The notes under the pieces were generated by a model. The model was not told the DNA's origin. It did not search any database and saw nothing but the letters and a program-made list of their open reading frames with translations. A stretch of DNA of 64,000 nt, taken from assembly GCF_025642115.1 (NCBI RefSeq), contig NZ_CP106753.1:1325501-1389500 (forward strand), given 5' to 3'. This DNA is from Chitiniphilus purpureus. Lineage in GTDB: Bacteria > Pseudomonadota > Gammaproteobacteria > Burkholderiales > Chitinibacteraceae. Every line of letters starts with the position of its first letter. The stretch's first letter is position 1. A program made the position numbers and the translations under genes. Shown in pieces: positions 1-64,000 of the stretch.

Positions 1-1602
<1,602 letters not shown>

Positions 1603-1609
1603 TCGTGTG

Positions 1610-1647
1610 AGGTGTGAGGGGTGTCCCGACGCGGGCGCCTCACACCT
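1610..1647 (+). other. Stem-loop in the rpoB-rpoC gap
   Basis: The arms AGGTGTGAGG (1610-1619) and CCTCACACCT (1638-1647) are perfectly complementary over 10 bp. The 18-nt loop holds a smaller CCCG-ACG-CGGG hairpin (1625-1635). No T-run follows, so it does not look like an intrinsic terminator. An RNase processing site or a translation-tuning structure ahead of rpoC is possible. The structure is seen directly; its role is inference. Confidence 0.5.
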
Positions 1648-1677
1648 GACTCCTCACCCTCACAGGAGAAAGATTCA

Positions 1678-4600
1678 ATGAAAGGCTTACTCGAGCTCTT
1701 CAAGCAAGTCACGCAGGACGAAGAATTCGACGCGATCAAGATCGGGCTCGCTTCGCCCGAGAAGATCCGTTCCTGGTCGTACGGCGAAGTCAAGAAACCG
1801 GAAACCATCAACTACCGTACCTTCAAGCCCGAGCGCGACGGCCTCTTTTGCGCCCGCATCTTCGGCCCGATCAAGGACTACGAGTGCCTGTGCGGCAAGT
1901 ACAAGCGCCTGAAGCACCGCGGTGTGATCTGCGAGAAGTGCGGCGTCGAGGTGACGCTGTCCAAGGTGCGCCGCGAGCGCATGGGGCACATCGAGCTGGC
2001 TAGCCCGGTCGCGCACATCTGGTTCCTGAAGAGCCTGCCGAGCCGGCTGGGCATGGTACTGGACATCCCGCTGCGCGATATCGAGCGCGTGCTGTACTTC
2101 GAAGCGTTCATCGTGATCGAGCCGGGCATGACCCCGCTCAACCGCGGCCAGCTGCTGACCGAGGACGACTATTTCAACAAGGTCGAGGAATACGGCGACG
2201 AATTCGTCGCGATGATGGGCGCCGAGGCCGTGCGCGAACTGCTCAAGAGCCTCAACAGCGACCAGGAGATCGCCACCCTGCGCCAGGAGCTGGAATCGAC
2301 CGGCTCCGACACCAAGATCAAGAAGATCGCCAAGCGCCTGAAGGTGCTGGAGGCGTTCCAGCGCTCGGGCATCAAGCCTGAGTGGATGATCATGGATGTG
2401 CTGCCGGTACTGCCGCCGGAACTGCGTCCGCTGGTGCCGCTGGATGGCGGCCGCTTCGCCACGTCCGATCTGAACGACCTGTATCGCCGCGTCATCAACC
2501 GGAACAACCGCCTGAAGCGTCTCTTGGAACTGCGTGCGCCCGACATCATCGTGCGCAACGAAAAGCGCATGCTGCAGGAATCGGTCGATTCGCTGCTGGA
2601 CAACGGCCGTCGCGGCAAGGCGATGACCGGTGCCAACAAGCGCCCGCTGAAGTCGCTGGCCGACATGATCAAGGGCAAGGGCGGCCGTTTCCGTCAGAAC
2701 CTGTTGGGCAAGCGCGTCGACTACTCCGGCCGTTCGGTGATCACGGTGGGCCCGTACCTGCGTCTGCATCAGTGCGGCCTGCCCAAGCTGATGGCGCTGG
2801 AGCTGTTCAAGCCCTTCATCTTCCACAAGCTGGAGGTACTGGGCCTTGCCACCACCATCAAGGCGGCCAAGAAGATGGTCGAGTCCCAGGAAGCGGTGGT
2901 GTGGGACATCCTGGAAGAAGTCATCCGCGAGCATCCGGTGCTGCTGAACCGTGCGCCGACGCTGCACCGCCTCGGCATCCAGGCATTCGAGCCCGTGCTG
3001 ATCGAAGGCAAGGCGATCCAGCTGCATCCGCTGGTCTGCGCGGCGTTCAACGCCGACTTCGACGGTGACCAGATGGCCGTCCACGTGCCGCTGTCGCTGG
3101 AAGCGCAGATGGAAGCGCGCACGCTGATGTTGGCGTCCAACAACGTGTTGTCGCCCGCCAACGGCGAGCCGATCATCGTGCCGTCGCAGGATATCGTGCT
3201 CGGCCTCTACTACATGACCCGCGAGGCAACCAACGCGCGTGGCGAGGGAACGCCGTTTGCCGACGTGGCCGAAGTGCACCGCGCCTACGCCAGCAAGGCG
3301 GTCACGCTGCAGACCCGCATCTCGGTGCGGTTGAAGGAGTGGTACAAGGACGACAGCGGTGACTGGCAAAGCCGTCTGGTGCGCAAGAACACCACGGTCG
3401 GCCGCGCGATCCTCTCCGAGATCCTGCCGCGAGGTCTTGACTTCAGCTACATCGACAAGGCGCTGAAGAAGAAGGAGATCGGCCGCCTGATCAATGCCTC
3501 GTTCCGCAGCTGCGGCCTCAAGGACACCGTGGTGTTCGCCGACCAGCTGATGTACACCGGCTTCAGCTACTCGACCCGCGGCGGCATCTCGATCTGCGTC
3601 GACGACATGCTGGTACCCAAGGAAAAGGCCGAACTGCTGGCGGCCGCCAACGCCGAAGTGAAGGAGATCGAGCAGCAATACACCGCCGGTCTCGTGACCC
3701 AGGGCGAACGCTACAACAAGGTCGTTGACATCTGGGGTCGCGCTGGCGACCAGATCGCCAAGGCCATGATGGCGCACCTGGGCAAGGAAAAGGTCGTCAA
3801 TGCCGAAGGCAAGGAAGTCGACCAGGAGTCGTTCAACTCGATCTACATGATGGCCGACTCGGGCGCGCGGGGTTCCGCAGCGCAGATCCGTCAGCTGGCC
3901 GGCATGCGGGGCCTGATGGCCAAGCCGGACGGCTCGATCATCGAGACGCCGATCACCACCAACTTCCGCGAAGGCCTGACCGTTCTGCAGTACTTCAACT
4001 CGACCCACGGCGCCCGCAAGGGCTTGGCCGATACCGCGTTGAAGACCGCGAACTCCGGTTACCTGACCCGTCGTCTGGTCGACGTGACGCAGGATCTGGT
4101 GGTGACCGAGGACGATTGCGGCACCAAGCACGGCGTGACCATGAAGGCCGTGGTGCAGGGTGGCGATGTGATCGAAGCACTGCGCGACCGGATTCTGGGG
4201 CGCGTGGCCGCGGTGGACATCATCGACCCGGCCAGCCAGGAAACGGTGATCGAAGCCGGCATGATGCTGACCGAAGAGCTGGTCGAGAAGATCGATGGCA
4301 TCGGCGTGGACGAAGTCAAGGTGCGCACGCCGCTCACCTGCGAAACCCGTTATGGCCTGTGTGCCAGGTGCTACGGCCGCGATCTGGGCCGCGGCAACCT
4401 CGTCAACTCGGGCGAAGCGGTCGGCGTCATCGCCGCGCAGTCGATCGGCGAGCCGGGCACCCAGCTGACCATGCGGACCTTCCACATCGGTGGTGCGGCG
4501 TCGCGGGCTGCGGCAGCCAGCCAGATCGAAACCAAGTCCAACGGCAGGATCGCCTACAGCGCCAACATGCGCTACGTCACCAACGTGAAGGGCGAGCCGG

Positions 4601-5871
4601 TGGTCATCGCACGTTCGGCCGAAGTGCTGGTGCTGGACGACCAAGGGCGCGAGCGTGAGCGGCACAAGGTGCCGTACGGCGCCACGCTGCTGGTGAAGGA
4701 CGGCGACGCGGTCAAGGCCGGCACCGTGCTCGGCACCTGGGATCCGCACGCGCGCCCCATCATCACCGAGTACGCCGGTCAGGTGAAGTTCGAGAACGTC
4801 GAGGAAGGCATCACTGTCGTCAAGCAGGTGGACGACGTGACCGGCCTGTCGACCCTGGTGGTGATCAACGCCAAGAGCAAGGCCGGTTCCAAGGGCGTGC
4901 GGCCGTTGGTCAAGCTGCTCGACGAGCGTGGCAACGAAGTCAGGCTCACCGGCACCGAGACCCCGGTCACCATCGGCTTCCAGCCGGGCGCCATCATCAC
5001 GGTGAAGGACGGCCAGCAGGTCGGCGTGGGTGAAGTGCTGGCGCGGATTCCGCAGGAATCGGCCAAGACTCGCGACATTACCGGCGGTCTGCCGCGCGTG
5101 GCCGAGTTGTTCGAGGCGCGTTCGCCCAAGGATGCCGGCATGCTGGCCGATGTCACCGGCACCATCAGCTTCGGCAAGGAGACCAAGGGCAAGCAGCGTC
5201 TGGTGATCACCGATCCGGACGGCACGCCGCATGAATACCTGATCCCGAAGGAAAAGCACGTGATGGTGCACGACGGGCAGGTGGTCAACCGCGGTGAAAT
5301 GATCGTCGACGGCGCCATCGATCCGCATGACATCCTGCGTCTGCAGGGCATCGAGGAACTGGCACGTTACATCGTCCAGGAAGTGCAGGAGGTGTACCGG
5401 CTGCAGGGCGTGAAGATCAACGACAAGCACATCGAAGTGATCGTGCGGCAGATGCTGCGGCGCGTGGTCATCTCTGATCCGGGCAACTCCGAGTTCATCC
5501 AGGGTGAACAGGTCGAGCGTGCCGAAGTGCTGATCGCCAACGACAAGCTGGTGGCCGAGGGCAAGGAAGCGGCCAAGTTCGACAACGTGCTGCTCGGGAT
5601 CACCAAGGCTTCGCTGTCGACCGATTCGTTCATCTCGGCGGCGTCGTTCCAGGAGACCACGCGCGTGCTGACCGAGGCCGCCATCATGGGCAAGGTCGAT
5701 GATCTGCGCGGTCTGAAGGAGAATGTGATCGTCGGTCGTCTGATCCCTGCCGGTACCGGTCTGGCCTATCACCGCAGCCGCAAGCATCAAGGCAGCGCCA
5801 ACTTGTTCGATCTGGGCGAGGAGGTGCAGGCCGGAGAAGCCGCCACCGTCAGCAGCGAGGAGACGTTCTGA
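1678..5871 (+). CDS. rpoC: RNA polymerase beta' subunit
   Basis: Beta' subunit of RNA polymerase, 1397 residues, close to the usual proteobacterial length of about 1400. It carries the catalytic magnesium site, visible as [12 protein letters not shown] around residues 458-470. The N-terminal zinc-binding cysteine cluster reads [21 protein letters not shown] second set of cysteines, [13 protein letters not shown], lies near residue 890. The ATG at 1678 is chosen because an AGGAGAAAG ribosome site lies just upstream and the product starts [10 protein letters not shown], as in homologues. An in-frame GTG at 1621 would add 19 unconserved residues. It is cotranscribed with rpoB. Confidence 0.98.
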
Positions 5872-5881
5872 CGCAGCTGAC

Positions 5882-5911
5882 TTGACGGCAAGGGCTTGAT
5901 TTTCTTAAAAT
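5882..5911 (+). promoter_or_regulatory. Putative sigma70 promoter for the rpsL (str) operon
   Basis: TTGACG (5882-5887) and TAAAAT (5906-5911) are separated by 18 bp, a good sigma70-type match that begins 11 nt after the rpoC stop codon. The predicted start is near 5917, a few bases ahead of the perfect hairpin at 5926-5953. Elements are read directly; activity is inferred. Confidence 0.6.
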
Positions 5912-5925
5912 CCCGAGTCTTTTTC

Positions 5926-5953
5926 GGCGACACCCGGCTTTCCGGGTGTCGCC
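5926..5953 (+). terminator. Perfect 12-bp hairpin after rpoC, in the rpsL leader
   Basis: GGCGACACCCGG (5926-5937) pairs with CCGGGTGTCGCC (5942-5953) around a CTTT loop. No T-run follows directly; an eight-T run occurs about 25 nt later, near 5980. A second short hairpin, CCCCC/GGGGG, lies at 6006-6021. It may end rpoBC transcripts, attenuate the str operon or cap its 5' end. Structure certain, role uncertain. Confidence 0.5.
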
Positions 5954-6046
5954 CGCTTCATTTGGGGCGTCGGTAACCGTTTTTTTTCCGGCGCAGCAAA
6001 CAGGTCCCCCGGCAACGGGGGGTTTCAAACTGAGGAAGTTGAATCA

Positions 6047-6421
6047 ATGCCAACCATCAACCAACTGGTCCGCAAGGGCCGTGAGAAGGAAGTGGCCAAG
6101 AGCAAGGTTCCCGCGCTCGAAGCCTGCCCTCAAAAGCGTGGCGTATGCACCCGTGTGTATACGACGACGCCGAAGAAGCCGAACTCCGCGTTGCGTAAAG
6201 TGTGCAAAGTGCGTCTGACCAACGGGTTCGAAGTGATTTCGTACATCGGCGGTGAAGGCCACAATCTGCAGGAACACAGCGTGGTGCTGATCCGCGGCGG
6301 CCGGGTGAAGGACTTGCCTGGTGTGCGTTACCACACCGTGCGCGGTTCGCTGGATACCGCCGGCGTCAAGGATCGCAAGCAGGCCCGTTCCAAGTACGGT
6401 GCCAAGCGTCCGAAGGCGTAA
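6047..6421 (+). CDS. rpsL: 30S ribosomal protein S12
   Basis: Ribosomal protein S12, 124 residues, the usual length. It sits at the decoding centre of the 30S subunit and influences tRNA selection accuracy. The classic streptomycin-resistance loop is visible as [13 protein letters not shown] near residues 39-51, and the second loop as [14 protein letters not shown] near residues 91-104; both have wild-type lysines. It starts with ATG after a GAGGAAG ribosome site and is the first gene of the str operon, ahead of rpsG, fusA and tuf. No anomalies. Confidence 0.98.
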
Positions 6422-6539
6422 GCCCGGCACGCTACGGCGGCAGGCCGCATCAGTGGCGCCGTCGAGTAAGTGGTCGTCCCGCTGGACGGCCGTGGGGCGC
6501 GATGCCCCGACTGAATGACATATCAAGGATTAGAGAACC
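6422..6539 (+). promoter_or_regulatory. Structured rpsL-rpsG spacer, candidate S7 autoregulation site
   Basis: A 118-nt spacer, long for this tightly packed cluster. It contains GGGGC (6494-6498) and GCCCC (6504-6508) around a 5-nt loop, plus several GC-rich partial repeats. In Escherichia coli the S12-S7 spacer carries the binding site by which S7 represses its own operon. The equivalent role here rests on position and structure only; I did not confirm the S7 consensus. Confidence 0.3.
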
Positions 6540-7010
6540 ATGCCAAGACGTAGAGAAGTCCCGAAGCGTGAAGTGCTTCCGGATCCCAAGTTCGGCTCCA
6601 CCGAACTGACCAAGTTCATGAACGTGGTGATGATCGACGGCAAGAAGGCCGTTGCCGAAGGCATCGTGTACGGCGCCCTCGCCCAGATCGAGAAGAAGAC
6701 CGGCAAGAACGCCATCGAAATCTTCACCACCGCCATCAACAACGCAAAGCCGGTCGTCGAGGTGAAGAGTCGCCGCGTCGGTGGCGCGAACTACCAGGTG
6801 CCGGTCGAAGTCCGTCCCAGCCGTCGTTTGGCATTGGCGATGCGCTGGTTGCGTGACGCGGCCCGCAAGCGTGGCGAGAAGTCGATGGATCTGCGTCTGG
6901 CTGGTGAATTGCTCGATGCGGCCGAAGGCCGTGGCGGTGCGATGAAGAAGCGCGACGAAGTGCACCGCATGGCGGAAGCAAACCGCGCGTTTGCCCACTA
7001 CCGCTTCTAA
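6540..7010 (+). CDS. rpsG: 30S ribosomal protein S7
   Basis: Ribosomal protein S7, 156 residues, the primary binder that nucleates assembly of the 30S head. The N-terminus [20 protein letters not shown] and the motif [20 protein letters not shown] are family hallmarks. It ends at HYRF, as in other betaproteobacteria, without the C-terminal extension of E. coli K-12. It lies between rpsL and fusA in the str operon, with a 24-nt gap to fusA. In E. coli S7 is the translational repressor of this operon. Confidence 0.98.
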
Positions 7011-7034
7011 TGCACAACGCTTAAGGAAACAACC

Positions 7035-9134
<2,100 letters not shown>

Positions 9135-9159
9135 TGGTTAACGAATAAGGAATACAGCA

Positions 9160-10350
9160 ATGGCAAAAGAAAAGTTCACGCGGACGAAGCCGCACGTCAA
9201 CGTTGGCACGATCGGTCACGTCGACCACGGCAAGACCACGTTGACCGCCGCCATCACCACCATCCTGTCCAAGAAGTTCGGTGGTGAAGCCAAGGGCTAC
9301 GACCAGATCGACAGCGCGCCGGAAGAAAAGGCCCGCGGCATCACGATCAACACCGCGCACGTCGAGTACGAAACCGCCACCCGCCACTACGCCCACGTCG
9401 ACTGCCCGGGCCACGCTGACTATGTGAAGAACATGATCACCGGCGCGGCACAGATGGACGGCGCGATCCTGGTGTGCTCGGCCGCTGACGGTCCGATGCC
9501 GCAAACCCGCGAACACATCCTGCTGGCCCGCCAGGTGGGCGTGCCGTACATCATCGTGTTCCTGAACAAGTGCGACATGGTGGACGACGCCGAACTGCTC
9601 GAGCTCGTCGAAATGGAAGTGCGCGACCTGCTGTCCAAGTACGACTTCCCGGGCGACGACATTCCGCTGATCAAGGGTTCCGCGCTGAAGGCGCTGGAAG
9701 GTGACCAGTCCGAGATCGGTGAGCCGGCGATCTTCCGTCTGGCCGAGGCGCTGGACAGCTACATTCCGCAGCCGGAGCGGGCGATCGACCTGCCGTTCCT
9801 GATGCCGATCGAAGACGTGTTCTCGATCTCGGGTCGCGGCACCGTGGTGACCGGCCGTGTCGAGCGTGGCATTGTCAAGGTGGGCGAGGAAATCGAGATC
9901 GTCGGGATCAAGCCGACCACCAAGACCACCTGCACCGGCGTGGAAATGTTCCGCAAGCTGCTGGACCAGGGCCAGGCTGGCGACAACATCGGCGCGCTGC
10001 TGCGCGGCACCAAGCGTGAAGAAGTCGAGCGTGGCCAGGTGCTGGCCAAGCCGGGTTCGATCACGCCGCACACCAAGTTCACGGGTTCGGTGTACGTGCT
10101 GAGCAAGGAAGAGGGTGGTCGTCACACCCCGTTCTTCAACGGCTATCGTCCGCAGTTCTACTTCCGGACCACGGACGTGACCGGTTCGGTCGAGCTGCCG
10201 GCGGGCACCGAGATGGTGATGCCGGGTGACAACGTGGAAGTGACGGTGTCGCTAATCGCGCCGATCGCGATGGAACAGGGTCTGCGCTTCGCGATCCGCG
10301 AAGGTGGCCGTACCGTCGGCGCCGGCGTCGTCGCCAAAGTCATCGAGTAA
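9160..10350 (+). CDS. tuf: Elongation factor Tu
   Basis: EF-Tu, 396 residues, delivers aminoacyl-tRNA to the ribosomal A site in a GTP-dependent way. The G1 motif GHVDHGKT is at residues 19-26, followed by DCPGH near 81 and NKCD near 136. Start [12 protein letters not shown] follows a TAAGGAATA ribosome site. It is the last classic str gene and lies 14 nt ahead of rpsJ, so the two are probably cotranscribed. Betaproteobacteria often carry a second tuf copy near rplK-rpoB; that region lies outside the window. Confidence 0.98.
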
Positions 10351-10364
10351 GCGAGGAAATTGCA

Positions 10365-10676
10365 ATGCAAAGCCAGAAAATCCGCATTCGCCTGAAGGCG
10401 TTTGACTACTCGCTGATCGATCGCTCCGCCCAGGAGATCGTCGAGACCGCCAAGCGCACCGGCGCCGTGGTCAAGGGGCCGGTTCCGCTGCCGACCAAGA
10501 TCGAGCGTTTTGACGTACTGCGTTCGCCGCACGTCAACAAGACCTCGCGCGACCAGTTCGAGATCCGTACCCATCTGCGTCTGATGGACATCGTCGATCC
10601 CACCGACAAGACCGTCGATGCACTGATGAAGCTGGATCTGCCGGCTGGTGTCGATGTGGAGATCAAGCTGCAGTAA
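10365..10676 (+). CDS. rpsJ: 30S ribosomal protein S10 (NusE)
   Basis: Ribosomal protein S10, 103 residues. It sits in the 30S head and, as NusE, joins the NusB antitermination complex on rRNA transcripts. The sequence [20 protein letters not shown] and the loop [17 protein letters not shown] are diagnostic. It is placed 14 nt behind tuf and separated from rplC by a 148-nt gap with a promoter and a strong hairpin. So here S10 appears to be the last gene of the str unit, not the first of the S10 unit. A GAGGAAA ribosome site precedes the ATG. Confidence 0.98.
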
Positions 10677-10702
10677 CGCTCGACGGCAAACGCGCTAAGT
10701 GT

Positions 10703-10732
10703 TTGCGGCGAAAGAAAAAGCTGTGGTAGTAT
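10703..10732 (+). promoter_or_regulatory. Putative promoter for the rplC operon
   Basis: TTGCGG (10703-10708), an 18-bp spacer and TAGTAT (10727-10732), preceded by TGG to make an extended -10 element. The predicted start, near 10738-10740, falls inside the 5' arm of the adjoining terminator hairpin. Elements are seen; activity is inferred. Confidence 0.6.
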
Positions 10733-10735
10733 CGC

Positions 10736-10775
10736 GGGCTTGCCGTTCTTGTGACGGCAAGCCCCTTTATTTTTA
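10736..10775 (+). terminator. Intrinsic terminator between rpsJ and rplC
   Basis: GGGCTTGCCGT (10736-10746) pairs perfectly with ACGGCAAGCCC (10754-10764) around a 7-nt loop and is followed by the T-rich tract CTTTATTTTTA. This is a textbook intrinsic terminator for readthrough from tuf-rpsJ. A smaller hairpin, GCCGAT/ATCGGC (10787-10806), lies just before the rplC ribosome site. Confidence 0.75.
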
Positions 10776-10824
10776 GTTGGTTATTTGCCGATCAATCGTA
10801 ATCGGCCCTGAAAAGGAAATAACT

Positions 10825-11469
10825 ATGAGCTTAGGTCTTGTCGGTCGCAAAGTCGGCATGACCCGCGTCTTTGCCGAGGATGGTTCGTCCATTCCGGTGA
10901 CGGTGCTGGACATGTCTGCCAATCGCGTCACGCAAATCAAGTCCGTAGAAACCGACGGCTATGCAGCCGTCCAGGTCACCTTCGGTGCCAAGAAGGCCAA
11001 TCGTGTCAACAAGGCGGAAGCTGGCCATTTTGCCAAGGCGGGCGTCGAAGCCGGTCTGGCCCTGGTCGAGTTCCGTGTTGCCGCGGACAAGCTGGCCGAG
11101 CTGAAGGCCGGTTCGGCTTTGTCCGTCGAGCTCTTCACGGCAGGCCAGCTGGTCGACGTCACCGGCACCTCGCAGGGTAAGGGTTTCTCCGGCGTCATCA
11201 AGCGCCACAACTTCAGTTCCAACCGTGCATCCCATGGTAACTCGCGTTCGCACAATACGCCGGGTTCCATTGGTCAGGCGCAGGATCCGGGTCGCATCTT
11301 CCCGGGCAAGCGCATGGCGGGTCAGTACGGCAACGTGAAGTCCACCGTGCAGAACCTTGAAGTGGTTCGCGTCGATGCCGAGCGCCAATTGCTGCTCGTC
11401 AAGGGCGCGGTTCCGGGGTCCAAGGGCAACGACGTGGTCGTTCGTCCGAGCGTCAAGGCAGGTGCATGA
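10825..11469 (+). CDS. rplC: 50S ribosomal protein L3
   Basis: Ribosomal protein L3, 214 residues, an early assembly protein of the 50S subunit whose extended loop reaches towards the peptidyl transferase centre. The start [16 protein letters not shown] and the loop [13 protein letters not shown] are characteristic, as is the region around [18 protein letters not shown]. The ATG at 10825 follows AAAAGGAAATAAC. In-frame codons upstream lie in the leader and are not used by homologues. It is first in the unit rplC-rplD-rplW-rplB-rpsS-rplV-rpsC-rplP-rpmC-rpsQ, and its stop overlaps the rplD start. Confidence 0.97.
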
Positions 11470-12089
11470 TGGAACTGAAGGTCATTAATGCAAATGGCGA
11501 GGCGCAAGCCGCCGTCGCCGGTTCCGACGCCCTGTTTGCCCGCGATTTCAGCGAAGCGCTGGTGCACCAAGTGGTCACCGCCTACTTCGCCAACGCCCGT
11601 AGCGGGAATCGCGCTCAGAAAGGGCGTGCCGACGTCAAGCACACCACCAAGAAGCCGTGGCGCCAGAAAGGGACGGGCCGTGCCCGTGCCGGTATGAGCT
11701 CGTCGCCGCTGTGGCGTGGTGGTGGCAAGACCTTCCCGAGCAGCCCGGACGAGAACTTCAGCCAGAAGGTCAACCGCAAGATGTATCGCGCCGGCATTGC
11801 GACCATCCTGTCGCAGCTGGTGCGTGAAGATCGTCTGGTCGTGGTGGATTCGTTCACGCTCGAAGCACCGAAGACCAAGGCCTTCGTGCAGAAGCTGGAC
11901 GCGCTCAAGCTCGATTCGGCACTGATCGTGACGCGTGAGCTGGACGAGAACCTGTATCTCGCCTCCCGCAACCTGCCGAACGTGCTCGTGCTCGAGCCTT
12001 CCCAAGTCGATCCGGTCAGCCTCGTGCGCTTCAACAAGCTCGTGTTGACCCGCGATGCGCTCCAGGCTCTCGAGGAGATCTACGCATGA
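11469..12089 (+). CDS. rplD: 50S ribosomal protein L4
   Basis: Ribosomal protein L4, 206 residues, lines part of the exit tunnel. The extended loop [20 protein letters not shown] is clear near residues 60-80. In E. coli L4 also represses the S10 operon at transcription and translation; whether it does so here is unknown because S10 itself is outside this unit. Two tandem ATGs (11466 and 11469) are possible starts. The second gives [10 protein letters not shown], as in relatives, and overlaps the rplC TGA by one base, suggesting translational coupling. Confidence 0.97.
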
Positions 12090-12391
12090 CGCAATTTACT
12101 GAAAACCGTCTGCTGCAGGTGCTGCGCGCGCCCATCGTCTCCGAAAAGAGCACGCTGGTGGCCGACAAGAACGAGCAGATCGTATTCCGCGTCGCCACCG
12201 ATGCGACCAAGGGCGAGATCAAGGCAGCGGTCGAGCTGCTGTTCAAGGTCAAGGTCCAAGGTGTGACCGTGGTGAACGTCAAGGGCAAGTCCAAGCGCTT
12301 CGGTCGTTTCACCGGTTCGCGCAAGGACTGGAAAAAGGCTTATGTGAGCCTGGTTCCGGGTCAAGAAATCGATCTTGCAGCCGCGCAATAA
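12086..12391 (+). CDS. rplW: 50S ribosomal protein L23
   Basis: Ribosomal protein L23, 101 residues, at the mouth of the peptide exit tunnel, where trigger factor and SRP dock. The N-terminal segment [20 protein letters not shown] and the VEVLFKVKV-like region (here [20 protein letters not shown]) match the family. Its ATG overlaps the rplD stop in an ATGA arrangement, so translation is coupled. The length is normal for Proteobacteria. It precedes rplB by 12 nt. Confidence 0.97.
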
Positions 12392-12403
12392 GGAGACTTG
12401 AAA

Positions 12404-13237
12404 ATGGCATTGGTTAAAGTAAAACCGACGTCCGCCGGTCGCCGCGCCGTTGTCAAGGTGGTGAACCCGGATCTGCACAAGGGTGCCCCGTACGCACCGT
12501 TGCTCGAGCCGCAAAGCAAGACCGCCGGCCGCAACAACCGCGGCGTGATCACCACCCGGCACAAGGGCGGCGGTCACAAGCAGCACTACCGCGTGATCGA
12601 CTTCAAGCGCAACAAGGATGGCATTCCGGCCAAGGTCGAGCGTCTGGAATACGACCCGAACCGCACCGCCAACATCGCGCTGCTGTGCTACGCCGATGGC
12701 GAGCGCCGCTACATCATCGCCCCGAAGGGTCTGAAGGCCGGTGCCACCGTGCTGTCCGGTCCGGAAGCGCCGATCAAGGTCGGCTCGGCGATGCCGATCC
12801 GCAATATCCCGGTCGGTTCGACCATCCATTGCGTTGAACTGCAGCCTGGCAAGGGTGCGCAGCTCGCGCGTTCGGCCGGTGCCTCGGTGCAGCTCTTGGC
12901 GCGCGAAGGTGCCTATGCCCAGCTGCGTCTGCGTTCGGGTGAAATCCGCAAGGTGCACATCGATTGCCGCGCCACCCTGGGTGAAGTGGGCAACGAAGAG
13001 CACAACCTGCGCTCGTACGGCAAGGCCGGTGCGAAGCGTTGGCTGGGTATCCGTCCGACGGTGCGTGGTACCGCGATGAACCCGATCGATCACCCGCATG
13101 GTGGTGGTGAGGGCAAGACTGGCGAAGGCCGTGTGCCGGTCAGCCCGTGGGGCCAGCCGACCAAGGGTTATCGCACCCGGAACAACAAGCGTACCGACGG
13201 CATGATCGTTCGTCGTCGTCCTGCGAACAAGGGGTAA
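12404..13237 (+). CDS. rplB: 50S ribosomal protein L2
   Basis: Ribosomal protein L2, 277 residues, one of the largest 50S proteins. It supports subunit association and the peptidyl transferase centre. The conserved C-terminal [21 protein letters not shown], containing the key histidine, ends near residue 240. The ATG at 12404 follows AAGGAGACTTG, a near-perfect ribosome site, and yields [12 protein letters not shown] as in other betaproteobacteria. It sits between rplW and rpsS. Confidence 0.98.
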
Positions 13238-13243
13238 TTGAAC

Positions 13244-13519
13244 ATGGCACGTTCTGTCAAGAAGGGTCCGTTCGTCGACCTGCACCTCATCAAGAAGATC
13301 GAGGCTGCCCGTGCGTCGAACGACAAGCGCCCGATCAAGACCTGGTCGCGTCGTTCTACCGTTCTGCCGGACTTCGTCGGCCTGACGATCGCCGTGCACA
13401 ACGGCAAGCAGCACGTTCCGGTCTACGTGAACGAAAACATGGTTGGCCACAAGCTGGGCGAGTTCGCGCTCACCCGCACGTTCAAAGGCCATGCCGCGGA
13501 CAAAAAAGCCAAGCGCTAA
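13244..13519 (+). CDS. rpsS: 30S ribosomal protein S19
   Basis: Ribosomal protein S19, 91 residues, in the 30S head, where it forms a complex with S13 and contacts A-site tRNA. The start [15 protein letters not shown] and the motif [19 protein letters not shown] are diagnostic. The ATG at 13244 is chosen; the in-frame codon two residues upstream overlaps the end of rplB. The gap to rplB is 6 nt and to rplV 9 nt, consistent with one transcript. Confidence 0.97.
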
Positions 13520-13528
13520 GGTGAAGAC

Positions 13529-13858
13529 ATGCAAGTATCCGCTGTACTGAGCAATGCTCGCCTCTCCGCACAGAAAGCTCGGCTGGTCGCAGACCTGGTT
13601 CGTGGCAAGCCTGTGGAGCAGGCCATCAACATCCTGACCTTCAGCCCGAAGAAGGCCGCAGTCCTGATCAAGAAGGTGCTCGAGTCGGCCATTGCCAATG
13701 CCGAGCACAATGAAGGCGCCGATATCGATGCCCTCAAGATCAAGACGATTTTTGTGGACAAGGGTCCGTCCCTCAAGCGTTTCTCCGCACGTGCCAAGGG
13801 CCGCGGCAACCGCATCGAGAAGCAGACCTGCCACATCACGCTGACTGTGGGCGACTAA
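13529..13858 (+). CDS. rplV: 50S ribosomal protein L22
   Basis: Ribosomal protein L22, 109 residues, whose beta-hairpin forms part of the exit-tunnel constriction where macrolides act. The conserved start [20 protein letters not shown] and the C-terminal [20 protein letters not shown] are visible. No insertions or deletions were seen in the hairpin segment that would suggest macrolide resistance. It begins with ATG 9 nt after rpsS and is followed 9 nt later by rpsC. Confidence 0.97.
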
Positions 13859-13867
13859 GGAGCGATA

Positions 13868-14572
13868 ATGGGTCAGAAAATTCATCCGACGGGTTTTCGT
13901 CTCGCCGTCAACAAGAACTGGGCCTCGCGCTGGTACGCCAACAGCCGTAATTTCGGCAAGATGCTGACCGAAGACATCGAGGTGCGCGAGTTCCTGAAGA
14001 AGCGTCTCGCTGGCGCGGCTGTCAGCCGCGTCGTCATCGAGCGCCCGGCCAAGAATGCCAAGATCACCATCTATACCGCCCGCCCGGGCGTGGTGATCGG
14101 CAAGAAGGGCGAGGATATCGAGCTCTTGAAGAAAGAGCTGCAGAACATCCTCAAGGTGCCGGTGCACGTCAATATCGAGGAAGTGCGCAAGCCCGAGATC
14201 GATGCGCAGATCATTGCCGACAGCATCTCGTCGCAGCTGGAAAAGCGCGTGATGTTCCGTCGCGCCATGAAGCGTGCGATGCAGAACGCAATGCGTCTGG
14301 GCGCCCAGGGCATCAAGATCATGTCCGCGGGCCGTCTGAACGGTATCGAGATCGCGCGTACCGAATGGTATCGCGAAGGCCGTGTGCCGCTGCACACGCT
14401 GCGCGCTGACATCGACTACGCGACCAGCGAAGCCAAGACCACCTATGGGGTCATCGGTATCAAGGTCTGGGTATACAAGGGCGAAGTGAAGCCGGGCGAG
14501 AAGGTCGCGGAACCGGCGCCGGAAACCCAGCGTAAAGCACGAAAGGGGCCTCGCAATGCTGCAGCCAACTAG
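13868..14572 (+). CDS. rpsC: 30S ribosomal protein S3
   Basis: Ribosomal protein S3, 234 residues, near the mRNA entry channel, where with S4 and S5 it contributes to mRNA unwinding. The N-terminal [17 protein letters not shown], the KH-domain GxxG loop [17 protein letters not shown] near residues 76-92, and the C-terminal core VYKGEV are present. It follows rplV after 9 nt with an AAGGAGCGATA ribosome site. Its last 17 nt overlap the start of rplP, so downstream translation is probably coupled. Confidence 0.98.
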
Positions 14573-14972
14573 ACTCAAGTTCCGTAAGGTCCAGAAGGGC
14601 CGCAACACCGGCATCGCCACCCGCGGCAACAGTGTCGCGTTCGGCACGTTCGGCCTGAAGGCGACAACGCGTGGCCGCCTGACTGCACGTCAGATCGAAT
14701 CCGCGCGTCGTGCCATCACCCGTTATATCAAGCGGGGTGGCCGCGTATGGATCCGCGTGTTCCCGGACAAGCCGATCTCGACCAAGCCGGCCGAAGTGCG
14801 GATGGGTAACGGTAAGGGTAGCCCGGAGTACTGGGTTGCCGAAATTCAACCTGGCAAGGTGTTGTACGAGCTGGATGGCGTCAATGAGGAACTCGCTCGC
14901 GAAGCGTTCCGCCTGGCGTCGGCCAAGCTGCCGTTCGGTACGACCTTCGTCACTCGTCAAGTGGGGCAATGA
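14556..14972 (+). CDS. rplP: 50S ribosomal protein L16
   Basis: Ribosomal protein L16, 138 residues, near the A-site finger, organising tRNA binding on the 50S subunit. The sequence [19 protein letters not shown] and the loop [20 protein letters not shown] are clear. The loop arginine hydroxylated by RoxA in E. coli lies in a conserved segment near residue 81; I did not check for the enzyme. The ATG lies inside rpsC (17-nt overlap) after GAAAGGGG. The stop overlaps the rpmC start by one base. Confidence 0.97.
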
Positions 14973-15160
14973 TGAAAGCTGCTGAACTCCGTCAAAAGTC
15001 GGTCGACGAGCTCAAGAGCGAACTGACTGCCCTGCTGCGGGCGCAGTTCGGTCTGCGGATGCAGGCCGCTACCGGCCAGCTCGCCAAGAACACCGAGATC
15101 AAGCGCGTGCGCAAGGATATTGCGCGCGTTCGTACCATCCTGGCTCAGAAGGCGGCGTAA
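14972..15160 (+). CDS. rpmC: 50S ribosomal protein L29
   Basis: Ribosomal protein L29, 62 residues, a small helical-hairpin protein near the tunnel exit next to L23. It reads [18 protein letters not shown] and ends with [19 protein letters not shown]. Two tandem ATGs at 14969 and 14972 are possible; the second matches homologues and overlaps the rplP TGA by one base. It is followed after 1 nt by rpsQ, so rplP-rpmC-rpsQ are tightly coupled. Confidence 0.96.
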
Positions 15161-15161
15161 C

Positions 15162-15425
15162 ATGAGCGAAGCGAAACTGAAGCGTACGCTGACTGGCCGC
15201 GTGGTCAGCGACAAGATGGATAAGACTGTCACCGTCCTCGTCGAGCATCTGGTCAAGCACCCGATCTACGGCAAGGTGATGCGTCGTTCCAAGAAGTATC
15301 ACGCGCACGATGAAAGCAACCAGTATCACGAAGGCGATCTGGTCACGATTGTGGAAGGTCGTCCGATTTCGAAGACCAAATCGTGGGTGGTGACTGAGCT
15401 GGTTGAAAAGGCACGTGTGGTCTAA
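15162..15425 (+). CDS. rpsQ: 30S ribosomal protein S17
   Basis: Ribosomal protein S17, 87 residues, an OB-fold primary 16S-binding protein in the 30S body. The features [20 protein letters not shown] and [19 protein letters not shown] are diagnostic. The ATG at 15162 is used; upstream in-frame codons lie inside rpmC. It is the last gene before a 202-nt gap containing a strong terminator and a promoter, so it ends this S10-type unit. Its length is typical. Confidence 0.97.
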
Positions 15426-15449
15426 GCGGTACTGATAGGACCAGGCGAC

Positions 15450-15478
15450 TTGCCAGGGCATTGTACTTCTCGTACAAT
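15450..15478 (+). promoter_or_regulatory. Putative promoter for the rplN (spc) operon, embedded in a terminator
   Basis: TTGCCA (15450-15455) and TACAAT (15473-15478) are spaced by exactly 17 bp. The -10 hexamer lies entirely within the 3' arm of the hairpin at 15456-15482, and the hairpin's 5' arm and loop form the spacer. The predicted start is about 15483-15486. Elements are read from the sequence; activity is inferred. Confidence 0.65.
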
Positions 15479-15488
15479 GCCCGTTTTT
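15456..15488 (+). terminator. Intrinsic terminator after rpsQ
   Basis: GGGCATTGTAC (15456-15466) and GTACAATGCCC (15472-15482) form a perfect 11-bp stem with a 5-nt loop, followed by GTTTTT. This should end the rplC-rpsQ transcript. It shares its bases with the promoter for rplN. Confidence 0.8.
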
Positions 15489-15627
15489 CCGTCTTGCGAT
15501 GGGGTCACACCCATCGTGTTTTTCCCCTTTCGGGGTCCAAAACTGGCTGCGTCTTGGCCCGGTTTTGCCGGGCACCGTTCCGGTCTTTGCCGAAACATTC
15601 GCAGATTAAGTTGGAGGTTGTTTTTCC
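15489..15627 (+). promoter_or_regulatory. Structured rplN leader with attenuator-like hairpins
   Basis: Three perfect hairpins lie in about 80 nt of predicted leader. CGATGGG/CCCATCG (15497-15503 with 15510-15516) is followed by TGTTTTTCCCC, so it is terminator-like. Next is a CCCC/GGGG hairpin near 15523-15534. Then GCCCGG/CCGGGC (15557-15562 with 15568-15573) has a TTTTG loop. A GGAGG ribosome site follows near 15612. This may be an autoregulatory leader; E. coli S8 instead acts at rplE, so the effector here is unknown. Confidence 0.45.
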
Positions 15628-15996
15628 ATGATCCAAATGCAATCCATGCTGGAGGTTGCTGACAACACCGGGGCGCGTCACGTGATGTGCATCAAGGTGT
15701 TGGGTGGCTCCAAGCGTCGCTACGCGGCAGTCGGCGACATCATCAAGGTGAGCATCAAGGATGCGGCCCCGCGTGGCCGTGTCAAGAAGGGTGACGTGTA
15801 CAACGCCGTGGTGGTCCGTACCGCCAAGGGTGTTCGCCGTGCCGATGGCTCGCTGATCAAGTTCGACGGCAATGCCGCCGTGCTCCTGAACAACAAGCTG
15901 GAACCGATCGGGACCCGTATCTTCGGGCCGGTGACGCGTGAACTGCGTACCGAGCGCTTTATGAAGATCGTGTCGCTGGCGCCGGAAGTGCTGTAA
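15628..15996 (+). CDS. rplN: 50S ribosomal protein L14
   Basis: Ribosomal protein L14, 122 residues, a 50S protein at the subunit interface with L19. The N-terminal [20 protein letters not shown] and the motif [16 protein letters not shown] are diagnostic. The ATG at 15628 follows TGGAGGTTGTTTTTCC. It is the first gene of the spc unit rplN-rplX-rplE-rpsN-rpsH-rplF-rplR-rpsE-rpmD-rplO-secY-infA-rpmJ. It has its own promoter and a long structured leader. Confidence 0.98.
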
Positions 15997-16006
15997 GGGG
16001 AACGGG

Positions 16007-16327
16007 ATGAACAAGATTCGCAAGGGTGACGAGGTCATCGTCATCACGGGTAAGGACAAGGGGCGTCGCGGTACCGTGCTGCGTGTTCTGCCGACCGAAG
16101 ACCGCATCGTGGTCGAGGGCGTCAATGTGGTGAAGAAGCACCAGAAGCCGAACCCGATGCGCGGCCAGCAGGGTGGCATCGTGGAAAAGACGCTGTCGGT
16201 CCACGTGTCCAATGTGGCGATTTTCAATGCGGCGGCCGGCAAGGCCGATCGCGTGGGCTTCAAGGTCCTCGAGGACGGCAAGAAGGTTCGCGTCTTCAAG
16301 TCGACCGGCGAAGTGATCGGCGGCTGA
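16007..16327 (+). CDS. rplX: 50S ribosomal protein L24
   Basis: Ribosomal protein L24, 106 residues, an assembly-initiator protein that binds the 5' end of 23S rRNA. The KOW motif region [20 protein letters not shown] sits at the N-terminus, and [20 protein letters not shown] follows near residues 50-70. The gap to rplN is 10 nt with a GGGGAACGGG ribosome site. In E. coli the L24-L5 junction holds the S8 repressor site; the 10-nt gap here extends into both genes, so a similar site cannot be excluded. Confidence 0.97.
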
Positions 16328-16337
16328 GGGGTAGAAC

Positions 16338-16877
16338 ATGGTTCGTCTGCAAGAGATTTACCAGCAAAAGATTGTACCGGCGCTCATTGAGCAGTTCGGT
16401 TACAAGTCGGTGATGGAAGTGCCGCGCATCGAGAAGATCACCATCAACATGGGTGTGGGTGAGGCGGTCGCCGACAAGAAGGTGATGGAACACGCCGTGG
16501 GCGATCTGGAAAAGATCGCCGGTCAGAAGGTGGTGGTGACCAAGGCCAAGAAGTCGATCGCTGGTTTCAAGATCCGCGATGGCTATCCGGTCGGCTGCAA
16601 GGTCACGCTGCGCCGCAATCGCATGTACGAATTCCTGGATCGCCTCGTCACCGTCGCGCTGCCGCGCGTACGTGACTTCCGTGGTATCTCGGCCAAGTCG
16701 TTCGACGGCCGCGGCAACTACAACATGGGCGTGCGTGAGCAGATCATCTTCCCGGAAATCGAATACGACAAGATCGATGCGCTGCGTGGGATGAACATCA
16801 CCATCACGACCACCGCAAAGACCGACGACGAAGCGCGCGCCCTGCTGGCCGCCTTCAAGTTCCCGTTCAAGAATTGA
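16338..16877 (+). CDS. rplE: 50S ribosomal protein L5
   Basis: Ribosomal protein L5, 179 residues, binds 5S rRNA and contacts P-site tRNA and the 30S head. The conserved [11 protein letters not shown] near residue 33 and the C-terminal [19 protein letters not shown] are present. Its start, [16 protein letters not shown], follows GAGGGGTAGAAC. The length matches other Proteobacteria. It lies between rplX and rpsN with 10-nt and 7-nt gaps. Confidence 0.97.
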
Positions 16878-16884
16878 GGCGATC

Positions 16885-17190
16885 ATGGCAAAACTTGCAC
16901 TGATTAATCGCGAAGAAAAGCGCCGCGCTACGGTCGCCAAGCATGCGGCCAAGCGTGAAAAGCTGCTGGCTGTCGTCAACGATGTGAACGCCAGCGAAGA
17001 GGAGCGCTTTGCCGCACGCCTCAAGCTGCAGCAATTGCCGCGTAACGCGAGCCCGGTCCGTACCGGTACCCGTTGCTCGATTACCGGCCGCCCGCGCGGC
17101 GTGTTCCGCAAGTTCGGCCTTGGCCGTAACAAGCTGCGCGAGCTGGCGATGAAGGGTGAGATCCCCGGCATGGTCAAGGCGAGCTGGTAA
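16885..17190 (+). CDS. rpsN: 30S ribosomal protein S14 (zinc-independent form)
   Basis: Ribosomal protein S14, 101 residues, in the 30S head. It is the long form typical of Proteobacteria and lacks the paired CxxC motifs of the zinc-binding short form: the only cysteine in the core segment is in [19 protein letters not shown]. The lysine/arginine-rich N-terminus, [20 protein letters not shown], is normal. It follows rplE after 7 nt. Its identity is clear from the C-terminal [24 protein letters not shown] pattern. Confidence 0.97.
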
Positions 17191-17203
17191 GGAGAGATAA
17201 AAC

Positions 17204-17596
17204 ATGGCAATGCATGATCCTATCGCCGATATGCTGACCCGCATCCGCAACGCACAGCGCGCGGAAAAGAACACCGTGACCATGCCGTCTTCGAAGCTGA
17301 AGGTGGCGATCGCCAAGGTGCTGCAGGACGAAGGCTATATCGAGTCGTTCGTTGTCGCTGGGGATGTCAAGCCTCAGCTGACCATCGAATTGAAGTACTA
17401 CGCTGGTCGCCCCGTGATCGAGCGCATCGAGCGGGTGTCCAAGCCCGGTCTGCGTATCTACAAGGGCGCCACCGATATTCCGCAGGTGATGAATGGTCTT
17501 GGCGTGGCGATCCTGTCCACGTCCAAGGGGGTGATGACCGATCGCAAGGCGCGCGCCAACGGTGTTGGTGGCGAGCTTCTGTGCATCGTCGCGTAA
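17204..17596 (+). CDS. rpsH: 30S ribosomal protein S8
   Basis: Ribosomal protein S8, 130 residues, a primary 16S rRNA binder of the central domain. In E. coli it represses the spc operon by binding its mRNA. The N-terminal [19 protein letters not shown] and the C-terminal [20 protein letters not shown] are diagnostic. The start [10 protein letters not shown] at 17204 follows AAGGAGAGATAAAAC, a strong ribosome site. The gap to rpsN is 13 nt. Confidence 0.97.
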
Positions 17597-17608
17597 TGAG
17601 GTGAACTG

Positions 17609-18142
17609 ATGTCTCGTGTAGCGAAGAATCCGGTTGCCATCCCTGCTGGCGTGGATGTGAAGGTTGCCGACGGCCAAATCACCGTCAAGGGCCCGAACGG
17701 CACGCTGAGCCAGGCGCTTGGCAGCAACGTGGAAGTGAAGATCGAGAACGGTGCGGTGGTGTTTGCCGCACGTGACGGCGGCAAGCCCGCCCGGGCGATG
17801 TCCGGCACGCTGCGCGCGCTGGTCAACAACATGGTCGATGGCGTCTCCAAGGGTTTCGAGCGCAAGCTCAACCTGGTTGGCGTCGGCTACCGTGCGCAGG
17901 CCCAGGGCGACTCGCTGAACCTCACCCTCGGTTTTTCCCATCCGGTTGTGCACAAGATGCCGGCCGGCGTGAAGGTGGAAACCCCCACGCAGACCGAAAT
18001 CGTACTCAAGGCTGCCGACAAGCAGCTGCTTGGTCAGGTCGCTGCCGAAATCCGCTCCTACCGCGCGCCTGAGCCCTATAAGGGCAAGGGTGTCCGTTAT
18101 TCGGATGAAGTGGTCGTTCTGAAAGAAACCAAGAAGAAGTAA
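17609..18142 (+). CDS. rplF: 50S ribosomal protein L6
   Basis: Ribosomal protein L6, 177 residues, close to the sarcin-ricin loop and GTPase-associated region of the 50S subunit. The start [18 protein letters not shown] and the C-terminal [18 protein letters not shown] are typical. Two tandem L6 domains span the protein. It is located between rpsH and rplR with 12-13 nt spacers and a TGAGGTGAACTG ribosome site. Confidence 0.97.
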
Positions 18143-18155
18143 TCGAGGCTGAATC

Positions 18156-18509
18156 ATGGATAAGAAAGAGACCCGACTCCGCCGTGCACGTAAAACCCGT
18201 GCCAAGATTGCGGAGCTCAAGGTGGTGCGCCTGTCGGTGCACCGTACCAACAGCCACATCTATGCGCAGGTCATCGATGCAACGGGCAGCAAGGTGCTGG
18301 CCGCGGCTTCGTCCCTGGATGCCGATGTACGCGGCCAGATCAAGAACGGCGGCAACGTCGACGCGGCAGTGCTGGTCGGCAAGCGTATCGCCGAGAAGGC
18401 CCGTGCCGCCGGTGTCGAGCAAGTTGCGTTCGATCGTTCCGGCTTCAAGTACCACGGTCGCGTGAAGGCTCTTGCTGATGCTGCCCGCGAAGGCGGCCTC
18501 GTCTTCTAA
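18156..18509 (+). CDS. rplR: 50S ribosomal protein L18
   Basis: Ribosomal protein L18, 117 residues, which with L5 and L25 carries 5S rRNA into the 50S subunit. The basic N-terminus, with [18 protein letters not shown], and the C-terminal [20 protein letters not shown] are diagnostic. The start [10 protein letters not shown] follows a GAGGCTGAATC ribosome site. It lies 13 nt after rplF and 14 nt before rpsE, in canonical spc order. Confidence 0.97.
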
Positions 18510-18523
18510 TTTGGAGTGATCAA

Positions 18524-19036
18524 ATGGCTAGGAACGAAGTAGAAGATCGCAGCGACGGCCTTCGCGAAAAGATGGTGAGCGTCAATCGTGTCACCAAGGT
18601 GGTCAAGGGCGGCCGGATTCTCGGCTTTGCCGCGTTGACCGTGGTGGGCGATGGCGACGGCCGTGTCGGCATGGGCAAGGGCAAGGCCAAGGAAGTGCCC
18701 GTTGCAGTGCAGAAGGCACTGGACGAAGCCCGTCGCAAGTTGTTCAAGGCACCGCTGAAGAACGGTACCGTGCCGCACACTGTTGTCGGCCGCCATGGCG
18801 CGACCACCGTGTTCATGCAGCCGGCGCCGGACGGTACCGGCATCATCGCCGGCGGCCCGATGCGTGCTGTGTTCGAAGTGGCGGGCGTGCACAACGTCAC
18901 CGCCAAGATCCACGGTTCGACCAATCCGTACAACGTGGTCCGTGCCACGCTGGACGGGCTGGCCAAGCTCCAAACCGCGGGTGACATCGCGGCCAAGCGT
19001 GGCAAGACGGTTGAAGAAATCCTCGGGGAGGCGTAA
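18524..19036 (+). CDS. rpsE: 30S ribosomal protein S5
   Basis: Ribosomal protein S5, 170 residues, at the A-site accuracy region of the 30S subunit and part of the mRNA helicase site. The dsRBD-like N-terminal [20 protein letters not shown] and the central [20 protein letters not shown] are family signatures. Its TAA is followed directly by the rpmD ATG with no intervening base. A GGAGTG ribosome site precedes the ATG at 18524. Confidence 0.97.
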
Positions 19037-19222
19037 ATGAGCGACGCCAAGAAAATCAAAGTGACGCTCGTTAAGAGCCTGATCGGTCGCCTGGAATCGC
19101 ATCGCGCGTGCGCACGCGGGCTCGGCCTGCGCAAGCTCAACACGTCCGCCGAAGTGATCGACACCCCGGCCAACCGCGGCATGATCAACAAGATCAGCTA
19201 CCTGCTGAAGGTGGAGGGCTAA
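19037..19222 (+). CDS. rpmD: 50S ribosomal protein L30
   Basis: Ribosomal protein L30, 61 residues, a small 50S protein. It contains [19 protein letters not shown] and [20 protein letters not shown], both typical. The ATG abuts the rpsE stop, and the ribosome site GGGGAGG lies inside the last codons of rpsE, so translation is probably coupled. It is 1 nt from rplO. Betaproteobacterial spc operons normally retain rpmD. Confidence 0.96.
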
Positions 19223-19223
19223 C

Positions 19224-19664
19224 ATGTCTCTCGTACTGAACAACCTCAAGCCCGCCGACGGCGCAACCCACGCCAAGAGGCGTGTCGGTCGCGGCATCGG
19301 TTCCGGCCTCGGCAAGACTGCCGGTCGTGGCCACAAGGGTCAGAAGTCCCGCGCCGGCGGTTTCCACAAGGTCGGCTTCGAGGGCGGCCAGATGCCGTTG
19401 CAACGTCGTCTGCCCAAGCGTGGTTTCGTGTCGCTGGCCAAGGGCAAGAGCGCCGAGGTCCGCCTTGGTGATCTGAATGCGCTGCCGGTCAACGAGATTG
19501 ACTTCGCCGTGCTGCTGCAGGCCGGTGTGATCGGCCAGCATGCGCTGACCGTGAAGGTGATCGCATCGGGCAAGATCGAGCGCGCTGTCACCCTGAAGGG
19601 CGTCGCCGCCACCAAGGGTGCGCGTGCGGCGATCGAAGCAGCCGGCGGCAGCATCGTCGAGTAA
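19224..19664 (+). CDS. rplO: 50S ribosomal protein L15
   Basis: Ribosomal protein L15, 146 residues, a late-assembly 50S protein with a long glycine- and arginine-rich N-terminal extension. The stretch [20 protein letters not shown] near residues 20-40 is characteristic, followed by [18 protein letters not shown]. It begins 1 nt after rpmD and precedes secY by 24 nt. Identification is clear. Confidence 0.97.
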
Positions 19665-19688
19665 CACGCTTTTAGCAGAGGCGCAAAC

Positions 19689-21005
19689 GTGGCAAATCCC
19701 GGTATGGCGTCCGCAAGCAGCAAGTTTGCGGATCTGAAGAAGCGAATCTGGTTCTTGATCGGCGCATTGATCGTGTACCGTATTGGTGCACATATCCCCG
19801 TGCCGGGCATCAACCCTGACGAGCTCAAGCAACTGTTCGATTCGTCGCAGACGGGCCTGCTGAACATGTTCAACATGTTCTCGGGCGGTGCGCTGTCGCG
19901 GTTCACGGTGTTTGCCATCGGGATCATGCCGTACATCTCGGCCTCGATCATCATGCAGCTCGGCACCGAGGTGTTTCCTTCGCTCAAGCAATTGAAGAAG
20001 GAAGGCGAGGCCGGGCGGCGCAAGATCACCCAGTACACGCGCTATGCCACGGTGCTGCTGGCCACGGTGCAGAGCTTTGCGATCGCCGTGATGCTGTTCA
20101 AGCAGCCCAACCTCGTGATCGCGGGCATGCCGCAGGGCATGTTCGTGTTCACCACGGTGGTGAGCCTGGTGACGGGCACGATGTTCCTGATGTGGCTGGG
20201 TGAGCAGATCACCGAGCGTGGTATCGGCAACGGTATCTCGATCCTGATCTGTGCAGGTATCGCCGCAGGCGTGCCTTCGGCGATTGCGAAGACCCTGTCG
20301 TTGGTCCAGGCGGGAAGTCTGCACGAGATCCTTGCCCTGCTGCTGGCGGTGGCGGTGGTGTTGTTGACCGCCGCGGTGGTGTTCGTCGAGCGTGGGCAGC
20401 GCAAGGTGCCGGTGCAATATGCCAAGCGTCAGGTGGGCAACCGCGTGATGCAGGCCCAAAGCACCCATCTGCCGCTGAAGGTCAACATGGCCGGTGTGAT
20501 CCCGCCGATCTTTGCCTCGTCGATCATTCTGTTCCCGGCCACCTTGCTGTCGTGGACGGGCAACAGCGAGCGCATGAGTTGGCTGAAGGCCATTGGCGAT
20601 ACGCTGCACCCGGGTCAGCCCGTGTACGTGCTGCTTTACGCCGCGGCCATCATCTTCTTCTGTTATTTCTACACGGCCCTGGTGTTCAATCCGAAGGAAA
20701 CCGCAGATAACCTCAAGAAGAGCGGGGCGATGATCCCGGGCTACCGGCCCGGCGAGCACACTGCGCGCTACATCGAGAAGCTCATTCTCAAGCTGACGCT
20801 GGTCGGCGCCGTCTACATCACCGTGATTTGTCTGATCCCGGAATTCCTGATCCTGAAGTGGAATGTCCCGTTCTACTTCGGGGGTACATCACTGCTGATC
20901 CTGGTGGTGGTGGCAATGGATTTCATGGCGCAGATGCAGTCCTATGTGCTGTCCCACCAGTACGAGAGCCTGCTGAAGAAGGCGAATTTCAAGGGCGCTG
21001 CATAA
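19689..21005 (+). CDS. secY: Preprotein translocase subunit SecY
   Basis: SecY, 438 residues, the central channel of the Sec translocon in the cytoplasmic membrane. About ten hydrophobic segments are visible, and family blocks include [32 protein letters not shown] and [20 protein letters not shown]. The GTG at 19689 (AGAGGCGCAAAC upstream) is preferred; an ATG at 19704 would remove five residues and cannot be excluded. It follows rplO in the spc operon, as usual, so channel supply is tied to ribosome synthesis. Confidence 0.97.
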
Positions 21006-21028
21006 GAGTCAACCGAATCTAATTAGCT

Positions 21029-21247
21029 ATGGCGAAAGAAGACGTTATTCAGATGCAGGGCGAAGTGCTGGAAACGCTGCCCAACGCGATGTTCCGGGTC
21101 AAGCTTGAGAACGGACATGTGGTCCTTGGCCATATCTCGGGGAAGATGCGGATGCACTACATCCGCATCCTGCCCGGGGACAAGGTGACGGTGGAGTTGA
21201 CACCGTACGATCTGACCAAGGCCCGCATCGTATTCCGGACGAAGTGA
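21029..21247 (+). CDS. infA: Translation initiation factor IF-1
   Basis: IF-1, 72 residues, an OB-fold protein that blocks the 30S A site during initiation. The sequence [20 protein letters not shown] and the core [20 protein letters not shown] are diagnostic. No clear Shine-Dalgarno sequence precedes the ATG: the upstream bases read AATCTAATTAGCT. It is placed between secY and rpmJ, a common arrangement in Betaproteobacteria. Length is exact for the family. Confidence 0.97.
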
Positions 21248-21282
21248 CGCCCGGAGTTTCATTCTAGAAAAAGGACCAGACG

Positions 21283-21396
21283 ATGAGAGTTCAAGCATCG
21301 GTCAAGAAAATCTGCCGCAACTGCAAGATCATCCGCCGCAACCGCGTGGTGCGCGTGATCTGCACGGACCCGCGGCACAAGCAGCGCCAAGGCTGA
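21283..21396 (+). CDS. rpmJ: 50S ribosomal protein L36 (zinc-binding form)
   Basis: Ribosomal protein L36, 37 residues. It reads [20 protein letters not shown] and ends with [11 protein letters not shown]. The zinc ligands Cys11, Cys14, Cys27 and His32 are intact, so this is the zinc-containing form often replaced by a paralogue under zinc starvation. The ATG at 21283 follows AAAAAGGACCAGACG. It ends the spc unit; the rpsM promoter begins at the base after its stop codon. Confidence 0.95.
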
Positions 21397-21425
21397 TTGA
21401 GCCAATCAACCAAGGTTGCTATAAT
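21397..21425 (+). promoter_or_regulatory. Putative strong promoter for the alpha operon
   Basis: TTGAGC (21397-21402), a 17-bp spacer and consensus TATAAT (21420-21425), preceded by TGC for an extended -10. It starts immediately after the rpmJ stop and lies about 31 nt before the rpsM ATG. No terminator hairpin was seen between rpmJ and rpsM, so readthrough from the spc unit is likely as well. Confidence 0.75.
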
Positions 21426-21456
21426 CCGCAACTTTTTGAACCTGGGGTAAAGAAGT

Positions 21457-21819
21457 ATGGCCCGTATTGCTGGGGTTAACATCCCTAATCATCAGCATAC
21501 TGTGATCGGCCTTCAGGCAATCTACGGCGTCGGTCGCACTCGTGCGATCGCTGTCTGCAGTGCCACCGGCATCGAGCCGAGCAAGAAGGTCAAGGATCTC
21601 AGCGAAGCTGAGCTGGATAAGCTGCGCGAAGAACTTGGCAAGTACGTCATCGAAGGCGACCTGCGGCGCGAAGTCACCATGAGCATCAAGCGTCTGATGG
21701 ACCTTGGCTGCTACCGGGGCTTCCGTCATCGCAAGGGCCTGCCGGTGCGTGGCCAGCGCACACGTACCAACGCCCGCACCCGCAAGGGACCGCGCAAGCC
21801 CATCGCTGGCAAGAAGTAA
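21457..21819 (+). CDS. rpsM: 30S ribosomal protein S13
   Basis: Ribosomal protein S13, 120 residues, in the 30S head at the contact with 50S L5 and P-site tRNA. The start [20 protein letters not shown] and the C-terminal [20 protein letters not shown] are diagnostic. A ribosome site, GGGTAAAGAAGT, precedes the ATG. It is first in the alpha unit rpsM-rpsK-rpsD-rpoA-rplQ, which in E. coli is repressed by S4 binding upstream of rpsM. The leader here is short, about 25 nt. Confidence 0.97.
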
Positions 21820-21849
21820 TTCCAGCGATCGTCATCAAAGGATTTAAGC

Positions 21850-22242
21850 ATGGCTAAAGCAAACACAGTGCGTGTACGGAAGAAAGTCAAAAAGAGCGTG
21901 TCCGAAGGCATCGTGCATGTGCACGCTTCCTTCAATAACACGATCATTACCATCACCGATCGCCAAGGGAATGCACTTTCTTGGGCTACCTCGGGCGGTG
22001 CTGGTTTTAAGGGCTCTCGGAAAAGTACACCCTTCGCCGCCCAGGTGGCTGCGGAGCACGCTGGTAAAGTTGCCCAAGAATATGGTGTGAAGAACCTTGA
22101 AGTCCGTATCAAGGGGCCTGGTCCGGGTCGTGAATCCGCGGTGCGTGCTCTGAACGCACTCGGCTTCAAGATCACCAGCATTTCGGATGTGACGCCGGTG
22201 CCGCACAACGGCTGCCGTCCTCCGAAAAAGCGTCGCATCTAA
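21850..22242 (+). CDS. rpsK: 30S ribosomal protein S11
   Basis: Ribosomal protein S11, 130 residues, on the 30S platform near the E site and the Shine-Dalgarno helix. The core [20 protein letters not shown] and the C-terminal [16 protein letters not shown] are typical. It follows rpsM after 30 nt with an AAAGGATTTAAGC ribosome site. GC content at third codon positions in its first half is slightly lower than in its neighbours. Confidence 0.97.
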
Positions 22243-22256
22243 TCCCGGAGTAGAAG

Positions 22257-22877
22257 ATGGCTCGTTATATTGGACCCAAGTGCAAACTCGCACGCCGCGA
22301 AGGCACGGATCTTTTCCTCAAGAGCGCCCGTCGTTCGCTCGACAGCAAGTGCAAGCTGGAACAAGCCCCAGGCCAGCATGGCGCTAAGAACACCCGTCTG
22401 TCGGACTACGGTGCTCACCTGCGCGAGAAGCAGAAGATCCGCCGCATCTATGGCGTGCTGGAACGTCAGTTCCGTCGTTATTTCGAAGAAGCCGCGCGCC
22501 GCAAGGGCTCGACCGGCGAAAACCTGTTGAAGATCCTGGAATCGCGCCTGGACAACGTCGTCTATCGGCTGGGCTTCGGCTCCACCCGTGCCGAATCGCG
22601 CCAGCTGGTCTCGCACAAGGCCATCACGGTCAATGGCAAGGTCGTCAACATCCCGTCGTTCCAGGTGAAGGCAGGTGATGTGGTGGCCGTGCGTGAAAAG
22701 GCCAAGAAGCAGGCACGTGTTATCGAGGCGGTATCGTTGGCTGAAGGGATCGGTTTCCCCAACTGGGTGCAGGTGGATAGCAAGAAGCTCGAAGGCGTGT
22801 TCAAGAGCGCCCCGGAGCGTTCCGACCTGTCCAGCGACATCAACGAATCGTTGGTCGTGGAATTCTATTCCAAGTAA
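22257..22877 (+). CDS. rpsD: 30S ribosomal protein S4
   Basis: Ribosomal protein S4, 206 residues, a primary 16S binder of the 30S body. In E. coli it is also the translational repressor of the alpha operon. The start [20 protein letters not shown], the S4 RNA-binding domain with [20 protein letters not shown] near residues 95-115, and the C-terminal [14 protein letters not shown] are all present. It lies 14 nt after rpsK and 34 nt before rpoA. Confidence 0.98.
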
Positions 22878-22911
22878 TTAGCTGCCCGGTAAGGCCAAGG
22901 GATACTGATAC

Positions 22912-23895
22912 ATGCAAAACCTCGCCAATGAGTTGCTCAAGCCGCGCATCATCGACGTGCAGGCTCAATCGTCCGCTCAAGCCCGGGTGGTGATGGAGCC
23001 GTTCGAGCGTGGTTATGGCCATACGCTCGGTAACGCCCTGCGCCGAATCCTGCTGTCTTCGATGCCGGGTTTTGCGCCGACGGAAGTGAAGATCGAAGGG
23101 GTGGTCCACGAATATTCCGCGCTGGATGGCGTTCAGGAAGATGTGGTCGATATCCTGCTCAATCTCAAGGGTGTCGTGCTCAAGCTGCATGGTCGCGAAG
23201 CGGTCGCGTTGACGCTGACCAAGGATGGCCAGGGCGTGGTCAAGGCCGGCGATATCCAGGTGCCGCACGATGTCGAGGTGGTCAATCCGGATCATGTGAT
23301 TGCCCATCTTTCCGCCGGTGGCAAGCTCAACATGGAGATCAAGGTCGAGAAGGGCCGTGGTTACCAGCCCGCTCCCGCCCGCGCAGGCCGCGAGGACTCC
23401 CGCAGCATCGGCACGATCCAGCTGGATGCCTCGTTCAGCCCGATCCGTCGCGTCAGCTATGCCGTTGAAAGCGCACGGGTCGAGCAGCGTACCGATCTGG
23501 ATCGGCTGATCCTCGAGATCGAGACCAATGGGGTGCTGACGCCGGAGGATGCGGTACGCCAGGCGGCCCGTATCCTGGTGGACCAGCTGTCGGTGTTCGC
23601 TGATCTGGAAGGTACGCCGGTCGAGGAAGAAAAGCCTGCTGCGCCGCAGATCGATCCGATCCTGCTGCGTCCGGTGGATGATCTCGAACTCACCGTGCGC
23701 TCGGCCAACTGCCTCAAGGCGGAAAACATCTACTACATCGGCGATCTGATCCAGCGCACCGAGACCGAGCTTCTCAAGGCGCCGAACCTGGGCCGCAAGT
23801 CCTTGAATGAAATCAAGGAAGTGCTGGCCTCGAAGGGCCTTAGCCTGGGTATGCGCCTCGAAAACTGGCCGCCGGCCGGCTTGGATAAGCCGTAA
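22912..23895 (+). CDS. rpoA: RNA polymerase alpha subunit
   Basis: RNA polymerase alpha subunit, 327 residues. The N-terminal domain (about 1-230) dimerises and assembles beta and beta'; the flexible linker carries [12 protein letters not shown]. The C-terminal domain (about 250-320) binds UP elements and activators and contains [20 protein letters not shown] and [14 protein letters not shown]. The motif [21 protein letters not shown] near residues 30-50 is conserved. It sits between rpsD and rplQ, the standard alpha-operon position. Confidence 0.98.
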
Positions 23896-23920
23896 CCGGT
23901 CAAGGTAAAGGAACTGACAA

Positions 23921-24313
23921 ATGCGTCACCGTTTAGCCAATCGTAAACTCAACCGTACCTCCAGCCATCGTCAGGCGCTGCTGCGCAATCTGGCGAACGC
24001 GCTGCTGCGTCACGAAGTCATCAAGACCACGCTGCCCAAGGCCAAGGAACTGCGCCGCGTTGCTGAACCGCTGATCACCCTCGGCAAGGCACCGTCGCTG
24101 GCCAACCGTCGTCTGGCGTTCGACCGCACCCGCGATCGTGAGATCGTGGTGAAGCTGTTCGATGTGCTGGGGCCGCGCTACGCCGCCCGGAATGGCGGTT
24201 ATCTGCGTATCCTCAAGTGCGGCTTCCGTCCCGGCGACAATGCGCCGATGGCGTTGGTCGAACTGGTGGACCGCCCGGAGGAAGCTGAAGCCGTCGAGGC
24301 CGATGCCGCCTGA
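23921..24313 (+). CDS. rplQ: 50S ribosomal protein L17
   Basis: Ribosomal protein L17, 130 residues, near the tunnel exit of the 50S subunit. The N-terminal [20 protein letters not shown] and the C-terminal [20 protein letters not shown] are diagnostic. An acidic tail, rich in Glu and Ala, extends to residue 130. It is the last gene of the alpha operon and is followed within 20 nt by a strong bidirectional terminator. Confidence 0.97.
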
Positions 24314-24332
24314 ATGGGTCGGTGAGTATTGC

Positions 24333-24360
24333 AAAAGGCCAGCGTATGCTGGCCTTTTCT
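24333..24360. terminator. Bidirectional intrinsic terminator after rplQ
   Basis: AAAAGGCCAGC (24333-24343) pairs with GCTGGCCTTTT (24348-24358) around the loop GTAT. The A-run and T-run make it work in both orientations: it ends the alpha operon on the plus strand and the HDOD gene on the minus strand. Confidence 0.85.
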
Positions 24361-24418
24361 TTTGACGGCCGTACGGCGACGGACCAGAGGCCCGCTGGAC
24401 GACTGTCCGGCCCTTCGA

Positions 24419-25315
24419 TCAGCGGGTATCGGGCAGTCTTGCAAGCAGTGGCAAGGTGTCATACCAATGCCAGTCGTGTGCAGCGGTGACTGCAACGTCA
24501 CGGACCAGTGCGTACGCGGCATCCGGCTCGATCCCGATCAGCTCTGCCACCTCGCTGAAGTCGTCGGGAAGCCCGGCATCGTCCCAGCCACGCAGCAGGT
24601 GACGGGACAAGGCGGCCGAGACCATAACGGTACGGACCCGTGGTTCGCTCTGATAGCGCTCATCCATCAGGTGGGCCAGCAGCGTCGGAAGTTGCCAGCG
24701 TTGCACCAGCGCCAGCTGCAGTTCAAAGAGGCTGTGTCCCAAGACCCGGCGTTGCGCTTCCCGGCTGCGCAATCCCGGCTCGTCTGCCAGCAGCTGTTCG
24801 ATCTGCATTGCCAATGTCGGTGCGAGCAGCCAGAGCAGGATCTCCACCGCATCGTGCAGCAGGGCCGCGGTGATCACTTCTTCAGGGTCGACATCGTGGC
24901 GGGCGGCAGCGATGGATTCGGCGAATCGTGCGGCAAGGCCGGCACGGGCCAACATGCGACGGATGCCGATCACTGCCTGTGGTGTGTCTTTCAGTATCTG
25001 CTCGACTGGTGTTGCCTTGCCGAACTCCTGGATGAAGCCTTGCATCCCGATCATCAACAGAGCACGTCCGACCGTGTTGACGTCTGTGGTCTGGCTGAGG
25101 TGGCGTCGTTGCTGCAGGAAGCGGATCACCCGCAAGGTCATCAGTGCATCGCGTCGGGCGAGGCGCGTCAGATCCCTGAGGCTGATTTCATCCAGACGGT
25201 TTTTCAGTTCGCCCAGTCTCGTCAACGTATACTGCAGGACCGGCAGCTCGCAGGCGGCCAGATGGTCGACCCAGGCTTCGTAGGTGGCAGGGGGACGCGT
25301 GAGCATGAGATGCAA
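24419..25315 (-). CDS. HDOD-domain protein
   Basis: A 298-residue protein with a HDOD domain (about residues 15-215), a relative of HD phosphohydrolases usually lacking full metal-site chemistry and used in signalling. The domain shows LPVLQYTLTRLGELKNRLDE followed by LTRLARRDALMTLRVIRFLQ. The region around HDAVEILLWLLAP (near 155-167) keeps part of the HD motif. No GGDEF, EAL or receiver domain was found, so its partner and role are unknown. It is transcribed divergently from apaH with about 42 bp between starts, and ends at the terminator shared with rplQ. Confidence 0.8.
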   Translation of the reverse strand: MHLMLTRPPATYEAWVDHLAACELPVLQYTLTRLGELKNRLDEISLRDLTRLARRDALMTLRVIRFLQQRRHLSQTTDVNTVGRALLMIGMQGFIQEFGKATPVEQILKDTPQAVIGIRRMLARAGLAARFAESIAAARHDVDPEEVITAALLHDAVEILLWLLAPTLAMQIEQLLADEPGLRSREAQRRVLGHSLFELQLALVQRWQLPTLLAHLMDERYQSEPRVRTVMVSAALSRHLLRGWDDAGLPDDFSEVAELIGIEPDAAYALVRDVAVTAAHDWHWYDTLPLLARLPDTR

Positions 25316-25357
25316 CCATGAATTCGTAAGCGTAGTTCATTGTAGAGAGTGATTGAG

Positions 25358-26179
25358 ATGGCTCGCTATGCAATTGGCGATTTGCAGGGGTGTTGGGAGG
25401 AACTGAAGCGATTGCTCGATGCAGTTGCGTTCGATAGCGCAGCTGATCAGTTGTATCTGGTGGGCGACCTCGTCAATCGGGGCCCCGGCTCCCTGGAGGT
25501 GCTGCGCTGGGCACATCGGCACCCGGACAGTGTCTTCGCGGTATTGGGAAACCACGATCTGCATCTGCTCGCCTGCTACGCCGGCCATGGCACGCTCAAA
25601 GAGAGCGATACGCTGGCCGAGGTCCTGGCGGCGCCGGATGCCGACCAGCTGTGCGACTGGCTCAGGAAACAACCGCTGCTGCGCGTGCTGCCTGATGCGG
25701 TTATCGTCCACGCCGGCCTTTGGCCGTTCTGGCACCGCGAGCACGCCACTGCTGCCTGTGCTGAAGTCGAATCCGCTTTATGCGCGCCGGATTGGCAGGT
25801 CTTTCTGGCCGACATGTATGGCAACAAGCCGGCGCATTGGGAACAGGCCCGCACCCCGGCCGACCGTGCCCGCTTCACGATCAACGCTGCCACGCGGATG
25901 CGCTTCGTCGACGCTTCCGGCGCGCTGCAGCTCAAGTTCAAGGGAGAGCTGGATCAGGCGCCGCCTGAGCTCGTGCCCTGGTTTGATGCCCCCGGGCGCA
26001 ACAGGTGGGGCCGGGTGGTATGTGGCCATTGGTCGGCGCTGGGGCTGCTGATGCGGGATGACTTGTGGGCGATCGATACCGGCTGCGTCTGGGGGGGCAG
26101 GTTGACCGCTGTATGCTTGGATGACGCCCGGGTGATGCAGGTGGCAGCCGATCGTTCCTATCAGGAGATCGGTCAGTAG
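25358..26179 (+). CDS. apaH: Symmetrical bis(5'-nucleosyl)-tetraphosphatase
   Basis: ApaH, 273 residues, a metallophosphatase that cleaves Ap4A symmetrically to two ADP and, in E. coli, also removes Np4 caps from RNA. Metallophosphoesterase motifs are in order: YAIGDLQGC (4-12), VGDLVNRGPGS (about 38-48), VLGNHDLHLLA (about 64-74) and VHAGLWP (about 118). The ATG at 25358 gives MARYAIGDLQG; an in-frame GTG three codons upstream is unlikely. It is monocistronic, and its last 7 bp overlap the convergent acyltransferase gene. Confidence 0.95.
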   Translation: MARYAIGDLQGCWEELKRLLDAVAFDSAADQLYLVGDLVNRGPGSLEVLRWAHRHPDSVFAVLGNHDLHLLACYAGHGTLKESDTLAEVLAAPDADQLCDWLRKQPLLRVLPDAVIVHAGLWPFWHREHATAACAEVESALCAPDWQVFLADMYGNKPAHWEQARTPADRARFTINAATRMRFVDASGALQLKFKGELDQAPPELVPWFDAPGRNRWGRVVCGHWSALGLLMRDDLWAIDTGCVWGGRLTAVCLDDARVMQVAADRSYQEIGQ

Positions 26180-26946
26180 CCGGTCGTGCCGCTGGCGGCG
26201 TTGAGTGCGTCGTGGGCCGTCTTGATCCTTTCCTCGGCATACCGCGTTACTTCACGCCGATCCATGTCCTGCACCACGAACGGGGCCAGGAAATTGATTT
26301 CCGCGACCAGGCCGCGAGTGCCCAGCAGCCGCCAGAGTGATTCGGTCAGCGTCATCTGGTTGATGTAGGCTGGCGCGTCGTTCCAATTCCCTTGCTGATC
26401 GATGTAGCGCAGATAGATGGGCTGGATGGTGGCGTGCGAATCGATGGCCGCCTGCAGCAGCGATGAGCGGAATGGCAGGATGCAGCGACCATCCGAGGTG
26501 GTGCCTTCGGGGAAGATCGCCACGCAGTGACCCTCGCGCAGCGCTGCCAGCATGACGCCGCCGACCCGGGCGGTATCACGTTTGCGTTCACGCTCGATGA
26601 ACAGGGTGCCTGCAGCACTGCAAAGGCGCCCCAGCATGGGCCAGTGCTTGATTTCGGCCTTGGCGACGAAGCGCGAGACGGTTGCGCTATTGAGTACGAA
26701 GATATCCAGCCAGGAAATGTGATTGGCCAGCAGCAGGTGGTTGGCCGGATAAAGCCCCGGAATCACCCCTTGAATCCTGATTTCGATACCGAGTTTCTTG
26801 GCCAGCAATTGGGACCATAATTGAATGCGATGCAATCGTGCCTGTGGGTCAAGCCTGGGAAAATGCCAGGTGGCGATCACCATGCCCCTGCCCAAATGCC
26901 AAAGCACGACTACAAGGCGCCATAGGCGCAGCCAATTACGGTACAT
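26173..26946 (-). CDS. Lysophospholipid acyltransferase, PlsC/OlsA-like
   Basis: A 257-residue membrane-associated acyltransferase of the 1-acyl-glycerol-3-phosphate acyltransferase family. The catalytic NHxxxxD motif reads NHISWLD (about residues 75-81) and the glycerophosphate-binding motif reads FPEGTTSDG near 144. A hydrophobic N-terminal segment, LVVVLWHLGRGMVIATW, probably anchors it to the cytoplasmic face. It lies 97 nt downstream of an OlsB-like N-acyltransferase on the same strand. That pairing is typical of ornithine-lipid synthesis, where OlsA acylates lyso-ornithine lipid, but a phosphatidic-acid role cannot be excluded. Confidence 0.85.
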   Translation of the reverse strand: MYRNWLRLWRLVVVLWHLGRGMVIATWHFPRLDPQARLHRIQLWSQLLAKKLGIEIRIQGVIPGLYPANHLLLANHISWLDIFVLNSATVSRFVAKAEIKHWPMLGRLCSAAGTLFIERERKRDTARVGGVMLAALREGHCVAIFPEGTTSDGRCILPFRSSLLQAAIDSHATIQPIYLRYIDQQGNWNDAPAYINQMTLTESLWRLLGTRGLVAEINFLAPFVVQDMDRREVTRYAEERIKTAHDALNAASGTTGY

Positions 26947-27043
26947 GACAACCTGCCGGGCGATTCCGGCTGAGAAAGTGCGACGAGAACAACCGGAGTC
27001 TAGCGATATCCTTGTCGTCTAGCCACGTACTTATTGCGCCGGT

Positions 27044-27793
27044 CTAGCGTACAAAATGCTTGGCGTAGCGGGTATCGATGCGGCGCATCGGCAGCAGTAC
27101 AAACAGGTCTGCGGTATTGAAGTCCGGGTCCCACGCAGGTTCACCGCAGATCAGTGCGCCAGCGCGCAGGTAGCCTTTGATCAGCGGCGGGGTGGGCACC
27201 GGCAAGCGTTGATCGAGGGCGGCAAGCGGCAGCGGGCAGCGGGGAAAGACACGCCATTCGATCGGTGCGTATGCGGTCTCGATCAGTTTGCGGTAGAGGC
27301 TGGCGGCACAATGGCCCCCGTCGGAAAGGGAGATGCTGGCGCAGCCGATCAGGTATTGATAACCATGGCGGCGCATGTATTCGGCAAGGCCCGACCAGAG
27401 CAGCGCAATGGTGGCGCCGTTGCGGTAGTCCGGATGCACACAGGAACGGCCTACTTCGACGAATTGGCTGCGCAGGTGCTGCAGCCGGGTCAGGTCGAAT
27501 TCGGTGTCGGCATAGTAGCTGCCCAATCGGCGTGCCTGATGCGGCGTGAGGATGCGGTAGGTGCCCACCACTTCCCCCGTCTCGTCATCCTGGACGATCA
27601 GATGCTCGCAATAGGGGTCGAACAGATCCTGATCCAGGCCCGGTGTGCCTGGGGTGAGCCGTGCCCCCATTTCCTCCACGAAGACCTTGTGGCGCAGGGC
27701 TTGCGCAGCCCGGATCTGCTCCTGGGTATTGGCCAAGGCCAGCGACAACCTGCGTGCATGTTTTGCGGTGTCGGAATGCAACTGCTGCAGCAT
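27044..27793 (-). CDS. olsB: OlsB-like N-acyltransferase (GNAT-related)
   Basis: A 249-residue protein of the OlsB family, which transfers a 3-hydroxyacyl group from acyl-ACP to the alpha-amino group of ornithine, the first step of ornithine-lipid synthesis. Visible features are RHKVFVEEMGARL near residue 35, DETGEVVGTYRILTPHQA near 70, FVEVGRSCVHPDYRNGATIA near 108, and an LIGCASIS block. The ATG at 27793 is chosen because GGGAGG lies 7 nt upstream; a start nine codons earlier lacks this. A Pho-box array lies upstream, and a PlsC/OlsA-like gene follows. Substrate assignment is by family resemblance. Confidence 0.75.
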   Translation of the reverse strand: MLQQLHSDTAKHARRLSLALANTQEQIRAAQALRHKVFVEEMGARLTPGTPGLDQDLFDPYCEHLIVQDDETGEVVGTYRILTPHQARRLGSYYADTEFDLTRLQHLRSQFVEVGRSCVHPDYRNGATIALLWSGLAEYMRRHGYQYLIGCASISLSDGGHCAASLYRKLIETAYAPIEWRVFPRCPLPLAALDQRLPVPTPPLIKGYLRAGALICGEPAWDPDFNTADLFVLLPMRRIDTRYAKHFVR

Positions 27794-27836
27794 CGGTGTT
27801 CCTCCCGGTAGATGGAACACAAGCTACGGTGCAGCG

Positions 27837-27876
27837 ATGAAGGACTGATGACAGCGCGGTGAAGAAACGATGACGC
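27837..27876 (-). promoter_or_regulatory. Pho-box-like array upstream of olsB
   Basis: Read on the minus strand, four 7-mers recur with exact 11-bp spacing: GCGTCAT (27876-27870), TCTTCAC (27865-27859), CTGTCAT (27854-27848) and CCTTCAT (27843-27837). CTGTCAT is the consensus PhoB half-site. Ten bases after the last unit comes TAGCTT (27826-27821) at -10 spacing, then the GGGAGG ribosome site. This suggests PhoB-type activation under phosphate limitation. Confidence 0.6.
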
Positions 27877-27976
27877 GGTGAAGCAGCGTGGGCACTCAGA
27901 TATGACGCGCATGGCCCATGCCGGCAGGACCGGTCTCAGCCTGGGTGGGAACTGACCTGGCGGTAGTGACGCGCGT

Positions 27977-28162
27977 TCATTCGCCGGATTCGCCACCGAT
28001 TGCCGGAGGGCCGTCTTCGCCGGGAATGCGGTAGCGCTCCTGCGCCCACGCGGCCAGGTCATCGACGCGACAGCGCTCGGAACAGAATGGACGGTAGGGA
28101 TTGGCCGGCGAGAACGGGGTCAGGGTGCCGCACTTGGGGCAGGGAACGACGCGCGCTGTCAC
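27977..28162 (-). CDS. yacG: DNA gyrase inhibitor YacG family zinc protein
   Basis: A 61-residue zinc-ribbon protein. The four cysteines are CPKC (8-11) and CSERC (27-31), in the family pattern C-x2-C-x15-C-x3-C. In E. coli YacG binds GyrB and inhibits gyrase. The ATG overlaps the zapD stop in an ATGA arrangement, so the two are translationally coupled at the end of the pilB-pilC-pilD-coaE-zapD-yacG unit. The acidic, glycine-rich C-terminal tail is variable in the family. Confidence 0.93.
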   Translation of the reverse strand: MTARVVPCPKCGTLTPFSPANPYRPFCSERCRVDDLAAWAQERYRIPGEDGPPAIGGESGE

Positions 28163-28917
28163 AGATTGCAGTAACCCAGGTTGAACTCGATATCGCTGTC
28201 CACCACCCGCGGACGCTCCCCACTGGTGCTTGGATGCACGAAGCGGACATTGATGGCGTAGCGGTTGGCCGAAAGCTCCGGAACGACCGGCAGGTCAAGA
28301 GGCAGGGTCACGCGCAGCATCTGGATGGTCTTGCCCCCGGACATCTGCTGGAATGTGCCCTGGCGGGCCGTGTAATGGCTCACCCGGGCCGAGTCGCGCA
28401 ACAGGCGCAGGACAATATCGATGCCTTGCTTGATCGGGGTCAGGGGATGAAACCAGCGATCGATATCGCCTTGCCGCCGCACCGCCGGCAATTGTTGCCA
28501 GTAGTGGTACGAAGGCAGGTCGAATTCACAGGCGCCGCCAGGAATCGACAGGCGTTGCTTGATCGTCATCAGCCACTCGTTCTCGCGCAGGTGCTGGCCG
28601 AACTTGCCGGTCATATCCAGCATGCGGCCGTGGGCGACCTCGATATCGGCGAGCACGCCCTCCAGCGCTGTTTCAAGGATATGCGGATTGTTCCGCAACG
28701 ACGCCAGGGTTTGCCGCTGCCGTTCAAGTTCCTGCAATAGATCGGATTTAAGATCGGCACGGCTCGCGACTTCCATGATCTCGAAAATACCGAGCAGCGC
28801 CGCATGATGATCCACCGCCTGTTCCCTGCCCGCAAACAGGGCGGTGCGGTCGTACAGGTGCTCCAGCCGCAGCAAGGTGCGGATACGCTCGTTGATTGGG
28901 AATTCGTAACTGATCAC
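28159..28917 (-). CDS. zapD: Cell division protein ZapD
   Basis: ZapD, about 252 residues, cross-links FtsZ filaments at the Z ring. The N-terminal region YEFPINERIRTLLRLEHLYD and the central LPSYHYWQQLPAVRRQGDID are family hallmarks, and the C-terminal half is mainly beta, as expected. The start is uncertain: GTG at 28917 gives an N-terminus that aligns with the family, while an ATG at 28956 would add 13 residues. Neither has a good ribosome site. It lies between coaE and yacG, the usual neighbourhood. Confidence 0.9.
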   Translation of the reverse strand: MISYEFPINERIRTLLRLEHLYDRTALFAGREQAVDHHAALLGIFEIMEVASRADLKSDLLQELERQRQTLASLRNNPHILETALEGVLADIEVAHGRMLDMTGKFGQHLRENEWLMTIKQRLSIPGGACEFDLPSYHYWQQLPAVRRQGDIDRWFHPLTPIKQGIDIVLRLLRDSARVSHYTARQGTFQQMSGGKTIQMLRVTLPLDLPVVPELSANRYAINVRFVHPSTSGERPRVVDSDIEFNLGYCNL

Positions 28918-28988
28918 GGCGGGCTGGATACAAAAAGATGACCAATTCTGCAGCATGTGGGCAGCTTTGAAAACCCACAGAGTAAGCT

Positions 28989-29600
28989 TTATCTGATGTT
29001 CTTTGACCAATCCAGATAGTACAAATGCCATTGCTTCACCGCGCGTGCCAGCGCTTCAAGCGAACCGTTGTTTTCGATGATGTCATCGGCCAGCGCAAGC
29101 CGTTGCCGGCGCGGCATCTGGTTGCGCATGATGTCCTGGGCGGCAGCCGTCGTCAGGCCCGGGCGGCGGGAAACCCGCTCCAGCTGCAGTGCTTCATCGC
29201 AATCGATCAGCAGCGAGCGCTTGGTCAGCGCATGGAATTCCGGCGCCTCGAACAACAGTGGCGCCACGAGCAGGGCATAGGGTGTGGTGTCGGCCTGCAC
29301 GGCCAGTGCCTGCTTGGCCTCTTGCAGGATATGCGGGTGAAGCAGCGCTTCCAGCTGAGCCTTGGCGTCACGGTCATTGAATATGGTCTCGCGCATCCTT
29401 GCGCGATCCAGGCTGCCGTCGGCCAGCAGATAGGCAGACCCGAATGCCGCCCTGATTTCCGGCAATACCGGCGATGGGGGCAGCGAGAGCCGGTGTGCAA
29501 TCTCGTCGGTATCGACGATCGGGGCGCCATGCCCGGCAAACAGCCGGGCGGCGGTGCTCTTGCCGCTGCCGACGCCACCTGTGAGGCCGACCACCTGCAT
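28989..29600 (-). CDS. coaE: Dephospho-CoA kinase
   Basis: CoaE, 203 residues, phosphorylates the 3'-hydroxyl of dephospho-CoA in the last step of coenzyme A synthesis. The P-loop is GLTGGVGSGKST (about residues 5-16), followed by VDTDEIAHRL near 32 and the lid segment containing PLLFEAPEFHALTKRSLLID near 115-135. The ATG at 29600 gives MQVVGLTGG; it lies 5 nt after the pilD stop. The same open frame extends far upstream, but that part overlaps pilD and pilC and is not expected to be translated. Confidence 0.95.
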   Translation of the reverse strand: MQVVGLTGGVGSGKSTAARLFAGHGAPIVDTDEIAHRLSLPPSPVLPEIRAAFGSAYLLADGSLDRARMRETIFNDRDAKAQLEALLHPHILQEAKQALAVQADTTPYALLVAPLLFEAPEFHALTKRSLLIDCDEALQLERVSRRPGLTTAAAQDIMRNQMPRRQRLALADDIIENNGSLEALARAVKQWHLYYLDWSKNIR

Positions 29601-29605
29601 GCTGT

Positions 29606-30472
29606 TCAAAGCGTGGGGAAAAGCGCTTGGCGCAGCGAGGCACCCCAGACCAGCGTAAGCCACCCGGCGATACCGAGATAGGGTCCGAACGGCATCGGTT
29701 TGGACAGCCCTTTGCGTGCGGCGAGCATCATCGCGCCCCCCAGGATCGCTCCTGCCACCGATGAAAGCAGCACGATGATGGGAATGGCCTGCCAGCCGAA
29801 CCAGGCGCCCAGCGCAGCCAGCAGCTTGAAGTCGCCATAGCCCATGCCTTCCTTGCCGGTCAGCAACTTGAAGGCCCAGTACACGCTCCACAGCGCAAGA
29901 TAGCCGGCCATGGCACCGATCACGGCCTGATGCAGCGGTACGAACCCGCCAAGCAGGTTCAGCAGCAGGCCTGCCCAAAGCAGCGGCAGGGTGATCGAGT
30001 CGGGGAGCAAAAAGGTGTCGGCATCGATGAAGACCAGGGCAATCAGCGCCCAGGTCAGCAGCAGCGCGCCCACACCTGCCAGCGATGGCCCGAACTGCCA
30101 CGCCACGACGGCGCTGAGCACGGCACTCAGCATTTCGACGAGCGGATATCTCGGGCTGATCCGTTGTCCGCAGCCGCGGCAGCGGCCGCGCAACGCAAGA
30201 TAGCTGAGCACCGGGACGTTCTCCAGTGCGCCGATGTGATGGCCGCAATGCGGGCAGGCGGACCGGGGCACCCACAGGTTGTAGCGCGGTCTGTCCGGCC
30301 ATGGGGTATCGGCCGGCAGGTCGATCAACTGGCATTCATGCCGCAGGTCTGCCTCGATCATCCGGGGCAGGCGATGGATCGCCACATTCAGAAAGCTGCC
30401 GACCAGCAGGCCCAGCACGAACACCAACCCGCTGTAGGGCAGCGGGTTGTCAAGCAGCGCTTGCCAGAGCAT
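29606..30472 (-). CDS. pilD: Type IV prepilin peptidase and N-methyltransferase
   Basis: PilD, 288 residues, an inner-membrane aspartic peptidase that cleaves prepilin leader peptides and N-methylates the new N-terminus. The cytoplasmic zinc-binding cysteine pairs CPHC and CRGC lie near residues 72-98. The catalytic aspartates are in FIDADTFLLPD (about 150) and GMGYGDFKLLAALG (about 212). About seven to eight membrane segments are visible. The ATG at 30472 overlaps the pilC stop by one base; a TTG codon precedes it. It forms a unit with pilB and pilC. Confidence 0.95.
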   Translation of the reverse strand: MLWQALLDNPLPYSGLVFVLGLLVGSFLNVAIHRLPRMIEADLRHECQLIDLPADTPWPDRPRYNLWVPRSACPHCGHHIGALENVPVLSYLALRGRCRGCGQRISPRYPLVEMLSAVLSAVVAWQFGPSLAGVGALLLTWALIALVFIDADTFLLPDSITLPLLWAGLLLNLLGGFVPLHQAVIGAMAGYLALWSVYWAFKLLTGKEGMGYGDFKLLAALGAWFGWQAIPIIVLLSSVAGAILGGAMMLAARKGLSKPMPFGPYLGIAGWLTLVWGASLRQALFPTL

Positions 30473-31704
30473 CAACCCACCGCCTCGCCCATCTTGAAGA
30501 TCGGCAGGTACATCGCGATGACGAGGCCGCCGATCAGCACGCCGAGCACGACCATGATGATCGGCTCCATCAGGCTGGACAACGCGTCGACCGCGTTGTC
30601 GACTTCCTCTTCGTAGTAGTCGGCGACCTTGCTCAGCATCGAGTCGAGCGAACCGGACTCCTCACCGATCGAGGTCATCTGCAGCACCATGTTCGGGAAG
30701 ACATTGGCGTTCTGCATCGCCAGTGTCAGGCTGGTGCCGGTGGCAACCTCGGTCTGGATCTTCTTGGTCGCGATCCGATAGATGTAGTTGCCCGACGCGC
30801 CGCCGACCGACTCCAGCGAATCCACCAGCGGCACCCCGGCTGCGAACATGGTCGACAAGGTGCGGGCCCAGCGGGCAATCGTGGCGTTTTTGACGATCTG
30901 CCCGAGAATGGGCAGCTTGAGCAGGAAGCGATCCCAGGCGATCTGCAGCGCCTCGGAGCGTTTGAGCGCATTCATGAACAGCCAGATGCCCCCGAAAATG
31001 CCGCCGAAGATCAACCACCAGTAGTCGACGAACATATCCGAGAGCGCGATCACCAGCAGCGTGGGCGCCGGCAGGTCCGCGCCGAAGCTCGAGAACAGAT
31101 CCTTGAACGCCGGAATCACGAAGATCATGATCACGGCGGTGATCACGAATGCCGCCACGATCACTGCGGTGGGGTAAAACATTGCGGACTTGATCTTCTT
31201 CTTGACCGACAGGATCTTCTCCTTGTAGGTCGCCAGCCGTGCCAGAAGCGTATCGAGAATACCGGCCTGTTCGCCGGCCTGCAGCAGGTTGCAATACAGC
31301 GCGTCGAAATAAAGCGGGTGCTTGCGGAATGCCTGGGTCATGGACGAGCCGGTTTCGATGTCCGACTTGATTTCCATCAGCAGCTTGGTCATCGAGGCAT
31401 TGCTGTGGCCCTTGGCGACGATATCGAACGCCGTCAGCAACGGCACGCCGGACTTGAGCATGGTCGCCAATTGCCGGGTGAACATGGTGACGTCCTGCTC
31501 GGTGATGCGCCGCCCGGTCCTGAGCCTTTGCTTCTTGATCTTGGTGACATTGATGCCCTGGCGACGCAGATGATTCCGCAATACCGCCTCGCCCGAGGCG
31601 CGCATTTCGCCTTTGATCACCTTGCCTGAGCGGTCCTTGCCTTCCCAGATGAAGGTGGTTTCCTTTTGCTTGGCACCTGCCATCTTTGCCGTTGCGACTG
31701 CCAT
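30472..31704 (-). CDS. pilC: Type IV pilus inner-membrane platform protein PilC
   Basis: PilC (called PilG in Neisseria), 410 residues, the inner-membrane platform on which pilins are assembled and removed. Two T2SF domains are seen, each with the MFTRQLATMLKSGVPL-type signature (about 73-88) and the second WARTLSTMFAAGVPLVDSLE (about 280-300). Hydrophobic segments occur near 175-200, 225-245 and at the C-terminus. It is 15 nt downstream of pilB. No pilin gene is present in the window. Confidence 0.96.
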   Translation of the reverse strand: MAVATAKMAGAKQKETTFIWEGKDRSGKVIKGEMRASGEAVLRNHLRRQGINVTKIKKQRLRTGRRITEQDVTMFTRQLATMLKSGVPLLTAFDIVAKGHSNASMTKLLMEIKSDIETGSSMTQAFRKHPLYFDALYCNLLQAGEQAGILDTLLARLATYKEKILSVKKKIKSAMFYPTAVIVAAFVITAVIMIFVIPAFKDLFSSFGADLPAPTLLVIALSDMFVDYWWLIFGGIFGGIWLFMNALKRSEALQIAWDRFLLKLPILGQIVKNATIARWARTLSTMFAAGVPLVDSLESVGGASGNYIYRIATKKIQTEVATGTSLTLAMQNANVFPNMVLQMTSIGEESGSLDSMLSKVADYYEEEVDNAVDALSSLMEPIIMVVLGVLIGGLVIAMYLPIFKMGEAVG

Positions 31705-31719
31705 AACCCTTCCCCCGCC

Positions 31720-33429
31720 TTATTCGTTGGTCACTGCCATGACTTCCTCAAGCGAAGTCATCCCCTGCTTGACCTTGAGCAGGCCCGATTGCCGCAGGTC
31801 GCGCACGCCTTCGCGGCGGGCCTGGTCGGCGATGTCGATGGCCGTGCCGTTCTTCATGATGATGCGGTTCATCTCATCCGAGATCGGCATCACCTGATAG
31901 ATCCCGACCCGGCCCTTGTAACCCGTTCCCTTGCATGCGTCGCATCCCACCGCACGGTAGGGCACCCAGCTGCCGTCCAGCTCCGCCTCCCTATACCCGG
32001 CATCCAGCAATGCCTCAGGCGGAATATCCACCGGCGCCTTGCAACTGGAGCACAACCGGCGTGCAAGACGCTGCGCGCTGATCAGGATCACCGACGAGGC
32101 GACGTTGAAGGGCGCCACCCCCATGTTCACCAGCCGGGTCAGCGTGGTCGGCGCATCGTTGGTGTGCAGGGTCGAGAACACCATGTGGCCGGTCTGCGCG
32201 GCCTTGATGGCGATGTCGGCGGTTTCCAGGTCGCGGATTTCGCCGACCATGATCACGTCCGGATCCTGTCGCAGGAATGCCTTGAGTGCGATCGAGAAGG
32301 TGAGGCCGGCCTTATCGTTGACGTTGACCTGATTGATGCCCGCCAAGTTGATTTCCGCCGGATCTTCGGCCGTGGAAATGTTGATTCCCGGTTCATTGAG
32401 GATATTGAGGCAGGTATAGAGCGACACGGTCTTGCCCGAGCCCGTCGGACCGGTGACGAGCACCATACCGTAGGGGCGGTGGATCGCGTCGAGCAGCGCC
32501 GCCTTCTGGTCCGGTTCATAGCCAAGCGCATCCACGCCCAAGGTCGCCGAGGTGGGGTCGAGAATCCGGATACAGATCTTTTCGCCATGCAGCGTGGGCA
32601 GCGTGGAGACCCGGAAATCGATTGCCCGGCTCTTGGAGAGCACCAGCTTCATCCGGCCGTCCTGCGGTACGCGCTTTTCCGAGATATCCAGTTTCGAGAT
32701 CACCTTGATCCGGGAAGCGAGCTTTTCCTTGATTGCCAGAGGGGGCTGGGCGATTTCACGCAGTACGCCGTCCTGGCGATAACGGATCCGATAGAATTTC
32801 TCGTAAGGTTCGAAATGGATATCCGATGCGCCGGCATTGATCGCATCGAGCAGAATCTTTTGCAGATACTTGACCACCGGCGCGTCGTCGACGTCCGTGT
32901 TGGCGGTATCGCCTGCCTGCTCCTCGTCACCGCCCTGGATATCGAGATCGGCTTCGTCGACGGCAATGTTCTTGAGGTTGGCGCCGCTGGCTTCGACCAG
33001 TTTGTCGATCAGGACGGCCAGCTTGTTGTCTTCGGCGACGATGGGCTCGACCTGCAGGCCGGTCTGAAAGCGGACCTCCTCGAGCGCCTGCAGATTCGTG
33101 ATGTCGGAGATGCCGACGAACAATTTGGAGCCGCGCTTGAACAGCGGCACCAGCCGGTTGGATTGCATCACCTTCTGGTCGAGCACGCCCGAAGGGATGT
33201 AGCTGGTATCGATCTGATCGATATCGAGTAAAGGGTAGCCGAATGTCTGCGCGCCGAATTCGGCCACCTCCCGGGCGGACATCTTGCGGCTGCTGATCAG
33301 CTGTTCGATGAAGCTGTGCTTGGTGTTGACAGCGTTGTTGTGCAGCGCTTCCGCTTCCGCTTCCAGAAGGCGGCCATGTTGCACCAGCAGACGTGCGAGA
33401 CCGGAAATAGGCGCAGTGGCAGTCGACAT
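31720..33429 (-). CDS. pilB: Type IV pilus assembly ATPase PilB
   Basis: PilB (PilF in Neisseria), 569 residues, the hexameric ATPase that powers pilus extension. The N-terminal MshEN-type region precedes the ATPase core. Walker A is GPTGSGKTVSLY (near residue 325), the Walker B region DPDVIMVGEIRDLETADIAI follows near 390, and zinc-binding cysteines appear as CSSCKAP and CDACKGTGYKGR near 460-505. It is the first gene of the pilB-pilC-pilD-coaE-zapD-yacG unit. A short palindrome, TTCGCA-G-TGCGAA, lies at 33444-33456 just upstream; its role is unknown. Confidence 0.96.
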   Translation of the reverse strand: MSTATAPISGLARLLVQHGRLLEAEAEALHNNAVNTKHSFIEQLISSRKMSAREVAEFGAQTFGYPLLDIDQIDTSYIPSGVLDQKVMQSNRLVPLFKRGSKLFVGISDITNLQALEEVRFQTGLQVEPIVAEDNKLAVLIDKLVEASGANLKNIAVDEADLDIQGGDEEQAGDTANTDVDDAPVVKYLQKILLDAINAGASDIHFEPYEKFYRIRYRQDGVLREIAQPPLAIKEKLASRIKVISKLDISEKRVPQDGRMKLVLSKSRAIDFRVSTLPTLHGEKICIRILDPTSATLGVDALGYEPDQKAALLDAIHRPYGMVLVTGPTGSGKTVSLYTCLNILNEPGINISTAEDPAEINLAGINQVNVNDKAGLTFSIALKAFLRQDPDVIMVGEIRDLETADIAIKAAQTGHMVFSTLHTNDAPTTLTRLVNMGVAPFNVASSVILISAQRLARRLCSSCKAPVDIPPEALLDAGYREAELDGSWVPYRAVGCDACKGTGYKGRVGIYQVMPISDEMNRIIMKNGTAIDIADQARREGVRDLRQSGLLKVKQGMTSLEEVMAVTNE

Positions 33430-33657
33430 GAAATTGTTCTAGGTTCGCAGTGCGAATCGGATGGATGAGACAGGACGCCTTATCGGCGCAGTTGTCCTGC
33501 CCGACCTTAGCTTTCGAAGCAGTCTAGCAAATGTCGCATCCGAGTGGGCATCCCGCATGTAAGCCTGGTGCTCCTGTGTGTCGGGAGGACGGGTGGCGCT
33601 CTTGTCGGGCTTGGCACTTCGTGCGCCGCAACCGGGATTTTGACAGGCCGGATGGGC
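33430..33657. other. Spacer between pilB start and ypjD end
   Basis: A 228-bp non-coding spacer. It must hold the pilB promoter, but I see no convincing -35/-10 pair. The only clear structure is the TTCGCA-G-TGCGAA palindrome at 33444-33456. No small gene or terminator with a T-run was found. Confidence 0.5.
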
Positions 33658-34467
33658 TCAGGCGCGTTGCAGGATGGCCTCAAACACCAGGCGTGAGCCG
33701 ATGTATGCCAGAAGCAACAGACAAAACCCGATCAGGGTCGTCCGGGTCGCCGTACGACCCCGCCACCCTTTCAGGTGCCGTCCAATCAGCAGCCCGCCAA
33801 ATACCAGCCAGGCGGCGAACGACAGCACGATCTTGTGATTGAATTGCAGGGCCTTGCCAAACACCTCCTCGCTGAAGAGGGCTCCGGTGGCCAGCGCAAG
33901 CGTCAGCCAGCCAAAACCGAGGCCGATGCATGCGAACAACAGCCGCTCCAGCGACATCAGCGGCGGCAGCTTTTGCACCAGCAGATGCGCATCGGCGCGA
34001 TGGAGCCGCTGATCGGCAATGCGCATCAGCAGCGCGATGCCGGCCGCGTTGGCGAGCAGCCCGTAGGCCAGCATCGCCGCCAAAAAGTGCAGCCGCGACA
34101 GCGCATTCTGCGGATAGGTTAAGAGATGGCCTGCCGGCAGCAGCAGGCTTGCGCCCAACAGCGCGATCACCAGCGCCAGCAGTGGTGGCTGCAAGCCATC
34201 CAGTGGAAAGGACAATTGCCCCACCAGGTAGACCAGCAGTGCAAGCCATGCCGTCATCGACAGCGCTTCGGCCGCACCGAAATGCAAGGGTGGGTTGGCC
34301 AGCGGTGGCCACAGTGCCAATCCATGCAATGCCAATGCCAGCAACAGGCCCGCATTCTCGAGGCCGGGTCGGGCTGGCGCTGCGGCGGCAAGGCGGGTTC
34401 GGCAGAACTGCCAGCCAAGCAGGACATACAGTGCAAGCGCGGTAAGGGCGAGCCAGGGCACGGGCAT
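33658..34467 (-). CDS. ypjD: YpjD/CcsA-HemX family membrane protein
   Basis: A 269-residue integral membrane protein with about eight hydrophobic segments, of the cytochrome c assembly (CcsA/HemX-like) family, which includes E. coli YpjD. The conserved part has histidine-containing helices such as LSRLHFLAAMLAYGLLANAA and LQFNHKIVLSFAAWLVFG. The WGxWxWD tryptophan-rich haem loop of true CcsA is not evident, so a haem-handling role is uncertain. It is divergent from ffh, a common arrangement in Proteobacteria. Confidence 0.85.
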   Translation of the reverse strand: MPVPWLALTALALYVLLGWQFCRTRLAAAAPARPGLENAGLLLALALHGLALWPPLANPPLHFGAAEALSMTAWLALLVYLVGQLSFPLDGLQPPLLALVIALLGASLLLPAGHLLTYPQNALSRLHFLAAMLAYGLLANAAGIALLMRIADQRLHRADAHLLVQKLPPLMSLERLLFACIGLGFGWLTLALATGALFSEEVFGKALQFNHKIVLSFAAWLVFGGLLIGRHLKGWRGRTATRTTLIGFCLLLLAYIGSRLVFEAILQRA

Positions 34468-34548
34468 AGTGGGTTAGAATCGGCGGGTCCACTAGTCTAG
34501 CAGAGCGGGATGCCGTGCGTGCTGCCGGTACCGTCAAGGGTTTGAAGC

Positions 34549-35898
34549 ATGTTTGAGAATCTCTCCGGTCGTCTGGGCAATGTCGTCAAAACGTTGCGCG
34601 GCAATGCGCGGCTGACCGAATCCAATGTCCAGGACGCGTTGCGCGATGTACGCATGGCGCTCTTGGAGGCCGACGTGGCGTTGCCCGTCGTCAAGCAGTT
34701 CATCGCCGACGTCAAGGAGCGTGCGCTGGGTCAGGAGGTGATCGGCAGCCTCACCCCAGGCCAGGCCTTGATCGGCGTGGTGTACGAAGAACTGACCAAG
34801 CTGATGGGGGCGCACAACGATGCGCTCAACCTTGCCGCGGTGCCGCCGGCGGTGATCCTGATGGCCGGCCTGCAGGGCGCCGGCAAGACCACCACCTCAG
34901 GCAAGCTCGCCAAGCGGCTCAAGGAAGAGCACAGGAAAAAGGTGCTGCTGGTATCGGCCGACGTCTATCGACCGGCTGCGATCGAGCAGTTGAAGACCTT
35001 GGCGGCGCAGCTGGACGTCGAATGGTTTCCCTCGGACGTGACGCAACGGCCGGTGGAGATCGCCCTGGCTGCGCTCGATCACGCCAAGCGGCATTTCCAT
35101 GATGTATTGATCGTCGACACCGCCGGGCGTCTTGCCATCGACGAAGCGATGATGGCGGAGATCCAGGCGCTGCACGCCGCGATCAAGCCGGTCGAGACGT
35201 TGTTCGTGGTCGATGCGATGCAGGGGCAGGATGCGGTGAATACCGCACAGGCGTTCGGTGCAGCACTGCCGCTGACCGGGGTGGTGCTGACCAAGATGGA
35301 CGGCGATGCGCGGGGCGGGGCGGCACTGTCGGTGCGCCATGTCACCGGCAAGCCGATCAAGTTCATCGGCGTGGGCGAAAAGCTGACCGGGCTGGAGCCG
35401 TTCTATCCGGACCGCGTGGCAAGCCGAATTCTCGACATGGGGGATGTGCTCAGCCTGATCGAGGATGTCCAGAAGACGGTCGACGAGGCCGAAGCCCTCA
35501 GGATGATGAAGAAGGTGAAGTCCGGCAAGGGCTTCGACCTGGAGGACTTCAAGCTGCAGATCCAGCAGATGAAGAAGATGGGGGGCATGTCCGCACTGCT
35601 GGACAAGCTTCCCGGGGCCGGGCAGTTGACCGAGCTGGCCAACAATCAGGCTTCCGACAAGGCGGTGGCGCGGATCGAAGGCATCATCAATTCGATGACG
35701 CCGCAGGAGCGGCGCAAGCCCGAACTGCTCAAGGCCAGCCGCAAGCGCCGCATCGCTGCCGGTGCCGGGGTGTCGGTGCAGGAGGTCAACCGCCTCCTCA
35801 ACCAGTTCGAGCAGACCCAAAAGATGATGAAGCAGTTCTCCAAGGGGGGGATGGCCAAGATGATGCGGAGCATGAAAGGGATGTTGCCGGGCCTGTAG
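34549..35898 (+). CDS. ffh: Signal recognition particle protein Ffh
   Basis: Ffh (SRP54), 449 residues, the GTPase that with 4.5S RNA recognises signal sequences and docks at FtsY. The N domain precedes the G domain with GLQGAGKT at residues 107-114, VDTAGR near 190 and TKMDGDARGG near 247. The methionine-rich M domain (about 300-449) includes QMKKMGGMSALLDKLPG and a Met-rich tail. It is followed by a promoter and the rpsP-rimM-trmD-rplS unit. The 4.5S RNA gene is not in the window. Confidence 0.98.
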   Translation: MFENLSGRLGNVVKTLRGNARLTESNVQDALRDVRMALLEADVALPVVKQFIADVKERALGQEVIGSLTPGQALIGVVYEELTKLMGAHNDALNLAAVPPAVILMAGLQGAGKTTTSGKLAKRLKEEHRKKVLLVSADVYRPAAIEQLKTLAAQLDVEWFPSDVTQRPVEIALAALDHAKRHFHDVLIVDTAGRLAIDEAMMAEIQALHAAIKPVETLFVVDAMQGQDAVNTAQAFGAALPLTGVVLTKMDGDARGGAALSVRHVTGKPIKFIGVGEKLTGLEPFYPDRVASRILDMGDVLSLIEDVQKTVDEAEALRMMKKVKSGKGFDLEDFKLQIQQMKKMGGMSALLDKLPGAGQLTELANNQASDKAVARIEGIINSMTPQERRKPELLKASRKRRIAAGAGVSVQEVNRLLNQFEQTQKMMKQFSKGGMAKMMRSMKGMLPGL

Positions 35899-35935
35899 TC
35901 GCCGGTCTGCACGCAAGTCTTTGTTGTATGGGCTC

Positions 35936-35965
35936 TTGTGCTGCTTGTATGTGTTCACCTACAAT
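35936..35965 (+). promoter_or_regulatory. Putative promoter for the rpsP operon
   Basis: TTGTGC (35936-35941), an 18-bp spacer and TACAAT (35960-35965) in the 104-bp gap between ffh and rpsP. The predicted start is near 35972, giving a leader of about 30 nt. No terminator hairpin was seen after ffh, so ffh transcripts may also read through. Confidence 0.5.
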
Positions 35966-36002
35966 CGCGAGTTTCGCGTAAACCGATTCCGGGTACAAAA
36001 CA

Positions 36003-36251
36003 ATGGTTGTGATTCGTCTTGCTCGTGGCGGCGCCAAAGATCGCCCTTTCTACAACGTCGTCGTGACCGATTCGCGCAATCGTCGCGATGGCCGCTTTGT
36101 CGAGCGTCTGGGCTTTTATGATCCGCTCGCCAAGGAAGGCCAGGAAAGCGTGCGTGTGGCCCTCGACCGGTTGAACTACTGGGTCGGCGTCGGTGCCAAG
36201 CCGAGCGATTCCGTCGCGCGTCTGATCAAGCAGTACAAGCCGGCCGCCTAA
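36003..36251 (+). CDS. rpsP: 30S ribosomal protein S16
   Basis: Ribosomal protein S16, 82 residues, needed for 30S body assembly. The start [20 protein letters not shown] and the following [19 protein letters not shown] are diagnostic. It is the first gene of the unit rpsP-rimM-trmD-rplS, in the classic E. coli order, and lies 7 nt before rimM. No obvious Shine-Dalgarno sequence precedes the ATG at 36003, where the bases read GGGTACAAAACA. Confidence 0.97.
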
Positions 36252-36258
36252 GTTTGCC

Positions 36259-36801
36259 GTGACGCGCAAGGAACAGGCCTCGCCCTCGTTCGCCAACGTG
36301 CCCGACGATCTGGTCACGATGGGATATGTGAGCGGGGCTTTTGGCATTCGCGGTTGGATCAACGTCGTCGCCGATACGGAGCACGCCGACAGCCTGCTTG
36401 AGTACGGAACCTGGTGGCTGTGGCAGGGTGGGCAGTGGCGGGCGTATTCCTTCGAGGAAGGCCAGGTCCAGCCCAAGAAGCTTGCAGCCAAGCTCGAGGG
36501 CGTTGATGACCGCGATACGGCATTCGCCCTCAAGGGCTGCCAGGTGGCGGTTCCACGCAGCGCAATGCCGGCGCCGGCAGACGACGAGTACTACTGGGCC
36601 GATCTGGTCGGCATGACCGTGGCCAATACGCCGGGCGAGGTGCTGGGTGTGGTGGAGCGCCTGTTCGAGACGGGGGCCAACGACGTGCTGGTCGTCAAGG
36701 ATGGCGACAAGGAGCGACTGCTGCCCTTCGTGGCGCAGGTGGTCTTGAAGGTGGACCTGGCATCCCGGACGATCACGGTCGACTGGGATCTCGACTACTA
36801 G
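36259..36801 (+). CDS. rimM: Ribosome maturation factor RimM
   Basis: RimM, 180 residues, assists assembly of the 30S head near S19. The N-terminal beta-barrel signature is [20 protein letters not shown] (about 18-37). The PRC-barrel half contains [20 protein letters not shown] and ends with [20 protein letters not shown]. The GTG at 36259 is used, 7 nt after rpsP; an ATG further in would cut into the conserved barrel. trmD starts 2 nt after its stop. Confidence 0.96.
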
Positions 36802-36803
36802 AG

Positions 36804-37625
36804 ATGGCGATGCCCGAACGCCGCGTGCTGTTTGATGCGGTGAGCATCTTCCCGGAGATGTTCGACGCCATCACCCGCCATGGGGTGACGCAGCGCGCGG
36901 TCGAGCTGGGCATTTTCGATTTCCAGGCGTGGAATCCGCGCGATTTCACGCAGGACAATTACCGCAGGGTCGATGACCGGCCCTATGGTGGTGGCCCAGG
37001 CATGGTGATGTTGCCGGAGCCGCTGGAGCTGGCAATCAATGCAGCCCGGGCGCGGCAGCAGGCGGCGGGCGTGGCACCGCGGGTGGTCTACCTGTCGCCG
37101 CAAGGCGCGCAGCTGAGCCATGTGCGGGTGGGGCAGTTGGCGACGTGCGAAGGGCTTGTGCTCTTGTGCGGCCGCTACGAAGGGGTTGATGAGCGGGTGC
37201 TGGCGTCTCTGGTCGATGAGGAAGTCTCGATCGGTGACTACGTGCTCTCGGGTGGCGAGCTGCCGGCCATGGTGCTGATCGACGCCATCGTGCGTCAGCT
37301 GCCAGGCGTGCTCAACACGGCAGCGAGCGCGCAGGAAGATTCGTTTGTGGACGGGTTGCTCGATTGCCCGCACTACACCCGTCCAGAGGTTTACCGCGGC
37401 ATGGCGGTCCCGGAGGTACTGCTTTCGGGAAATCATGCCAACATCAGGCGCTGGCGCTTGAAGCAGGCATTGGGGCGTACATGGTTGCGCCGTCCGGATT
37501 TGCTTGCGGCACGCCGGCAGACAAAAGAGGAAGATCGTCTTCTGGCTGAATTTCAGGCGGAGCACCGCAGTGTCGGGCCCGCTTCCCTGCAAGGGGCAGA
37601 AGGTACGTCTTCGCACAAGGAGTAA
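36804..37625 (+). CDS. trmD: tRNA (guanine-N1-)-methyltransferase
   Basis: TrmD, 273 residues, methylates G37 of tRNAs reading CNN codons, using S-adenosylmethionine bound in a trefoil knot. The N-terminal [20 protein letters not shown], the core [20 protein letters not shown] and the knot region [13 protein letters not shown] with [19 protein letters not shown] are clear. It is slightly longer than the E. coli enzyme (255 residues), mainly through a C-terminal tail of about 15-20 residues. ATG at 36804 or 36810 are both possible starts. It is 4 nt from rplS. Confidence 0.96.
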
Positions 37626-37629
37626 TGCA

Positions 37630-38010
<381 letters not shown>

Positions 38011-38029
38011 CAGGCACCCGGGCAGCAGG

Positions 38030-38059
38030 AACGCGGGCATTCGTGCCCGCGTTTTTTTT
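38030..38059 (+). terminator. Intrinsic terminator after rplS
   Basis: ACGCGGGCA (38031-38039) pairs with TGCCCGCGT (38044-38052) around a TTCG tetraloop, followed by a run of eight Ts (38052-38059). This is a textbook intrinsic terminator for the rpsP-rimM-trmD-rplS unit. Confidence 0.9.
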
Positions 38060-38096
38060 CGGCTAGGATCAGCCCTCACGATTGTGGAGGGCTGCC

Positions 38097-38594
38097 ATGC
38101 CACTGATGCATCCGATTGTCTTTGACGAATACCACGCCATCCTGGCGAGCCCGATCGGGCCGCTCGGGTTGGTCGAGAGCGCGGCCGGCGAGATGGCGCT
38201 GATCGATTTCCTGCCCCATGCTGCGCCACTGCGTCCACCGGCAAGCGTCGTATTGCGCGAGGCGGCACGGCAGCTGGACGCCTATTTTCGATCCCCTGAT
38301 TTTGTTTTCGATTTGCCTTGCCGCCTGGATGGCACTGCCCATCAACTCGCGGTGTGGCAGCAGATCGCGGCCATTCCCTGTGGCCAACTGCTTCGCTATG
38401 CCGAAATCGCCCGGCGTATCGGTTCGGTGCCGCGGGCGGTCGGTGGCGCCTGCGGGCGCAACCCGCTGCCCATCATCATTCCCTGCCATCGCGTCGTCGC
38501 AGCCAACGGTCTTGGCGGTTTCAATGCCAACCGCAACGGCATTGACTGGTTGCCGATCAAGCGTCAACTGCTGGTGCACGAAGGCATCCTGTGA
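38097..38594 (+). CDS. ogt: Methylated-DNA-protein-cysteine methyltransferase
   Basis: A 165-residue O6-alkylguanine-DNA alkyltransferase that repairs O6-methylguanine by suicidal transfer to a cysteine. The active site IIIPCHRVV has its acceptor Cys at residue 130. The helix-turn-helix region has FQxL-like spacing in AVWQQIAAIPCGQLLRYAEI, and the arginine finger lies nearby in RIGSVPRAVGGACGRNP. The ATG at 38097 follows GGAGGGCTGCC. There is no Ada regulatory domain, so this is the constitutive Ogt type. It shares a GTGA overlap with xerD. Confidence 0.94.
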   Translation: MPLMHPIVFDEYHAILASPIGPLGLVESAAGEMALIDFLPHAAPLRPPASVVLREAARQLDAYFRSPDFVFDLPCRLDGTAHQLAVWQQIAAIPCGQLLRYAEIARRIGSVPRAVGGACGRNPLPIIIPCHRVVAANGLGGFNANRNGIDWLPIKRQLLVHEGIL

Positions 38595-39499
38595 GCGCGC
38601 TGCCGGATGAGACGCAGCGGATCATCGATGCGTTCATCGATCAGGTCTGGCTGGGGGAGGGCCTCGCAGCCAATACCGTGGAGAGCTACCGGCGTGATCT
38701 GACGATCTGGGGTGAGTGGCTGGCCGGTGATGGACGACATCCCTTCGCCGCGACCCGCGACGACGTGCAGGCATTCCTGGCAAGGCAGGCCCGCAGCGTC
38801 AAGGCCGCCACACTGGCCCGGCGTCTGGCGAGCCTGCGCAAGTTCTACCGGCACTGGCGCCTGGCTGAACGGATTGTGGACGATCCGACCGAGCTGTTGT
38901 CCTCGCCGCGCCGGATACGGCCGTTGCCCAAGGGGTTGGAGGAGGCGCAGGTGCAGGCACTGTTGCAGGCGCCCGATACGGACAGCGCGGGGGGATTGCG
39001 CGACCGGGCAATGCTGGAGCTGATGTATGCGACCGGGCTGCGGGTTTCCGAGCTGGTGGCCTTGCCGATCGAACGGGTCTATTTCAAGGAAGGCTTCATC
39101 CAGGTGGTCGGTGGCAAGGGGGGCAAGCAGCGTGTCGTACCGATGGGGGACGAGGCGCAGCACTGGCTGAATCGCTACCAGCAGGAAGCGCGGGCGTTGC
39201 TGTGCGCCGGTCGAGCGGTATCGACCCTGTTCGTCAACCAGCGTGGCATGCCGCTGACCCGGCAAGGTGCCTGGTTCATTGTCAAAGGGTATGCCGCGAG
39301 TGCGGGCATCGACGCCGAGCGGCTGTCACCGCACGTGCTGCGCCATGCCTTTGCGACCCACCTGTTGAACCACGGTGCCGATCTGAGGGTGGTGCAGATG
39401 CTGCTGGGCCATGCAGACATCGGTACGACCCAGATCTACACCCATGTGGCGACAGCCAGACTGCAGGCGTTGCACCGCCAGCATCATCCGAGAGGCTAG
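38591..39499 (+). CDS. xerD: Tyrosine recombinase XerD
   Basis: XerD, 302 residues, resolves chromosome dimers with XerC at dif. The N-terminal SAM-like domain contains LAANTVESYRRDLTIWGEWL. The catalytic domain shows MLELMYATGLRVSELVALPI with the first Arg, then HVLRHAFATHLLNHGADLR with HxxR, LLGHADIGTTQ, and the nucleophile Tyr in YTHV. All catalytic residues are present. It begins at GTG 38591, overlapping the ogt stop by 4 nt. XerC-like paralogues are close relatives, but the sequence and length favour XerD. Confidence 0.93.
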   Translation: MSALPDETQRIIDAFIDQVWLGEGLAANTVESYRRDLTIWGEWLAGDGRHPFAATRDDVQAFLARQARSVKAATLARRLASLRKFYRHWRLAERIVDDPTELLSSPRRIRPLPKGLEEAQVQALLQAPDTDSAGGLRDRAMLELMYATGLRVSELVALPIERVYFKEGFIQVVGGKGGKQRVVPMGDEAQHWLNRYQQEARALLCAGRAVSTLFVNQRGMPLTRQGAWFIVKGYAASAGIDAERLSPHVLRHAFATHLLNHGADLRVVQMLLGHADIGTTQIYTHVATARLQALHRQHHPRG

Positions 39500-39559
39500 C
39501 CGGCCGGGCTGGGCGAGGCGCTGCAGCCTGCGCCAGCATGTCGCTACCGCCCGGCAATG

Positions 39560-39584
39560 AAAAAACCCCGGCATGAGCCGGGGT
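39560..39584 (-). terminator. Intrinsic terminator after clpA
   Basis: ACCCCGGC (39565-39572) and GCCGGGGT (39577-39584) form an 8-bp stem with loop ATGA. The A-run at 39560-39565 is a T-run on the minus strand, so it terminates clpA. It may also slow xerD transcripts on the plus strand. Confidence 0.8.
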
Positions 39585-39605
39585 TCTGTTGAGAAGCCGC
39601 GTGGT

Positions 39606-41875
<2,270 letters not shown>

Positions 41876-41879
<4 letters not shown>

Positions 41880-42187
41880 TCGTTTACCTCCATGATGCAC
41901 TGGAGCGGGTGTTGGTGTGCTCGCGCGTGCTCCATTACTTGCGCGACCTTGGTGGCAGCGATGTCCTTGGGATAGATTCCGCAGACGCCACGACCTTCGT
42001 TATGGACTTTGAGCATGACAACGGTCGCTTGTTCTCGGCCCATCATGAAAAAGTGCTGCAATACAAGAATGACATATTCCATCGGTGTAAAGTCGTCGTT
42101 GAGCAGCACGACGCGATACATGGGGGGCGGGGCCGTACGCGTTTCATGCGACGCCTGCTCCGTTTCGAACTGGTTTTCCAGAGCCAT
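41876..42187 (-). CDS. clpS: ClpA adaptor protein ClpS
   Basis: ClpS, 103 residues, binds N-degron residues and presents them to ClpA. The signature [20 protein letters not shown] includes the Asn-Asp-Asp that binds the alpha-amino group. The rest follows the family: [40 protein letters not shown]. The ATG at 42187 ([11 protein letters not shown]) fits homologues; the frame is open for 50 more codons upstream but these are unconserved. It is translationally coupled to clpA and divergent from the cold-shock gene. Confidence 0.96.
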
Positions 42188-42438
42188 CAATGATTCCAAC
42201 CTTTTCCACTTCCATTTTGGCCCGCGCCGGTGCTTTTTCAAGCGTTCCACCGGCGCAACAGTTTGACGATTTTCACGTATGCACGCTTGACCCTGGCCGT
42301 AAATGTCGCGTAAAAACGAAGCGCGTTTGATGGACAAGTTTCATAGCCTTACCGGTAGACCCGTCGTTAGGCCTTGACTTCAAACAGTCGGCGCCAAGCT
42401 GGTGCTGTGTTAATGCTTATCTTGGAGAAAGACCCTAA
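42188..42438. other. Divergent clpS/cold-shock regulatory region
   Basis: A 251-bp non-coding region that must contain promoters for clpS (minus) and the cold-shock gene (plus). A TTGACT at 42375-42380 points towards the cold-shock gene, but no good -10 lies 16-18 bp after it. I see no other confident element. Confidence 0.4.
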
Positions 42439-42642
42439 ATGGCTACGGGTACCGTAAAGTGGTTCAATGATTCCAAAGGCTTTGGCTTTATCACTCCGGA
42501 TGAGGGCGGCGAAGACATCTTCGCTCACTTCTCCGCAATCAATATGCCCGGCTTCAAGACCTTGAAGGAAGGCCAGCGCGTCTCCTTCGAAGTCGCCCAA
42601 GGCCCCAAGGGCAAGCAAGCCGCCAACATCCAGTCGACCTGA
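42439..42642 (+). CDS. Cold-shock domain protein
   Basis: A 67-residue single cold-shock domain, which binds single-stranded RNA or DNA. RNP1 is KGFGFI (13-18) and RNP2 is DIFAHF (26-31), within [36 protein letters not shown] ribosome site precedes the ATG. It lies divergently next to clpS-clpA, the position of cspD in E. coli, but it is shorter (67 against 74 residues). CspA-type and CspD-type functions cannot be told apart from sequence alone. A strong terminator follows. Confidence 0.93.
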
Positions 42643-42664
42643 TCTGGCTGGCTGTGCTTGACCG

Positions 42665-42689
42665 GCCCCGCCTCCAGGCGGGGCTTTTT
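42665..42689 (+). terminator. Intrinsic terminator after the cold-shock gene
   Basis: GCCCCGCC (42665-42672) pairs with GGCGGGGC (42677-42684) around TCCA and is followed by five Ts (42685-42689). Confidence 0.85.
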
Positions 42690-42703
42690 GTTTGCCCTGC
42701 TCC

Positions 42704-42732
42704 AAAAAAGAAGCCCCGCAGCTGCGGGGCTT
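42704..42732 (-). terminator. Intrinsic terminator after icd
   Basis: The 22-bp perfect palindrome at 42711-42732, with arms AAGCCCCGCAG and CTGCGGGGCTT, is flanked on the left by six As (42704-42709), which is a T-run when read on the minus strand. It ends icd and stands back to back with the cold-shock terminator. Confidence 0.8.
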
Positions 42733-42757
42733 GCTGTTCCGGCATCAGTGGCCCGGA

Positions 42758-43981
<1,224 letters not shown>

Positions 43982-44117
43982 CGTTGGTTTCCCATCTTGT
44001 TGGTTAAATGACGCGGCAACGCTAGAAACCCGCAATTATGGCGTGAACGGCCTTGGTGTGCCAAGTTTGCGCCCGGGCAGCCGCGGGACGGCACGCTGGC
44101 CGCGATAGAATGCGCGG

Positions 44118-44744
44118 ATGGCCAAACTGATCCTGCTCAACAAGCCTTACGGGGTGATCTGCCAGTTTTCCCCGAGCCCGCCCCACCCGACCCTGGCCGA
44201 CTATGTGCCGGTCAAGGACGTCTATCCGGCAGGCCGGCTCGACACCGACTCGGAAGGGCTGGTGCTGCTGACCGATTCGGGGCCGTTGCAGGCGCGTATT
44301 GCCGATCCCCGGCACAAATTGCCCAAGACCTATTGGGTCCAGGTCGAGGGCGAGCCCGACGATGCTGCGCTTGCGCCGTTGTGCCAGGGTGTCGATCTGG
44401 GGGATTTCGTCACCCGCCCGGCCCAGGTGCGCCGGATCGTCGAGCCGGTGGGCCTGTGGCCGCGCAATCCGCCGGTCCGCTTCCGGTCCGCGATCCCGAC
44501 GAGCTGGCTCGAAATCGTGATCACCGAAGGCAAGAACCGCCAGGTGCGGCGCATGACGGCCAGGATCGGTTTTCCGACGCTGCGCCTGGTGCGTTGGGCA
44601 GTCGGTTCGTGGACGCTCGCTGCGCTGGAGAGCGGCCAGTGGCGCGGGATCGATGTGCCGTTGCCTGCCACGGCCGGTGCGGTACACGGTGCCGCCAGGG
44701 GGCCGAAACGACGTGGGCGGCGTGGCCCGAATCGCCCTGGATAG
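44118..44744 (+). CDS. rluE: Ribosomal large subunit pseudouridine synthase E type
   Basis: A 208-residue pseudouridine synthase of the RsuA/RluE family, which isomerises a uridine in 23S rRNA (U2457 in E. coli for RluE). The catalytic motif GRLDTDSEGL has its Asp at residue 42. The C-terminal signature LEIVITEGKNRQVRRMTARI is clear. There is no N-terminal S4 domain, which favours RluE. A basic tail, rich in Arg and Gly, extends past the fold. It is divergent from icd and followed by nudJ. Confidence 0.92.
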   Translation: MAKLILLNKPYGVICQFSPSPPHPTLADYVPVKDVYPAGRLDTDSEGLVLLTDSGPLQARIADPRHKLPKTYWVQVEGEPDDAALAPLCQGVDLGDFVTRPAQVRRIVEPVGLWPRNPPVRFRSAIPTSWLEIVITEGKNRQVRRMTARIGFPTLRLVRWAVGSWTLAALESGQWRGIDVPLPATAGAVHGAARGPKRRGRRGPNRPG

Positions 44745-44811
44745 GCGCCGAGGTCTGCGGCGCGGCATGCCGATTCCGCTAGAATACCGCTTTGTTTTCA
44801 GAGTCATGCCC

Positions 44812-45285
44812 ATGTGGAAGCCCAATGCCACCGTCGCCGCCGTGATCGAGCGCGACGGCCGATTCCTGTTGGTCGAGGAGCGCATCCTCGGCGCGCGCAA
44901 GCTCAACCAGCCTGCGGGACATCTGGAGGCGGGCGAGGGCCTCGTGGCGGCCTGCGTGCGTGAGACGCTGGAAGAGAGCGCCTATCGTTTCAAGCCGACC
45001 GCCCTTGTCGGTATCTATCAGTGGAGCCCGCCCGAGCGACCCGGATTGACCTATCTGCGCTTTGCCTTCTGCGGCGACGTGCTGGGGCACGTGGCAGGGC
45101 ATACGCTGGATGACGGCATCGAAGCGGCGGTCTGGCTGGGCTACGACGAGATCGTGGCCCGGCAGGCCGAACACCGCAGCCCCTTGCTGCTCGCCTGTAT
45201 CGACGACTACCTGGCCGGATGCCGCTACCCGCTGGCGTTGCTGCGTGACTTCGACCGGCCGGCTTCGACCTTGGGGGCGGCATGA
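44812..45285 (+). CDS. nudJ: Nudix phosphatase NudJ-like
   Basis: A 157-residue Nudix hydrolase. The Nudix box reads [20 protein letters not shown], with Ala in place of the usual second glycine after EES, as also seen in some NudJ proteins. E. coli NudJ hydrolyses thiamine-pathway and other pyrophosphates. The start is ATG 44812 or ATG 44806 two codons earlier. A TAGAAT lies about 25 nt upstream. The stop overlaps the mnmA start (ATGA), a frequent nudJ-mnmA pairing in Proteobacteria. Confidence 0.9.
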
Positions 45286-46355
45286 GCGACAAGATCGTGA
45301 TCGGCCTGTCGGGCGGTGTCGATTCCTCGGTCAGTGCCCATCTGTTGAAGGCGCAGGGCTACGATGTGCACGGCGTGTTCATGCAGAACTGGGAGGACGA
45401 CAACAACGACGAGTACTGCTCGATCAAGGAAGACAGCATGGACGCCATCGCGGTGGCGGACCTCCTGGGCATCGACATCGAGCTGGTCAACTTCGCCAAG
45501 GAATACAAGGACCGGGTGTTCTCGTACTTCCTGGCTGAGTATTCTGCCGGCCGCACCCCGAACCCGGACATCCTGTGCAACAGCGAGATCAAGTTCCGCT
45601 GTTTTCTGGACTACGCCATCGCCCTGGGCGGCGCCAAGATGGCGACCGGCCACTATTGTGGCAACCGGCTGCGCAGTGACGGGCGCACCGAGCTGATCCG
45701 CGCGGTGGATGAGGGCAAGGACCAGACCTATTTCCTGTATCGTCTGAGCCAGGAGCAGGTGAGCCAGGCGGTGTTCCCGCTGGGCGGCCTGCGCAAGAGC
45801 GAGGTACGCCGGATCGCCGAGGAGATCGGCCTGCCCAACGCCAGGAAGAAGGACAGCACCGGCATCTGCTTCATCGGCGAGCGACCGTTCCGCGAATTCC
45901 TCAATCGCTATCTGCCCAGGCAGCCCGGCATGATGGTGACCCCAGAAGGGCGGGTGATGGGCGAGCACATGGGGCTGATGTACTACACCTTGGGGCAGCG
46001 TTCCGGCCTTGGCATCGGCGGCGACAAGGCCGGCAGCGGCGAGCCATGGTTCGTCGGCGGCAAGAATCCCGAGACCAACGAGCTGATCGTGGTGCAGGGG
46101 CACGATCATCCGTTGTTGTTGAAGCACACGCTGGTGGCCAACGACTGCGCGTGGATCCTCGGCGAAATGCCGGCCGAAGGCCGCTATACCGCCAAGACCC
46201 GCTATCGCCAGCAGGACGCAGCGTGCGCGTTGCAGCACATCGAGGGCGGTGTCAGGCTCGATTTCGACGAGGCGCAGTGGGCGGTGACGCCGGGGCAGTC
46301 GATGGTGCTGTACCAGGGCGAGGTGTGCCTCGGCGGCGGCGTCATCCAGGCATAG
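45282..46355 (+). CDS. mnmA: tRNA-specific 2-thiouridylase MnmA
   Basis: MnmA, 357 residues, makes the 2-thiouridine at position 34 of Glu, Gln and Lys tRNAs. The PP-loop SGGVDSS is at residues 10-16. The catalytic cysteines are in [12 protein letters not shown] (about 98-109) and [10 protein letters not shown] (about 193-202). The C-terminal barrel is complete. It is coupled to nudJ by an ATGA overlap and converges with dctM after 21 nt. Confidence 0.96.
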
Positions 46356-46376
46356 CGGGCCCGGCTGGCGTGCCGG

Positions 46377-47753
46377 TCACCCCATCATGCCCAGCGTGCG
46401 TGGCAGCCAGGTCGAGAGCGCGGGCACGTAGGTCACCAGCAGCAGGAAGCCCAGCATCGCGAGCAGCCAGGGCCATACCGCCACGGTCAGCTCGGTGATG
46501 CCCATCCGGGTGATGCCCGAGGCCACATACAGATTGAGCCCGACCGGCGGGTGGCACATGCCCACCTCCATGTTCACCACGATCAGGATGCCAAAGTGCA
46601 CCGGGTCGATGCCCAGCGCCACCGCGACCGGGAACAGGATGGGGGCGAAGATCAGCACGATGGACGAGGGCTCCATCACGTTGCCGGCCAGCAACAGCAG
46701 CAGGTTCACCGCCAGCAGGAAGGCGATCGGCCCCAACCCCATCCCGAGCAGCCAGTCCGACAGCATCTGCGGAATGTTCTCGTGCGCCATCAGGAACGAG
46801 AACAGCACTGCATTGGTGATGATGTAAAGCAGCATGGCGCTCATGGCGGCCGAGCCGAGCAGCACTTTGCCGACCGCTTTGAGGGGCAGGTCGCGATAGA
46901 TGAACACGGCGACCACGAAGGCGTAGACCGCGCTCATCGCCGCCGCCTCGGTCGGTGTGAACATGCCGCTGTAGATGCCGCCCATCACCACCGCGATCAG
47001 CAGCAGACCCCAGATGGCCCGGCGCAGCGCATGCCAGCGTGTGCGCCAGCTGGCACGCGGCAGGCGCGGATAGCCGTGCCTGCGCGCCCGCCACCAGGCC
47101 ACCAGGCCCAGCAGCGCCGCCAGCAGCAGCCCCGGGATCACGCCGGCCATGAACAGCGCGCCGACCGAGGTATTGGTTGCCACCGAGTACATCACCATCA
47201 CGATGGAGGGCGGGATCAGGATGCCCAGTGCGCCCGACGTGGTGATGACGCCTGCGCCGAATCGGCGGGGAAACCCTTGTCTGACCATCGCCGGCAGGAT
47301 GATGGTGCCGATGGCCACCACCGTGGCCGGGCTGGAGCCCGATACTGCGGCGAACAGCGCGCAGGCGACCACCCCGGCCAAGCCCAGGCCGCCATGCCAG
47401 TGACCGACCATGGCAGTGGCGAAATCGATCATCCGCCGCGCCACGCCGCCGTGGGTCAGGAAGTTGCCGGCGAGGATGAAGAAGGGGATGGCCATGATCT
47501 CGAACTTCTCGATCCCGGTGAACAGCTTGAGCGCCACCGCTTCGATCGGCACCTGGGTCATGGTGAACAGGAAGGCCAGCACGGTGAGGCCGAGCGCGAT
47601 CGAGATCGGCATGCCGGTCAGCATCAGGGCGATCAGCAGGCAGAAGATCAGCGCCTTCTGACCGCCCAGCAGCGCCAGCGCCACCAGCGCGGCGCCGATG
47701 CCGAGCGGCCAGCGGGCCGCCAGCGGCTTGGGGGCGGATGCCACAGCGGTCAT
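46377..47753 (-). CDS. dctM: TRAP transporter large permease DctM
   Basis: DctM-type subunit, 458 residues, the sodium-coupled transport subunit of a tripartite ATP-independent periplasmic transporter. About 12 to 13 hydrophobic segments are seen. Family signatures include PFFILAGNFLTHGGVARRMI, SGSSPATVVAIGTIILPAMV and FGILIVVNMEVGMCHPPVGL. A positively charged loop (RARRHGYPRLPRASWRTR) is cytoplasmic by the inside-positive rule. The start overlaps the dctQ stop as ATGA. The substrate is probably a C4-dicarboxylate or another organic acid; it cannot be fixed from sequence. Confidence 0.94.
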   Translation of the reverse strand: MTAVASAPKPLAARWPLGIGAALVALALLGGQKALIFCLLIALMLTGMPISIALGLTVLAFLFTMTQVPIEAVALKLFTGIEKFEIMAIPFFILAGNFLTHGGVARRMIDFATAMVGHWHGGLGLAGVVACALFAAVSGSSPATVVAIGTIILPAMVRQGFPRRFGAGVITTSGALGILIPPSIVMVMYSVATNTSVGALFMAGVIPGLLLAALLGLVAWWRARRHGYPRLPRASWRTRWHALRRAIWGLLLIAVVMGGIYSGMFTPTEAAAMSAVYAFVVAVFIYRDLPLKAVGKVLLGSAAMSAMLLYIITNAVLFSFLMAHENIPQMLSDWLLGMGLGPIAFLLAVNLLLLLAGNVMEPSSIVLIFAPILFPVAVALGIDPVHFGILIVVNMEVGMCHPPVGLNLYVASGITRMGITELTVAVWPWLLAMLGFLLLVTYVPALSTWLPRTLGMMG

Positions 47754-48310
47754 GCGCGCGCTCCTTGCAGTTCCTCTTCCAGCCCATCCACCTGGCCGTG
47801 GTCATGGCGCGGCAGCGCGCCGTGGCATAGGAAGCCCCAGCCCACCTGCAGGAAACGCAGGCACATCAGGTAGGAGCCGCACGGCACGGCGAGGTAGACC
47901 AGCCACATCGGCACTTCCAGGTCGGCCGAGGTCTGGTCGGTGTGGGCGATTTCCCAGACGAAGGCCGCGCCCAGCGTGCCGACGATGCCGGTGAACAACG
48001 CGCCCGCGGCCAGTGCGGCCAGGATGCACAGCTTGCGGTAACGTGCATCGAGCCGGTCCACCAGCACGTCGACGCCGACATGGATCCCGGTGCGCACACC
48101 GTAGGCGGCCCCGAACTTAGCCATCCAGACCAGCAGGTAGATGCACAGCTCCTGCGCCCAGGCAAGGTTGAGGCCGAGCAGCCAATCCTGCAGCCCCGCA
48201 ATCGCCAGGCCCGAGGCGTAGCGATGCAGCACGGCGACGAAGATGACAAGGGTGGCGCTGGCCATCAGCAAGGCGATGAACCACTCCTCAAGACGGTCGA
48301 GCATGCGCAT
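47750..48310 (-). CDS. dctQ: TRAP transporter small permease DctQ
   Basis: DctQ-type subunit, 186 residues, with four predicted membrane helices. The family block WAQELCIYLLVWMAKFGAAY (about 65-85) with the following VRTGIHVGVDVL is typical. The ATG at 48310 (MRMLDRLEEW) follows AGGAACACCGCC; an ATG two codons later is an alternative. It lies between dctP and dctM, with 65 nt to dctP. Confidence 0.9.
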   Translation of the reverse strand: MRMLDRLEEWFIALLMASATLVIFVAVLHRYASGLAIAGLQDWLLGLNLAWAQELCIYLLVWMAKFGAAYGVRTGIHVGVDVLVDRLDARYRKLCILAALAAGALFTGIVGTLGAAFVWEIAHTDQTSADLEVPMWLVYLAVPCGSYLMCLRFLQVGWGFLCHGALPRHDHGQVDGLEEELQGARA

Positions 48311-48375
48311 GGCGGTGTTCCTGGTCAGGGCGCAGGGCAGGTGGCGGTGCGGCGGTTGCACGCCGCTGCTTCACG

Positions 48376-49380
48376 TCAACGGGGCATGGCAAAGCCGGTC
48401 TCACGGTGGATCGCCTGGATCAGCTGCGGGCCAATCCGCTCACCCATCTGCCGGTGCACCGGGGCGAGCGCCTGTCTGAGCGCGGCGCGCTCGGCCGGAG
48501 TCAGCGTCAGCACCTGGGTCTTGCCGGATCTGCGGACGCTCTCGATGTCGCCGTCGTTCTCCGCCTTGGCGATCTGGTTGGCGTAGCGGGTCGCTTCCTT
48601 GAGCGCGCCGTCGAGCTGGCCGCGCACCGCGGCGGGCAGCCCCTCCCAGAAGCGTTTGTTGACGATCAGGGCATAGCCCAGATAGCCATGGTCGCTGAGC
48701 GTCAGGTACTTCTGCACCTCGTGCAGCTTCTGCGTGTAGAAGTTGGAGGCTGGGTTCTCGGCGCCGTCGACCACGCCGGTCTGCAGCCCCTGATACACCT
48801 CGGAGAACGCCAGCTGCTGCGGCAGTGCGCCCAGCGCGCGCATCTGCGCGTCCAGCACCTTGGAGGATTGGATGCGGAACTTCAGGCCCTTGAAGTCGGC
48901 CGGCTTCCTGAGCGGCGTGTTGCCGCTGAACTGCTTGAAACCGTTGTCCCAATAGGCCAGGCCCAGGATGCCCTTGCTGTCGAGCCGCTTGAGCAGCGCC
49001 GCGCCGATCGGGCCCTGGGTGATCCGGTGCAGCTCCTCGTAGCTGTCAAAGAGGAACGGCAGGTCGAACACCTCGAATTCCTTCACCCCCAGCGGGCCGA
49101 ACTTGGCCAGGCTGGGCGCCAGCATCTGCACCGCGCCCAGCTGCAGCGCCTCCAGCTCCTCCTTGTCCTTGTAGAGCTGGCTGTTCGGGTAGACCTCGAC
49201 CTTGACGGCGCCGTTGGTCCGCTCCTCGGCGAGCTTCTTGAAATAGAGCGCCGCCTTGCCCTTGGGCGTATCGTTGGCCACCACATGGCTGAACTTGATG
49301 ACGATGGGGCCTTCTGCGAAAGCTGGCGTGGTGGATAGCATCAGCACCAAGGCGGCGCCAAGCAGGGAAAGTCGTTGCAT
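48376..49380 (-). CDS. dctP: TRAP transporter substrate-binding protein DctP
   Basis: DctP-family periplasmic receptor, 334 residues. The signal peptide MQRLSLLGAALVLMLSTTPA ends at the probable cleavage site AFA-EG near residue 22. The mature part has IVIKFSHVVANDTPKGKAAL and the conserved substrate-binding arginine in FKGLKFRIQSSKVLDAQMRA. The DctP/SiaP-type helix GLQTGVVDGAENPASNF follows near 205. It is first in the dctP-dctQ-dctM unit. No DctB/DctD-type sensor pair is adjacent. Confidence 0.94.
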   Translation of the reverse strand: MQRLSLLGAALVLMLSTTPAFAEGPIVIKFSHVVANDTPKGKAALYFKKLAEERTNGAVKVEVYPNSQLYKDKEELEALQLGAVQMLAPSLAKFGPLGVKEFEVFDLPFLFDSYEELHRITQGPIGAALLKRLDSKGILGLAYWDNGFKQFSGNTPLRKPADFKGLKFRIQSSKVLDAQMRALGALPQQLAFSEVYQGLQTGVVDGAENPASNFYTQKLHEVQKYLTLSDHGYLGYALIVNKRFWEGLPAAVRGQLDGALKEATRYANQIAKAENDGDIESVRRSGKTQVLTLTPAERAALRQALAPVHRQMGERIGPQLIQAIHRETGFAMPR

Positions 49381-49676
49381 GCTGTGATCTTCGTGACAGT
49401 TCCATGACCAACCGCATGCATCTTGGTCGCGTGCAGCGTGCTGCGCAAATACGGCTGGCGGGCGCAGGGCACCGCATAGGCAGCCCGTACCCTGGCCGTT
49501 GCAAAAAGCGGTGGTCCATTCGCAACCCGGCGCAGGCCGCCGCAGCCTTGCCGGTCCACACGCGCTTCGTCGGCCGCCGCGACGGTCGATCGCCGCTGGC
49601 GGCGCTTCGTCGCATGGCGGCCTTGGTCGATCACAGCGGCATACAGTGACGGCGTCTTCCCATCCAGGAGCCCGTC
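49381..49676. other. Divergent region between dctP and the ABC cassette
   Basis: A 296-bp non-coding region between two divergent units, which must hold both promoters. I see no convincing sigma70 or sigma54 element, no terminator and no small gene. It is GC-rich with several short CG palindromes. The last bases, CAGGAGCCCGTC, form the ribosome site of the ABC ATPase gene. Confidence 0.5.
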
Positions 49677-50375
49677 ATGCATCCGGTCGTTCTGTCCGGC
49701 GTTGCCAAGCATTACCGTATGGGGCAGGTCGATGTCCCTGCGCTGGCCGACATCGGCCTTGAAATCCGCGCCAACCGCTTTACCGTACTGGCCGGGCCCT
49801 CGGGCAGCGGCAAGACCACGCTGCTCAATCTGATCGGCGGGCTGGATCGGCCCAGCGCTGGCCAGGTCTGCATCGACGGGGCCGATCTGAGCACGCTTGC
49901 CGATGATGCGTTGTCCGATTTCCGGGCCCGCCGCGTCGGTTTCGTGTTCCAGAACTTCAACCTGCTGCCGGTGCTGTCGGCGCTGGAAAACGTGGAATAC
50001 TCGCTGATCCTGGCACGGCGCCCGCAGGCCGAGCGCCGTGCCAGGGCACGCGAGCTGCTGGCGGCGGTGGGGCTGGACGACAAGATGCATCACCGGCCGA
50101 ACCAGCTTTCGGGCGGACAGCGGCAGCGGGTGGCCGTGGCGCGTGCGCTGGCGATGCGCCCGGCGCTGGTGCTGGCCGACGAGCCGACCGCCAATCTGGA
50201 CAGCCACACCGGCGCCGCCATCATCGCCCTCATGCGGCAGATGCAGCGCGAGCACCGGATCAGCTTTGTCTTCTCGTCGCACGACCCGCAGGTCCTGGCT
50301 GCGGCGGATGACGCCGTGCATCTGCGGGATGGCGCGATCACCCATGTCGAGCGCCGCACGGAGGACGCAGCATGA
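49677..50375 (+). CDS. ABC transporter ATP-binding protein, LolD/MacB type
   Basis: An ATP-binding subunit of 232 residues. Walker A is GPSGSGKT (40-47), the Q-loop is in FVFQNFNLLPVLSALENVEY, the signature LSGGQ is at 144-148, and Walker B is in LVLADEPTANLDS. The NFNLLPVLSALENVE pattern places it in the LolD/MacB/FtsE group, which works with FtsX-fold permeases. The last 4 nt overlap the permease start. With the downstream LolA-like and barrel-like genes it probably powers movement of a lipid, lipoprotein or hydrophobic compound across the envelope. Confidence 0.93.
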   Translation: MHPVVLSGVAKHYRMGQVDVPALADIGLEIRANRFTVLAGPSGSGKTTLLNLIGGLDRPSAGQVCIDGADLSTLADDALSDFRARRVGFVFQNFNLLPVLSALENVEYSLILARRPQAERRARARELLAAVGLDDKMHHRPNQLSGGQRQRVAVARALAMRPALVLADEPTANLDSHTGAAIIALMRQMQREHRISFVFSSHDPQVLAAADDAVHLRDGAITHVERRTEDAA

Positions 50376-51763
50376 ACCTGCTGGCCCTGGCCGCGCGCAA
50401 TCTGCTGCGCAATCGCCGCCGTTCCGCCGCCACCCTATTCGCCATGACCGTCGGCGCGGTGGCCATCCTGCTGTTCGGTGGCTACAGCCGCAACATCAAC
50501 CTGGGTCTGCAGACCGACTTCGTCCAGCAGGGCGGGCATCTGCAGATCCAGCATCGCGACTACTTCCTGTTCGGCACCGGCAATCCGGCGGCCTACGGCA
50601 TCCGCGACTATCGACGTATCATCGCCGCGATCAAGCGCGACCCGGTGCTTGCATCCATGGTGCGCGTGGTGACGCCGACGCTGAGCCTGGGCGGCATTGC
50701 CGGCAACTATGCGGCGGGCGTGTCGCGCACCGTGATCGGCAACGGCGTGGAGGTGGACGACCAGAACCGGATGCGCACCTGGAACGACTACGACTTCCCG
50801 GTGCGGCATCGGCCGTTGCGCCTGACCGGCACGACCGATGATGCCGCGGTGATCGGCACCGGCGTGGCACGGGTGCTGCAACTGTGCGCCCCGCTGGCGG
50901 TGAAGCACTGCCCATTGCCGCAACCGGTGGCGGCGCAAGGGGAGGCCGTGCCGGGTGATATCGCAGTGCTGGCGCAGGCGGAGGGCAGTCCCACGTCGGC
51001 GGCGCAAGGTGTCATGCCGCGTATCGAATTGCTGGCGGCCAACGCCCACGGGGCCCCCAATGTGGCAAGGCTGCAGGTGGCCGCGGCCGAGGCGATGGGC
51101 GTCAAGGAAATCGACGATCTCTTCGTGCAGTTGCACCTGGGGGCGGCGCAGCGGCTGATCTACGGTGCCGCGCCGCCGCAAGCCACCGCCATTGTGGTGC
51201 AGCTGGCCCACAGCGCACAGCTCCCCGCGGCCCAGGCCCGGCTGCAGCATCTGCTTGAACGCACGTTCCCGCAGCAGGCGCTGACGGTGCTCGATTTCGC
51301 CACGCTCAATCCGTCGTATGGGCAGATCGTGGGCATGTTCAGTGCCATCTTCGGCTTCATTGCGCTGCTGATCGGCGTGATCGTGCTCTTCACCGTGGGC
51401 AACACCATGAGCATGGCGGTGGTGGAGCGCACCACCGAGATCGGCACCCTGCGCGCCATCGGGCTGCGTCGTGCCGGCATCCGTAGGCTGTTCATCGCCG
51501 AGGGATCGCTGTTGGGGCTGGCCGGCAGCGTCCTTGGCAGTGCCGCCGCGCTGCTGTTGGCCTATCTGATCAATCACAGCGGGTTGACCTGGACGCCGCC
51601 GGGCAATACCGAACCGATTCCGCTCCTGGTCCGCGTCTGGGGCGAGCACGCGATGCTGCTCGGCACCGCGCTCGGGCTGACGCTGGTGGCGATGGGGTCG
51701 GCATGGTGGCCGGCACGGCGTGCAGCACGTCTGCAGATCGTCGATGCGCTTGGCCATGTCTAG
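50372..51763 (+). CDS. ABC transporter permease, FtsX/LolCE/MacB type
   Basis: A permease of 463 residues with one N-terminal membrane helix (about 15-40), a large periplasmic domain (about 45-310) and three C-terminal helices with the FtsX fold (about 315-460). The C-terminal part shows MAVVERTTEIGTLRAIGLRR, the conserved coupling-helix motif of this family. Only one permease gene is present, so a homodimer like MacB is likely, in contrast to the LolC/LolE heterodimer. A cysteine pair (LCAPLAVKHC) occurs in the periplasmic domain. Coupled by ATGA to the ATPase gene. Confidence 0.92.
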   Translation: MNLLALAARNLLRNRRRSAATLFAMTVGAVAILLFGGYSRNINLGLQTDFVQQGGHLQIQHRDYFLFGTGNPAAYGIRDYRRIIAAIKRDPVLASMVRVVTPTLSLGGIAGNYAAGVSRTVIGNGVEVDDQNRMRTWNDYDFPVRHRPLRLTGTTDDAAVIGTGVARVLQLCAPLAVKHCPLPQPVAAQGEAVPGDIAVLAQAEGSPTSAAQGVMPRIELLAANAHGAPNVARLQVAAAEAMGVKEIDDLFVQLHLGAAQRLIYGAAPPQATAIVVQLAHSAQLPAAQARLQHLLERTFPQQALTVLDFATLNPSYGQIVGMFSAIFGFIALLIGVIVLFTVGNTMSMAVVERTTEIGTLRAIGLRRAGIRRLFIAEGSLLGLAGSVLGSAAALLLAYLINHSGLTWTPPGNTEPIPLLVRVWGEHAMLLGTALGLTLVAMGSAWWPARRAARLQIVDALGHV

Positions 51764-51806
51764 CCCGCTGCCCGCCATGCCCTGCCTGAACCCGGAGCCC
51801 GATGCC

Positions 51807-52577
51807 ATGAAATCCCCGATCCGCACCCTGCTGGCCCTGTGCCTGATCGTCGCGCCGCTTGCCCGTGCCGCTGATGCCCAGGCCCTGCTGGCTGCAAGCG
51901 ACGCCATCCGCAACCCGGACCGGCCGTTCGCACTGACCACCACGCTGACGGAGTACCGCAACGGCAAGCAAAGCGATGCCACCACGCTGACGGTCTATTC
52001 GCGCGCCGACGCCAAGAGTGGCCAGTTCCGCACCCTGCTGCGCTTTGTCGCCCCGGCGCGCGATGCGGACAAGCTGATGCTCAAGGATGGCAACGAGCTG
52101 TGGTTCTACGATCCGGCCAGCAAGGGCACGGTGCGGATTTCGCCGCAGCAGCGCCTGCTGGGCCAGGCGGCCAACGGCGATGTGGTCACCGTCAACCTGG
52201 CCGGCGACTACACCGCCACGCTCGCAGGCGAGGAGGAGGTGGCCGACGGCGAGCGCAAGGCGCGCCGCAGCTACAAGCTCCTGCTCAAGGCGCGCACACC
52301 GGACGTGACATACCACCGCGTCGAATTCTGGCTGGACAGCGGCAACAGCCAGCCGATCAAGGGGCGTTTCTACGCCGAGAGCGGCGCCTTGCTCAAGACG
52401 GCCTACTACCGGCGCTATCAGCCGCAGCTGGGCATGGTGCGCCCGACCGAAACGGTGATCATCGATGGCCTCGATCCGAACTGGGTCACTGTGATGCGCT
52501 TTGGCGGCTACGCATGGCGCGATGTGCCGGAAAGCTGGTTGCAGCGCGACTATCTGCCGCGCTTCAAGCCGGAGTGA
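51807..52577 (+). CDS. LolA-like outer-membrane lipoprotein-sorting family protein
   Basis: A 256-residue secreted protein. The N-terminus MKSPIRTLLALCLIVAPLAR is a signal peptide with probable cleavage at ARA-AD near residue 22, and there is no lipobox. The mature part has the open beta-barrel pattern of LolA-like proteins: LRFVAPARDADKLMLKDGNE, LWFYDPASKGTVRISPQQRL and a C-terminal WVTVMRFGGYAWRDVPESWL. This family carries hydrophobic ligands across the periplasm. The ATG at 51807 is preceded by GGAGCCCGATGCC. It overlaps the next gene by GTGA. Confidence 0.85.
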   Translation: MKSPIRTLLALCLIVAPLARAADAQALLAASDAIRNPDRPFALTTTLTEYRNGKQSDATTLTVYSRADAKSGQFRTLLRFVAPARDADKLMLKDGNELWFYDPASKGTVRISPQQRLLGQAANGDVVTVNLAGDYTATLAGEEEVADGERKARRSYKLLLKARTPDVTYHRVEFWLDSGNSQPIKGRFYAESGALLKTAYYRRYQPQLGMVRPTETVIIDGLDPNWVTVMRFGGYAWRDVPESWLQRDYLPRFKPE

Positions 52578-53836
52578 CGACGGTGCGTGCCTACCTTGCC
52601 GGCCTGGTGCTGTGGCCCATGGGATTGCAGGCGGCCCCTGCCGCCGACGATGCAGCGCCGGACGCCGCCGCGCTGGCGCTGGCCGATGCCACCGATGCGG
52701 TGGCGGCCGCCCCGCGCGATTGGGCGCTGGCCGCGGAACTGGGGTTCACCGTGCCGCGGCGTCGGCACGGTGCAGCGCTGCCACGCGAGTTCCGACTGTC
52801 GCTGGACGGCCGCCTGGATCGGCGCCTCGCTCCAGGCTGGCGGGTGGTGGCGGCTGATCGGGCCGACGCGCGCAGCTACGACGACGGGCGCGCGCAGCGC
52901 AGCATCAATACCCTCAAGGAACTGTACCTGGGCTGGCAGCCGGCGCCGCAACTGGCGCTGGACCTGGGGCGCATCAACACCCGCTTCGGCGTCGCCACGG
53001 GCTTCAACCCCACTGATTTCTTCAAGGCGGGCGCCCTGCGCTCAGTGACCTCGGCCGATCCGGGCAGCCTGCGTGAAAACCGGCTGGGCAGCGGCATGCT
53101 GCGGGGCCAATGGTTGTGGCAGGGCGGTGCGTTCACCGCCATCTACGCCCCCAAACTGGCTGGGGCCTCCAGCGATTCGCCCTTCAGTCTGGATGGTGGC
53201 GCGAGCAATCCACGCGAGCGCTGGCTGCTGGTGGCGAGTCATGCCTTCAGTCCCTATTTCAATCCGCAATGGCTGCTGTTCGGGCAGGCCGGCCAGCCGG
53301 TGCAGGCCGGCTTCAACTGGAGTGTGCTGCTGGGCGATGCCACCGTGGCCTACCTGGAATGGGCGGGTGGCCGCATGCCCGCGCTGACCGCCATCGATGG
53401 CCCCCGCGCGTTCCGCGCCAGCTGGGCAGGCGGGCTGACCTGGACCGCGCCGGGCAAGTTGTCATTGACGCTGGAATACCAGCGCGACGGTGCCGCCGCC
53501 GACGAGGATGGCTGGGCAGCACTGCGCAGCAGCCCAATGCAGGACTATGGCCGCTATCGTGACGAGGCGGACCGCCGGCAGGCGCTGACCACGCGGGAAG
53601 CCGCCATGCTGTTCGTACGCTGGCAGGATGCGCTCATCAACCGGCTCGATCTGACCGGGCAGGGGCGCCTGGACCTGATCGACGACAGCCGTTTCTACTG
53701 GCTCGAAGCGCGCTGGCGCGGCGAACGCACCGATCTGGCACTGCAGTGGCATTACAATGCCGGCGATGCGGGCAGTACTTACGGTGCCGCCGCCCAGCGG
53801 CAGGTGTGGCAGCTGCTGGCGACACATTATTTCTAG
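52574..53836 (+). CDS. Putative outer-membrane beta-barrel protein
   Basis: A 420-residue protein with a signal peptide (VRAYLAGLVLWPMGLQAAPA, cleavage near LQA-AP). Most of the mature chain shows alternating polar and aromatic/hydrophobic residues, for example LYLGWQPAPQLALDLGRINT, and it ends in Phe (HYF), as expected for Bam-assembled barrels. I do not recognise a specific family; alginate-export or DUF1302-like porins are candidates. The GTG at 52574 overlaps the LolA-like stop as GTGA; GTG 52583 is an alternative. It would complete a trans-envelope path with the upstream ABC and LolA-like genes. Confidence 0.75.
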   Translation: MTTVRAYLAGLVLWPMGLQAAPAADDAAPDAAALALADATDAVAAAPRDWALAAELGFTVPRRRHGAALPREFRLSLDGRLDRRLAPGWRVVAADRADARSYDDGRAQRSINTLKELYLGWQPAPQLALDLGRINTRFGVATGFNPTDFFKAGALRSVTSADPGSLRENRLGSGMLRGQWLWQGGAFTAIYAPKLAGASSDSPFSLDGGASNPRERWLLVASHAFSPYFNPQWLLFGQAGQPVQAGFNWSVLLGDATVAYLEWAGGRMPALTAIDGPRAFRASWAGGLTWTAPGKLSLTLEYQRDGAAADEDGWAALRSSPMQDYGRYRDEADRRQALTTREAAMLFVRWQDALINRLDLTGQGRLDLIDDSRFYWLEARWRGERTDLALQWHYNAGDAGSTYGAAAQRQVWQLLATHYF

Positions 53837-53876
53837 GCTCTGTTCCCGGTTCGAACGCAAACAGGAGCATCGCAAA

Positions 53877-53945
53877 GTGAACCCACTTACTGCCAGTCCG
53901 CGTCACCCGCTCCGGCACGGCCGCCCTGGCGTGGGGGCCACATGA
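53877..53945 (+). CDS. Possible 22-codon leader ORF before the histidine kinase
   Basis: GTG at 53877, with CAGGAG about 9 nt upstream, opens a 22-codon frame that ends at TGA 53943-53945. That stop overlaps the kinase start in an ATGA arrangement. The peptide is rich in Pro, Arg and His and resembles nothing known. It may only serve to deliver ribosomes to the kinase start, which lacks its own Shine-Dalgarno sequence. Confidence 0.3.
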   Translation: MNPLTASPRHPLRHGRPGVGAT

Positions 53946-55042
53946 TGGCGCTGCGTCGCCTGCTGCCCTCCCGGATGCGTTGCGAGGGGGTGTCATCGAG
54001 CTGGCGCGCGCTGGCGATCCTGGTCGGCGTCAATCAAGCAGTGGCGCTGCTGCTGACCAGCATGGGCGGCCATGCCACGCTGCTGGACAACGCCCTCATC
54101 GCCAACGCCATCGGCATTTCGATCTGGACCTTGCACAGCCTGAGTGCGCGCTGGCTGCCGCCCGGCCAGACGCAGCCGTGGCGATTCGTCTGGCTGCGCG
54201 CACTGATCGCGGTGCCGCTGGGAGTGTGGTTTGGTTTCAAGGTCAGCGCCTGGCTCGGCGCCTATGACCTGTTTGCCCGGCCGGACAGCGTGTTCGGCGC
54301 ATGGCGTGTCATCGCCAGCAGCCTGCTGCTGGCCGGCGGTGCCACGATGGTGGTGGTGCTCTATATCCGCAATCTGCAGTACCAGACCGATCTTGCGGCC
54401 GAACAGCGGCGCGTGGCCGAGGCCCGCCAGACCGAGACCGCGGCGCAGCTGGCGCTGTTGCAGGCGCAGATCGAGCCGCACTTCCTGTTCAACACATTGG
54501 CCAATGTGCATAGCCTGATCGTGCAGGACCCACCTTTGGCGCAGACGATGCTCGATCATCTGAACAGCTACCTGCGCGTCAGCCTGGGTCGTACCCGCCG
54601 GCTGCGTGCCACGTTGGGCGACGAGCTGCAGCTGGTCGGCGCCTTGCTGGCGATTGCCCAGATCCGGCTGCCGGCGCGCCTGGGCTACCGGATCGAGGTG
54701 CCGGCCGTGTTGCAGGGCGCGGTGTTGCCGCCGCTCCTCCTGCAGCCGTTGGTGGAGAACGCGTTGCGCCACGGCATCGAGGCCGCGGTGGCCGGCGGCG
54801 AAGTGACGGTGCGCGGCGAGCGTGTCGGGGATGGCCGGCTGCGGCTGACGGTCAGCGATACCGGACCCGGGCTCGCCGCCACTCCCGCCACCGGCTTGCC
54901 GACCACCTCGGGCATCGGCCTGGCCAATGTGCGGCAGCGCCTTGCCAGCCTGTACGGTGAGCACGCGCGTCTTGCGCTCTATCCCAACGTGCCGCACGGT
55001 GTGGTGGCCGAATTGCTGTTGCCGTACGAGGAAAGCGCATGA
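53942..55042 (+). CDS. Sensor histidine kinase, LytS/YehU type
   Basis: A 366-residue membrane histidine kinase. Four hydrophobic segments occupy about residues 20-150. The His-kinase domain has the phospho-acceptor in QIEPHFLFNTLANVHSLI (His180). The ATPase domain shows NALRHGIEAAV (N box) and SDTGPGLAATP (G1), ending with GIGLANVRQRLASLYG (G2). There is no recognisable extracellular ligand domain. It starts at ATG 53942 or 53945 and overlaps the response regulator start by ATGA, so the two form one pair. Confidence 0.92.
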   Translation: MMALRRLLPSRMRCEGVSSSWRALAILVGVNQAVALLLTSMGGHATLLDNALIANAIGISIWTLHSLSARWLPPGQTQPWRFVWLRALIAVPLGVWFGFKVSAWLGAYDLFARPDSVFGAWRVIASSLLLAGGATMVVVLYIRNLQYQTDLAAEQRRVAEARQTETAAQLALLQAQIEPHFLFNTLANVHSLIVQDPPLAQTMLDHLNSYLRVSLGRTRRLRATLGDELQLVGALLAIAQIRLPARLGYRIEVPAVLQGAVLPPLLLQPLVENALRHGIEAAVAGGEVTVRGERVGDGRLRLTVSDTGPGLAATPATGLPTTSGIGLANVRQRLASLYGEHARLALYPNVPHGVVAELLLPYEESA

Positions 55043-55773
55043 CCGTCATCCTGATCGCCGATGACGAGCCGCGGCTGGCCGAGCATCTGGCCAGCCGTGT
55101 GGCACAACTATGGCCGGGGGCCACGCATTTGCTGACCGCCGGCAACGGCCTGGAAGCGGCGGCGCTGCTGGTGGCGCATCGGCCGGACGTGGCATTCCTG
55201 GATATCCGGATGCCCGGCCTCACCGGCCTGCAGGTGGCGCAGGCGGCCAGCGACACCCGCGTGGTGTTTGTCACCGCCTACGACGAATATGCGATCGCCG
55301 CGTTCGAGCATGCAGCGGTGGATTACCTGCTCAAGCCGGTCAGCGACGCACGGCTGGCGCAGTGCGTGGCGCGGCTGCAGCGCGAGGCCCGGCCGCAGGC
55401 CGGGCTGGCCGATCTCTTGGCTCGGCTGCCGGCACCGGGCGCGTCCGCGCACCTCGCGTGGCTGACGGTGGGTCTGGGCGATACCACCCGGTTGGTGGCA
55501 GCCGACGAGGTGGTGTATTTCGAGGCCAACAACAAATACACCGACGTGGTGACCGCCACCGAGCGTCACCTGATCCGCACACCGCTCAAGGCGCTGCTGC
55601 CGCAGCTCGACGGCAGCCGCTTCGCCCAGATCCACCGCGCCTTCATCGTCAGCCTGCCCGCGGTGGCGCGCATCCATCGGGATCTGATGGGACGCCAGCA
55701 GGTGTTCCTGAAATCGCGCAGCGAGGTGTTGCCGCTCTCACGCAGCTTTGCCGGGCGCTTCCGGCAGATGTGA
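55039..55773 (+). CDS. LytTR-family response regulator
   Basis: A 244-residue response regulator. The receiver domain (1-115) has the acidic pocket IADDE (6-10), the phosphorylation site Asp55 in FLDIRMPGLTG, Thr in VFVTAYDEYA and Lys in DYLLKPVS. The LytTR DNA-binding domain (about 145-244) shows VVYFEANNKYTDVVTATERH and FAQIHRAFIVSLPAVARIHR. It is coupled to the kinase gene. It lies directly downstream of the ABC-LolA-barrel cassette on the same strand, which suggests, but does not prove, that it controls that cassette. Confidence 0.93.
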   Translation: MTVILIADDEPRLAEHLASRVAQLWPGATHLLTAGNGLEAAALLVAHRPDVAFLDIRMPGLTGLQVAQAASDTRVVFVTAYDEYAIAAFEHAAVDYLLKPVSDARLAQCVARLQREARPQAGLADLLARLPAPGASAHLAWLTVGLGDTTRLVAADEVVYFEANNKYTDVVTATERHLIRTPLKALLPQLDGSRFAQIHRAFIVSLPAVARIHRDLMGRQQVFLKSRSEVLPLSRSFAGRFRQM

Positions 55774-55860
55774 GGTGCCGCTCGTCCGCACAATGACGCC
55801 GGCACGGCAGCGGCGGCTGGCTTTGCCAGACTGAAAGCCCTGATTCCGACGAAGGCGAAG

Positions 55861-56319
55861 ATGACCGTGGACAATCCTTATCTGGCCTGGTGGCGCAACG
55901 GCCTGACGTGGTGGGAGATCTGGTGGGCGGCACCGCAGGTGGTTACGCAACGCGTGACCCGGATGGCGCTGGCCAAGCAGCCGCTGAGCCCGCGCGATCA
56001 GCGCGAATTCACCCGCATGGGCACCGAGAAGCTCGATGCCTTCAGCCGCGCGGGCTGGGCGATGCTGCTGGAGTGCTGGCGCATGCAGCAGCAGGCCTGG
56101 TTCGCCGGCCTGAGTGGCTGGACCGCACTGGCCGGCGGCCAGCGGCGCCCGCGCCCACCACACTGGGATAGCAGCCGGCTGTGGGCGGCAACGATGGCGC
56201 CGGTGCACCGCACCGTGACCGCCAACGCCCGTCGCCTTGGGCCGTTCAATGCCTATCCGGCGTTGGCAGCGGTACGCGGCAAGCCCAGACGCCGGCCCAA
56301 GCGCCCCCAGGAGCGCTAG
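55861..56319 (+). CDS. Small Trp-rich protein, possibly phasin-like
   Basis: A 152-residue protein of unknown function. The N-terminus has six tryptophans in residues 10-22 (AWWRNGLTWWEIWW), followed by a helical region with APQVVTQRVTRMALAKQPLS and EFTRMGTEKLDAFSRAGWAM. The C-terminus is strongly basic and proline-rich. The middle recalls proteins annotated as polyhydroxyalkanoate granule-associated phasins in Betaproteobacteria, but I cannot confirm the match. No signal peptide was seen. A GAAGGCGAAG ribosome site precedes the ATG. Confidence 0.6.
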   Translation: MTVDNPYLAWWRNGLTWWEIWWAAPQVVTQRVTRMALAKQPLSPRDQREFTRMGTEKLDAFSRAGWAMLLECWRMQQQAWFAGLSGWTALAGGQRRPRPPHWDSSRLWAATMAPVHRTVTANARRLGPFNAYPALAAVRGKPRRRPKRPQER

Positions 56320-56376
56320 CGCAGCCCATTGACGGGTTGGCCCGCCGTTACCGATCCGGAAGCGGGCAAGGCGGGA

Positions 56377-56425
56377 TGCGCAACGAAAACGGCGGCTTGA
56401 TGCCAAGCCGCCGCATCGTTGCGCA
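56377..56425 (-). terminator. Nested inverted repeat after the PIG-L gene
   Basis: The inner stem CGGCGGCTTG (56390-56399) pairs with CAAGCCGCCG (56404-56413) around ATGC. Outer arms TGCGCAACG (56377-56385) and CGTTGCGCA (56417-56425) also pair perfectly. AAAA at 56386-56389 reads as TTTT on the minus strand, so the inner stem can act as a terminator for the PIG-L gene. Confidence 0.65.
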
Positions 56426-56435
56426 GGATTGCGGA

Positions 56436-57296
56436 TCAGGCCAGCACGGCCTTGATGTCCTCGCCCGGGGCGATGGTGTATTTCTGCTCGGTTTCCACGA
56501 TGGCACGGCCATCGAACCGGACGATTCTGTAGATGGTGCCGAAACTGAAGGTCGGGGCGGCCGCACCCTGACCGCCGCACACCTCGGCACCGCGACGCAC
56601 GTTGTCGGCCATCCAGCCGGGCAGGCGCAGATGGTAGGGGTTGCGCGCCACTTCGCCCACGTGGCAGGCGAGCGCTGCGATCAGGTCCGCGGTGTCGTTG
56701 TTGCCGGTGGCGATCAACGCATTGGGCTTTTCCATCTGGCGCCAGAACTCGGAGAGCGCCAGCACACAGCCATGACCGGCCTTGGCCAGCGCGTCGATGA
56801 CCAGGTGGTGCGTACCGATATGAGCCGAGTGGTAGTCGTTGTCGTGCGGGAACACGCAGACCGCCGGCCGGTATTCCTCGATCAGCCGCGCGATCACTGC
56901 CACCTTCTCGGCCCAGGCGGTCGGGTCGCCGTCACGGGTCTTGGTGCCCACGCCCATCAGTCCGCCGGGAATGGTTTCGCGCAGGTCCCAGCCCAACAGG
57001 TCGCAGGCGTTCTTCAGCTCGGTCCAGCGTTCGGGCTGGCGCTTGAGGTTGGAGCCCTGGGTCACCGCCACATTGATCACCCGGAAGCCCGCTTCGCGCG
57101 CCAGCCGCAGCGGCAACGCGCCGATGATGCATTCGTCGTCCGGGTGCGGGGCGAAGATCAGCACGGTGGGGGCGTCGGCCGGCAATACCGGGCGCGCCGG
57201 CAGCGCGAGACCGTCCAGCGAGGCGTAAAGCGGGGCGTCCTTCTTTTGCAGCAGCGCATCGTGCGCCTGGACGAGGTCGAGGTAGGCATGGCTCAT
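56436..57296 (-). CDS. PIG-L/LmbE-family deacetylase
   Basis: A 286-residue zinc-dependent N-deacetylase of the PIG-L family. Metal-binding motifs are HPDDE (51-55) and HSAHIGTHH (near 155). The substrate is unknown; family members deacetylate GlcNAc-linked compounds, bacillithiol or mycothiol precursors, or antibiotic intermediates. The ATG at 57296 gives MSHAYLDLVQ, with GGAG about 9 nt upstream. No sugar-transfer genes lie nearby. A promoter about 230 nt upstream suggests a long leader. Confidence 0.88.
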   Translation of the reverse strand: MSHAYLDLVQAHDALLQKKDAPLYASLDGLALPARPVLPADAPTVLIFAPHPDDECIIGALPLRLAREAGFRVINVAVTQGSNLKRQPERWTELKNACDLLGWDLRETIPGGLMGVGTKTRDGDPTAWAEKVAVIARLIEEYRPAVCVFPHDNDYHSAHIGTHHLVIDALAKAGHGCVLALSEFWRQMEKPNALIATGNNDTADLIAALACHVGEVARNPYHLRLPGWMADNVRRGAEVCGGQGAAAPTFSFGTIYRIVRFDGRAIVETEQKYTIAPGEDIKAVLA

Positions 57297-57528
57297 CAAG
57301 CGGGCTCCAAGGATCAACAGGCGGGGGCCGCGGCGCGCCGGGCCTGCCGGCATGCGATCCACGGTTGCGTGCGGGGCGGTTCGAGACTCCGTGCAACGAG
57401 CCCGGTGTGCTGCGGCATGAAGACCGCAGGTGGCCGGCACACAGCGTCCTGCCTGACCGGACGCAGCCGTGAAACCCATGGACAGGCCCGGGGGCCGCTC
57501 CCGTAAGGAATCACGGCGAGTATAGGCC

Positions 57529-57547
57529 GTTTGGCGCACCCGACCAA
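57529..57547 (-). promoter_or_regulatory. Putative promoter for the PIG-L gene
   Basis: On the minus strand TTGGTC (57547-57542 on the plus coordinates) and TATACT (57534-57529) form the two hexamers; the plus-strand interval between them is short, so the 17-bp spacing holds only if the -35 is read from TTGGTC further upstream at the GACCAA ending near 57557. I therefore treat TATACT as the firm element and the -35 as uncertain. The leader to the ATG would be about 225 nt. Confidence 0.25.
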
Positions 57548-57593
57548 CCCGGGCAGGGCTGCCCGCCGTCGCCAGGAGCGATCCGACCCAGGC

Positions 57594-57645
57594 TGCCGCC
57601 TTGTTACCCGGCCTGCTGCACAATCCGGGTAAATTGCCGCCTTGT
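57594..57645. repeat. Direct repeats flanking an inverted repeat upstream of the DUF475 gene
   Basis: The direct repeat TGCCGCCTTGT occurs twice, 41 bp apart start to start. Between the copies lies TTACCCGG-N13-CCGGGTAA, a perfect 8-bp inverted repeat. The element ends 84 bp before the ATG at 57730. It could be an operator or an RNA hairpin in the leader; no known motif was matched. Confidence 0.55.
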
Positions 57646-57729
57646 CCTTGGCAGGGCCGGCGCCCAGACTGGCCACGGGGCCGCAATTCGTGTCGAATGC
57701 GGCAGTGATCGGATCAACAGCGGATTGGC

Positions 57730-58788
57730 ATGATGTGGCAATACTTTCGCGGCTCGGCGGTGGTGACGGCGGTAGGTCTGGCGATGGCCTGGGGCATCGG
57801 TGGCCCCGGCGGCCTGTGGGTGGCATTCAACCTTGCGTTGCTGGAGACCAGCCTGTCGTTCGACAACGCCGTGGTGAATGCGTCGGTGCTCAAGCATTGG
57901 GATGAAAAGTGGCGCCGCCGCTTCCTGATCTGGGGCATGCTGATCGCTGTGTTCGGCATGCGGGTGATCTTCCCGCTGGTGATCGTCGCCGTGATCGCGA
58001 TGATGGCGCCGCTGCCCGGGCCGGTGACGATCTATCAGTGGCTGACCAGCGGGGCCTGGCCGACGAGCGACGTGCTGTCGATGGCCATCGTGCAGCCGGA
58101 TCGCTATGCCGCCATCCTGCAGTCGGCCCATATCGAAGTGACAGCCTTCGGCGGCGCCTTCCTGATGCTGGTGTTCTGGAACTTCTTTCTGAACCACGAA
58201 AAGGACGTGCACTGGTTCAAGCCCATCGAGCGTCTCCTGGCCAAGATCGGCAAGCTCGACATGGCGGCGATCCTGCTGTCGCTGCTGGTGCTGCTGGCGG
58301 TGGCGCGGCTGCTGCCCGGGGCGGAGGGATACCGCTTTCTGCTGGCCGGGCTGTGGGGCGTGGTGGTGTTCGTGGCGGTGGACGGGCTGGGCAGCCTGCT
58401 GGGTGACGAACAGGCGGCGGCCAAGACCGGCTGGGGCGGGTTCCTGTATCTGGAGATCCTGGACGCCTCGTTCTCGTTCGACGGCGTGCTCGGGGCATTC
58501 GCGCTGACCAAGAGCATCTTCCTGATCGCGATCGGCCTTGGCATCGGTGCGATGTTCGTGCGCTCGTTCACGCTGCTGCTGGTGTATCGCGGGACGCTGT
58601 CGTCGCTCAAATACCTGGAGCACGGTGCCTTCTGGGCGATCGGCGCGTTGGCGGCGGTGATGTTGCTGGCGGCCAGGTGGCATATCCCGGAGGCGATCAC
58701 CGGCGGGGTGGCGGCGGTGCTGATCGTGCTGGCGGCATTGCATTCATGGTGGATCAACCGCCGCGCGGTGGCACAGCACCCGGCTTAG
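57730..58788 (+). CDS. DUF475 family integral membrane protein
   Basis: A 352-residue membrane protein with about nine hydrophobic segments. Two internally similar acidic motifs, ETSLSFDNAVVNASVL (about 39-54) and EILDASFSFDGVLGAFALTK (about 240-260), resemble the paired motifs of the TerC superfamily. TerC members are linked to metal export (manganese) and tellurite resistance; the function of DUF475 proteins is not established. ATG 57730 or 57733 can start it. It converges with a TerC/Alx-type gene, so two distant superfamily members lie together. Confidence 0.88.
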   Translation: MMWQYFRGSAVVTAVGLAMAWGIGGPGGLWVAFNLALLETSLSFDNAVVNASVLKHWDEKWRRRFLIWGMLIAVFGMRVIFPLVIVAVIAMMAPLPGPVTIYQWLTSGAWPTSDVLSMAIVQPDRYAAILQSAHIEVTAFGGAFLMLVFWNFFLNHEKDVHWFKPIERLLAKIGKLDMAAILLSLLVLLAVARLLPGAEGYRFLLAGLWGVVVFVAVDGLGSLLGDEQAAAKTGWGGFLYLEILDASFSFDGVLGAFALTKSIFLIAIGLGIGAMFVRSFTLLLVYRGTLSSLKYLEHGAFWAIGALAAVMLLAARWHIPEAITGGVAAVLIVLAALHSWWINRRAVAQHPA

Positions 58789-58803
58789 GCCGCATGCGAC
58801 ACA

Positions 58804-58824
58804 ACGCCGGCACAGGGCCGGCGT
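58804..58824. terminator. Hairpin between the convergent DUF475 and alx genes
   Basis: ACGCCGGC (58804-58811) pairs with GCCGGCGT (58817-58824) around ACAGG. It lies in the 50-bp gap between two convergent genes, but has no T-run on either side. It may work as a weak terminator or a 3'-end stabiliser. Confidence 0.45.
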
Positions 58825-58838
58825 GGTGATCGATCGCA

Positions 58839-59789
58839 TCAGTGATGCTGTTCGGGTATCGGCTCGCCGCGTGTCTTGTACAGTGAGTACAGCACGCCCG
58901 CCACCAGGAGACCGAAGGTGACCCCGAGCGAGATCGGCGAGGGAATCTTCACCTCCATGTACACCAGCCCGATCTTGGCGCCGATGAAGATCAGCACCAC
59001 TGCGAGCGCGTATTTCAGGTAGTGGAAGCGGTGCACCATGGCGGCCAGCGCGAAGTAGAGTGCACGCAGACCAAGGATGGCGAAGATGTTCGAGGTGTAG
59101 ACGATGAACGGATCCTGGGTGATGGCGAAGATCGCCGGGATGCTGTCGACCGCGAACACGAGGTCGGCCGCTTCCACCATCAGGAGCGCCAGGAACAGCG
59201 GTGTTGCATAACGCCCGGCTGCAAGGCCGACGCGGCTGCCGTCGACGAAGAAGTCCCGGCCGTGCAGCTGCGGCGTCATCTTCAGATGCCGCTTGAGATA
59301 GCGGAAGATCGCGTTCTGCTCGACGTCGGTTTCCTCATCCTTGGCCAGCAGCATCTTGATGCCGGTGAACACCAGGAAGGCGCCGAACAGCAGCAGGATC
59401 CACGAGAACTCATGCACCAGCGCGGCGCCAAGGCCGATCATCACTGCCCGCATCACGATGGCGCCGAGGATGCCCCAGAACAGCACGCGGTGCTGGTACT
59501 CGCGCGGGATGGCAAGGCTGGTGAAGATCAGCGAGATGACGAACACGTTGTCCATCGACAGCGACTTCTCCACCAGGAAGCCGGTGAAGTAATCCATGCC
59601 GGCATCGCCCCCCTTGTACCACCAGACGAAGCCGCCGAAGGCCAGGCCGGCGGTGATGTAGAAGGCCGACAGCAACAGGCTTTCCTTGATGCTGATTTCG
59701 TGGCTGTCCTTGTGCAGCACCCCCAGGTCGAACACCAGCAGCGCGATCACCACTGCGGCAAACAGACCCCAAACCCATAATTCCGTCAT
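58839..59789 (-). CDS. alx: TerC/Alx-family membrane protein
   Basis: A 316-residue TerC-family protein with about nine membrane helices, close to E. coli Alx, a manganese exporter induced at alkaline pH. Family motifs are GFLVEKSLSMDNVFVISLIF (about 70-90) and FAVDSIPAIFAITQDPFIVY with FAILGLRALYF (about 215-250). The ATG at 59789 (MTELWVW) is preferred because GGGACAGAGC lies upstream; an ATG at 59801 would add four residues. The yybP-ykoY riboswitch that controls alx in E. coli was looked for in the leader and not found. Confidence 0.9.
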   Translation of the reverse strand: MTELWVWGLFAAVVIALLVFDLGVLHKDSHEISIKESLLLSAFYITAGLAFGGFVWWYKGGDAGMDYFTGFLVEKSLSMDNVFVISLIFTSLAIPREYQHRVLFWGILGAIVMRAVMIGLGAALVHEFSWILLLFGAFLVFTGIKMLLAKDEETDVEQNAIFRYLKRHLKMTPQLHGRDFFVDGSRVGLAAGRYATPLFLALLMVEAADLVFAVDSIPAIFAITQDPFIVYTSNIFAILGLRALYFALAAMVHRFHYLKYALAVVLIFIGAKIGLVYMEVKIPSPISLGVTFGLLVAGVLYSLYKTRGEPIPEQHH

Positions 59790-60001
59790 GCTCTGTCCCA
59801 TTCAATGTCGTTGTATCGTTCCCGTTATGTTTGACCGAACGGGCGCAACCAAAGAGCATTATTGCCCAGAAAGAGTTCCCCGGTGCGGCGGGAAACACGG
59901 GGGTGGGTCGATATGCGGGAGGTGTGGGTGAGCGCCGGTTCTTCTCCAGTGGCAGGCGAGGTTGCGCATTGTGCCCGCTGCCGCAGGTTTTCAAGGTTGC
60001 C
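59790..60001. other. Divergent region between alx and tatD
   Basis: A 212-bp non-coding region. It contains the inverted repeat CCCGTT (59821-59826) and AACGGG (59838-59843), placed about 32-54 nt upstream of the alx start, which may be an operator or leader hairpin. No confident -35/-10 pair was identified for either gene. In-frame codons upstream of tatD are open but unconserved. Confidence 0.4.
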
Positions 60002-60808
60002 ATGCTGATAGATAGCCATTGCCATTTGGATGCCGCCGAATTCGATGACGACCGCGATCAGGTGGTCCGGCGTGCGTTGGCTGCCGGCGTAGCGCAGCTG
60101 CTGGTGCCGGCGGTCACCGCCGCAACCTTCGCCGCAACGCTGGCGACGCGGGAGCGCTACGGCTGTGCGGTGGCGCTGGGCCTGCATCCGTTATACGAGG
60201 CTGGACACCGCGACGCGCATCTGGCGCAGCTCGCGGCGCTGGTGGCGCAGGCCCGCCCGGTCGCGGTTGGCGAGATCGGACTCGACTTCTTCGTGCCCGG
60301 CCTTGATGCCGCACGGCAGGTAGCGTTCTTCGAGGCACAGCTGCGGCTGGCGCGCGATTTCGACCTGCCGGTGATCGTGCATATCCGGCGCAGCCAGGAC
60401 CAGGTGCTCAAGTACCTGCGCAAGTGGGGCGTGCGCGGCGGGATCGCCCATGCGTTCAATGGCAGCCGCCAGCAGGCGGACGCGTTTCTCAAACTCGGCT
60501 TCAAGCTCGGTTTCGGCGGCGCCATGACCTATGGTGGTTCGCAACGCATCCGCCGACTCGCGGCCGAGTTGCCGCTGGAGGCCATCGTGCTGGAAACCGA
60601 TGCCCCGGACATTGCGCCGGCCTGGCTGGCGGGCCCCCCGCCCGGGCGCAATGAACCGGCGCAACTGCCGCGCATCGCCCAGGTGCTGGCCGGGCTGCGG
60701 CAGGACACGCCGGCGCGGATCGCTGCCGCGACGCGGGACAACACATTGGCGGTGCTGCCCGGATTCACCATGGCGCCGCTTCAGGCCGGCAGCACCGCGC
60801 GCAGCTGA
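60002..60808 (+). CDS. tatD: TatD-family metal-dependent hydrolase
   Basis: A 268-residue TIM-barrel hydrolase of the TatD family, which includes 3'-5' DNA exonucleases. Metal ligands are visible in order: HCH (6-8) in MLIDSHCHLD, Glu in AVGEIGLDFF (near 93), His in VIVHIRRS (near 128), His in GIAHAFNGS (near 150) and Asp in LETDAPD (near 200). The ATG at 60002 follows CAAGGTTGC. Its 3' end overlaps the convergent TrpRS-like gene by 28 bp. It is not next to tatABC. Confidence 0.94.
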   Translation: MLIDSHCHLDAAEFDDDRDQVVRRALAAGVAQLLVPAVTAATFAATLATRERYGCAVALGLHPLYEAGHRDAHLAQLAALVAQARPVAVGEIGLDFFVPGLDAARQVAFFEAQLRLARDFDLPVIVHIRRSQDQVLKYLRKWGVRGGIAHAFNGSRQQADAFLKLGFKLGFGGAMTYGGSQRIRRLAAELPLEAIVLETDAPDIAPAWLAGPPPGRNEPAQLPRIAQVLAGLRQDTPARIAAATRDNTLAVLPGFTMAPLQAGSTARS

Positions 60809-61632
60809 CCCAGCGCCTGGCAGGCAGCCGCGCGTGCCCGCGCCGTGCCTTGTTCCAGCACATGCGCCAGTGCGGGCCGGTCGGCGGCGAGGGCTGTGCG
60901 CCGCTCGCGCACCGGCCGGAGCGCATGCTCCATGCAGTCGAGCAGATGGGCCTTGACCACGCGTTCCGACAGTCCCCCACGACGGAACTTGGCCTTCAGG
61001 TCGTCCTGGAAATGCAGATCGTGCTCGAAGACCTCCAGCAACTGGAACAGCGGATGCCCCTCCGTCTCGCCGGCAGGCAGGCCCAAGGCCTCGCCGGCAG
61101 GCAGTGCCTCGATCGTTGCCGCCAGGCCCGCTGCATCGCTGACAGGGGCGGCGAGCGGCACGCGCGGTGCTGCGAAAGGGCTGCGTCGGGCCAGCATCGG
61201 TTGCGCCTCATGCAGCACCTTGCCGCCGGCGTGGGCATTCACTGCGCGGACCACCGCGTTGGCGGCCGCCACCTCCGGTGCGGAGGCCGCATGCGGCGAT
61301 ACGAGCCCCGGGCGCAGGGCGGCCAGCAATGCGGCCGTATCCAGCGCGGGCGGCGCGCCGTGGGGCAGACCGGCCAGCGTATCGCGCAACTGCGCGAGCT
61401 CCGGAATCCGTGCCGGAACGATCAGCGCAACGCGCCTGGGGTCGATGCCGGCGGCCAGGTGATCGGCGGCGGCGTTGAGCGCGCTGTCCTCATCGGCATG
61501 CTCCAGCATCAGCAACTGCGGATGGCGCTGCTGGAAGAACAGACGTTGGCGCAGGCCGCCGACAAGTTGGCCCAGCGAGAGCGGTCCGCAGACGCGTTCC
61601 GCACAAAGGATGGTGGCACCGGAAGCTTGCAT
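60781..61632 (-). CDS. Degenerate tryptophanyl-tRNA synthetase-like protein
   Basis: A 283-residue protein resembling a shortened TrpRS. The C-terminal 92 residues match the TrpRS tRNA-binding domain: HPLFQLLEVFEHDL (193-206), LKAKFRRGGLSERVVKAHLL (212-231 approximately) and LRPVRERRTALAAD. The N-terminal part keeps the Rossmann pattern: AADHLAAGIDPRRVALI (55-71) followed by PELAQL. The HIGH-type motif is degraded to GPLSLGQLVGGLR (16-28), with Ser where the first His should be, and KMSKS is absent. So aminoacylation is unlikely. The frame is intact. The ATG at 61632 follows AAGGACCACGATC. It overlaps tatD by 28 bp. Confidence 0.7.
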   Translation of the reverse strand: MQASGATILCAERVCGPLSLGQLVGGLRQRLFFQQRHPQLLMLEHADEDSALNAAADHLAAGIDPRRVALIVPARIPELAQLRDTLAGLPHGAPPALDTAALLAALRPGLVSPHAASAPEVAAANAVVRAVNAHAGGKVLHEAQPMLARRSPFAAPRVPLAAPVSDAAGLAATIEALPAGEALGLPAGETEGHPLFQLLEVFEHDLHFQDDLKAKFRRGGLSERVVKAHLLDCMEHALRPVRERRTALAADRPALAHVLEQGTARARAAACQALGQLRAVLPA

Positions 61633-61993
61633 GATCGTGGTCCTTGTTCTGGTGGCCACCGATCCGCAGCGAAGGGGAGAGTCCCCGAAACAACCGTGCC
61701 GCCTGGATCGGCGGCACAGTGTGATTGAATCGAACGTTCCCGGGCCGCCTCCTAGAAATAGGAGCGGTACCAAAACGCCTGAGGGCGCAACAAAGGGGAA
61801 CGGTTGGGGGCATGCATGCGACGACTGTGCCGGCCGGCGCTGTCGCTGCCTATGCGGGAAATCCCCTAGATCTTGCCCACAGGCATAGCGTTGCGGCACT
61901 CGACGCGGTGCTGAACAAGGGGCAATACGTGCGCTGGCCGCCTGTCCGGATCACCAGTCGGATCCGGTGCCGACGCATCGGCACCGCGTAGGT
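61633..61993 (-). promoter_or_regulatory. Structured region upstream of the TrpRS-like gene
   Basis: A 361-bp non-coding region between moeB and the TrpRS-like gene. In the direction of the TrpRS-like gene it holds, in order, GGTGCCGA/TCGGCACC (61966-61985), CTCCTA/TAGGAG around a GAAA loop (61749-61764), GTGCCGCC/GGCGGCAC (61696-61717) and GGGGA/TCCCC (61674-61686). None has a long T-run. No leader peptide rich in Trp codons was found, and no clear promoter. Confidence 0.45.
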
Positions 61994-62782
61994 TCAGCCG
62001 GTGGCGACGGTGGCGCATACCGGACAGTGCGGGTCCTTGCGATAGCGCAGCTCGCGCCAGCGCAGGCTGAGCGCATCGAGCAGCAGCAGGCGGCCGGTCA
62101 ATGGCTCGCCGACGCCGGCAAGCAGCTTCAGCGCCTCGGCGGCCTGGGCCGTGCCGATCAATCCGGTCAGCGGCGCGAATACGCCGAAAGTGGCGCATGG
62201 GCTGTCGCTGGCTTCGCCGTCTTCGCCGAACAGGCAGTGGTAGCAGGGGTGCCCGTCCGAGCGCGGGTCGAACAGTGTCAACTGTCCGTCGAACCGCACC
62301 GCAGCCCCGGAAACCAGCGGCACTTTGGCTGCCACGCTGGCGCGGTTGATCGCGTGGCGCGTGGCGAAATTGTCCGAACAATCGAGCACCACATCGTGAG
62401 TGGCGACCAGCTGCGTGAGCCGTGCACCGCCGGCACGCTCGACGAGCGGTACCACATGGGTGGCCGGGTTGAGCGCTGCCAGCGCGTGTGCGGCGGATTC
62501 GGCCTTGTACATGCCGATGCGGGTCGTGGTGTGGGCAATCTGGCGCTGCAAATTGGTCAGGTCCACCACATCATCGTCCATTAGCGTGAGCGTACCCACG
62601 CCCGCCGCGGCAAGGTACAGCGCCGCCGGGCTGCCCAACCCGCCGGCGCCGATCACCAGCACGCGGGCAGCGGCGATGCGTGCCTGGCCTTCCACCCCGA
62701 TCTGGTCGAGCAGGATATGGCGGCTGTAGCGCAGCAGCTCGGCGTCGTCGAGATTGCAGGTGGAAGCGGCGCAGGCGGGCAT
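61994..62782 (-). CDS. moeB: Molybdopterin-synthase adenylyltransferase MoeB/ThiF-like
   Basis: A 262-residue E1-like enzyme that adenylates the C-terminal glycine of a sulfur carrier such as MoaD or ThiS. The nucleotide-binding loop is GAGGLGS (45-51), followed by DDDVVDLTNLQRQIAH (about 69-84) and the active-site Arg in that block. Zinc-binding cysteine pairs are CYHC (near 178) and CPVC near the C-terminus. There is no rhodanese domain. MoeB and ThiF cannot be separated confidently, as no moa or thi gene is adjacent. It lies downstream of ctpA on the same strand. Confidence 0.88.
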   Translation of the reverse strand: MPACAASTCNLDDAELLRYSRHILLDQIGVEGQARIAAARVLVIGAGGLGSPAALYLAAAGVGTLTLMDDDVVDLTNLQRQIAHTTTRIGMYKAESAAHALAALNPATHVVPLVERAGGARLTQLVATHDVVLDCSDNFATRHAINRASVAAKVPLVSGAAVRFDGQLTLFDPRSDGHPCYHCLFGEDGEASDSPCATFGVFAPLTGLIGTAQAAEALKLLAGVGEPLTGRLLLLDALSLRWRELRYRKDPHCPVCATVATG

Positions 62783-62865
62783 GGCGGCAGATCACGGGCG
62801 GGAAGCCGTGATTATAACCTGCGTACCCATATGGTCCGATGGCCGCGGGCTTGCGCTGCGGCAAG

Positions 62866-62890
62866 AAAATGCCCCGCCGAGGCGGGGCAT
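62866..62890 (-). terminator. Intrinsic terminator after ctpA
   Basis: ATGCCCCGC (62869-62877) pairs with GCGGGGCAT (62882-62890) around CGAG. AAAA at 62866-62869 is a T-run on the minus strand. It probably ends ctpA before moeB. Confidence 0.7.
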
Positions 62891-62910
62891 GGATCGCCGG
62901 GATATCCCGC

Positions 62911-64000
62911 CTATTTGGCTGCAGCCTTGGCCGGCTTGGCCGGGGCGGCGGGGGTCTTCTGCTGCAGCAGCAATTGCTGCACCTTCAGCACCGACAATGC
63001 CTGCTGCAGCTGGTAGTCGCTCTTGGACGCGAGCTCGCGCGGGTTCTGCTCGGCAGCCTCGTCCATGCCGGAGGCTGCGCGGGCCGGCGGTTGCTTCAGC
63101 TCGGGCTTGGTGGCGGCGGGTCTTTCCGCGGGCTTTTCACCACCGACCGGGTTGTTCAGGTGGTGCTGCAGGTCGGCCTCGCGCAGTTGCAGGCCGCTGC
63201 TTTCCTTGCCGTTAACCGTGCCTTCCTCCACCTCGATGTCCGGCGTGATGCCCTTGGCCTGGATCGAGCGGCCGTTGGGCGTGTAGTAGCGGGCCGTGGT
63301 CAGCTTGAGCGCGGATTTGGCATCGATCGGCAGAATGGTCTGCACCGATCCCTTGCCGAAGGTCTGGGTGCCGACCACCAGGGCGCGCTTATGATCCTGC
63401 AGCGCACCGGCGACGATCTCGGACGCCGAGGCCGAACCGCTGTTGACAAGCACCACCAGCGGCACCGTCTTCACCTCGGCCGGCACGTTCTTGAAGTAGT
63501 CGTCGCGCCCGCCGCGCTGGTAGTTCTCGCGGCTGGCGTGCAACCGGATCTTGGCATCCGCGGTGCGGCCTTCGGTGTAGACCACCAGCGCATCGCGGGG
63601 CAAAAAGGCGGCCGACACGCCGACCGCGCCGTTGAGCAGGCCGCCCGGATCGTTGCGCAGGTCCAGCACCAACCCCTTGAGCGGCGCCTTGTTTTCCTTG
63701 TACAGCGCTTCGAGCGCGCTGGCGAGGTTCTCGGTGGTGCGCTCCTGGAACTGGGTGATGCGGATATAGCCGTAACCCGGTTCCGCGAGCTTGGACTTGA
63801 CGCTCTGCACCTTGATGACGGCGCGCTTGAGGGTCAGCACGATGGGCTTGCTCTCGCCCTTGCGCAGCAGCATCAGCTTGACCGACGAGCCGGGCTTGCC
63901 GCGCATCTTGCTCACTGCCTCCGACAGCGACAGGCCCTGCACCTGGGTCTCGTCGATCTTGACGATGTAGTCGCCCGCCTTGATCCCGGCGCGGTAGGCC
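62911..64000 (-). CDS. ctpA: Carboxy-terminal processing protease, S41 family (5' end outside window)
   Basis: The C-terminal 362 residues of an S41 serine protease; the frame runs off the window edge, so the signal peptide and N-terminus are missing. The PDZ domain begins at the edge (AYRAGIKAGDYIVKIDETQV). The catalytic serine lies in VNSGSASASEIVAGAL and the lysine in TFGKGSVQTI, an intact Ser/Lys dyad. The C-terminus carries a Pro/Ala/Lys-rich tail ending in repeats of AKPAK. Such periplasmic proteases process or degrade envelope proteins. Confidence 0.95.
   Translation of the reverse strand, partial: AYRAGIKAGDYIVKIDETQVQGLSLSEAVSKMRGKPGSSVKLMLLRKGESKPIVLTLKRAVIKVQSVKSKLAEPGYGYIRITQFQERTTENLASALEALYKENKAPLKGLVLDLRNDPGGLLNGAVGVSAAFLPRDALVVYTEGRTADAKIRLHASRENYQRGGRDDYFKNVPAEVKTVPLVVLVNSGSASASEIVAGALQDHKRALVVGTQTFGKGSVQTILPIDAKSALKLTTARYYTPNGRSIQAKGITPDIEVEEGTVNGKESSGLQLREADLQHHLNNPVGGEKPAERPAATKPELKQPPARAASGMDEAAEQNPRELASKSDYQLQQALSVLKVQQLLLQQKTPAAPAKPAKAAAK

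Follow-up and report, generated by a model that had tools for sequence, protein, structure and literature searches.

The window, a stretch of 64,000 nucleotides from the genome of Chitiniphilus purpureus, carries a gene for a non-canonical relative of tryptophanyl-tRNA synthetase (TrpRS), preceded by a short leader. The features of the locus, in window coordinates, are the following.

57730-58785 (+) and 58842-59801 (-): convergent genes for DUF475 / TerC-family membrane proteins, beside tatD, assigned from DUF475 and TerC matches.
60781..61632 (-): TrpRS-like pseudosynthetase gene, 283 aa, with ATG at 61632-61630 and stop at 60783-60781, assigned from homology and predicted fold.
61633..61645 (-): SD-like AAGGA (61645-61641) and region 6 (CCACGATC), a partner for region 5 in a possible helix that would enclose the SD in the predicted fold (region 5 to ATG, z -2.3).
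61655..61665 (-): region 5 (GGATCGGTGGC), complementary in the leader alignment to region 3 (61715-61705), giving the alternative helix 3:5.
61697..61716 (-): terminator-like hairpin 3:4 (GCCGCC..GGCGGC), then TTGTTT at 61693-61688, from the predicted fold and the leader alignment.
61749..61764 (-): leader hairpin 1:2 (CTCCTA-TTTC-TAGGAG), spanning the leader stop codon, from the predicted fold.
61752..61817 (-): leader peptide ORF, MHAPNRSPLLRPQAFWYRSYF and a stop, with the Trp codon UGG at 61772-61770.

The gene status of 61632..60781 (-) is decided by homology and not by frame length. Because the DNA is GC-rich and a 292-codon ORF is open on the opposite strand, at 60850-61728, open length alone is little proof of a gene. 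In a phmmer search, residues 8-83 and 179-280 match TrpRS II (PDB chain 2a4m) with an E value of 2.3e-22, and residues 97-281 also align when the protein is compared with active relatives from Chitinibacteraceae. The search against TrpRS profiles proposed in a preliminary description of this DNA gave NCBIfam trpS matches at E 3.2e-10 to 1.8e-8, with scores far below the profile cut-offs, and a Pfam search returned no family even at E 10. That description had placed the TrpRS likeness in the C-terminal 92 residues and residues 55-82; the family link holds, and the extent is larger than claimed. The 283-codon frame and the ribosome site that it reported are both present. Its view that this is a retained gene and not decay is upheld by homology and by purifying selection, whereas the length of the open frame, one of its grounds, says little by itself in GC-rich DNA. 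The structure prediction returned the Rossmann and helical C-terminal fold of TrpRS, in part carried by homology, since the alignment on which the model was built included three intact TrpRS rows. A complete TrpRS, for which the preliminary description had proposed a check, is encoded elsewhere in the genome (G000:C1:3147209-3148387). The closest known relatives are the auxiliary TrpRS II of Deinococcus radiodurans (PDB 1yi8/2a4m) and the short TrpRS-II of Chitinibacteraceae; unlike these, the pseudosynthetase has no KMSKS and no GxDQ, a shorter CP1 and an altered HIGH motif.

Residues were compared in an alignment with Escherichia coli TrpRS and active relatives, using 17 pseudosynthetases, of which 16 are genomic copies and one is P0010. 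KMSKS, already reported as missing from the window's protein, is absent in all 17, as is GxDQ. The catalytic part is indeed shortened: three segments have lost length, namely CP1, the KMSKS loop and the loop that follows HIGH. CP1 has 26-36 residues compared with 54-61 in the aligned active enzymes. The HIGH-type motif reads SLGQ in the window's protein, as described before, and its first residue is S in seven members, T in five and G in five. Because E. coli TrpRS itself has T17-I-G-N20, S or T in this place is no proof of inactivity. The sequences do give strong evidence for lost catalysis in the disappearance of KMSKS, GxDQ and part of CP1 from every member, next to which the HIGH change alone is weak.

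According to PMC12135181, E155, T225 and D226 read tRNA(Trp) in E. coli TrpRS, Y270, G271 and K274 are anticodon contacts, and an Asp, by our reading of the motif D135 in E. coli, reads the Trp indole. The indole Asp is kept in four of the 17 members, with E in one, and is lost in the window's protein; E155 is kept in four (A in the window's protein) and T225-D226 in five, the Silvimonas and Amantichitinum group, with no T-D in the window's protein. Given these losses, canonical tRNA(Trp) reading is not preserved. By these residues, the form in Silvimonas and Amantichitinum, where E155, T225-D226 and D135 are mostly kept, is less eroded than that of Chitiniphilus, Andreprevotia, Chitinolyticbacter and Jeongeupia. 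In the C-terminal domain lies the longest invariant stretch, DDLK.K.RRGGL; its RRGGL, identical in all 17 members, immediately precedes the positions that align with Y270, G271 and K274. The first two of these are E-R and not Y-G in the window's protein; the K274 position has K in eight members including the window's, R in six and Q in three. A decoy or chaperone that binds tRNA(Trp) with ordinary specificity would be in keeping with the location of the invariant run, with the T225-D226 of the Silvimonas and Amantichitinum group and with the K or R that 14 of 17 members have where E. coli has K274. We nevertheless hold such a role to be unlikely, as the window's genus, three other genera and P0010 have lost both E155 and T225-D226.

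The pseudosynthetase gene was found in 16 of 43 Chitinibacteraceae genomes, in six of 11 genera (referred to by g numbers). Relatives with the same loss, which the preliminary description had suggested looking for, are present in Chitiniphilus, Andreprevotia, Chitinolyticbacter, Jeongeupia, strain HSL-7, Silvimonas and Amantichitinum, all Chitinibacteraceae in the searches made, of which the protein searches scored only the 7997 and 7995 candidates sharing most words. The 43 genomes also contain 32 copies of an active short TrpRS-II, in seven genera, and a main TrpRS of a 400-aa type, a 430-aa type or both. Of 42 proteins selected for a tree, the 17 pseudosynthetases group as one clade (100/99) within Chitinibacteraceae TrpRS-II (98/98); the tree carries long-branch warnings and leaves the order of some pseudosynthetase genera unsettled. 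By this phylogeny the gene has a single origin. A wider distribution in the order was considered in a sample of 399 genomes and rejected: among the matches listed, full-length ones outside Chitinibacteraceae have the span of active enzymes, 966 bases or more, and seven pseudosynthetase genes span 810-891 bases. Long open frames alone do not separate the two kinds in this sample. A scan of 84,980 species genomes, which was not exhaustive because Jeongeupia copies were missed, gave 47 loci. Nine of them, judged by simple patterns, match most of the query without KMSKS and the HIGH-type His; all nine are from Chitinibacteraceae, and one has a stray GDDQ outside the motif place. A 163-aa frame in genome G181, which holds little beyond the C-terminal domain, appears to be a broken copy of its own. 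A 141-codon frame from a different family of the order (L100, 2213-2638, minus strand) has an apparent TrpRS start fused directly to the C-terminal domain and may be a copy that broke independently.

In g1, g2, g10 and g11 the gene has a ThiF-family gene on one side and tatD, followed by terC, on the other; in g3 and g6 the tatD-terC side alone was found. Three Jeongeupia (g10) genomes have an active TrpRS-II gene adjacent and convergent to the pseudosynthetase gene. In the one genome of the Iodobacter group (g9) that was examined, an active TrpRS-II stands alone at the equivalent locus. There are also genera in which the dead gene occurs without an active TrpRS-II.

Purifying selection, a further check named in the preliminary description, is evident in the coding sequence. 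Within genera, dN/dS of the pseudosynthetase stays far under 1 in all 16 pairs (NG86 0.080-0.258, with NG86 dS above 1 in five pairs; YN00 0.075-0.356). Active TrpRS-II gives NG86 values of 0.018-0.113 in nine pairs, and in the same g11 genome pairs the pseudosynthetase has 0.08-0.19 compared with 0.02-0.11 for the active paralogue. The gene is retained, under a constraint weaker than that on the active enzyme. This weaker constraint, together with the many lost motifs, could be that of a slowly decaying relic, carried along with its leader while the protein has no function. However, the frame is open in the 16 genomic copies and in P0010, and the probability of an open frame is 0.01 after 228 random substitutions, the number separating two g1 species. 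With the low dN/dS in every pair and the persistence of the gene across six genera, the relic is already hard to sustain, and we consider it very improbable.

The Trp-codon leader in front of the pseudosynthetase gene is an addition to the preliminary description. In the window it has one Trp codon only, next to Phe and Tyr. A short ATG ORF with at least one Trp codon near its end lies upstream of all 16 pseudosynthetase genes and of 18 of the 19 distinct active short genes examined. The motif is FWYRSY in g1, g3 and g6, FYWWYR in g2 and g11 and NYWYRPY in g10, and the leaders before active genes have YWWRL, WYYR, WCYR, RWWRR or HWWR. Such a leader is listed for 36 of 37 rows (34 of 35 distinct ones, as L020 repeats L052 and L029 repeats L053). 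The shuffle control used a stricter motif rule, which explains its lower count of 18 of 37 rows, against none of 26 upstream regions of other TrpRS types (25 from the 430-aa type, a single one from the 400-aa type) and one of 7400 mono-shuffles. In the wider order (L105-L121) we read a WW leader in 15 of 19 readable TrpRS-II upstream regions (of 20, taken from the top of the list and not at random). This wide occurrence suggests that Trp attenuation of the auxiliary TrpRS-II gene may be ancestral there.

Three further observations concern the same region. FWYRSY plus one last residue forms the end of the leader peptide in all eight copies of g1, g3 and g6; this conserved end, AFWYRSY or SFWYRSY in the three genera, is more than one-codon stalling needs and is partly forced by the hairpin, and a trans-acting leader peptide is conceivable. 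About 40 bases ahead of the leader ORF, at 61866-61856 (-), there is a GGG-n-CCC palindrome (GGGGATTTCCC); similar elements were seen by eye before the pseudosynthetase genes of g1, g3, g6 and g10 and an active g4 trpRS, and may belong to an operator or a promoter. The leader contains a TGGTACC box, which prompted the idea of a T-box riboswitch. This was rejected: Rfam gave no T-box match on window 55000-64000 even at E 5, the four matches listed there being far below gathering scores, and the leader codons UGG-UAC-CGC account for the box.

The leader peptide with its Trp codon or codons stands before competing hairpins, as in an attenuator. Over an alignment of 20 leaders (16 of pseudosynthetase genes and four of active genes), helix 3:5 has 95.4% of its cells paired, and at most 47% when slid. 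Both sides are changed in 11 cells, in three of its 11 pairs, and none of 500 shuffles reaches its pairing, the 11 cells or its covariation score; the other two of the five measures, the number of pairs with both sides changed and that of further pair types, are reached by 80 and 95 of the 500 shuffles, so that here the helix does not exceed them. Helix 3:4 is paired in 100% of cells and hardly varies; 423 of 500 shuffles reach it on these two measures. The tail fold of region 5 around the SD averages z -1.8 across 35 rows, in an analysis that leaves aside L050 and L051, which have no region 3, and that flatters 3:5, since region 5 was picked as the stretch that best complements region 3. This fold is strong in the pseudosynthetase genes of g1, g3 and g6 (z -2.3 to -4.8), and most leaders of g9 and g10 have a weak helix 5:6 (z above -1). 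The U-tract after the window's hairpin 3:4 is weak, and a simple scan of 61600-62000 found neither terminator nor promoter. Computed over these leaders, mutually exclusive RNA helices are conserved.

A covariance model made from 19 leaders was run on the 43 genomes. It gave 38 matches at E <= 1e-3, all of them in front of a pseudosynthetase gene or an active short TrpRS-II gene: 16 of the 16 former and 22 of the 32 latter, the other 10 active copies being missed. Half of the matches (19 of 38) are outside the model, 10 from g4, g5 and g7, genera not in the model, and nine close to model members. Control of the trp operon by the same leader was considered and rejected, as all 38 matches precede trpRS-II or the pseudosynthetase gene instead; a diverged leader would be invisible to the model. 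Among nine inspected of 13 weaker matches (E 0.006-0.07), six look unrelated, and three in g9 (L090, L091 and L092) precede a transporter-like gene. Their leader peptide is rich in Tyr (SYYYLACPLAA), and the hairpin, GGCCGCC..GGCGGCC, is followed by a T-run. The gene behind them looks like a sodium:neurotransmitter symporter, and the leader is perhaps a tyrosine attenuator.

The TrpRS-like predicted fold, lost catalytic motifs, single origin, synteny, purifying selection, and conserved Trp leader with exclusive helices were all computed here. As several related chitin-degrading bacteria have retained the pseudosynthetase along with an apparent RNA switch for tryptophan shortage, it probably has a new job. 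Its history would begin with one duplication of a Chitinibacteraceae TrpRS-II gene; one copy would then have lost its tryptophan-activating parts and become a conserved pseudosynthetase that kept the ancestral leader. We infer the action of the leader from what is established on Trp attenuation. With ample Trp-tRNA, the ribosome would complete the leader peptide, helix 3:4 would form and transcription would stop, and read-through RNA would mask its SD by 5:6 pairing. When Trp-tRNA is scarce, the ribosome would stall at UGG, and region 2 would compete for region 3 and spoil hairpin 3:4; helix 3:5 could then form, so that the terminator is avoided, the SD is freed and the pseudosynthetase is made. 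Because stalling at UGG would let 3:5 form and free the SD, the dead protein should be made at a shortage of charged tRNA(Trp). Less firmly than the attenuation itself, we propose that it works without catalysis in the Trp-shortage response, most likely by binding an RNA through the C-terminal helical domain. RNA binding, without ordinary tRNA(Trp) specificity, is our first choice because the longest invariant run of that domain adjoins the anticodon-contact positions. For a dead TrpRS paralogue that kept its ancestral leader, is made when charged tRNA(Trp) runs short and acts without catalysis, likeliest on RNA, we estimate a probability of about 0.5. Several of the results above speak against it: the lost tRNA(Trp)-reading residues and E-R in place of Y270-G271, the single Trp codon of the window's leader, the weak U-tract and the scan that found neither terminator nor promoter, the two measures on which helix 3:5 does not exceed shuffles, the little variation of helix 3:4, the 10 active copies missed by the covariance model, the weak helix 5:6 in g9 and g10, and the NG86 dS above 1 in five pairs.

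Expression at Trp-tRNA shortage, as the leader suggests, would also suit a protein that joins the cell's active TrpRS in a heteromer or modulates it, and bacterial TrpRS is a homodimer whose interface is made by CP1 (PMC12135181). But it is this interface that is reduced in the pseudosynthetases, and the main TrpRS differs by genus (g1 and g3 have the 400-aa type, g6 the 430-aa type), so that no single partner type is kept; we find this role rather improbable. The protein might also resemble HisZ, a HisRS paralogue that regulates HisG (PMC9437257), its dead core binding Trp and reporting to a tryptophan biosynthesis enzyme as an allosteric regulator. The Trp-codon leader, the whole predicted fold and the HisZ precedent agree with this; the indole-reading Asp is lost in the window and in most other members, and the neighbouring genes tested (ThiF, TatD, TerC, DUF475 and S41-peptidase genes) include no trp genes, which makes it quite improbable.

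The case brings together different arrangements, all with one kind of leader: active and dead paralogues side by side in Jeongeupia, the active one alone at the locus in the Iodobacter genome examined, and the dead one without an active TrpRS-II in other genera. With these arrangements, the change from enzyme to non-enzyme and its role in Trp shortage can be tested directly in environmental chitin-degrading bacteria. More tentatively, and at clearly less than even odds, these proteins may be a family of Trp-starvation-induced dead TrpRS paralogues caught partway to becoming RNA-binding or allosteric regulators, a TrpRS counterpart of HisZ or SLIMP, all on the ancestral tryptophan switch. In the open-licence literature, covered by titles and the starts of abstracts, no account of such a protein or leader in these bacteria was found, which is weak evidence of absence. 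Proteome papers on Andreprevotia and Jeongeupia (PMC8802321, PMC10455584) may contain expression data, and an experimental study on Streptomyces trpRS1 reportedly exists.

Synthetase-like pseudoenzymes have repeatedly been turned into regulators. The part of a review table available to us (PMC9437257) lists HisZ, SLIMP and others, and has TrpRS only with auxiliary enzymes and no paralogue function. Like HisZ, the pseudosynthetase is a non-catalytic synthetase paralogue apparently tied to the metabolism of its amino acid; unlike HisZ, it lacks the Trp-binding Asp, and no trp gene was seen among the neighbours tested. The leader resembles the attenuator predicted upstream of Streptomyces avermitilis trpS2 (PMC1262725) in having a Trp-codon leader peptide and competing hairpins before an auxiliary trpRS gene. 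It differs in that it also precedes a dead paralogue and in that helix 3:5 competes with the SD-hiding helix 5:6. By these comparisons, the protein looks like a synthetase-derived pseudoenzyme that is still under the apparent amino-acid switch of its parent.
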